NCBI GenBank assembly: GCA_011039385.1
Contig: DRBO01000033.1
Coordinates: 1-32,784 of the forward strand
Direction: 5' to 3'
Length of the DNA stretch: 32,784 bases
Source of the DNA: Chloroflexota bacterium
GTDB taxonomy: Bacteria; Chloroflexota; Anaerolineae; Anaerolineales; UBA11858
In this document: one piece after another, positions 1 through 32,784 of the stretch
Layout: the number at the start of each line of letters is the position of its first letter
How positions within the stretch are numbered: the stretch's first letter is position 1
Made by a program: the position numbers and the translations under genes
Notes under the pieces: generated by a model
The model's input: only the letters and a program-made list of their open reading frames with translations
What the model was told of the DNA's origin: nothing
Databases searched by the model: none

Positions 1-1
1 A

Positions 2-73
2 GTCTGGGTCCTGAACGGCATGCCGGAAACCGTAGCTGAGGCAGAAGCCCTGAGCACGGAAGTCCAGGAATAA
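2..73 (+). CDS. 3' end of an unidentified protein (partial)
   Basis: An open frame enters from the left edge and ends at a TAA stop, giving 23 residues that finish in ETVAEAEALSTEVQE. The Ala/Glu-rich tail looks like the helical end of a protein, but too little is present to name a family. The frame is supported by the strong terminator-like hairpin that begins 36 bases after the stop and faces the converging minus-strand gene. The product is unknown. Confidence 0.5.
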   Translation, partial: VWVLNGMPETVAEAEALSTEVQE

Positions 74-108
74 ATCGCTCACGATGCGGCATCATTTATC
101 CTGAAATT

Positions 109-134
109 AAAAAGCCTCCCTCGGGAGGCTTTTT
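109..134. terminator. Bidirectional rho-independent terminator
   Basis: A perfect 12-bp inverted repeat (AAAAAGCCTCCC and GGGAGGCTTTTT) around a 2-base centre, flanked by A and T tracts on the two strands. It sits between two converging genes, the partial one ending at 73 and the minus-strand one ending at 161, so it can serve both. Confidence 0.9.
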
Positions 135-160
135 GAATTCAAATAAATAATCTTGCTTGT

Positions 161-865
161 CTAGGGAGAGGCAAAGAGCGTATTTTCCAGGGTTTGCAGC
201 TTCGTTAATAGCAGTTCCAGATCGGTCAGGACAGTAGCCTCGTCATTCTCGATTTCGATCATGACCAATTCGTAGCGCTGGATCATGTTTTCCACAACCT
301 CTGCCTGTTCCGCGTTCAACAGGTCTTTGAGAGCATCCAGGGTGGAGCCGGTCTTGTTCAAGGCCAGTTTGGCGTCTGCCTGACGGCCCTGTTCCACAGC
401 CAGGGAAGCATCCGCCACGCTTGCCCGGGCACTGAGCAGAACCAGGTGGATGTTGAGCTGGTTGATCTCAGTTGACAAAGCTGTATTCTGGTCTTCGAAA
501 GCTCCCAGGCGCTCAATTTCCGCTTTCAGGGAATCAATCTCCGCCTGAGCCTCATCCAGGTCCACGAGCAGAACTGCAGTCCGGTCCTGTTCAGGTTGAT
601 AGCGCATCAATGTGTCCAGGAAAAAGCCGCCGGCAAAAGCGATGGCGATTACCACCAACCACGCCAGGACCTGCCTCCAGATTTTCCGGGCCTTAGAAAG
701 GCCTTTTCTCTCGGAAGGAGCCTCTTCCGCACTATCTTCCGGTACTACTTCAAAGGCAATGCTGCTTTCTTCTGTTTCTTCTGAGTCCTGTTGCTGAGCT
801 TCCAGTTCAGCCTCGCTGATCTTTTTTTCCAATTCATCCTTGGGTTTTTCCTCGTTCATTGTCAT
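161..865 (-). CDS. Single-pass membrane protein with extracytoplasmic coiled coil, function unknown
   Basis: The 234-residue protein has a very acidic, low-complexity N-terminus (about 1-50), a basic patch KARKIWR (58-64), one transmembrane segment (about 66-87) and a heptad-like coiled coil rich in Glu, Leu and Gln (about 100-145), followed by a helical Ala/Leu-rich C-terminal part. The positive patch before the membrane segment predicts N-in, C-out topology. A GAGGAGA Shine-Dalgarno stretch lies 5 bases before the first ATG; a second ATG two codons on is also possible. A TATAAT box on the minus strand at 903-908 may be its -10 element, but no good -35 partner is visible. I do not recognise the family; the layout resembles small membrane-anchored coiled-coil scaffold or stalk proteins, which is only an inference. 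Confidence 0.8.
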   Translation of the reverse strand: MTMNEEKPKDELEKKISEAELEAQQQDSEETEESSIAFEVVPEDSAEEAPSERKGLSKARKIWRQVLAWLVVIAIAFAGGFFLDTLMRYQPEQDRTAVLLVDLDEAQAEIDSLKAEIERLGAFEDQNTALSTEINQLNIHLVLLSARASVADASLAVEQGRQADAKLALNKTGSTLDALKDLLNAEQAEVVENMIQRYELVMIEIENDEATVLTDLELLLTKLQTLENTLFASP

Positions 866-995
866 TCTATTCTCCTCGATTCTTTCCCAATCAATAATGA
901 GAATTATACCTGATTCCTTTTATTCTTCATCCAATCCTCTAACCAAGGTTCATAAGCTGAATGCATGAGGAGAATGCCCAATTCATCACACAGTT

Positions 996-1835
996 TCAGT
1001 AAGAAGGGAACTCTCCCGCATCCAAATCAAGCAGGTAATTTTCGACAATCTCTCGGAACCGGTTGGGTTGGTCCATATTGGGCAGATGGGCAGCATCCTC
1101 GCTGATCTCTTTTTGGACGGAGGGAATATGCTCGGTCAGATAATCGGCTACTGCATGCATATAACCCAGATCGTGAGAGCCAACAATGATCAGAACAGGA
1201 AAATTAATCACGCCCAAACACTCAGCGGTAGTTTTTATCGGGGCAGGTTGGCGTTTCCCGATCTTATTTCCTTCATAGCTTTTCACCGACCGCTGCATAT
1301 CGTACAGCAGGGCATGCATGCTGCAATCCACGTGCCCAGAATGCTGACTCATACTATCGAACCAGATTTGCGTTTCAATCTCAGCAAGCGGTTTGAGATC
1401 TCCTTCCTCAAAAGCCTTCTTAGCCTCAGAGAATTCTTTCGGTACCGCAACATCCAGATCCAATCCGCATAAACCGGGGCTGGCCATGATCAACGTTTTG
1501 ATTTTCTCCGGGTTTTCGATCGCGTATTCCATTGATAACAATCTTCCCATCGAACACACCATCAAAACAAATGGCGGCTGGATATCCAAGGTGTCGATCA
1601 GCGCTGTAAGGTCCTCAAGGTGAGTGAAAGGGCCTGTGACCTTTTTGCTCTTCCCATATCCTCGCAAATCGTACCTGATGACCTGGTACTCCTGTGAGAA
1701 ATAGGAAAATTCATCATCCCATTGTTGGCTGTCAGCCACCCCTGCCTGGATCAATAATAAAGGTGTCCCTGAACCCGCAGTTTCATAATAAAGCCTGTCC
1801 CGGGCGATATCTACAAAACCGTGTGATTTTGACAT
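996..1835 (-). CDS. Alpha/beta hydrolase fold protein
   Basis: The 279-residue protein matches the alpha/beta hydrolase fold: an early strand with LLLIQAG (about 26-32) for the oxyanion region, YDLRGYGKS (55-63), a nucleophile elbow VCSMG with Ser95, a candidate acid Asp222 in GSHDLGY, and a catalytic His250 in AAHLPNM. Proteins of this kind hydrolyse esters, lactones, epoxides or C-C bonds; the substrate cannot be read from sequence. The elbow is unusual because the first Gly of the usual GxSxG is Val. I chose the ATG at 1835, preceded by GCGAGG at good spacing, over the in-frame GTG two codons upstream. It follows the hsp20 gene on the same strand but is separated by a hairpin terminator, so it is probably transcribed separately. 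Confidence 0.85.
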   Translation of the reverse strand: MSKSHGFVDIARDRLYYETAGSGTPLLLIQAGVADSQQWDDEFSYFSQEYQVIRYDLRGYGKSKKVTGPFTHLEDLTALIDTLDIQPPFVLMVCSMGRLLSMEYAIENPEKIKTLIMASPGLCGLDLDVAVPKEFSEAKKAFEEGDLKPLAEIETQIWFDSMSQHSGHVDCSMHALLYDMQRSVKSYEGNKIGKRQPAPIKTTAECLGVINFPVLIIVGSHDLGYMHAVADYLTEHIPSVQKEISEDAAHLPNMDQPNRFREIVENYLLDLDAGEFPSY

Positions 1836-1913
1836 AGACACCTCGCTTGGGAATAGAACACAAAACCCATCCTAATCTTGACGAATTTGGCTATTCATCT
1901 TTATTATATAGCA

Positions 1914-1939
1914 GAAGAGCCGGAATCTACCGGCTCTTC
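1914..1939 (-). terminator. Hairpin terminator downstream of hsp20
   Basis: A 10-bp perfect stem (GAAGAGCCGG and CCGGCTCTTC) with a 6-base loop lies 32 bases beyond the hsp20 stop. On the minus strand it is followed by an AT-rich stretch with only short T runs, so it may be a weak terminator. It separates hsp20 from the hydrolase gene. Confidence 0.65.
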
Positions 1940-1971
1940 AAACCATTAATCTTTGGAGAGATGCGGATGGT

Positions 1972-2367
1972 TTATTTTGTTTTGATCTTGATGGTCTTGG
2001 GGAGAGCTTCCTCAGCTACCGGCACCCGCAGGGACAGAATCCCTTTCCGCAGGCTGGCTTCAGATTTCTCCATATCCAGCGACTTGGGCAAACGGATCAC
2101 CCGGCGGAATCTGCCAGTGGGGCGTTCCTTGCGAAGGAATGTGACATCCTCATCCGCTGCCTTGAACTCGCCCTGGACAATGATGGTCTTCTCAACTATT
2201 TCGATCTCCACCTCATCAGGTTCCAGACCGGGAACGATCATTTCAATCACGTAGGCATCATCTTCAACGATGACATCCAACGGGACATGAACATCGGTTT
2301 CAACATTATTCCAGCGGTAAACTGGGTGGTTGTGGTATCTGGTATAAGGTTTAATGTACATGGACAT
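1972..2367 (-). CDS. Hsp20/alpha-crystallin family small heat shock protein
   Basis: The 131-residue protein is a small ATP-independent holdase that binds unfolding proteins in the cytoplasm. A short N-terminal arm rich in Tyr, His and Arg (1-24) precedes an alpha-crystallin domain (about 27-117) with the family signatures VPGLEPDEVEIE (45-56) and LRKGILSLRVP (106-116). An IKI tripeptide (126-128) forms the C-terminal I-x-I anchor used in oligomer assembly. The start is the ATG at 2367, preceded by GGAG at 7-8 bases; an upstream TTG in frame lies within this ribosome binding site and is rejected. The gene stands alone; no CIRCE element was seen, but a 22-bp-spaced direct repeat lies upstream (see 2434-2465). 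Confidence 0.95.
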   Translation of the reverse strand: MSMYIKPYTRYHNHPVYRWNNVETDVHVPLDVIVEDDAYVIEMIVPGLEPDEVEIEIVEKTIIVQGEFKAADEDVTFLRKERPTGRFRRVIRLPKSLDMEKSEASLRKGILSLRVPVAEEALPKTIKIKTK

Positions 2368-2433
2368 TTTGCACTCCTTCAACTAACAGTAAATGGGTTG
2401 TGATTTATCTACTCTACATCTTACTGCTTGACT

Positions 2434-2465
2434 GTTAGAGAAGGTTATGCAAAACGTTAGAGAAA
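2434..2465 (-). promoter_or_regulatory. Two direct repeats, 22 bp apart, upstream of hsp20
   Basis: GTTAGAGAA occurs at 2434-2442 and again at 2456-2464 (TTCTCTAAC read in the direction of hsp20). The repeats lie on one face of the helix, about 70-100 bases upstream of the hsp20 start. No convincing -35 box is seen here, which would fit an activator-dependent promoter. Function is inferred from position only. Confidence 0.35.
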
Positions 2466-2528
2466 GACAAATGCTTCATAGGTGTTTTGTTAACAGATTT
2501 TTCCCTTTAAAAGGATAAAGCAGGCTGT

Positions 2529-3287
2529 TTATTTCTGGCAGACCAAGACCAGGTAAGGTGAAGAAGTCGAGTAAGATGTCCCGGAATAATCCCCCAGGCA
2601 GAGCACATCGCTAAATCCGGCTTCTCCCAATTCAGCCACAATCGACTTCTGAGTAGTTGGAAAATGTTCCACCGTGACCAGGTTCCGTTCCACTAGCCCA
2701 TCCGGATACAGATGGTCATAGATCCAATCCCACAATAAACCTTCACTGGAAGCCCTCAAGCGGCTGCTGACCTGGACTGGAAATCCAGTCTCAGGATGAG
2801 TGATCACTGTCTCCAGGGCAGGGCTTTCTTCTTGGTCTATCCCGCGCAGCTCGGTAAGAATCTCTTCCATCCTCTTCGGATTGGGGAGGCTGGCTAGCAG
2901 CGATCCTCTTTCTTTCAGGCAGGAAAAGACTTTTTTATGCAAACGGGACCGGTCCTCGGAATTAAATGTGGAGTAGGTGTTGCAGGGAATGATCACCCCC
3001 CCGAACTGTATTTCGGGTTGGAAATCCAGGATATCCGCCTGGATCAGCGAGATCCGCTGACGACTCTGATCATCGATTTTTTCCAGAATTCTCTCTAGAT
3101 AAGCCAGGGATTCGTTGTCGCGGTCAACGCCTACCACAATGCGGCCTGCCTTTACCAAGGGCAGGGTTACCCGGCCGTGACCAGGTCCTATTTCCAGGAT
3201 GGGATCCAACCCTTCTGTACAGCTTATCCAGAAAGGAATATCATCCTTGTAGGCAGCGTGGTGAATACGGATCAAGTCTGAAATCAT
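2529..3287 (-). CDS. Class I SAM-dependent methyltransferase
   Basis: The 252-residue protein carries the Rossmann-type methyltransferase core: motif I ILEIGPGHG (30-38) for S-adenosylmethionine, an acidic residue ending the second strand in VGVDRD (52-57), and IQADILDF (about 83-90) that would contact the adenine. The C-terminal half is beta-rich (LVTVEHFPTTQKSIVAELGEAGF), as in many methyltransferase family 11 and 25 members that act on small molecules. The substrate is not evident and no biosynthetic partner lies nearby. The ATG at 3287 has no clear Shine-Dalgarno sequence, so the exact start is less sure than the gene itself. It is divergent from the tRNA-Pro gene. Confidence 0.88.
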   Translation of the reverse strand: MISDLIRIHHAAYKDDIPFWISCTEGLDPILEIGPGHGRVTLPLVKAGRIVVGVDRDNESLAYLERILEKIDDQSRQRISLIQADILDFQPEIQFGGVIIPCNTYSTFNSEDRSRLHKKVFSCLKERGSLLASLPNPKRMEEILTELRGIDQEESPALETVITHPETGFPVQVSSRLRASSEGLLWDWIYDHLYPDGLVERNLVTVEHFPTTQKSIVAELGEAGFSDVLCLGDYSGTSYSTSSPYLVLVCQK

Positions 3288-3316
3288 GGGTAGAGTGAAG
3301 CTTGCGCTGGGCGTCC

Positions 3317-3345
3317 TTGACTATGGATATCATAAAGATTATACT
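3317..3345 (+). promoter_or_regulatory. Promoter of tRNA-Pro
   Basis: TTGACT (3317-3322), a 17-base spacer and TATACT (3340-3345) form a near-consensus housekeeping promoter whose predicted start lies about 15 bases before the mature tRNA end. Confidence 0.75.
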
Positions 3346-3368
3346 GCTTCCAGAATACAATTGGATTT

Positions 3369-3441
3369 CGGGGTGTGGCGCAGTTGGAAGCGCGCCGCGT
3401 TTGGGACGCGGAGGTCGACGGTTCAAGTCCGTCCACCCCGA
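3369..3441 (+). tRNA. tRNA-Pro (anticodon TGG)
   Basis: A full cloverleaf can be folded: acceptor stem CGGGGTG/CACCCCG (3369-3375 with 3434-3440), D arm with GCGC/GCGC, anticodon stem CCGCG/CGCGG with loop TTTGGGA giving anticodon TGG at 3402-3404, a 5-base variable region, and a T arm GACGG-TTCAAGT-CCGTC. The discriminator base is A at 3441. The CCA end is not encoded, so a CCA-adding enzyme is required. It decodes CCN proline codons and has its own promoter. Confidence 0.97.
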
Positions 3442-3497
3442 CTTTTCATTTAAGGACCGCCAACCAATCCTTATCTGTGTTGAGAATTTTGATAGCT

Positions 3498-3527
3498 CTC
3501 ACAGGAGAGGATAGAGGCTGGTATAAT
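3498..3527 (+). promoter_or_regulatory. Candidate promoter of the NERD-like/glycosyltransferase/rnhB cluster
   Basis: CTCACA (3498-3503), an 18-base spacer and a perfect TATAAT (3522-3527), ending 28 bases before the ATG at 3556. The -10 box is perfect and the -35 box matches consensus at four of six positions. Confidence 0.5.
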
Positions 3528-3555
3528 CAAAAAAAACACCACAACAGGATGAACT

Positions 3556-4362
3556 ATGAGGACAATAGATTTATCCAAATTTCAAGCCAAACCAGGTTTA
3601 TCGGGATTCATAAATAATCTTCAAGGGTTAATGTCATACGGTTACTCCTGGCAGGAAAGCCGGAAGAACCAGGAAGAACTGGTGGAGATCCTTGGTTCGG
3701 TTTTAGGCAACGAATGTGTACTGCTGCGGGACGTGAACATTCCCAAAGTGAATCGCCCTATCCCGCTGGTCCTGATCACACCTGCCACTGTGATGGTGAT
3801 CAATCCCAAATCCCAGCAGGGATTTTTCAGAGCAGAAGGCAAACTTTGGGGGGAGCTGGGCAGGAATGATAAATATCGGCCTTCGCCGCATAATCTCATC
3901 CGGGAAACCTGGCTGTACCAAAAAACCATTGAGGGATATTTCAAACAACATAACTTTTCTGCCCCGATGGACCGGGGTGTAATGATCTTTGTATCTCCCG
4001 AGACAGTAGTGGAATCCATCCGTCCCCGGGTCCGGATCATTCAGGCTGATGGTATCAAAAATTTTGCCAGGGAGCTTTCAATCGCCAAGCCCGTTTTCAG
4101 CGACATTGATTTCAAGGCTGCCGTGAATCTACTCACCCACCCCAAACTTCCAGACAAGACCAAACAGAAAAAGTCCCCGCCGCCTGAGTTGATGGAGCCC
4201 CTGCCTTTATCTGAGCCACTGGCAAAAGTGGATGAAGGTATCACCAAAGCAGCCCGAAAAGTCAATTTCACCCGCCGGGAATGGATCATCATTGGCGTAT
4301 TGTCTGGCCTGTTGATCATTGTACTGATCGTATTAATCGTGTTAGTGACACTTTTCAGTTAA
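3556..4362 (+). CDS. NERD-like domain protein with C-terminal membrane anchor
   Basis: The 268-residue protein has a domain (about 35-200) resembling the nuclease-related NERD fold: LGSVLGNECVLLRDVNIP, then LVLITPATVMVINPKSQQG (71-89), which corresponds to the hydrophobic strand followed by the E-x-K region of NERD proteins. The usual acidic residues seem replaced (NPKSQQG), so nuclease activity is doubtful. A Pro/Lys-rich linker (about 195-225) leads to one strongly hydrophobic C-terminal segment (about 242-267), predicting a tail-anchored protein with a cytoplasmic domain. It starts at an ATG after a weak AGGA and is followed 10 bases later by the glycosyltransferase, indicating an operon. 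The NERD assignment is by pattern only. Confidence 0.7.
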   Translation: MRTIDLSKFQAKPGLSGFINNLQGLMSYGYSWQESRKNQEELVEILGSVLGNECVLLRDVNIPKVNRPIPLVLITPATVMVINPKSQQGFFRAEGKLWGELGRNDKYRPSPHNLIRETWLYQKTIEGYFKQHNFSAPMDRGVMIFVSPETVVESIRPRVRIIQADGIKNFARELSIAKPVFSDIDFKAAVNLLTHPKLPDKTKQKKSPPPELMEPLPLSEPLAKVDEGITKAARKVNFTRREWIIIGVLSGLLIIVLIVLIVLVTLFS

Positions 4363-4372
4363 GAGTTTTTGA

Positions 4373-5104
4373 GTGCAACAGCCATTTCTATCCCTCATCA
4401 TCCCGGCTTATAATGAAGAGGCCCGCCTTCCAGACACCCTCCAGAAGGCAGGGGCTTTCCTTTGCGAGCAGCCATACACAGCTGAAATCCTGGTCGTGGA
4501 CAACAATAGCACAGACCAGACCGCTGAGATCATCCTGGATTTCTCCTCTCAATATAAATTTATCAAGGGGTTATTCGAAAGGAATCCCGGGAAAGGCGCT
4601 GCCGTGCGCTGTGGCATGCAACAAGCCCGGGGGGAATACCTCTTCATGTGTGACGCGGACCTCTCCATGCCCATTGAGGAAATCAACCAATTCCTGCCGC
4701 CGCGGCTGGAAGGATTCCAGGTAGCGATCGCTTCGCGGGAAGCGCCCGGATCTATCCGCTATGACGAACCCCTTTCCCGCCATCTGGGGGGTAGATTAAT
4801 GAACTGGCTGATACAGCTTTTCATCCTGCCAGGATTGAATGATACACAGTGTGGTTTCAAGTGTTTTACGCGTGAGTCTGCCAGAGACCTTTTTGGAAAA
4901 CAAACCCTTGATGGCTGGTCCTTTGACATCGAGTTGCTTTACATGGCCCGCCAGCGCGGATACAAGATCGTTGAAGTTGCCATACCCTGGATCTTCCACC
5001 AGGAAAGCAAAGTCCATGCCGTACGGGATGCCCTGCAAATCCTCCTGGATATTCGGACCATCCGGAAAAATCACATCCAAGGCATGTATGACCAGGAAAA
5101 TTGA
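4373..5104 (+). CDS. Family 2 glycosyltransferase (dolichyl-phosphate glucosyltransferase-like)
   Basis: The 243-residue protein is a GT-A fold glycosyltransferase: LSLIIPAYNEEARLPDTL (6-23), the nucleotide-binding VVDNNSTDQT (41-50), NPGKGAAVRCGM (71-82), the metal-binding DAD at 94-96, and QCGFKCF (159-165), typical of dolichyl- or polyprenyl-phosphate beta-glucosyltransferases. Such enzymes move a sugar from a nucleotide donor to a polyprenyl-phosphate lipid at the cytoplasmic membrane face. No C-terminal membrane segment is present, unlike many DPM1-like relatives. The only reasonable start is a GTG at 4373, without a clear ribosome binding site, so it may depend on translational coupling to the gene ending at 4362. 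It overlaps rnhB by 17 bases. Confidence 0.88.
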   Translation: MQQPFLSLIIPAYNEEARLPDTLQKAGAFLCEQPYTAEILVVDNNSTDQTAEIILDFSSQYKFIKGLFERNPGKGAAVRCGMQQARGEYLFMCDADLSMPIEEINQFLPPRLEGFQVAIASREAPGSIRYDEPLSRHLGGRLMNWLIQLFILPGLNDTQCGFKCFTRESARDLFGKQTLDGWSFDIELLYMARQRGYKIVEVAIPWIFHQESKVHAVRDALQILLDIRTIRKNHIQGMYDQEN

Positions 5105-5780
5105 TCCCGGACTGATCCCCCCTTCGCCCAATCTCCAGTTCGAGCGCGCTTTATGGAAAGCCAATCTTACAGCTATCGCCGGGATAGATGAAGCTGGCCG
5201 AGGCTGCCTGGCAGGTCCTGTCGCGGCTGCTGCTGTGATCCTCCCTGATGATGAGAAGATAATCAAAACAATGACTGGGATCAGGGATTCCAAACAGCTC
5301 ACGGCTGAAGAGCGCGAAAAAGGCAGGACCATCATCGAGAAATCCAGCCTGGCCTGGGCAGTTGGTTTTGCTGATAACCAGGAGATTGACCGGCTCGGCA
5401 TCGTGCCGGCAACTCGATTGGCTGCCTGGCGGGCACTGGATCAACTTGACCCGCTTCCTGAACACCTATTGGTCGATTACCTTGTTCTGCCAGACATCCC
5501 TCTCCCTCAAACCCGGCTGGTTAAGGGTGATGCCCGCTCCCTTTCTATTGCGGCAGCGTCCATTCTCGCAAAAACACACCGAGATGCCGTAATGGTAGCC
5601 AGTGCCAGCATCTATTCCGGCTATGGATTTGAGAAAAACAAAGGATACGGCACGATCTTCCATCGAAACGCAATTCGATCCCTGGGTGCCTGCCCCCTGC
5701 ACAGGATGAGCTTCGCACCTCTTCGAGTAATTGGAAATTGGGCTGAGACTGGAAGACCTGGAGACGGGGAGACTAGGTGA
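5088..5780 (+). CDS. rnhB: Ribonuclease HII
   Basis: The 230-residue protein removes RNA from RNA-DNA hybrids, including single misincorporated ribonucleotides, in the cytoplasm. Catalytic acids are visible: Asp34 and Glu35 in GIDEAGRG, Asp130 in LLVDYLVLP, and Asp166 in AKTHRD. Other family signatures are RDSKQL (66-71), KGDARSLSIAAASILAKTHRD (about 146-166) and the C-terminal CPLHRMSF. I start at the ATG at 5088, preceded by AAGG and overlapping the glycosyltransferase end; the frame stays open further upstream but that part is antisense to family conservation. The last residues (ETGRPGDGETR) are a non-conserved tail. Confidence 0.95.
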   Translation: MTRKIDPGLIPPSPNLQFERALWKANLTAIAGIDEAGRGCLAGPVAAAAVILPDDEKIIKTMTGIRDSKQLTAEEREKGRTIIEKSSLAWAVGFADNQEIDRLGIVPATRLAAWRALDQLDPLPEHLLVDYLVLPDIPLPQTRLVKGDARSLSIAAASILAKTHRDAVMVASASIYSGYGFEKNKGYGTIFHRNAIRSLGACPLHRMSFAPLRVIGNWAETGRPGDGETR

Positions 5781-5792
5781 GGATCGACCATT

Positions 5793-5869
5793 TGTCATTG
5801 CGAGCGGACTCTGAGCCAAACGAAGAGGGAGCGCGGCAATCTCGGGCCGAAGGACTGGGCCGCTGAGAT
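5793..5869. repeat. Degenerate palindromic intergenic repeat
   Basis: TGTCATTGCGAGCG (5793-5806) and CGCGGCAATCTCG (5832-5844) are imperfect inverted copies of one core (attgcgagc / gcggcaat). A second imperfect inverted pair, ATCTCGGGCC (5840-5849) and GGCCGCTGAGAT (5858-5869), follows. From memory, elements beginning TGTCATTGCGAG and carrying CAATCTC plus GGCCGAAGGAC are dispersed in many Chloroflexota and environmental bacterial genomes. The right half here looks decayed. The remainder of this 276-base intergenic region up to 6056 shows no gene. Confidence 0.5.
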
Positions 5870-6056
5870 TTTTCACGGTCACCATCGGAGCAACGCGGTT
5901 TTCCATCAGCAGCTCTGCGGCTTAGGAAAGCATTAAGCGACCCACAAAGTCACCCCTGCATTAAATTAACAGCTGCCATCGGTATCTCTCCCAGTCCCCA
6001 AGTCAGATGAACACATAGTAAGATATAAGTAAATCGATTTACCAGATGAGATAAAC

Positions 6057-7958
6057 ATGGCGGATAAAATCCAGCTTCCTTATGGTCAGTGGCCTTCACG
6101 GATTACCCCCCAGAACACTGGAGGGTTGCTTGAGCTAAGTGAGCCAGCCTGGGATCGAAATGGAACCCTGTTCTGGCGGGAAAGGAATTCCACCCAGGGA
6201 TCCATCCAGATGGCAAGCCCTGACAATGGGGAAATCATCTCTATCAGTGGAGATATGAATGTCGGTGGCGGCCTGCTGTACGGGGGAGGGAGTTTTGGGA
6301 TCGGAGAGAATTGGATTTATTTCATTGACAAGCCTTCCCAACAGCTGTGGGGTGTCTCCCCCACAGAAGGAAACCCCATCCCGCTAACTTACGGACTGGC
6401 CCTGTCCGCCTCACCAGTGGTCTCCCCAGATAGCCACGCTGTCTTGTTCGTCCACTCGGATGGAGAACAGGACGCTATCTACCTCTTATCTAAGGATGGG
6501 GAGCAAGATCCAGTTTCCCTGATCAGCGGAGGGGACTTCTATAATTACCCCCGCTGGCACCCCCGGGGCCGGCAGATCGCCTGGATCAGCTGGAACCATC
6601 CCCATATGCCCTGGGATTCCAGCACGCTTTGGTTGGGTACGCTGGGTTTGTTCCCGAATGAGGAACCCCGGCTGGTATCTGAATCCCTGATCGCAGGAGG
6701 TGAGGGTATTTCTGTCCTTCAGCCAGAATTTTCTCCTGATGGCAGATGGCTGGCCTACATTTCAGATCAAAGTGGATGGTGGCAAATCCATCTCTATGAC
6801 CTGGTCACGGGGGAACACAGGCAGCTGACTGAAGCACCTGCCGAGCATGCCCTTCCCCCCTGGCTGCAGAACAGGAACGGGTACGGTTTCAGCCGGGACA
6901 GCCAGAAGATCTATTTCACCCGCAACCAGACGGGCATCCGCTCCCTGTGGGTTTGGGATCTTGAGATGGACCGGGAAAGCCGCCTGGAGCTGGATGAAAA
7001 CTACACCTGGTTGGACTGGTTTTCGATCTCTCCCCTGGAGGACCGCCTGGGGTTGATCGCTTCTGCCGGAGACCTACCTCCCAGGTTGATCACAGTTGAT
7101 CCATCTGGAAAAACTGTGATCATCCGCCAATCCGCCCAGGAAGAACTCCCCAGAACGCTCTTCTCCCTGCCGCAGCCCATCTCTTGGAAAAATCAGGATA
7201 GGAGTGAGGTACAGGGATTGTTTTACGCTCCGCACAACCCTGATTTCCAGGCAGAGGGACTTCCTCCCTTGCTGGTGATCATCCACAGCGGCCCTACCCG
7301 TCAAAAATCTGCTGATTATCAAGCCCGGACCCAGTTTTTCACAAGCCGGGGTTTCGCCGTGCTGGAAGTAAACTACCGGGGCAGCAGCGGATACGGCAGG
7401 GCCTACCGGCAGTCCCTGCAGAAGGGATGGGGGGTGATCGATGTCGAGGACTGCCTGAGTGGAGCCCTTTATGTCACAGAACAGGGTTGGGCGGATCGGG
7501 AGAAGATGGCCCTGCTGGGCAGCAGCTCGGGAGGATTAACGGTTTACCAGATCCTGGTCAGGTATCCGGGTGTCTTTCGGGTCGGGATCGTTCTCTACGG
7601 GATCGTGAATCAGCTTGATCTGCTAAAAAATCCCTCCAAATTTGAGCGCCATTATTCCCATTGGTTAATTGGCCCCTATCCTGAAGACGAGAAACTCTAC
7701 CGGGAGCGTTCCCCGATCTTCTTTGCGGATCGGATCCAGGATCCTATCGCTGTCTTCCAGGGCGGCAGGGACCCCATCGTTCCCCGCAATCAAGCCGATC
7801 AGATCATTCAGAAATTGAAAAAGAATAACGTCACTCACCTCTATGTGCTTTATCCGGACGAAGGACATGGGTTCAAAACCGCGGAGAACATCGAGGATTT
7901 TTACCAGCAAAGCCAGTTCTTTTTAGAGAACCACTTGTTTAGGGAAAAAGGAAATTAA
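6057..7958 (+). CDS. S9 family (prolyl oligopeptidase-type) serine peptidase
   Basis: The 633-residue protein has an N-terminal beta-propeller (about 20-350) with TolB/WD40-like blades such as SPDSHAVLFVHSD, FSPDGRWLAYISDQ and FSRDSQKIYFTRN, and a C-terminal alpha/beta hydrolase domain (about 370-630). The triad is readable: Ser490 in GSSSGG, Asp572 in GGRDPIVP and His604 in DEGHGF. The family includes acylaminoacyl peptidases and dipeptidyl aminopeptidases, with the propeller gating access to short peptides. No signal peptide is seen, so it is likely cytoplasmic. The ATG follows GATGAG at fair spacing. It is monocistronic and converges with the dsbA-like gene at 8036; no terminator was found in the 77-base gap. 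Confidence 0.93.
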   Translation: MADKIQLPYGQWPSRITPQNTGGLLELSEPAWDRNGTLFWRERNSTQGSIQMASPDNGEIISISGDMNVGGGLLYGGGSFGIGENWIYFIDKPSQQLWGVSPTEGNPIPLTYGLALSASPVVSPDSHAVLFVHSDGEQDAIYLLSKDGEQDPVSLISGGDFYNYPRWHPRGRQIAWISWNHPHMPWDSSTLWLGTLGLFPNEEPRLVSESLIAGGEGISVLQPEFSPDGRWLAYISDQSGWWQIHLYDLVTGEHRQLTEAPAEHALPPWLQNRNGYGFSRDSQKIYFTRNQTGIRSLWVWDLEMDRESRLELDENYTWLDWFSISPLEDRLGLIASAGDLPPRLITVDPSGKTVIIRQSAQEELPRTLFSLPQPISWKNQDRSEVQGLFYAPHNPDFQAEGLPPLLVIIHSGPTRQKSADYQARTQFFTSRGFAVLEVNYRGSSGYGRAYRQSLQKGWGVIDVEDCLSGALYVTEQGWADREKMALLGSSSGGLTVYQILVRYPGVFRVGIVLYGIVNQLDLLKNPSKFERHYSHWLIGPYPEDEKLYRERSPIFFADRIQDPIAVFQGGRDPIVPRNQADQIIQKLKKNNVTHLYVLYPDEGHGFKTAENIEDFYQQSQFFLENHLFREKGN

Positions 7959-8035
7959 CATACCTGCACTCACTATTGAAAGTGTGGGAGTATTTGAAGT
8001 CGAAAAGGGAGTACACCTCTCTTGTCAGAACAGGC

Positions 8036-8761
8036 CTACTCCGCGGCAGCCAGTGCCGCTTCGATCGCTTGCCGGAAATTTTCATAGGGCTGATTTCCAC
8101 GCAGCATTACGCCATTAATGAAGAATGTCGGCGTTCCGGTGACACCCAGCTGAGATGCCGCTAACTGGTTTGAAGAAACCAGATCCTGGTATTTCCCTTC
8201 CTCGACACAGGTTTCAAACTCATCCACTTTCAACTCCAGCAGCTCTGCAAAAGACCTCATAGTCCTGGACACATCCGCCGTGCGGTTGGTGAACAAGCTC
8301 ACCTGATTGGCAAATAGAAGGTCATGGAATTGCCAGAAGGATCCCTGTTCGCCGGCACAATGGGCCGACTCAGCAGCCCGCTGAAGCGCTGGCGCTTGAG
8401 CCGGCGCTCCCACAGTGTGGAAAACCAGGACAGCTTTCCCGGTCTTAATATATTCCTCTTCGATCAACTTCTTGGTTTCCAGTGCAAAATCCGCACAATG
8501 GGCACAGCCGAAGTCGGAGAATTCCTCAATAACCACAGGAGCCTGGGGATCTCCCAAACTGCTGAGATCATATTGCTCCAATTCCGTCAAAGCAGGTTGT
8601 ACTATTTGTTTGGCAGTGAGATTTACCCGGCTGCTGGTGACCACCGCATAGATCACAGCGGCAAAGACCAGGGCAACACCTCCAGCCATCATCAGACTTA
8701 ATAAAGTGTTCTGCCGTTTGTGTTTTTGGCGTCTTTCTTCAAGATACTTGCGAGAGCTCAT
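8036..8761 (-). CDS. Membrane-anchored DsbA/BdbD-like thiol-disulfide oxidoreductase
   Basis: The 241-residue protein has a basic cytoplasmic N-terminus, one membrane segment (about 19-41) and a thioredoxin-fold domain facing outside. The redox site is CAHC (86-89) after FSDFG, and the cis-Pro loop is GVTGTPTFFING with Pro211, both typical of the DsbA-like Thioredoxin_4 family (BdbD and relatives). It would form or shuffle disulfides in exported proteins. A GAGGAAGG ribosome binding site precedes the ATG. No VKOR or DsbB partner lies in the window, so the reoxidising enzyme is elsewhere. The secreted repeat protein at 26507 has paired cysteines and could be a client, which is speculation. Confidence 0.92.
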   Translation of the reverse strand: MSSRKYLEERRQKHKRQNTLLSLMMAGGVALVFAAVIYAVVTSSRVNLTAKQIVQPALTELEQYDLSSLGDPQAPVVIEEFSDFGCAHCADFALETKKLIEEEYIKTGKAVLVFHTVGAPAQAPALQRAAESAHCAGEQGSFWQFHDLLFANQVSLFTNRTADVSRTMRSFAELLELKVDEFETCVEEGKYQDLVSSNQLAASQLGVTGTPTFFINGVMLRGNQPYENFRQAIEAALAAAE

Positions 8762-8887
8762 ACTACCTTCCTCAGTTGGTTTAGATAGCTATTCTATTCG
8801 ATTTCGTGCCAGGACCAGAAGTTCTAATAAATCATTTACTAATTGACTTATTGATAAATACAAGTGAAAGCCAACTATGATTAAAAT

Positions 8888-8914
8888 AAAATCCACCGCG
8901 GTGTAGTGGATTTT
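8888..8914. terminator. Bidirectional terminator after the P-type ATPase gene
   Basis: AAAATCCAC (8888-8896) and GTGGATTTT (8906-8914) form a 9-bp stem with a 9-base loop. On the minus strand it lies 19 bases after the ATPase stop and is followed by TATTTTAATC. On the plus strand it is followed by a run of T. The remaining intergenic bases (8762-8887) show no further feature. Confidence 0.8.
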
Positions 8915-8932
8915 TTTATATACTTACAATCT

Positions 8933-11740
8933 TCAGTGGTCCGCTTTTTTTGATCCAAAGATAATCTTTGTCAATTCGGCGGCGATAGAGGGTCCTAAGA
9001 GCAGGGGAAGAATGATCTCCCATTGGATCCAGCCCAGGGGGGCTGTATCAAATATAACCTGCAAGAAAGGAACATAAACCACGGCAATCAGCAGGACCAG
9101 GGAGGATAGAATCGCCCAGTTCATCACCTTGTTGGTGAATATACCGGCTTTTAGAATCGGGACCCGTTCTGAACGGGCTGTATAAGCCCGCAGCAGCTCT
9201 GAGAAGGAAAGGGTCACAAAAGCCATGGTTGGGGCCATCTCTGGAAAATTCCGCAAACCGATCCAGTAGGCGGTCAGCGTGACCGCTGTGATGGCGATGG
9301 TTTGAATGCCTATGCCGGTTAACATGAACCGATTTAAAATCGGTTCATCAGGATCGCGGGGAGGCTGCTCCATCAGATCCGGATCGCCTTTTTCCAGGCC
9401 TAGCGCCAGAGCAGGCGCACCATCCGTGATCAAGTTCAACCACAGCAGCTGAATCGCGCTCAAAGGCGATTTCCAGCCTATCATGGTTGCCAGGAAAATT
9501 GTTGCGATTTCAGCAATATTACAGGAAAGCAGGAAATACACAAATTTGCGGATATTGCTGTAGATGACCCGCCCCTGCTCTACGGCGGAAACGATGCTGG
9601 CATAGTTATCATCTGTGAGCACCATATCCGCTGTCTCTTTAGCCACATCGGTTCCCGTGATGCCCATGGCAATGCCAATATCCGCCTTCTTGATCGAAGG
9701 CGCGTCGTTAACCCCGTCACCAGTCATGGCAACTACTTCATTATTCGAGCGGAACGCATCCACGATGCGCACCTTGTGTTCCGGTGAAACCCGCGCAAAC
9801 ACGTCAGTAGTTCTGACCGCTTCCTTAAGATCCTCGTCACTGATCTCGTCCAGCTCTTTACCGGTCAGCACACCGTGACCCTCAGTTAGGAGCCCGATCT
9901 CCTGGGCAATCGCTCTGGCAGTATTGGGATAGTCACCAGTGATCATCGCTGTCCGAATACCAGCTTGCTTGGCAGTATTAAGGGCGGGAAGAACTTCCGG
10001 CCGGGCAGGATCGATCATGCCCAGCAGTCCGACAAAGATCAATTCCTGCTCGATGTTTTCGTGCAAGCTGCCGGTCGAATGATAATCTAAATCCTTGATC
10101 ACCCGATAAGCTACTCCCAAAACACGCAGGGCTTGATTGGTCATGCGGTCATTGGCAGCCAAGATGCGCCTGCGCTGCTCCTCATCCAGGGGAACAGCAA
10201 CGTCATCCCGGCGTTGATAATGCGTACAGCGCTCCAGAACAATATCGGGGGCGCCTTTTTGCGCTACCACGTACCAGGCTTCATGTTTCTGATCATAGAA
10301 TGGAGAGACATCCCCTGCCTCAGGGTTTTTGATCGCATGGACAGTGACCATTCGTTTTCGTTCGGAATCAAAGGGAATCTCCTCAATACGGGGATAGGCC
10401 TGGGCAAGAGGTGCAGGCAGTGCTCCCCCCTTGGCTGCAGCGACCAGCAGCGCGCCCTCTGTGGGGTCGCCAACCATTCGGATGGTTTTCCGTCCACCTT
10501 CATCATAGTCAGTCTCCAGGATGGCATCATTATTGAGGGCGCCAATCCACAGAGCAGTCCGGATGCCGGGATAATCCCGAGCTAAATCTACTACCTGACC
10601 ATCATATAAAAATTCGCCTTCCAGGTTGTAGCCTGTCCCGGTGATATCCAGAAATTCTCCATCCACAGCGATATTGGTGACGGTCATCTCATTCTGGGTC
10701 AGGGTGCCAGTTTTATCAGAGCAGATCACGGTCGCCGAACCCAGGGTTTCTACCGAGGATAATTTCCTGATCAGGGCATTGCGGGCGATCATCTCCTGCA
10801 TGCCCAGGGCCAGCGTGATGGTCACTACAGCAGGCAGTCCTTCGGGAACAGCGGCGATAGCCAGGCTGACGGAGATGATAAACATTTCCAGCGGAGGGGT
10901 TCCTGTGATCATGCCTTCCACAAAGACCACCCCACAGATGACCAGGGTCACCCAACCCAAAGTGCGTCCAAAACTGTCCAGCCTTTTCTGAAGCGGCGTA
11001 TCGCCCTCGTCCACATCCTGAAGCATGGTAGCGATCTGTCCTATCTCCGTTTCCATGCCAGTGTTGACCACCACGCCCACTCCCCGGCCGTAGCTGACGA
11101 CGGTACCGGTATAGGCCATGGTTTTCCGATCCCCCAAAGCGGCATCGTCTTCCAGCTCAAGGTTGGCGTTTTTTGTGACTGCTACCGATTCTCCGGTCAA
11201 GGCAGCCTCTTCGATCCGAAGATTGGCTGTTTCCAGCAGCCGCACATCAGCCGGCACATAGTTTCCCGCCTCCAGGAAAACAATATCACCCGGCACAACA
11301 TCCCGGGCTGGTATGGCCTGACGGTGTCCTTCCCGGAGTACGTTGGCATCCGGAGCCGACATCTTCTTCAGGGCGGACAGGGCTTCTTCCGCCCTGCTTT
11401 CCTGGACCACACCCAGGACGGCATTCAGCACCACGATAGTCATGATTGCCGCGGCTTCAATCCAGTCGCCCACCACGACCGAGATCAAAGCTGCAGCCAA
11501 CAGCAGGATGACCACAAAGTTGGCAAATTGCTCGTAGATCTTTACCCAGATGCTGGCGGGGGGGGCTTCCTGGAGTTCATTGGCCCCATAAGCGTCATAG
11601 CGTAATTGGGCTTCCGAATTGGAAAGACCCTCTTCGCGGTTAACATTCAAGATTGAGATGACCTGGTTCGCTTTAATCGCGAACCAGGCTTCTTTTTGTT
11701 GTTGAGTTTCTTGTTCGGGTTGAGTTAGTTCTTTGTCCAC
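8933..11740 (-). CDS. P-type Ca2+-transporting ATPase (P2A type)
   Basis: The 935-residue pump exports cations, most likely Ca2+, using ATP. Visible parts are the cation ATPase N-domain (about 15-85), actuator TGES (182-185), PEGLP in membrane helix 4 (299-303), phosphorylation motif DKTGT with Asp342, nucleotide site KGAPD (495-499), hinge GDGVND (674-679), and a C-terminal membrane domain. Residues matching the SERCA calcium sites are retained: Asn741 and Glu744 (helix 5), Asn769, Thr772 and Asp773 (helix 6) and Glu848 (helix 8), suggesting two Ca2+ per cycle. A GTG start at 11740 follows AGGGGA; no ATG is available nearby. It lies 45 bases after the solute-binding protein gene on the same strand and may be cotranscribed with it. 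Confidence 0.95.
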   Translation of the reverse strand: MDKELTQPEQETQQQKEAWFAIKANQVISILNVNREEGLSNSEAQLRYDAYGANELQEAPPASIWVKIYEQFANFVVILLLAAALISVVVGDWIEAAAIMTIVVLNAVLGVVQESRAEEALSALKKMSAPDANVLREGHRQAIPARDVVPGDIVFLEAGNYVPADVRLLETANLRIEEAALTGESVAVTKNANLELEDDAALGDRKTMAYTGTVVSYGRGVGVVVNTGMETEIGQIATMLQDVDEGDTPLQKRLDSFGRTLGWVTLVICGVVFVEGMITGTPPLEMFIISVSLAIAAVPEGLPAVVTITLALGMQEMIARNALIRKLSSVETLGSATVICSDKTGTLTQNEMTVTNIAVDGEFLDITGTGYNLEGEFLYDGQVVDLARDYPGIRTALWIGALNNDAILETDYDEGGRKTIRMVGDPTEGALLVAAAKGGALPAPLAQAYPRIEEIPFDSERKRMVTVHAIKNPEAGDVSPFYDQKHEAWYVVAQKGAPDIVLERCTHYQRRDDVAVPLDEEQRRRILAANDRMTNQALRVLGVAYRVIKDLDYHSTGSLHENIEQELIFVGLLGMIDPARPEVLPALNTAKQAGIRTAMITGDYPNTARAIAQEIGLLTEGHGVLTGKELDEISDEDLKEAVRTTDVFARVSPEHKVRIVDAFRSNNEVVAMTGDGVNDAPSIKKADIGIAMGITGTDVAKETADMVLTDDNYASIVSAVEQGRVIYSNIRKFVYFLLSCNIAEIATIFLATMIGWKSPLSAIQLLWLNLITDGAPALALGLEKGDPDLMEQPPRDPDEPILNRFMLTGIGIQTIAITAVTLTAYWIGLRNFPEMAPTMAFVTLSFSELLRAYTARSERVPILKAGIFTNKVMNWAILSSLVLLIAVVYVPFLQVIFDTAPLGWIQWEIILPLLLGPSIAAELTKIIFGSKKADH

Positions 11741-11785
11741 GCTGAACTTCCCCTGGACTTAATTCCATGGTGATCAGCAGGTGGT

Positions 11786-13492
11786 TTATTCCCCTGCTGA
11801 TTTGTCATTGGTCGGTTCCAGCCCGCCCGGCACCTCCACGAAAATATACCAATCCGTGATGGTATTGAGCCGATCAGAAGCCTTGAAAATCGGGCCGATT
11901 CGGACGCCCTTAACCTCTGCGGCAACACCGTAGCTGTACACAGGATAATAGAGCGGAAGGGCTGGCAGTTGGTCATGGAATCTCACCTGGAAATTTTTAT
12001 ACAGCCGGGCACGTTCCCCAAGATCAAGAACCAACCGGCCTTGTTCCAAATATTCACTGGCCCGCCGGTCGTTCCACGTGGAATAATTTTGCCCATTCGT
12101 CGCCTGGGTTTGATGCCAAAAAGGATAAGGATCCGGATCAGGCATACCGGTTAGATTTATATCAACCAGGGCAGCCTCATACTCCCGGGATTCAAGTCTA
12201 TCCATCAGTTCTTCATAGGGCAAGGAGCGCAAAGTGATCTTGAATCCAAGTGTCGTCCAATTTTCCTGGATAGCCCGGGCAATCTGAGCGTGAATTCCGG
12301 ATTCAGGGTAGATCAACTCCATTTCCAGGCGGTCCCCGTCTTCATTCTCGCGGGCAGTTACTCCTTCGCTCGGGAAGGTATATCCAAGGTCTTTGAGGAT
12401 CTCAATGGCGAATTCTGAGTCATACTCATAACGGGGTAAATTCTCGTAATAAGCCCAAGTTTTGGGGAAGACAGGACCATCTGCGATGATGGCTTGCCCC
12501 TGGTTGAGATGATCCACAAGATACTGACGATTAATACCCTGCAGCAAAGCTTTTCTCAGATCCACTTCCCTCAAAAAGGGAAGCTCCGGGTTGTTCAAAT
12601 TGAGCAGCACCAGGGTCATTTCGGGCAAGCGGCTGGTGTAAAAACGCAGATTTTCATCTGCCAGGGCATCTGCAAGAATGTCATCTGATATCTCCCCGAT
12701 ACCCTGGATTTCCCCTGCCTGATAAGCCTCCCAAACCGTATGGGAGTCCGGGAAGTATTTGAAAGCAACCTGATCCAGGTAAGCTTGCTGCCCGAAGAAA
12801 TCCGGATTCTGCTTGAGAATAACACCAGTAATTTGATCATCTTCAACGATCAAGCGGTCAAACTGAAAAGGTCCTGTGCCCACTGGCTGCAGATTAAAGG
12901 GCGCATCGACGATTTCCGTGGGGGAAAGATCCCCCAGCAAATGGGCAGGCAAAATACCAAAATCAAGGTATCCCAAAAATGGGGAATATGCCTCCGGGAG
13001 CCTGAACTGGAAATTTCTTTCATCCAGGCTGACAATTTCGATTTCCTCCCAGAATTCTGCCAGATCTTCAGGGACCGGAAACTCTGGATCCTTGAGCAAA
13101 TTGACCGTAAAGACCACATCCGCGCTGGTCACCGGCTCGCCATCATGCCAGAACACATCTGGCCGAAGGGAAAAGTTATATACATCTCCATCCGCCGAGA
13201 TTCCCCAGGCGCTGGAGAGATCCGGCTGCGGCAGGCCGGTGCTGTCGAAGCGGATCAATCCCCTGAAAAGCAGACTGACCGGATCCTGATCCGGGGGATT
13301 GAATTCCGCCAGGAGAGGATTCAACCGTATCAGGGAACCTACAATGCCTTCCGTGTATAATCCGCCGCTGGTAGGTTCTGGGGCTTCCACAAGCACAGGC
13401 TCAGCCTGCTGTCCCCAGAGGACAAAGCCAATCACAACCAGTGCCAGGACAATGATCAATATTTGCCAGCGCAGTTTTCTAATCAGTTTCAT
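11786..13492 (-). CDS. ABC transporter family 5 (peptide/nickel-type) solute-binding protein
   Basis: The 568-residue protein is a family 5 extracellular solute-binding protein, usually the receptor for oligopeptides, nickel or sugars. The family signature lies at about 101-131, including YNFSLRPDVFWHDGEPVTSA, and later segments such as DLRKALLQGINRQYLVDHLNQG match the lobe structure. The N-terminus has one membrane segment (about 9-28) with neither a clear signal peptidase site nor a lipobox cysteine, so it is probably anchored by this helix. No permease or ATPase subunit of an importer is nearby, making it an orphan receptor. A consensus-like promoter lies directly upstream (13510-13538) and AGGA precedes the ATG. 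Confidence 0.92.
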   Translation of the reverse strand: MKLIRKLRWQILIIVLALVVIGFVLWGQQAEPVLVEAPEPTSGGLYTEGIVGSLIRLNPLLAEFNPPDQDPVSLLFRGLIRFDSTGLPQPDLSSAWGISADGDVYNFSLRPDVFWHDGEPVTSADVVFTVNLLKDPEFPVPEDLAEFWEEIEIVSLDERNFQFRLPEAYSPFLGYLDFGILPAHLLGDLSPTEIVDAPFNLQPVGTGPFQFDRLIVEDDQITGVILKQNPDFFGQQAYLDQVAFKYFPDSHTVWEAYQAGEIQGIGEISDDILADALADENLRFYTSRLPEMTLVLLNLNNPELPFLREVDLRKALLQGINRQYLVDHLNQGQAIIADGPVFPKTWAYYENLPRYEYDSEFAIEILKDLGYTFPSEGVTARENEDGDRLEMELIYPESGIHAQIARAIQENWTTLGFKITLRSLPYEELMDRLESREYEAALVDINLTGMPDPDPYPFWHQTQATNGQNYSTWNDRRASEYLEQGRLVLDLGERARLYKNFQVRFHDQLPALPLYYPVYSYGVAAEVKGVRIGPIFKASDRLNTITDWYIFVEVPGGLEPTNDKSAGE

Positions 13493-13509
13493 GGTATTTT
13501 TCCTGCAGT

Positions 13510-13538
13510 ATTGTAGTTTTTCTTCCCCCTCCCGTTAA
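13510..13538 (-). promoter_or_regulatory. Promoter of the solute-binding protein gene
   Basis: On the minus strand, TTAACG (13533-13538), a 17-base spacer and TACAAT (13510-13515), ending 17 bases before the ATG at 13492, which allows a very short leader. The match is four of six at -35 and five of six at -10. Confidence 0.5.
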
Positions 13539-13543
13539 ACCTA

Positions 13544-13575
13544 GCCGGAAAACATGGAAATCCATATTTTCCGGC
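13544..13575. other. Strong hairpin between secG and the solute-binding protein gene
   Basis: GCCGGAAAA (13544-13552) pairs with TTTTCCGGC (13567-13575), and ATGG with CCAT inside it, with one C/A mismatch and a 4-base loop. On the minus strand it lies 45 bases after the secG stop and just upstream of the -35 box of the next gene. It lacks a T tract, so it may be a weak or factor-assisted terminator of secG, or a protein-binding palindrome. The rest of this gap shows nothing. Confidence 0.5.
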
Positions 13576-13620
13576 AATCAGAGGCAGAACATGTCAACCT
13601 ATACCAAGCCGATCTTCCTA

Positions 13621-13845
13621 TTAAACTGTTACAATTACTGAGGCGATTGCCAATCCAAAAAACAATACACTGAGTCCGATAGTCACTCGGAATAAGGTCT
13701 TCTCAATACCCCGCCGAGCAGAAAACACACCACCTGCATCACCACCTGTTAATCCACCCAGACCAGCTCCCTTGCTCTGTAGAATTACACTGGCAATCAG
13801 GGCTGCAGAGGTAATAATCAATCCTATGTTCAGATATGTCGCCAC
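13621..13845 (-). CDS. secG: Preprotein translocase subunit SecG
   Basis: The 74-residue protein is the small auxiliary subunit of the SecYEG channel. Two membrane helices (about 4-22 and 52-73) flank the conserved cytoplasmic loop QSKGAGLGGLTGG (23-35) and FSARRGIEKTLFRVT, the family hallmark. I chose the GTG at 13845, which has GGGAGG at ideal spacing; a longer frame starts upstream but would add a non-conserved segment and places the ribosome binding site inside the gene. Length agrees with SecG of other bacteria. Two promoters lie upstream. Confidence 0.93.
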   Translation of the reverse strand: MATYLNIGLIITSAALIASVILQSKGAGLGGLTGGDAGGVFSARRGIEKTLFRVTIGLSVLFFGLAIASVIVTV

Positions 13846-13868
13846 AAAAACCTCCCAGACCAACAGAA

Positions 13869-13896
13869 AGCATAAGCTCAAACCAGTTTCTGTCAA
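13869..13896 (-). promoter_or_regulatory. Proximal promoter of secG
   Basis: On the minus strand, a perfect TTGACA (13891-13896), a 16-base spacer and TATGCT (13869-13874). The predicted leader to the GTG is about 17 bases and still includes the ribosome binding site. Confidence 0.5.
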
Positions 13897-13935
13897 TCGT
13901 TTATTTTCACTGTTAATCTAATATCAAGCAGGGCG

Positions 13936-13965
13936 ATTATACCTTCTCTACAGGGAGAACGTCAA
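13936..13965 (-). promoter_or_regulatory. Distal promoter of secG
   Basis: On the minus strand, TTGACG (13960-13965), an 18-base spacer and a perfect TATAAT (13936-13941). This is one of the best promoter matches in the window; the leader would be about 85 bases. Confidence 0.7.
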
Positions 13966-14005
13966 GAAGCTCCCGTCTACCCAATACTATCAAGGGGAAT
14001 AGATC

Positions 14006-15070
14006 ATGTCAGAAATAATCATTAACTTGCACATACATACTGCACATTCAGATGGCACAGGCAGCCATCAGGAGATCGCTGAAGCTGCCCTGGACACCGG
14101 GTTGGACGCAGTGATCATCACTGACCACAATATCCTGGTACAGGGCCAGGAAGGCTACCACACCCGCGGAGATAAGCGCGTATTGGTGCTGGTTGGGGAA
14201 GAGATCCACGATGACAACACACCAGCCAGGAACAACCACTTGCTGGTCTTTGGCGCTGGTCAGGAACTCGCAGGCCTGGCATCGGATACCCAGCAGCTGG
14301 TGGATCGAGTCAATGACCTGGGCGGTCTTTCCTTCATAGCCCACCCGATCGATCCAGCAGCCGCCAAGTTCAACCAGGGTGATTTTTCCTGGGATAAATG
14401 GGATGTGATTGGGTTTACCGGGATCGAACTCTGGAATGGCTTCTCGGAATTCAAAACCAGGCTGAAAAACATCCCCTCCGCCCTGTGGTATGCTCATCTT
14501 CCGAAACGAATCGCCCGCGGTCCCATTCAGGAGACCCTTGCCATCTGGGACAGGCTGACCAGCAGCGGTTTGCGCGTTGTTGCTGTTGGTGGTTCCGATG
14601 CCCATGCCCTGCATGCCAGTTTGGGCCCTATCAAAAAGACCCTGTTCCCCTACCAGGTTCATTTCAAGTCTGTAAACACTCATCTGCTGCTGCCAACAGA
14701 ATTAACAGGTGGATTTGAGGTCGATCAGGGTTTAATATATCAAGCACTGCGCGCAGGGCATGCGTTTATTGGGTATGATCTCCCTTTCCCGACTACCGGC
14801 TTCCAGTTTACAGCCGCTTCTGGAGAGGAAGAAGCGATCATGGGAGATGAAATCCCCCTTCTGGATAGCACAACCCTGGAGATCAACATCCCCCTGCCCG
14901 GGGAGTGTGTCTTGATCAGAAACGGGATCATGGTCAAGAAATGGCGGAACCGTACCCGGTGCAGCATTGAGGTAACCTCTGCGGGAATTTACCGGGTTGA
15001 AGTTTACCTCCCTTATCGGGGCAGGCGCAGAGGATGGATATACAGCAACCCAATCTATATTCGTGAGTGA
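14006..15070 (+). CDS. PHP domain metal-dependent phosphoesterase
   Basis: The 354-residue protein starts with the PHP metal-binding pattern: [11 protein letters not shown] (7-17) with the HxH pair, IITDHN (37-42), GEEIHDDN (about 70-77), FIAHPIDPA (about 110-118) and GGSDAHA (about 197-203). These supply the His and Asp ligands of a three-metal phosphoesterase centre. Relatives hydrolyse phosphoester bonds of histidinol phosphate, nucleotides or 3',5'-bisphosphates; the exact substrate is unknown. The C-terminal part (about 265-354) looks like a beta-rich accessory domain ([19 protein letters not shown]) seen in some stand-alone PHP proteins. AAGGGGAA precedes the ATG. UvrB starts 9 bases after the stop, so the two are probably cotranscribed. 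Confidence 0.9.
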
Positions 15071-15078
15071 GGAAGGTT

Positions 15079-17124
15079 ATGAAGTTTAAGTTGCAGGCCC
15101 CGTTCAAGCCCATGGGCGACCAACCCCAGGCAATAGAAAAACTCCTCCAGGGAATCAAAAACGGCCAACAGCACCAGGTCCTTCTGGGCGCGACCGGTAC
15201 GGGAAAAACCTATACGATTGCCAATGTGATCGAAAAGACCCAGATGCCTGCCCTGGTGATCGCCCACAACAAGACCCTGGCTGCCCAGCTTTATGCGGAA
15301 TTCAAGTCATTCTTCCCTGAAAACGCTGTGGAGTATTTTGTCAGCTACTATGATTACTATCAGCCCGAAGCCTATGTGCCCCATCAGGACCTGTTCATCG
15401 AAAAAGAAACTGCAATCAACGAAGAAATTGACAGATTGCGGTTGGCTGCTACCACAGCGCTGATGTCCCGCAAAGATGTAATTATCGTTGCCTCTGTCTC
15501 CTGCATTTACGGCCTTGGCAATCCCGAAGCTTACGGGAGTGTGGTTATTGAGTTGCGGGTCGGATCTGTTTACCGCCGCAACGCTCTGTTGCGCCAACTT
15601 ATCGAAGGACAATATTCCCGCAATGATATCGATCTCCGGCCGGGTTCTTTCCGGGTGAGAGGTGATACGCTGGAAATTGCCCCGGCTTATGACGACCAGT
15701 ATGTCTACCGGGTCTCCTTCTTTGGAGACGAAGTGGAGCGGATCTCACGAATTGACCGGGTAACAGCGGAAATCCTGGAAGAGGCCGGGGAAATCAATAT
15801 CTACCCAGCCAAACACTTCATCACAGAGGAAGAAAAACTCAAACGGGCGATCAAGGATATCGAAGACGAACTCATCGACCAGGTGATCACATTTAACCGC
15901 CACGGCAAGCTGCTGGAAGCCCAGCGCATCGAGCAGCGGACAAAATATGACCTGGAAATGCTGCGCGAGGTGGGCTACTGCTCGGGGATCGAAAACTATT
16001 CCCGGCATCTAGATCAGCGTCCAGTTAATTCGGCGCCCTGGACGATGATGGACTACCTGCCGCAGGAGTACCTCTTGATTCTGGATGAATCCCATATGAC
16101 CATTCCCCAGATCCGGGGTATGTTCAACGGCGATCGCTCTCGCAAAGCCACCTTGGTGGAATATGGATTCCGGCTGCCCTCCGCCCTGGACAACCGTCCT
16201 CTTAAATTCGAGGAATTCGAAAACAAGATGGGCTACACCATCTATACCTCTGCCACTCCCGGGCCTTATGAGTTGGGAAAGGTCGCTGAAGTGGTTGACC
16301 AGGTCATCCGCCCAACAGGCTTGATCGATCCAGAAGTGGTCGTTCGTCCTATCGAAGGGCAGGTAGATGATTTGCTGGGGGAGATCCACCAGCGTTCAGA
16401 AAGAGGTGAACGGGTCCTGGTAACAACCCTGACCAAACGGATGGCCGAGGACCTTTCCAAATATCTCGAGGAGAGCGGGGTCAAGGTTCACTATCTTCAC
16501 TCGGAAATTGACACCCTGGAGAGAGTTGGCATTCTGCGGGATTTGAGATTGGGTATCTATGATGTGATCGTGGGTATCAACCTGCTCCGGGAAGGACTGG
16601 ACCTGCCCGAAGTTTCCCTGGTTGCCATTCTGGACGCAGACAAGGCTGGATTCCTGCGTTCGGATACTGCCCTGATCCAGACTATCGGAAGGGCAGCCCG
16701 TCACGTCAAGGGCAAGGTGATCATGTACGCTGACTCGATCACACCAGCCATGGAAACTGCCCTGGAGGAAACTAACCGGCGGCGCCAAAAACAGGTCGAC
16801 TACAATCTGGAACACGGCATCGAGCCTGAGAGCATCAAGAAATCAATCTCGGACATCACTGAGAGGGTTAAGATGAGAGCGGTAGCTGAAAGCAGCGGGG
16901 AGTATCAGCCTGGCTTCGGGAATATCCCGTTGCCTGAACTGAAAAACATCATCACTGAGATGGAAAAACAGATGCTGGCCGCCGCCGAAAACCTGGAATT
17001 TGAAACCGCTGCTGGCTTGCGTGATCAGCTCTTCGAGCTGCGTGAGCTGCTGGCGCTGCAGACGGACATGAAGCCCTGGGAAAAGATCAATTTGCTGGCA
17101 GGGAAGGAACCCAGGAAAAATTGA
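15079..17124 (+). CDS. uvrB: Excinuclease ABC subunit B
   Basis: The 681-residue protein is the damage-verifying helicase-like subunit of nucleotide excision repair, acting with UvrA and UvrC. It shows the Walker A site GATGTGKT (37-44), the beta-hairpin region [12 protein letters not shown] (90-101), the DESH box (336-339), helicase motifs [14 protein letters not shown] and QTIGRAARH, and a C-terminal UVR domain (about 620-660, [19 protein letters not shown]) that contacts UvrC. I start at the ATG at 15079, giving the conserved opening MKFKL; an in-frame GTG four codons upstream overlaps the previous stop and is less likely. AGGAAGG lies just ahead. Its stop abuts the folA stop on the other strand. 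Confidence 0.97.
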
Positions 17125-17625
17125 TCAGGGGGAGATCTTCCGGATCAAGTGCCTGAACGTGTGCCCGATGGGATTGGCCTGGTCTGCTGGAAACTCCTGT
17201 TCACAGATCTTCAACCAATTATCGGCGTCATACGCTGGAAAATATACATCCGCCTTGCTGGTGGTATGCACGTGGGATAAATACATCCTATCCGCTATCG
17301 GCAGGGCCAATTGATAGATTTCCGCTCCCCCGATCACAAAAACCTCACTATCCCCCGCATCCCGGGCGATTTGCAGCGCGTCCTGCAGGGATCCGGCCAG
17401 CCGGCTGCCTGTCAGCTTGTATTCCGGATTCCGGGAGAGGACAATCATCCTCCTCCCGGGGAGGGGCTTCCCAATCGATTGATAGGTCTTCCTTCCAAGA
17501 ATGAGGTGGTGACCCATAGTCAGCTTCTTAAAACGCCCCAGATCCACTGGTAAATGCCAGGGGATTTGATTCTTGAATCCGATGCCGCCCTCTTCATCCA
17601 GCGCGGCGATGATAGATAGGATCAT
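17125..17625 (-). CDS. folA: Dihydrofolate reductase
   Basis: The 166-residue enzyme reduces dihydrofolate to tetrahydrofolate with NADPH. Family signatures are [24 protein letters not shown] (about 6-29), with the active-site acidic residue in the PWHLPVDL region, [20 protein letters not shown] (39-58) and [16 protein letters not shown] (about 94-109). Length is normal. Its ATG overlaps the thyA stop by 4 bases (ATGA), a classic translationally coupled pair: thymidylate synthase makes dihydrofolate, which this enzyme recycles. The stop codon touches that of uvrB without any spacer. Confidence 0.96.
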
Positions 17626-18416
17626 ACCGAAACCTCGGCCTTGATATGGGGATGAGCTTGATAATTCTCAAGTTGAAAGTCCTCGTATTCAAACCCAAAA
17701 ATCGAGTCCACCCGGGGGTTGATATTCATGGTTGGCAGCGGGTACGGTTTGCGTTCCAGCTGCAGGCGGGCATTATCCAGATGATCCAGGTAAAGGTGAG
17801 CGTCACCCAGGGTATGCACAAAATCACCCGGCTTGAGACCACAAACCTGGGCGATCATCAGGGTCAGCAGAGAATAGGAGGCGATGTTGAACGGCACGCC
17901 CAGAAAGACATCCGCTGAACGCTGGTAAAGCTGGCAGGACAATCTGCCTCCCGCAACGTAAAACTGGAACAATAAATGGCAGGGCGGCAGGGCCATCTTT
18001 TCAATCTGACCGACATTCCAGGCGCTGACAAGGATCCGGCGTGAGTTGGGATTGGTTTTGATCTGTTCGACCGCTTGCGAGATCTGATCAACGACACCCC
18101 CTTCGGGATCCTGCCAAAATCGCCATTGGAAACCGTATACGGGTCCCAGATCCCCGTTTTCATCCGCCCATTCATCCCAAATACGCACCCCGTGTTTTTT
18201 GAGGTATTGGATATTTGTATCCCCTTTTAAGAACCATAATAACTCGTAGATGATGGATTTGAGGTGCAGTTTCTTGGTAGTCAGCAGGGGAAATCCCTGG
18301 GCCAGATCAAAGCGCATTTGGTAACCAAACACCGATCTCGTTCCCGTTCCTGTCCGGTCCCCTTTTTCTACACCCTGATCCAGGATATGCTGCATTAAAT
18401 CCAGATATTGCCGCAT
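17622..18416 (-). CDS. thyA: Thymidylate synthase
   Basis: The 264-residue enzyme methylates dUMP to dTMP using methylene-tetrahydrofolate. The catalytic Cys146 lies in [10 protein letters not shown], and other signatures are [12 protein letters not shown] (20-31), [10 protein letters not shown] (59-68), VYGFQWRFW (93-101), [11 protein letters not shown] (125-135) and [12 protein letters not shown]. Length equals that of the E. coli enzyme. The usual YQRSCD is YQRSAD here (165-170), a substitution that keeps the phosphate-binding Arg and Ser. AAGGGGAA precedes the ATG. The gene is divergent from ybaK and coupled to folA downstream. Confidence 0.97.
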
Positions 18417-18542
18417 GATATTCCCCTTTTATAATGGTTGATAATCTGCAAGGAATTCCTAAATAGCTTATCATATTTCCTGACTGACTGCGAGTTTGCC
18501 AGGCCTGCTACAATAGGGTTAAGGAAATCAAAGGGAAAATTC

Positions 18543-19010
18543 ATGATCAGCAATAATGTCACCAGACTGCTGGACAACCGCAAGATCATCTATCGGGCCT
18601 ATGAGCTTCCAAAACAGAAATTGGGCGCTGAGGAAACTGCCCGGCTGCTGGATGTTCCTCTCGAAATCGTGTTCAAGAGCATTGTCATTACGCGCAGGGG
18701 ACCGGGCAAACCCATTCTGGCTGTTGTCCCCGGGAACAAGGAAGTGGACCTCAAAGCTCTGGCCCGGGTATTAGGGGAAAAGAAAGTCTCCCCGGCGACC
18801 CAAAGCGAGGCGGAGAATTTCACCGGGCTGCAGGCAGGGGGCATTTCCCCTCTGGCGCTTGTCAACCGCGGATTTGAGATCCTGATCGATCAATCCGCAC
18901 TCAGTCATGAAGCCATCCATATCTCCGGGGGAGAACTCGGTTTGAATATCAGGCTGACAGGGGCGGATCTGATCCAGCTCACCCGGGGGAAAACCGCCTC
19001 TATCTGTTGA
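18543..19010 (+). CDS. ybaK: YbaK/EbsC family aminoacyl-tRNA deacylase
   Basis: The 155-residue protein belongs to the YbaK/ProX editing family, which hydrolyses mischarged tRNAs, typically Cys-tRNA(Pro). Signatures are VFKSIVITRRG (about 40-50) with the conserved Lys, VVPGNKEVDLKAL (about 60-72), and LQAGGISPLAL (about 99-109). The ATG at 18543 follows AAAGGGA; the frame is open further upstream but that part overlaps the thyA promoter region. A TACAAT box (18509-18514) with a weak CTGACT upstream may be its promoter. It ends 6 bases before the convergent rtcB stop, with no terminator between them. The exact substrate cannot be told from sequence. Confidence 0.9.
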   Translation: MISNNVTRLLDNRKIIYRAYELPKQKLGAEETARLLDVPLEIVFKSIVITRRGPGKPILAVVPGNKEVDLKALARVLGEKKVSPATQSEAENFTGLQAGGISPLALVNRGFEILIDQSALSHEAIHISGGELGLNIRLTGADLIQLTRGKTASIC

Positions 19011-19016
19011 AATTGA

Positions 19017-20468
19017 TCATCCCTTGATAACCACCAGGGGTTTTAAACGGGCTACCGGCGCTGCAATTCCTGCCTGGACAACCGTATCCACCACAACATC
19101 CACATCTTTGTACGCTGCGGGTGCTTCCTCAGCCAGGCCGGCCATTGAACCAGCCCGGATGGTAATGCCTTTTTTTTCCAGGCTCGCCCTAAGGTCTTCT
19201 CCCCTGATGGTTTTTTTAGCCTTCGAGCGGCTCATCACCCGCCCTGCCCCATGACAGCATGACCCTAATGATCGCCGCATGGCTCCCTCAGTGCCACGCA
19301 GCACCCAGGAGGAGGTGCCCATGCTTCCCGGCACCAGTACCGGTTGGCCGATCTTCCCATATTCCGACGGCAAGTCTTCTGCTCCGGGGCCAAATGCCCG
19401 GGTGGCGCCTTTGCGGTGCACACAGACTTCAATTTCCTTTCCGCCAATCGAATGGGTTTCAATCTTTCCGATATTGTGGGCTACATCATAGACCAGGCTT
19501 AACCCCCAATTTTTGACTCTGCCGGCCAGCACACTCTCAAATGCTTCCCGGGCCTGGTGACTCAGCACCTGGCGGTTGGCAAAAGCATAATTCGCAGCGC
19601 AGGCCATGGCTGAAAGGTAGGCTTCCCCTTCCGGCGTATCCATCGGAGCACAGACCAGGGCCCGATCCGGCAGCTGGATACCATAACGGTCCACAGCGGA
19701 TTGCAGGCTCTTGACATAATCTGAACACACCTGGTGTCCCAATCCCCGGGATCCGCAGTGGATCTGCAAAGCCAGATAACCTTCCTGGAGGCCCATCACC
19801 CGGGCGGCCTCAGGATCGAAAACACTCTCCACCAGGTCAATTTCGATAAAATGATTCCCGGCACCCAGCGAGCCCACCTGGCTGCTGCCCCGCTGCCAGG
19901 CTCGAGGGCTGATGTACCGGGGATCTGCCCCTGAGATCCGTCCCCCTTCTTCGGTCCGGCGCAAATCCTGATCGCTCGCAAATCCTTTCCTTCGAGCCCA
20001 TTGGGATCCATTCCGGCAAACCTCCCCGGTTTCCCGGAGGGAAAAGCGTTGCCTTCCCCCTGTTCCCACACCGCTGGGGCAGAACTGGTTGAGTGCAGTA
20101 GCCAGATCTTCCAGGTGGGGCTTGGCCTCCTGATAGAGCAGGCGGCTGGCCAGTAGGCGCACGCCGCAGTTGATGTCATAACCGATTCCCCCGGGAGATA
20201 TCACACCCTCCGGGTAGCGGGTGGCTGCCACCCCTCCAATTGGAAAACCGTATCCCTGATGCATATCCGGCATCACCAGCACTGCACTTGCCAATCCGGG
20301 CAGAGTAGCGGCGTTGACAGCTTGTTCCAGGGATTTATCACGGGTAATTTCCTGGAGCAGTTCTTCAGATGCAAAGAGGCGGACCGGGACGCGCATGTCC
20401 GGACGGTGAGAGACAGGAATCTCCCACTCATACGGGGTAATCTGCTGCAGATCAGATCTGGAAACCAT
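19017..20468 (-). CDS. rtcB: RNA-splicing ligase RtcB
   Basis: The 483-residue enzyme joins RNA 2',3'-cyclic phosphate (or 3'-phosphate) ends to 5'-OH ends using GTP and Mn2+. Key sites are [14 protein letters not shown] (66-79), [12 protein letters not shown] with metal ligands Asp98 and Cys101, [12 protein letters not shown] (198-209), HCGSRGLGH (236-244), [11 protein letters not shown] (379-389), and [13 protein letters not shown] with His405 as the expected guanylylated nucleophile. The ATG at 20468 is chosen; an in-frame TTG lies three codons upstream. The gene follows archease by 25 bases on the same strand, its known activation partner. The role here is RNA repair or tRNA processing, inferred from family knowledge. 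Confidence 0.96.
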
Positions 20469-20493
20469 GCAAGACAACCTTTAAATTTTCGAT

Positions 20494-20916
20494 TCAGATA
20501 TCAAAAACGATATTAACAGAATAGCCGTCCCTTGATTTCTTGATGTTTAGCCGGTGGTAAGTGACGGCTTTAATATCTCGCTGGTAAGATTTGATCTGAT
20601 TCCCCCGCAATTTCGCCTTAAGCGAGAAATTATCATTGATAGTGAGCTTCTTAATGTCAAAGAGCATGTAATCTTCAGTCAAGCGATAGAGAAGCTCTTC
20701 CAGGAAGAGAATCAGCAGTCCCTCAAAATCCATGGCGTTGAGGGAGATTTCCTCCCGGATAGCAGAAAATCCCTCCTCGTATTCCTCAATGCCTGAAAGA
20801 TGGAACATACCATCAGCTGCGGCACGAAAGAGGGAATTCAAATCTTTCCCCCAAGCTCTGATCTCAAGATCCGCAGTATGGGCTACTTCCTCAAATCCGC
20901 TGGAGTTGGTATTCAT
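20494..20916 (-). CDS. Archease, RtcB cofactor
   Basis: The 140-residue protein matches archease: the N-terminal FEEVAHTADLEIRAWG (8-23), an amphipathic stretch with LFRAAADGMFHL (about 29-40), the acidic segment NAMDFEGLLILFLEELLY (about 60-77), and the conserved IKAVTYHRLNI (about 114-124), with a C-terminal FDI. Archeases bind metal through acidic residues and speed guanylylation of RtcB, allowing multiple turnover. The direct neighbour rtcB confirms this role. AAGGAT precedes the ATG. The operon promoter is not clear; a TATACT lies close upstream without a good -35 box. Confidence 0.93.
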   Translation of the reverse strand: MNTNSSGFEEVAHTADLEIRAWGKDLNSLFRAAADGMFHLSGIEEYEEGFSAIREEISLNAMDFEGLLILFLEELLYRLTEDYMLFDIKKLTINDNFSLKAKLRGNQIKSYQRDIKAVTYHRLNIKKSRDGYSVNIVFDI

Positions 20917-21023
20917 CTTATCCTTCAGTATACATAATTAAGTCCAATTTTCCAGCACCATTTTAAGATTTCAGAGATGATTCTCCAGTGACTCGGCGGA
21001 CAGAAGGGTGATGAATGTCAATC

Positions 21024-21052
21024 TTGTGGAATGGTTGGGGTTCTTCTATAAT
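21024..21052 (+). promoter_or_regulatory. Promoter of mtnP
   Basis: TTGTGG (21024-21029), a 17-base spacer and a perfect TATAAT (21047-21052). The predicted leader to the ATG at 21106 is about 47 bases, with no obvious structured element in it. Confidence 0.6.
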
Positions 21053-21105
21053 CTCAATATCGAGCCAATACAAACCAACAGGGCTGGTCATTCCCGGGAA
21101 TTTAC

Positions 21106-21978
21106 ATGAACACATCTCCTCTTTTTGCAGTCATCGGTGGATCGGGCTTGTATGAGATCCCCGGGCTTTTCAAAATCACAGAACATCTTCCGAAGACGCC
21201 ATTCGGACCTCCCAGCAGCCCCATCCTGGAAGGAGAAATGGCCGGGCAGCGGATCCTTTTTTTGGCCCGACACGGTCAGGGACATCCAATTAATCCCAGC
21301 CAGGTGAATTACCAGGCCAATATCTACGCCTTGAAATCCCTGGGAGTGACCCGGGTGATTAGCATCAACGCTTGCGGCTCCCTGCGCGAGGATTACAAAC
21401 CCGGCGACCTTGTCGTCCCAGACCAGATCATGGATATGACCAAAGGCCGTAAGAACACCTTCTTCGAGGACGGCTTTACAGCTCATGTAGGCACAGCAGA
21501 CCCCTACTGCCCAGATTTATCAAACTATCTGGTCAAGGCACTTAGAAGCACTGGGGGTAGAGTCCATGACCAGGGAGCTTTTGTGATCATCGAAGGTCCC
21601 CGTTTTTCTACCCGGGCTGAGTCTAACACCTTCCGCTCCTGGGGCATGTCAATCATCGGCATGACAGCCGCCCCGGAGGCATTCCTGGCCAGGGAAGCCG
21701 AGATGTGTTATGCAGCCATCGCTCACATAACTGATTATGATGTCTGGCATACCCGGGAAGAGGAGGTCTCAGTTGAAATGGTATTGAAGATCCTGGCCCA
21801 AAATACCGATCACGCCAAGAACGCGCTGGCCTATCTGGCAGAAAACCCGCCCGAAGAAAAACGCTCCTGCGGGTGCCAGTCCGCTTTGGAGAACGCCATG
21901 ATCACCAATCCGGCGGCCATGCCCGCTGCAACCAGGGGCAAATTGGATCTGCTGATAAGCAAATATCTGAAGGAGTAG
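21106..21978 (+). CDS. mtnP: S-methyl-5'-thioadenosine phosphorylase
   Basis: The 290-residue enzyme cleaves methylthioadenosine, a by-product of polyamine synthesis, to adenine and methylthioribose-1-phosphate. Signatures of the PNP/MTAP phosphorylase family are VIGGSGLYEIPGL (about 7-19), FLARHGQGHPINPSQVNYQAN (with the phosphate-site Arg-His), INACGSLREDYKPGDLVVPDQ, IEGPRFSTRAES, and GMTAAPEAFLAREAEMCYA. The HITDYDVWH segment carries the Asp residues that mark adenine-nucleoside specificity (MTAP rather than guanosine or inosine phosphorylase). The ATG lacks a strong ribosome binding site. A fumarase beta-subunit gene follows 4 bases after the stop. Confidence 0.94.
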   Translation: MNTSPLFAVIGGSGLYEIPGLFKITEHLPKTPFGPPSSPILEGEMAGQRILFLARHGQGHPINPSQVNYQANIYALKSLGVTRVISINACGSLREDYKPGDLVVPDQIMDMTKGRKNTFFEDGFTAHVGTADPYCPDLSNYLVKALRSTGGRVHDQGAFVIIEGPRFSTRAESNTFRSWGMSIIGMTAAPEAFLAREAEMCYAAIAHITDYDVWHTREEEVSVEMVLKILAQNTDHAKNALAYLAENPPEEKRSCGCQSALENAMITNPAAMPAATRGKLDLLISKYLKE

Positions 21979-21982
21979 AAGC

Positions 21983-22603
21983 ATGAGAGAAATCACCATC
22001 CCCATCTCTCCGGAAACCATCCGGGAACTACATACTGGAGATACTGTGGTCCTAACAGGGGTCCTGGCTACAGGCAGAGACGCAGTTCATAAGTGGATGA
22101 TCGACACTTTTATCCGGAAAACCAGGGAACCCACTGGTGATGATCTGGAAGTTTACGAAGCCATTCAACCAATTTTTAAGGAAAGTTTAATCTACCACTG
22201 CGGACCAGTGGTGTCGGGATTGGACACCGGGGACTACAAATTTGTGGCTGCCGGTCCAACAACCAGCATCCGGGAGGAACCCTACCAGAGCGAAGTGATG
22301 CACCACTTTAATATGCGCGGGGTGATCGGGAAAGGGGGGATGGGAGCCAACACCCTCCAGGCTTGCCAGGATCTGCCCGCCGCCTATTTCCACGCTATTG
22401 GTGGTGCGGCCACCTTGATCGCGGAATCAGTGGAGGAAGTTATTGGTGTCTATAAGCTTGATTTTGGGGTTCCGGAAGCCATCTGGGTGTTAAAAGTCAA
22501 TCGATTCCCGGTTGTCGTTACCATGGATTCCCACGGGAATAGCATCCATGAGGATGTTGAAAGAACATCCCTGGAAAAATTGAAAGCCTTGATCGAGGGC
22601 TAA
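21983..22603 (+). CDS. Class I fumarase/tartrate dehydratase beta subunit (Fe-S hydro-lyase C-terminal domain)
   Basis: The 206-residue protein matches the C-terminal (beta) part of class I fumarases and TtdB: LHTGDTVVLTGVLATGRDAVHK (about 16-37), LIYHCGPVV (70-78), AAGPTTSIRE (about 89-98), GVIGKGGM (113-120), and HAIGGAATLIAESV (about 137-150). The alpha subunit normally supplies the 4Fe-4S cluster, and the two together hydrate fumarate to malate or act on a related acid. No alpha subunit gene is in the window. GGAG precedes the ATG, and the 4-base spacing after mtnP indicates cotranscription. The precise substrate remains open without the partner. Confidence 0.9.
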   Translation: MREITIPISPETIRELHTGDTVVLTGVLATGRDAVHKWMIDTFIRKTREPTGDDLEVYEAIQPIFKESLIYHCGPVVSGLDTGDYKFVAAGPTTSIREEPYQSEVMHHFNMRGVIGKGGMGANTLQACQDLPAAYFHAIGGAATLIAESVEEVIGVYKLDFGVPEAIWVLKVNRFPVVVTMDSHGNSIHEDVERTSLEKLKALIEG

Positions 22604-22637
22604 GCTCCTGGAATGGAATAAGGCTGAATGAGTGGAA

Positions 22638-22661
22638 AAGGGCGATTGTTGAATCGCCCTT
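22638..22661. terminator. Terminator after the mtnP-fumarase beta operon
   Basis: AAGGGCGATT and AATCGCCCTT form a perfect 10-bp stem with loop GTTG, 34 bases after the stop. The following sequence (ATTAATTGC) has only a short T run, so strength is moderate. It may also serve the converging gene that ends at 22730. Confidence 0.7.
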
Positions 22662-22729
22662 ATTAATTGCATTGGGGGAAGAAGACAGGGCAAAGCGCCA
22701 GCTGCTGGCTGGCAGAGAAGATACACCTG

Positions 22730-23407
22730 TTACCAGGACAAGCCAAGGGATTCGGTCAAAAATCGCATCAATGGAGCAGCGGTCTGGCAGGTTTCCACAT
22801 AATAATCAAGAAAATCCGGCCGGGTAGCGGTCCTTTCGTCTATCTCTATTGAAGCCAGGAAATCCTTCCTTTTAAGATCCTCGATCAGGGGGTGACCAGG
22901 ACCGATCCCCCGGGGAGGCCGCTTCAAGGACTCCCCCACCAGCTGGTAGAGAGAAGCGAATTTCTCTTCCTGCTTGGCGTAAATCCAACGCTGGGGATGT
23001 TCCAGGAGTACCCGCCTGATCCTCCCCAGGGATTCGTTGTTCGGCTTCCAGATCCCACAGCTGATGAACACGTTGCCAGGCTCGAGATGGAGATAATAAC
23101 CCGGGGAATGCACATCTCGAGCCCGCTCATGGCGGAAATGCATCCCCGCCCAGGTCTTATAGGGTTGTTTATCCTTGCTGAAACGGACGTCCCGGTAAAT
23201 GCGAAACAGTGATCCCCCGGTCACTTTGGGCACAGCCATGTAATAAGGGCTGATGGTGAGCAGCCGGTCAGCAAAAGCGGCGATAAAAGCCAGCAAGGGC
23301 TGTTTTAGGAATTTTTCATAGCGGTACCTGTTTTCCTGGAACCAGGGACGGTTGTTATTCTCCTTCAGATCGGATAAAAAAACGAATAGTTCCGGGGGAA
23401 TCCTCAC
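22730..23407 (-). CDS. DUF2461 (TIGR02453) family protein
   Basis: The 225-residue protein matches the DUF2461 family: NNNRPWFQENRYRYEKFL (about 17-34), the signature LFRIYRDVRFSKDKQPYKTW (about 67-86), HSPGYYLHLEPGNVFISCGIW (about 99-119), and a C-terminal helix region. No function is established for this family as far as I know. The start is a GTG at 23407 with AGGAG at 6 bases. The gene stands alone between a convergent terminator and a divergent membrane protein gene. Confidence 0.9.
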   Translation of the reverse strand: MRIPPELFVFLSDLKENNNRPWFQENRYRYEKFLKQPLLAFIAAFADRLLTISPYYMAVPKVTGGSLFRIYRDVRFSKDKQPYKTWAGMHFRHERARDVHSPGYYLHLEPGNVFISCGIWKPNNESLGRIRRVLLEHPQRWIYAKQEEKFASLYQLVGESLKRPPRGIGPGHPLIEDLKRKDFLASIEIDERTATRPDFLDYYVETCQTAAPLMRFLTESLGLSW

Positions 23408-23520
23408 TATTTACTCCTATCGGTTAACATTATTCTTACTCTACTGCAAGGCTGATAGAACTAGTATACATGTTTTAAAAAAATCAAATTCAGCCAGGAA
23501 AAAAGTGGTATAAACAGGGA

Positions 23521-23979
23521 ATGGAATTTCTAAAACAACTCAAACCCGGATTATCAAAAAAATGGCTTTTATTAACCGCTGGGCTGATGTGGACTGGTGT
23601 TGGCATATTTCTGATTTCCCTGGCCTGGGGATGGATCTTTTCCCCAGCTGTGGATAAGGCCTGGATTTACTGGCTGCCTGGCGTATTCCTGGCCGGGCTG
23701 ATCTATTTTTTTGGCTTTTCCAGGCTGGCCCGGAAGAACAGCCACCGGATTCTTAATCTGTCAGTTGAGAAACCTTGTTTGTTTGCTTTCCAGGAATGGC
23801 ACAGCTATCCTTTGGTTTTATTTATGATCGCCCTGGGTATCACCTTGAGGAAATATACTCCCATCCCAAAACCCCTGCTGGGTATCCTCTACATCGGGAT
23901 CGGGGGCGGACTTGGGTTGGCGAGCATACAGTACTACCAGGCAATCATCAAGTGCCTCAAAAGACCTCCAGGAAGTTGA
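23521..23979 (+). CDS. Small multi-pass membrane protein, function unknown
   Basis: The 152-residue protein has four predicted membrane segments: about 16-38, 47-66, 92-108 and 116-134, with a charged loop (RLARKNSHRILNL) between the second and third. An N-terminal basic stretch (about 5-14) suggests N-in topology. I do not recognise a named family. A TATAAA box (23511-23516) lies so close to the ATG that a nearly leaderless transcript is possible, but no matching -35 box was found. The ribosome binding site is weak (AGGGA only 1-2 bases away), so the start is somewhat uncertain. Confidence 0.7.
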   Translation: MEFLKQLKPGLSKKWLLLTAGLMWTGVGIFLISLAWGWIFSPAVDKAWIYWLPGVFLAGLIYFFGFSRLARKNSHRILNLSVEKPCLFAFQEWHSYPLVLFMIALGITLRKYTPIPKPLLGILYIGIGGGLGLASIQYYQAIIKCLKRPPGS

Positions 23980-24122
23980 TTGAGGGCGTTTTGTAAGGAC
24001 CTGGCCAGTCTTTTCCCCTTTCCTCACAAAGTTGTTATTTCCTGACCGTTGATAAAGCGGATTTCAATGCTACCATGCTACAAAATAGATGGGGCTTTTT
24101 TTATCTAGAAAGCAAAGAGTTT

Positions 24123-24881
24123 ATGCGTCATTTCATCAGCAAGATCGGTCAGATACGTACAGTTGCCTTGTTATCAGCACTAACAATCGCAATCGCCCTG
24201 GCGTCCACCTTGGCCTTCACCGTGCTAGTTATCAAACTCAATGTGGAACTTAACCTCAATACGGTGTTGTTGATCTCGGTTCTGGTGACCCTGACAATCG
24301 CACCGATGATGAGCTGGTTTATAGTCGGTTTGTTCTTAAAGGTAGACCGGCTGGAAGCCGAAATGCGCCTGTTAGCTACCTACGACTCTCTGACCGGACT
24401 GCTGACCAGACGGGAGTTTCTGGAACGAGCCAATTATTTTCATAAAGTAGCCCTGAGAGAAGGGTTGCCCTATGCCCTGATCATCGCTGATCTGGATAAC
24501 TTTAAAGAGATCAATGACCATTTTGGACATCTCACCGGCGACCAGACCCTGGAGTTTTTTGGAGAAGCGATCCTCGCCAACCTGCGCGAAAGCGACCTGG
24601 CCTGCCGCTTCGGGGGAGATGAATTCTTGTTCTTCTTGCCGAATACATCCAGGGATCAAGCTCAGCAATTTGGGGATCGATTGCACAGCGTCATCACTGA
24701 GACCATTGACTGCTCCGACCTGGAAATTGATCTCTCGATCAGCCTGGGAATTGCCTGTTATCCAGGCATCCCGGCAGAAAACGTGAAGGACCTGATCTCT
24801 GCGGCAGATAATGCCATGTACCAGGCAAAAAGGTCAGGGGGGAATAAAACCCAACATTACAGTCTTGCAAGCATCCAGTGA
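24123..24881 (+). CDS. Membrane-anchored GGDEF diguanylate cyclase
   Basis: The 252-residue protein has two membrane helices (about 12-37 and 46-68) joined by a very short loop, then a GGDEF domain (about 80-245) that condenses two GTP to cyclic di-GMP. The active-site motif GGDEF (164-168) is intact, and RESD (155-158) lies five residues ahead as an inhibitory I-site, so product feedback is likely. There is no recognisable sensor domain; the two-helix hairpin itself is the only input module. I prefer the ATG at 24123; an in-frame ATG at 24075 would add 16 residues but has no ribosome binding site. It lies 84 bases upstream of the ECF sigma gene on the same strand. Confidence 0.9.
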   Translation: MRHFISKIGQIRTVALLSALTIAIALASTLAFTVLVIKLNVELNLNTVLLISVLVTLTIAPMMSWFIVGLFLKVDRLEAEMRLLATYDSLTGLLTRREFLERANYFHKVALREGLPYALIIADLDNFKEINDHFGHLTGDQTLEFFGEAILANLRESDLACRFGGDEFLFFLPNTSRDQAQQFGDRLHSVITETIDCSDLEIDLSISLGIACYPGIPAENVKDLISAADNAMYQAKRSGGNKTQHYSLASIQ

Positions 24882-24923
24882 TAATTTAAGAAGTTGTTGT
24901 TACAATTCGGCAGTAATGGGAAA

Positions 24924-24950
24924 CCGTATCTAAATACTGATACCTGCGTC
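24924..24950 (+). promoter_or_regulatory. Candidate ECF-type promoter of the sigma gene
   Basis: CCGTATC (24924-24930), a 16-base spacer and CGTC (24947-24950), ending 15 bases before the ATG. The same element with the same spacing occurs at 25571-25597. A 16-base gap and a CGTC-type -10 box fit the general pattern of ECF promoters, so this is probably autoregulatory. The specific -35 sequence is inferred only from the two copies. Confidence 0.6.
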
Positions 24951-24965
24951 TTATTTTAGGCAGCT

Positions 24966-25520
24966 ATGTCCAGTAACCCGGAAAAACTCCTCCAGCAGGC
25001 TCGTACATTTGACCAGGAAGCCCTGGCCAGGATCTACGACCTGTACAGCGATGCCCTGTATGCCTATGCCTACAAACATGTCGGCACAGCCCAGGTTGCC
25101 GAGGATCTCATGGCGGAGACCTTTCGCAGGTTCCTTACTGCGCTGGAACACGGCGGAGGCCCCCAGGACCACCTGCGCGCTTATCTCTACCGCATCACCC
25201 ATAATTTGATCACCGACCTCTACCGCCGGGAGCCGCCTCCTGCTCAGGAACTGGATGAAGACCGCCTGGTTGAAGACAGCCCCGGACCATCGAGTATCCT
25301 GGATGAAAAGCAAGGTTCTGAAAGGGTACGCCAGGCTTTGCGGCTGATCACACCGGACCAACGCCAGGTCCTGACCCTGAAATACCTGGAAGGCTGGAGC
25401 TCAACTGAGATCGCCCAGACAATGGGAAAATCCCTGGGGTCAGTTAAAGCCCTGCAGCACCGGGGAGTGGCTGCCTTGCAGCGGATCCTGCTCGAGGGCG
25501 AAGACCCATCCCCGGGATAA
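24966..25520 (+). CDS. ECF-type RNA polymerase sigma factor
   Basis: The 184-residue protein has sigma region 2 (about 20-90: IYDLYSDALYAYAYKHVG, AEDLMAETF, LRAYLYRITHNLITDLYRR) and sigma region 4 (about 122-175: LITPDQRQVLTLKYLEGWSSTEIAQ, with a helix-turn-helix at about 145-166 including GKSLGSVKALQHRG), and lacks regions 1 and 3. It would direct RNA polymerase to promoters such as the paired element described here. AGG precedes the ATG within a very short predicted leader. The DUF5667 membrane protein that follows is its likely regulatory partner. I cannot assign a numbered ECF group from sequence alone. Confidence 0.95.
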   Translation: MSSNPEKLLQQARTFDQEALARIYDLYSDALYAYAYKHVGTAQVAEDLMAETFRRFLTALEHGGGPQDHLRAYLYRITHNLITDLYRREPPPAQELDEDRLVEDSPGPSSILDEKQGSERVRQALRLITPDQRQVLTLKYLEGWSSTEIAQTMGKSLGSVKALQHRGVAALQRILLEGEDPSPG

Positions 25521-25570
25521 ATCAACCTGGTCCCTCAATAACAATCCCTATTTCTAAAAAATATTTTTAC

Positions 25571-25597
25571 CCGTATCCAAACAGGGTATTTGGCGTC
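25571..25597 (+). promoter_or_regulatory. Candidate ECF-type promoter of the DUF5667 and repeat-protein genes
   Basis: CCGTATC (25571-25577), a 16-base spacer and CGTC (25594-25597), 34 bases before the ATG at 25632. It matches the element at 24924-24950 in both boxes and spacing; the CCGTATC box is followed by CAAA here and by TAAA there, and GGCAG follows the CGTC box in both. Confidence 0.6.
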
Positions 25598-25631
25598 ATA
25601 TAGGGCAGAACCATTTATACGAGGATGACTT

Positions 25632-26450
25632 ATGAACAACCACGAAATCAATCCCAAATTGAAAAAAATGCTCGAAAGCTTGCAGGATGTTCCCATAAGG
25701 GACTTGCAGGCCAGCCATACAGGAAGGGAAGATTATATGGCGCAGGTGAAAAGCCTGAATCCGCGCCGATCTGCCTCTCGCAAGTCCGCCCGACAGGGGA
25801 AACCCCTGGGAAGGCGGGCCTGGGTGACGCGCTTTGCAGCCATCACAGCTGTGATCGTGGTCGCTCTCTCCAGCCTGGGCGGGACAATCTATGCAGCCCA
25901 GGCCGCTCAACCTGATGATCTGCTTTATGGGGTTAAAACTCTCACAGAAGAAATCCAGGTCACTCTGGAAAGTGATCCAGAGGAAAAGTTGGATCTCTAT
26001 ATATCCTTCGCGAACCGCCGCCTGCAGGAAATTCAAGCTCAAATGGCTGCTGGTGAGGAAGTATCCGACAAAGCACTCGCCCTCCTGGAAAAGCACACCC
26101 AAAAGGCGCTTGAACAGACCGCCAAAATGGAAAGCCAGGGCATGGAAAAAGCCCTCCGCCAGATCGAGAACAACTTACAGAAGCAGATCCAGATCATGAC
26201 GGAACATGGAAAAGAACATCCCCAGGGTGGACCTCCAGGGCTCCTGAAGGCTCAGGAAAAGGTCCAGGAACGCCTTGAGCTAGTCGAAAGCGGAATCAAA
26301 GATCCCAATATCTTCCGTGAGAAAATGGGCAAAGATAATCCCCACAAGCAAGGCAATGGCGTCCAGGACGGTCGGGGTAATCCTGATGGAGGCCAGAGCG
26401 GCACAGAAAATCCGGGAAACAGCCCTGGCAACGGATCCAGCGGGAAATAA
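25632..26450 (+). CDS. DUF5667 membrane protein, candidate anti-sigma or sensor partner
   Basis: The 272-residue protein has a basic cytoplasmic N-terminus (1-67), one membrane segment (about 68-90) and an extracytoplasmic helical domain (about 95-225). The latter begins with DDLLYGVKTLTEEIQVTLE (96-114) and KLDLYISFANRRLQEIQA (119-136), the usual DUF5667 pattern of helices rich in Glu, Lys and Arg. The C-terminal tail (about 234-272) is a disordered stretch of Gly, Asn, Pro and Ser. From memory, DUF5667 proteins often sit beside ECF sigma genes, and this topology suits transmembrane control of the sigma factor, but no canonical anti-sigma (ZAS/RsiW) motif is visible in the N-terminus. GAGGAT precedes the ATG. 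Confidence 0.85.
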   Translation: MNNHEINPKLKKMLESLQDVPIRDLQASHTGREDYMAQVKSLNPRRSASRKSARQGKPLGRRAWVTRFAAITAVIVVALSSLGGTIYAAQAAQPDDLLYGVKTLTEEIQVTLESDPEEKLDLYISFANRRLQEIQAQMAAGEEVSDKALALLEKHTQKALEQTAKMESQGMEKALRQIENNLQKQIQIMTEHGKEHPQGGPPGLLKAQEKVQERLELVESGIKDPNIFREKMGKDNPHKQGNGVQDGRGNPDGGQSGTENPGNSPGNGSSGK

Positions 26451-26506
26451 GCTAAAGTCATTCGAATTCATCCATCCTAAACAAGCCTCAGTGATCGGAG
26501 GAAAAT

Positions 26507-28177
26507 ATGAAAAAGAAAATCAACCTATTCAAATCTCTTGTCATCCTGACCATCATGGTCCTCGGCACCGGAGCAGTAGCCGGCAGCGCCCTGGCGGGTA
26601 CCCCTGAGGATCTTACCGTATTCTTGGGGCACGAAGTAGACTGCAGCGGGGGTACCGGAGAACTGGAATTTAGCCTCAACTGGGAACCAGCTGAGGCAGA
26701 GTCCTATATCTATTACGTGGATTTCGGCGACGGGGACTCGACCGGATTGGTCCCGTCGGTTGAAGCAAATGTCACTCTATCTCACAGCTACATAGACCAG
26801 GGAGATTACGAGATTTCCGTGGAAGTATTCGAAGTCAATGGAGAGAATCGATCTGGAGAATTGGAAGAAACCCTGACCCTGGAAGGCCCAGAAGTTTCCC
26901 TCACCAGCGTGCCCTCTCCACCGGTTTTTGTTGTTGGGGAAGACGGCCAGGTTGCATTTACCGCGAATGCCACTGAGGGCACACTGCCCTATACCTATGA
27001 ATGGGATCTGGATGGTGGCGAAACTACAGGACCCCTTACTTCGGAAACCGCGGCCGCGACCTACTCTGAAGCCGGGAAGTATCATGTTAAAGCCACGGTG
27101 ACTGACGGCTGCGGTTTCACCGCCAGCGCATCCCTGCCGGTAGTGGTTGCTGATCCGGAAGACGCCTGCCATCCCACTGCCCAGAAAATTGCCGACGCAG
27201 TCAGCAGCATATTCCCTGACCAGGCTGACAAGGAATACAGCTGCGAGGATATTTACACCCTGTTCGACAATGAGGGAGAAGAGAATAACCTCGGTTTTGG
27301 TCGGATGTGGATGGCCTATAATTTGACGAAATCGATCGAGCTGACCTGGGAGGAAATCCTGGCCTGGCACATGGATGAAAGCGGCTGGGGCGGCCTGCTT
27401 CAGCTCAACCGCTTCGCAGAAGTGCTCGAGGAGCAGGGTATTGGGGATCTGATGGCTTTGGTAATGAGTGAAGACTACACCCTGGGTGATGTTCGTACCG
27501 CGATCCGTTCTGTGACCCACTTTGAAGCTGATTTCGACGACGCTCTGGCCCGGGTCACCGCAGGTGCCACACCCGGTGAACTTTCCCAATTCTATCGGCT
27601 GGCAGCTGACCTGGAAGCAGATTACGAGGTGCTGGACAAATATCTGGCGGACGGCATGACCCTCTCAGAGCTCAAACACGCTGCCAGCTTCGCAGAGCGC
27701 AATGAAGTGGACTGGACCGAAATTGCCGAGGCCCGGTTATCTGCCGACAGCTGGGGTGACCTCAAGCAGGCTTACTCCATGGCTACCGATGAGATCAGCG
27801 CGGCTGAGATCCTGATCATGGGTGTGCAGGAGTACCGCAAATCCCTCCGGGAAGACTCGAAAGCCGAACAGACTGAGAAAAAGAATCAAAAAACCGCTGA
27901 GCAGCTGGTCAAGAAATACTCAGCCGACACCGAATTCGTGATGGACTTGCTCAACGGTTGTGAAGGGAATTGGGCTTGTGTGCGGAGTGCCTTGCGGAAT
28001 CAAACCTGGGAGTCCTCGGCAGATGTATCCAAAAAAGATTCCCAAACCTCCCTGCAAATTTCCTCGAAATACGGCTACTCCCAGGAAGAGGTGCTGGCCT
28101 ACTACCAGGGACCCTGTGGAGGGAACTGGTCCTGCGCCCGGGCCCATTTCCGGGATTTGAATAGGGATTCGAAGTGA
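26507..28177 (+). CDS. Secreted protein with two PKD-like domains and C-terminal helical repeats
   Basis: The 556-residue protein has a signal peptide (1-30, cleavage after SALA), a first PKD-like domain (about 32-126, with VDFGDGDSTG at 71-80), a second (about 129-214, with YEWDLDGGETTG at 164-175), and a helical C-terminal region. There, five units of about 30 residues start at about 282, 314, 344, 374 and 404 (for example VLDKYLADGMTLSELKHAAS), and two more at 476-498 and 527-550 carry GNW flanked by cysteines (C485-C491 and C537-C543). A Lys/Glu-rich segment (about 445-470) separates the two groups. The strong GGAGGA site and 56-base gap place it in the DUF5667 operon. PKD domains usually serve adhesion; the actual function is unknown. 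Confidence 0.85.
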   Translation: MKKKINLFKSLVILTIMVLGTGAVAGSALAGTPEDLTVFLGHEVDCSGGTGELEFSLNWEPAEAESYIYYVDFGDGDSTGLVPSVEANVTLSHSYIDQGDYEISVEVFEVNGENRSGELEETLTLEGPEVSLTSVPSPPVFVVGEDGQVAFTANATEGTLPYTYEWDLDGGETTGPLTSETAAATYSEAGKYHVKATVTDGCGFTASASLPVVVADPEDACHPTAQKIADAVSSIFPDQADKEYSCEDIYTLFDNEGEENNLGFGRMWMAYNLTKSIELTWEEILAWHMDESGWGGLLQLNRFAEVLEEQGIGDLMALVMSEDYTLGDVRTAIRSVTHFEADFDDALARVTAGATPGELSQFYRLAADLEADYEVLDKYLADGMTLSELKHAASFAERNEVDWTEIAEARLSADSWGDLKQAYSMATDEISAAEILIMGVQEYRKSLREDSKAEQTEKKNQKTAEQLVKKYSADTEFVMDLLNGCEGNWACVRSALRNQTWESSADVSKKDSQTSLQISSKYGYSQEEVLAYYQGPCGGNWSCARAHFRDLNRDSK

Positions 28178-28215
28178 GCTGCTTGGAGATCCAGTCCATC
28201 CAGACATACTGATTC

Positions 28216-28253
28216 AAAAAGAACCAGGCCAGAACGAAGGCCTGGTTCTTTTT
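28216..28253. terminator. Strong bidirectional terminator after the ECF operon
   Basis: A perfect 15-bp stem (AAAAAGAACCAGGCC and GGCCTGGTTCTTTTT) with an 8-base loop lies 38 bases after the repeat-protein stop and the same distance from the convergent acetyltransferase stop at 28291. T tracts occur on both strands. Confidence 0.92.
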
Positions 28254-28290
28254 GTGTTATCAATCACAAAATCGATCAGGATTGCGAGGT

Positions 28291-29412
28291 TTAGAGATGT
28301 TTGATATATACCCGGCGGCGTTTATGCTGGCGGGTATTAAAATACTTCCACTGTGACCAAACCTTATTATTGGTCTCCAGCTGGGGATTGACATGGATCT
28401 TTTTCACACCGTTTTTTTGTAGTGCAAGGTAGAAAGTTTCCATCATGATGGCATTGACCCCCCTGCCCTGGTATTCCGGACGCGCCGCCCCCAGGTACAC
28501 ATCTACCCGGTCAAAGCGCTTCAGGGCCAGCAGCAGATGCAGGAAGCCCAACGGGAACAGCCGGCCTTTTCCTTTCTGCAGGGCCAGGGAGAGGGAGGGC
28601 ATGGCAATGGTAAACCCTACCATGCGCCCATTTTCATCCAGCACAACCGGCACCAGGTCTGGTAATACAAAACCAAAATACTGTTTGACATAGGCTTCGA
28701 CCTGGGCATCGGTAAGATGGATTACGCCGTAAAGGTGGCTGTAAGCCTCATTGATGATCTCAAAGAGTTCTGGCGTGTAAGGCAGGAGCTGGTTTTTATT
28801 TTTTACCTCCAGGACCCGGAGTTTATACCTTTTGCGGGCAATAGCCGCCACGCGGGAGATCCGTTCGTTAAGCTCGCTGGTCACATCCAGTTCATGCTCC
28901 AGCCAGTCAACGTCTTTCTGGTACCCCAGGTTTTCCAGATGCTGGTGGTAGTAGGGCTGATCATGGCGAGTGGCCAGGGTTCCCAATTCATGGAAACCTT
29001 CCACCAGCATGCCTTCCCGGTCCAGATCCGTAAATCCCAGGGGGCCGTGAACAGCAGTGCAGCCCAGCTCTGAAGCCCAGGATTCTACTCGATCCATCAG
29101 CGCCTTTGACACTTCAGTGTCCTCTATGAAATCTATCCAGCCGAACCGTAGAAAATTTTGGCCCCAGGTATCACGGTGCAGGGGATTGTAAATCGCTGCT
29201 ATGCGACCTACAGCTGTGCCGTTTTGGTATGCCAGGTAATAGCGGACCTGGCAGTGGTCGAAGGCCGGGTTGATATCCCAGTGGAGCGTGTTCATCTCAT
29301 CCATATCCAGGGGGGGCACCCAGGCATCATTTTCACGGGTAAGCGTATGGGGAAACCGGATAAAAGTCTTCAACTCCCGCCTGGTGGTAATTTCCTTCAG
29401 GGTGATATTCAT
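28291..29412 (-). CDS. GNAT-like N-acetyltransferase family protein
   Basis: The 373-residue protein has the look of a two-part GNAT acyltransferase: an N-terminal part with NDAWVPPLDMDEMNTL (about 28-43) and YYLAYQNGTAVGRIAAIYNP (about 58-77), and a C-terminal acetyl-CoA binding segment RPEYQGRGVNAIMMETFYLA (311-330) followed by VNPQLETNNKVWSQWKYF. Proteins of this kind are common in Chloroflexota and elsewhere, but their substrate is unknown to me. I start at the ATG at 29412 because the frame upstream is not conserved-looking; the ribosome binding site is weak. A minus-strand TATAAT at 29483-29488 may belong to its promoter, though no well-spaced -35 is present. The rest of the 266-base gap to 29678 shows no gene. 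Confidence 0.8.
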   Translation of the reverse strand: MNITLKEITTRRELKTFIRFPHTLTRENDAWVPPLDMDEMNTLHWDINPAFDHCQVRYYLAYQNGTAVGRIAAIYNPLHRDTWGQNFLRFGWIDFIEDTEVSKALMDRVESWASELGCTAVHGPLGFTDLDREGMLVEGFHELGTLATRHDQPYYHQHLENLGYQKDVDWLEHELDVTSELNERISRVAAIARKRYKLRVLEVKNKNQLLPYTPELFEIINEAYSHLYGVIHLTDAQVEAYVKQYFGFVLPDLVPVVLDENGRMVGFTIAMPSLSLALQKGKGRLFPLGFLHLLLALKRFDRVDVYLGAARPEYQGRGVNAIMMETFYLALQKNGVKKIHVNPQLETNNKVWSQWKYFNTRQHKRRRVYIKHL

Positions 29413-29678
29413 GATCTTGTCCCAAGTTAGATTGGATGAAGCTATTAACAGTCGACAAATCAGGCCAATAGACAATACATCAATTATAACTAAATATTTG
29501 ATGGCAAGATGCGGTAGAACAACGGCCTTCTATCCTGAAGAATCAACAATTCAAAGGGTTTCTTCGCTCCAAAGTTAGGTCCAGCGGTCATTTCAGGATA
29601 AAATCATCCTAAGAAACAAAACGTTGTCAGACAGGGCTATTTAGAAGAAAAAATAAGCGCCCGGTCAAAGGAGCCTGG

Positions 29679-30026
29679 ATGAAATTTGCGTCGTTTTTTT
29701 CTATCACTGTAGGTGCTGGCATGATCGTCCAGTGGACGATGTCCTATCTCGGCCAACAAATCCCTGAACTAAAAACCGAACCCATCCGCATCTGGTTCCA
29801 TATCGCGGCCGAGATGATCACCGCTTTCTGTTTGCTGATCAGCGGTGTGGGGATCCTCCGTTCTGTTCCCTGGAGCCTGAACCTTTTTCTGATTTCCATG
29901 GGCATGCTCTTCTACACAGCAATCGTCAGCCCGGGTTATTTTGCTCAACAGGGAAAATGGGGCTGGTTGGCGATGTTCGGCACAATCACCATCCTGGGAG
30001 TGATAAGCATCCTGCTCATCCTGTAA
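29679..30026 (+). CDS. Small four-helix membrane protein, function unknown
   Basis: The 115-residue protein has four predicted membrane helices (about 3-23, 38-58, 63-86 and 93-114) with very short loops. It is not a family I can name. AAAGGAG precedes the ATG at good spacing, supporting it as a real gene. The PPK2 gene starts 46 bases after the stop on the same strand, so cotranscription is likely. Confidence 0.75.
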   Translation: MKFASFFSITVGAGMIVQWTMSYLGQQIPELKTEPIRIWFHIAAEMITAFCLLISGVGILRSVPWSLNLFLISMGMLFYTAIVSPGYFAQQGKWGWLAMFGTITILGVISILLIL

Positions 30027-30071
30027 GGTCACGCCAGAACGGGATACAATCAAGATAACCAAGGAAAAGCC

Positions 30072-30875
30072 ATGGATAGATACCTCGTAAAACCCGGGAA
30101 ACCTTTGAACTTAAACCTATGGGACCCAAATGACAAAAGCCTGTTCCCAATCAGCAAGAAAGAGGGCAAAAAAAAGCTCCGCGAACTCAATCAAGAGCTG
30201 GAAGCCCTGCAGGAACTGCTCTTCGCAGAAGGCAAACATAAGGTCCTGATCGTCTTGCAAGCCATGGACACCGGCGGCAAAGACGGCACCATCCGGCATG
30301 TCTTTGAGGGAGTCAATCCCCAGGGCGTGAAAGTTGCCGGTTTCAAGGTCCCTACTTCCAAAGAGCTAGCCCACGATTACCTTTGGCGGGTGCACAAACA
30401 CACGCCCGGTAAGGGGGAAATCGTGATCTTCAACCGCAGCCATTACGAGGATGTGCTGGTAGTGCGGGTCCATAATCTGGTCCCTGAAGAAATCTGGTCC
30501 CGGCGCTATGAGCACATCCGGGCTTTTGAAAAGACCCTGGCTGAGGAAGGCACCACCATTCTGAAATTTTACCTGCACATCAACCGGGAAGAGCAGAAAA
30601 AGCGCCTGCAGGCCCGTCTGGACGAACCCCACAAGAATTGGAAATTCAGCCAGGGGGATCTGGCGGAAAGGGCATTATGGGACCAATACCAGGCAGCCTA
30701 TGAAGACGCGCTGATAAAAACCAGCACAGACAATGCTCCCTGGTATATCATCCCTGCCAATCGCAAATGGTACCGCAACCTGGTGGTTTCAACGATCATC
30801 ATAAACAAACTAAAAAGCCTGAAAATGGCTTATCCTGAACCAGAAGAGGGACTGGAAGGGATTGTCATTGAATAA
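30072..30875 (+). CDS. PPK2 family polyphosphate kinase
   Basis: The 267-residue enzyme transfers phosphate between polyphosphate and nucleotides. It has a Walker A site in MDTGGKDGT (65-73), a Walker B region IVIFNRSHYED (117-127), and the lid segment ARLDEPHKNWKF that binds the chain. The length and the opening PISKKEGKKKLRELNQELEALQ fit the polyphosphate:nucleotide phosphotransferase (TIGR03709-like) group, single-domain PPK2 enzymes that phosphorylate AMP or ADP. Which nucleotide is used cannot be read here. AAGGAAAAG precedes the ATG. The CPBP protease gene starts at or just after its stop codon. Confidence 0.93.
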   Translation: MDRYLVKPGKPLNLNLWDPNDKSLFPISKKEGKKKLRELNQELEALQELLFAEGKHKVLIVLQAMDTGGKDGTIRHVFEGVNPQGVKVAGFKVPTSKELAHDYLWRVHKHTPGKGEIVIFNRSHYEDVLVVRVHNLVPEEIWSRRYEHIRAFEKTLAEEGTTILKFYLHINREEQKKRLQARLDEPHKNWKFSQGDLAERALWDQYQAAYEDALIKTSTDNAPWYIIPANRKWYRNLVVSTIIINKLKSLKMAYPEPEEGLEGIVIE

Positions 30876-30876
30876 T

Positions 30877-31599
30877 ATGATGGATGAACCAACCCCTCCC
30901 GAGGGGGAAATCCAGTCCACTCGATCCCGTGTGCCCTGGACCACCCGGGATGTCTGGGTTGGCCTGGCCCTGTTCCTGGCCTGGCTGCTGGTTTCCCTGG
31001 GTTTTGGGATTGCCAGGGAAGCCTATGCCTGGGAATTTGATTTTGGGCTGTTCCTGGCCCTATGGGAACTGATGCTGATCATTCCCACCTGGTTATTGAC
31101 CATTCGCAAATATAAGCTCCCCTGGCGATCCCTGGGTTTGAGGAAATTCGACCTCACCACTGTGGCCGTCGGCTGCGGGCTGATGATCTTCTCCTTTATC
31201 TTTAACTTTTTCTACAACCTGGTCTTGCTGTTCAAAGGCATCCACTCCCCTTTCGAGATCGAAGGGCTATTTCATACCGCCGCTTCACCCTGGTTGATCT
31301 TTCTGACAGGCATCATCATCGCCCCGTTGGTTGAGGAGATCTTCTTCCGGGGTTTTCTTTATACCGGGCTGCGGGAAAAATATGGCTGGATGGCAGCAGC
31401 CTTGATCAGCGCTGGCCTGTTTGCGGTTGTCCACCTCCAGCCCATCACCATTCCCCCCATATTTCTGATGGGTTTGATCTTTGCTTATCTCTATCAGCGC
31501 ACAGAATCTATCTGGCCGGCGGTGATCATGCACTTTGCTACCAACACCCTGGGATTGGCGGCAGCATACGCGGTTTCGCAATTAGACTTCCTATCATAA
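30877..31599 (+). CDS. CPBP family intramembrane glutamic protease
   Basis: The 240-residue protein has about six to eight hydrophobic segments and the CPBP (CAAX protease and bacteriocin-processing) motifs: EEIFFRGFLY (E153, E154, R158), the His of VVHLQP (H186), and HFATN (H219). These residues form the glutamate-type active site in the membrane. The substrate is unknown. Start choice is open: I use the ATG at 30877, but a TTG at 30868, which overlaps the PPK2 stop, has better spacing from the GGAAGGG at 30854-30860. Either way it is coupled to PPK2. Confidence 0.9.
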   Translation: MMDEPTPPEGEIQSTRSRVPWTTRDVWVGLALFLAWLLVSLGFGIAREAYAWEFDFGLFLALWELMLIIPTWLLTIRKYKLPWRSLGLRKFDLTTVAVGCGLMIFSFIFNFFYNLVLLFKGIHSPFEIEGLFHTAASPWLIFLTGIIIAPLVEEIFFRGFLYTGLREKYGWMAAALISAGLFAVVHLQPITIPPIFLMGLIFAYLYQRTESIWPAVIMHFATNTLGLAAAYAVSQLDFLS

Positions 31600-31638
31600 T
31601 AGCTTGTCTGAAGTCCTGTTTCTAGTTCAGGAAAGCAG

Positions 31639-31704
31639 CTGTCCACTTTTCAAGCTTAAACTGTCCAGTTTTCAGGTTTAAACTGTCCACTTTTGAATTT
31701 TAAA
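31639..31704. repeat. Three contiguous 22-bp direct repeats
   Basis: Units at 31639-31660, 31661-31682 and 31683-31704 each begin CTGTCCA, continue with (C/G)TTTT, and end in TTAAA or TTTAAA. The first ten or so bases are nearly invariant and the second halves drift. There is no gap between units, and the array ends 20 bases upstream of the -35 box at 31725. The 285-base gap around it (31600-31884) holds no gene. Confidence 0.8.
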
Positions 31705-31724
31705 TAACAGGCAAGCTCAAATAT

Positions 31725-31753
31725 TTGACTTCTCACTATCCGTTACCTATAAT
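31725..31753 (+). promoter_or_regulatory. Near-consensus promoter of the lipoprotein gene
   Basis: TTGACT (31725-31730), exactly 17 bases, and TATAAT (31748-31753). The predicted leader to the GTG at 31885 is about 125 bases, AT-rich, with no clear riboswitch or terminator-like fold. Confidence 0.8.
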
Positions 31754-31884
31754 GAACTAACCGATATTACTCTGTCTGCTGCCATCAAACGCTCTCTTCG
31801 TTCCTTTCTTCATTGAACAGTAGATATCCCAAACCTGTATGACTTATTTCTCAACCGGATAATTTTGTTTACGAGGAGGGCATT

Positions 31885-32784
31885 GTGATCAGGAACCAAA
31901 AAAGCGCCTTGTTTGTTATCTGCCTGGGTTTGATCATGCTTATCTGCCAGGCATGCAGCCAATCGCCCAGTCCATCTGAAATATCATCCGCGCAAACCAG
32001 CCAACCGGACAGCTCTGATCAACCCTATCAGCCGGACAGGGCCGATCAAACGGTAGAGGATGTCAGAGAAGCCATGGTATTTGTCGTTGACCCCGACTAC
32101 AACCCGATCCCCAACGCGGTGATCGGCATCAACGGGAACTATACTGACATGTCTGGTGTCTTCTACGGCGAAGTCAAGGCCAATGACTCCGGCTGGGTGC
32201 CTGTCCAGGCCCTCGGCTATGTGACCAACTACGCCAAACCCAGCCCTTACAGCGGGGAATATGATTTGTATTTTGTCACCCTGGCACCGGTAGATGCCGG
32301 GTTTTATTATCAGGAGACATCAGAAACACATCTCCAGCTGGGTGACCAGGATTCGCCCAACCTAGCAGTGGATCTTGAACCAGGAGCTCTAACAGGACAA
32401 GAAGGGTTCCTTGAACTGACCGAGATCGACCCCCGGGAAATCTGCATGGATGATGCCTGGGCAGAGCTTGATAATCCTTATGGCGCTATTCTCTCCTTTG
32501 ACATCAGCGCCTGGGATCAGGATGGCGAAGCCATCAACCTGGCGGAAAACAAAACAGCCGTTGTATCCATTACGGATGATGAGCACGATGTTAATGATCT
32601 GGTCCTCCAATCCTTTGATCCCGAGAGCGGTGCCTGGATCGACCAGGAAGGGGCATGCACACGGTTGGATAGCGAGACAATTCAGTGTTCCCTGAACCAC
32701 TTCTCAATGCATAATTTCATGGATAAAAATCTTGAACCCTGGCAAATGGGAAGTCAAGAAATTGTTGACTTCAGAAACCGTTAT
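31885..32784 (+). CDS. Putative lipoprotein, cut by the window edge
   Basis: A frame of 300 codons runs open to the right edge. It starts at a GTG 4 bases after GAGGAGGG. The N-terminus (RNQKSALFVICLGLIMLICQAC, about 3-24) is a lipoprotein-type signal with a Cys at 24 after Ala, though the -3 position (Cys) is not ideal. A Ser/Gln/Asp-rich linker follows, then a beta-rich part (AMVFVVDPDYNPIPNAVIGI, about 64-83; carboxypeptidase-regulatory-like by appearance). Near 190-280 the pattern LTEIDP, FDISAWDQDG, VSITDDEHDVNDLVLQSFDP and CSLNHFSMHNF resembles extracellular domains that end in a C-x-x-HFS motif. The mature protein would face outside. Function is unknown. Confidence 0.8.
   Translation, partial: MIRNQKSALFVICLGLIMLICQACSQSPSPSEISSAQTSQPDSSDQPYQPDRADQTVEDVREAMVFVVDPDYNPIPNAVIGINGNYTDMSGVFYGEVKANDSGWVPVQALGYVTNYAKPSPYSGEYDLYFVTLAPVDAGFYYQETSETHLQLGDQDSPNLAVDLEPGALTGQEGFLELTEIDPREICMDDAWAELDNPYGAILSFDISAWDQDGEAINLAENKTAVVSITDDEHDVNDLVLQSFDPESGAWIDQEGACTRLDSETIQCSLNHFSMHNFMDKNLEPWQMGSQEIVDFRNRY

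Follow-up and report, generated by a model that had tools for sequence, protein, structure and literature searches.

A solo end of a decayed IS1202-type insertion sequence ahead of a lipoprotein-like gene, and apparent fixed-register insertion of its group at sigma-70 promoters

Introduction

Why should three contiguous 22-bp repeats stand directly ahead of the predicted promoter of a lipoprotein-like gene? The question is raised by a stretch of 32,784 nucleotides of a Chloroflexota bacterium (assembly GCA_011039385.1, contig DRBO01000033.1), analysed at its full length and called the window here. The first-pass annotation had offered two answers, an operator for a regulator of the lipoprotein gene or a solo transposon end of the IS21 type. 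We argue that the choice between operator and relic is a false one, because the relic appears to adjoin the promoter for the reason that the element inserts there. Our main reading, to which we give a probability of about 90%, is that the array is the left end of a degenerated insertion sequence (IS) of the IS1202 family, from the group with long target site duplications (TSDs), and that this group inserts in a fixed register at sigma-70 promoters.

Our literature search turned up a single study of this IS family, that of Harmer, Pong and Hall 2023 (PMC10132070). According to it, the hallmark of the family is a DDE transposase in which Q replaces K/R seven residues past the catalytic E, and the ends are 5'-TGT...ACA-3', with an imperfect TIR of ~24 bp and additional binding sites. 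The TSD of the IS1202 (long-TSD) group is given as >15 bp in the abstract and 16-28 in the table, and for the short-TSD branch targeting of dif was published. The target of the long-TSD branch was left open, the independent insertions being too few (PMC10132070).

Results

The repeat array and its surroundings

Tandem Repeats Finder placed positions 31639-31704 as the top-scoring tandem array of the window (period 22, 3.0 copies, 84% matches, 0 indels), with a score of 97 versus 48 for the runner-up. The second and third copies each share 86% identity with copy 1, and the core TGTCCASTTTT, searched for over the whole window, occurs at three sites, all of which are array copies. The geometry described in the first-pass annotation was confirmed in both respects, namely three contiguous 22-bp repeats and an array ending 20 bases before TTGACT-N17-TATAAT (31725-31730 and 31748-31753). 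These 20 bases consist of five terminal bases of the element (31705-31709, TAACA) and 15 further ones (31710-31724). The features are as follows.

30862-31599, plus strand: CPBP/Rce1-type CAAX protease gene (Pfam PF02517, E 2.9e-25), stopping 39 bp short of the array
31639-31709, minus strand: left (transposase-proximal) end, now solo, of a decayed long-TSD IS of the IS1202 type, with no transposase remaining
31639-31660, minus strand: terminal repeat copy 3, 22 bp, innermost, reading CTGTCCACTTTTCAAGCTTAAA on the plus strand (Tandem Repeats Finder)
31661-31682, minus strand: terminal repeat copy 2, 22 bp (Tandem Repeats Finder and copy comparison)
31683-31704, minus strand: terminal repeat copy 1, 22 bp, outermost (Tandem Repeats Finder and copy comparison)
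31705-31709, minus strand: outermost five bases of the IS end, TAACA (read on the minus strand as 5'-TGTTA), with the terminus at 31709
31710-31724, no strand: 15 bp GGCAAGCTCAAATAT from the terminus to the -35 box, equivalent to the TSD, which is the same interval in intact copies
31725-31730, plus strand: predicted -35 box TTGACT of the target promoter (from sequence and from the fixed position in related ends)
31748-31753, plus strand: predicted -10 box TATAAT of the same promoter, after a 17-bp spacer (from sequence and the promoter logo)
31885-32784, plus strand: lipoprotein-like gene with a GTG start, running off the contig end and predicted to be driven by the target promoter (from sequence and homologues)

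About 70 bp of the IS end is all that survives in the window. Its terminus reads 5'-TGTTATTTAAAA on the minus strand, and the left-end pattern TGTNATTTAAANTTNAAAAGTGNAC, used below for the collection of related ends, fits 31685-31709 with 0 mismatches. Truncation of the lipoprotein gene is a matter of the assembly only and the gene continues on contig C65, since window positions 32662-32784 and G000:C65:9986-10108 have ~123 bases in common.

The same end on mobile elements

Exact 30-34-bp patterns of the array, run against genome and viral collections, returned either nothing or a single locus. This sole match in the public collections, L007, lies in a Saccharicenans MAG and is an internally deleted IS of 396 bp (TGTTATTTAAAG...GCTAACA), which has array repeats at both ends, the start of a transposase gene inside and a perfect 15-bp flanking duplication. 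The tip TGTTATTTAAA and the terminus AAATAACA are common to L007, the window and a further end of the window's own MAG (C3, see below), and the shared terminus shows that the relic of the window stops, on its outer side, at 31709.

A 67-residue fragment from L007, used as the query against genomes of the L007 class, led to full-length relatives with transposases of 417-421 aa, TGT/ACA tips and at least two AAAAGTGNAC-type repeats at the left end. Intact elements, all in genomes other than that of the window, measure ~1.55-1.59 kb, contain a single transposase ORF and are flanked by 15/16-bp target duplications; examples are L022 (1587 bp, 15-bp TSD GAAAATTTTTTGACA) and L014 (1552 bp, 16-bp TSD TAAGTTAAATCCTAAA). 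The layout of three 22-bp repeats is also found on the left end of L026, and in L100, L102 and L104. Since intact mobile elements in other genomes have this end too, the array is not a chance repeat, a candidate that was discarded on the array score as well as on the recurrence of the end in other genomes.

Family assignment

The NCBIfam ISNCY model NF033594 matched the transposases of all 12 relatives (best 2.7e-44), and the score of L022, 148.7 bits, is under the curated cutoff of 250 bits. ISNCY was the best model for these proteins (under the curated cutoff), followed by IS481, and IS21 models scored weakly; a search by sequence gave no PDB match. Plasmid relatives are annotated as ISNCY, and one of them as IS1202-like. 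Residues D154, D215, E268 and Q275 are invariant in an alignment of the transposases of the 12 relatives, the window itself having none. TGT...ACA ends with extra repeats are present in L022, L014 and L007, and the window retains TGTTATTTAAAATTCAAAAGTGGACAG and two more repeats. In a tree of 13 long-TSD versus five short-group plasmid sequences, built without ISfinder type sequences, the long-TSD clade was split from the short-TSD ISAjo2 group with support of 100/100. The TSDs that were measured, 16 bp in L014 and L098 and 15 bp in L022 and L007, are at or just under the published lower bound. The window has lost the second copy of its TSD.

Because of the invariant D, D and E with the Q signature, and of the 15/16-bp TSD, we assign the element to the long-TSD group of the IS1202 family. 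IS21 is excluded by the 15/16-bp TSD, the single transposase ORF and the weak scores of the IS21 models; thus the earlier suggestion of a transposon end with multiple terminal repeats stood, and its attribution to IS21 did not. Judged by its sequence, the array belongs to one end of a decayed long-TSD IS of the IS1202 type, where the 22-bp units are the presumed binding sites of the transposase.

Copies in the same MAG

The MAG of the window (1.92 Mb, 181 contigs, 84.6% complete) contains four solo ends, on contigs C7, C3, C60 and C98, and three of the four are exactly 15 bp from TTGAC: the window end precedes TTGACT, and the C60 and C98 ends precede TTGACA. The end thus recurs at three other sites of the MAG, with a different promoter beside each, and intact elements exist in other genomes.

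At C3, where a near-copy of the array (C3:6686) precedes a GntR-type gene, TTGACA lies 31 bp from the terminus, because a 16-bp unit has been duplicated. Two tandem ~16-bp copies CCAATTTCAAATGACA are located outside the solo end at this locus (L008 6703-6770), followed by TTGACA, and they equal the tip TGTCATTTGAAATTG that a second element subfamily has in C60 and C98. The arrangement suggests that insertions at a single promoter were nested or partly excised. The C98 end (L115, about 340-435) consists of three repeats of ~22-25 bp, 15 bp upstream of TTGACA, and a methionyl-tRNA-synthetase-like gene lies downstream of it.

Transposase searches of this genome found no transposase of the IS1202-type clade in the MAG, and searches with the transposase fragment gave zero matches in the same genome, in plasmids and in viral contigs. 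Therefore, the copies in the MAG are fossils, or intact copies are absent from the assembly.

Position of the ends relative to promoters

On the outer side of the left ends of the full-length elements, TTGAC recurred at a distance of 15 or 16 bp. For an unbiased test, left ends were collected with the pattern TGTNATTTAAANTTNAAAAGTGNAC, allowing up to two mismatches and taking no account of the flanks. Matches were present in 29 of 141 genomes of the L007 class, where control matches were rare, and in nine of 396 genomes of the window's class, with zero control matches. When internal repeats and similar flanks had been taken out, 70 non-redundant left ends were obtained. TTGAC begins 15 bp from the terminus in 30 of them, 16 bp in 19 and 17 bp in two (51/70 in total), and occurs only twice at other offsets in the 60-bp flank. 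Shuffled flanks gave a mean of 0.18 and a maximum of three TTGAC at 15-17 in 2000 rounds, compared with the 51 observed. The register was seen in independent phyla, as 20 of the 22 ends from the window's own class have the motif at 15-17, and many more such ends come from the Saccharicenans class. In a second set, nearly all located via the transposase rather than via the end, 13 of 15 main-clade ends are 15/16 bp from TTGAC or TTGAA. Most of these data come from metagenome assemblies, the ISfinder types (IS1202, ISSeq2, ISTde1, ISHahy13 and the Vibrio/Shewanella members) being outside the sample.

Aligned on TTGAC, the 51 flanks have A at position 6 in 90% of cases and a -10 element of composition T88 A98 T52 A76 A37 T80 at spacing 17, preceded by the TG of an extended -10, and most of the spacer carries little information. 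A match to TATAAT of at least 4/6 at spacing 17 was found in 44 of the 51. On the evidence of their letters, the aligned flanks are complete predicted sigma-70 promoters, TTGACA-17-TATAAT with a TG extended -10, and not a hexamer alone. Moreover, the interval between terminus and TTGACA equals the TSD exactly in L007 (15), L014 (16) and L022 (15), so that the two cuts are 15-16 bp apart, and the one nearer the promoter coincides with the upstream edge of the -35 box.

A built-in outward promoter, forming part of the IS end, was considered and discarded, because the 15-16 bp before TTGAC and most of the 17-bp spacer are nearly free of information, the downstream genes differ, and in L007 and L014 no TTGAC comes after the far-side copy of the TSD.

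The array might instead be an operator, bound by a regulator of the host that governs the lipoprotein gene together with a small regulon. Its contiguous 22-bp spacing directly ahead of a good promoter would suit such a role, and the other copies in the MAG precede promoters too. However, the same array forms the end of complete IS copies with TSDs, the 15/16-bp register agrees with the TSD, and the genes downstream of the targeted promoters are unrelated, both within and across genomes. Conservation of the array ahead of orthologues of the lipoprotein gene, which had been named as a mark of an operator, was likewise not seen: there is no array-like match at five distant homologues (25-31% identity; order-wide, two of the same genus), among which true orthologues were possibly missed. 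We therefore regard an operator as extremely improbable.

Recognisable transposase was absent from the vicinity of 43 of the 51 promoter-adjacent ends in a single-query tblastn, by which divergent remnants may be missed, and the inner sequence was shorter than 1 kb in 11 of the 51. In some genomes (G456, G467, G468, G469 and G470; L045, L049-L052, L068-L085) as many as eight solo ends stand at different promoters and lack a recognisable transposase in their vicinity, which is an unusually large number of one-sided fossils.

The predominance of solo ends without transposase is what one would expect if insertion were random or weakly biased, and ends were kept only upstream of promoters by selection acting on the promoter side. 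Survival alone would, however, produce a broad range of distances rather than a fixed 15/16 bp, and copies with transposase and TSD keep the same register, with the edge of the TSD exactly at the -35 box; this explanation is very unlikely to account for the data. Nevertheless, retention of solo ends near promoters may add to the register signal, because most ends are solo. Directed insertion at promoters is thus well supported, the targeting itself being deduced from the sequence patterns.

Exceptions and the short-TSD control

TTGAC at 15-17 is absent from 19 of the 70 left ends. Several of these have TTGAAA, TTGAGA or TTGTGA in the same position, and L029 has TTGAC at 21 bp; some exceptions are degenerate, and others may be unrelated matches or real insertions elsewhere. 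The sample consists mostly of metagenome assemblies with promoters predicted from sequence, and includes few copies with both ends and a clean TSD. A divergent subgroup (L036 and L037, in G489 and G464), of about 28-29% identity and with AAAGTAGAC end repeats, also has a ~15-bp interval ahead of TTGACA; the orientation rule is not that of the main clade, since the promoter of L036 adjoins the right end.

As a control, four short-TSD loci (L129, L130, L131 and L133), on plasmids of Leisingera, Sagittula, Sphingomonas and Lichenicola, were inspected. Their TSDs of 5 bp adjoin dif-like sequence, and none of them has TTGAC at 15-16. This agrees with the published dif targeting, which these loci on alphaproteobacterial plasmids appear to widen past the hosts in the published table (PMC10132070).

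Discussion

We propose the following sequence of events for the arrangement found in the window. Elements of this group integrate, mostly in one orientation, with the left end 15-16 bp short of the -35 hexamer, and the 15/16-bp duplication arises from a staggered cut that is bounded on one side by the upstream edge of this hexamer. As the downstream promoter remains intact and the gene is still expressed, the insertion is tolerated. Later decay removed the transposase and the right end, while the promoter-side end was kept.

The landmark read by the transposase may be either promoter-bound RNA polymerase (through sigma region 4 or alpha-CTD) or the promoter DNA itself. We give an even chance to the possibility that the transposase recognises the complex of sigma-70 RNA polymerase with the promoter, probably sigma region 4 at the -35 box or alpha-CTD immediately upstream of it, and cuts 15-16 bp apart at its upstream edge. 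This is favoured over recognition of the bare hexamer because the -10 and TG elements are enriched, although they lie ~20 bp or more from the cut. That the transposase reads TTGACA-like DNA by itself is possible, and we hold it tentatively: the -35 box is the strongest signal and adjoins the cut, and a DNA-binding domain could recognise it. Enrichment of a -10 at a spacing of exactly 17, and of TG, speaks against such reading of the hexamer, though part of this enrichment could result from survival of insertions beside working promoters.

A separate problem is whether the relic, once left behind, was co-opted, so that its AT-rich, helically phased repeats would serve the lipoprotein promoter as an upstream activating element. 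Their location just upstream of about -50, with A/T tracts at two-turn spacing, and the persistence of solo ends would be consistent with such a function. On the other hand, the copies have decayed to varying degree, and we consider co-option unlikely.

In the literature searched, with coverage mostly outside subscription papers, no IS is described as promoter-targeting, and we know of none with this property. To that extent, the target preference of the IS1202-type long-TSD group was previously unrecognised, and the flank statistics provide a concrete and directly testable answer to the question of its target. An element that lands in a fixed register and does not disable the promoter would have a clean safe-site strategy, here in bacteria. 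Its solo ends could easily be annotated as false "operator arrays", as happened in the window, and in genomes whose promoters are difficult to recognise each of them flags a sigma-70 promoter that is likely to be active. If the promoter complex is indeed the landmark, protein-DNA complexes of the host would be the target throughout the family, XerCD-dif in one branch and promoter complexes in the other, and the long-TSD group would be a bacterial counterpart of promoter-targeting retrotransposons.

Comparison with known systems

The elements described here resemble the IS1202 long-TSD group in their TGT...ACA ends, extra end repeats, long TSD and only one transposase, a DDE enzyme of ~400-500 aa that has Q at E+7; they differ in the fixed-register sigma-70 promoter, whereas no conserved target was reported for that group (PMC10132070). 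ISAjo2-type short-TSD members have a related transposase and ends, and also insert at a fixed distance and in a fixed orientation from a landmark, in their case 5 bp from a dif/XerC site, but they produce 5-bp TSDs, target dif and form a separate clade. TGT ends with multiple terminal repeats are shared with IS21, which in contrast to the one transposase and 15/16-bp TSD found here has an istA/istB pair and a 4-8-bp TSD. Terminal arrays of binding sites are likewise a feature of TnsB-type transposition of Tn7, and the transposase of the family was modelled on TnsB by Harmer, Pong and Hall 2023 (PMC10132070). Partners of the TnsA/C/D kind, however, were not seen with our elements. The yeast retrotransposons Ty1 and Ty3 insert at Pol III promoters; they are unrelated retroelements and serve as an analogy only, the likeness being insertion just upstream of promoters, with the transcription machinery as the landmark and the gene spared.
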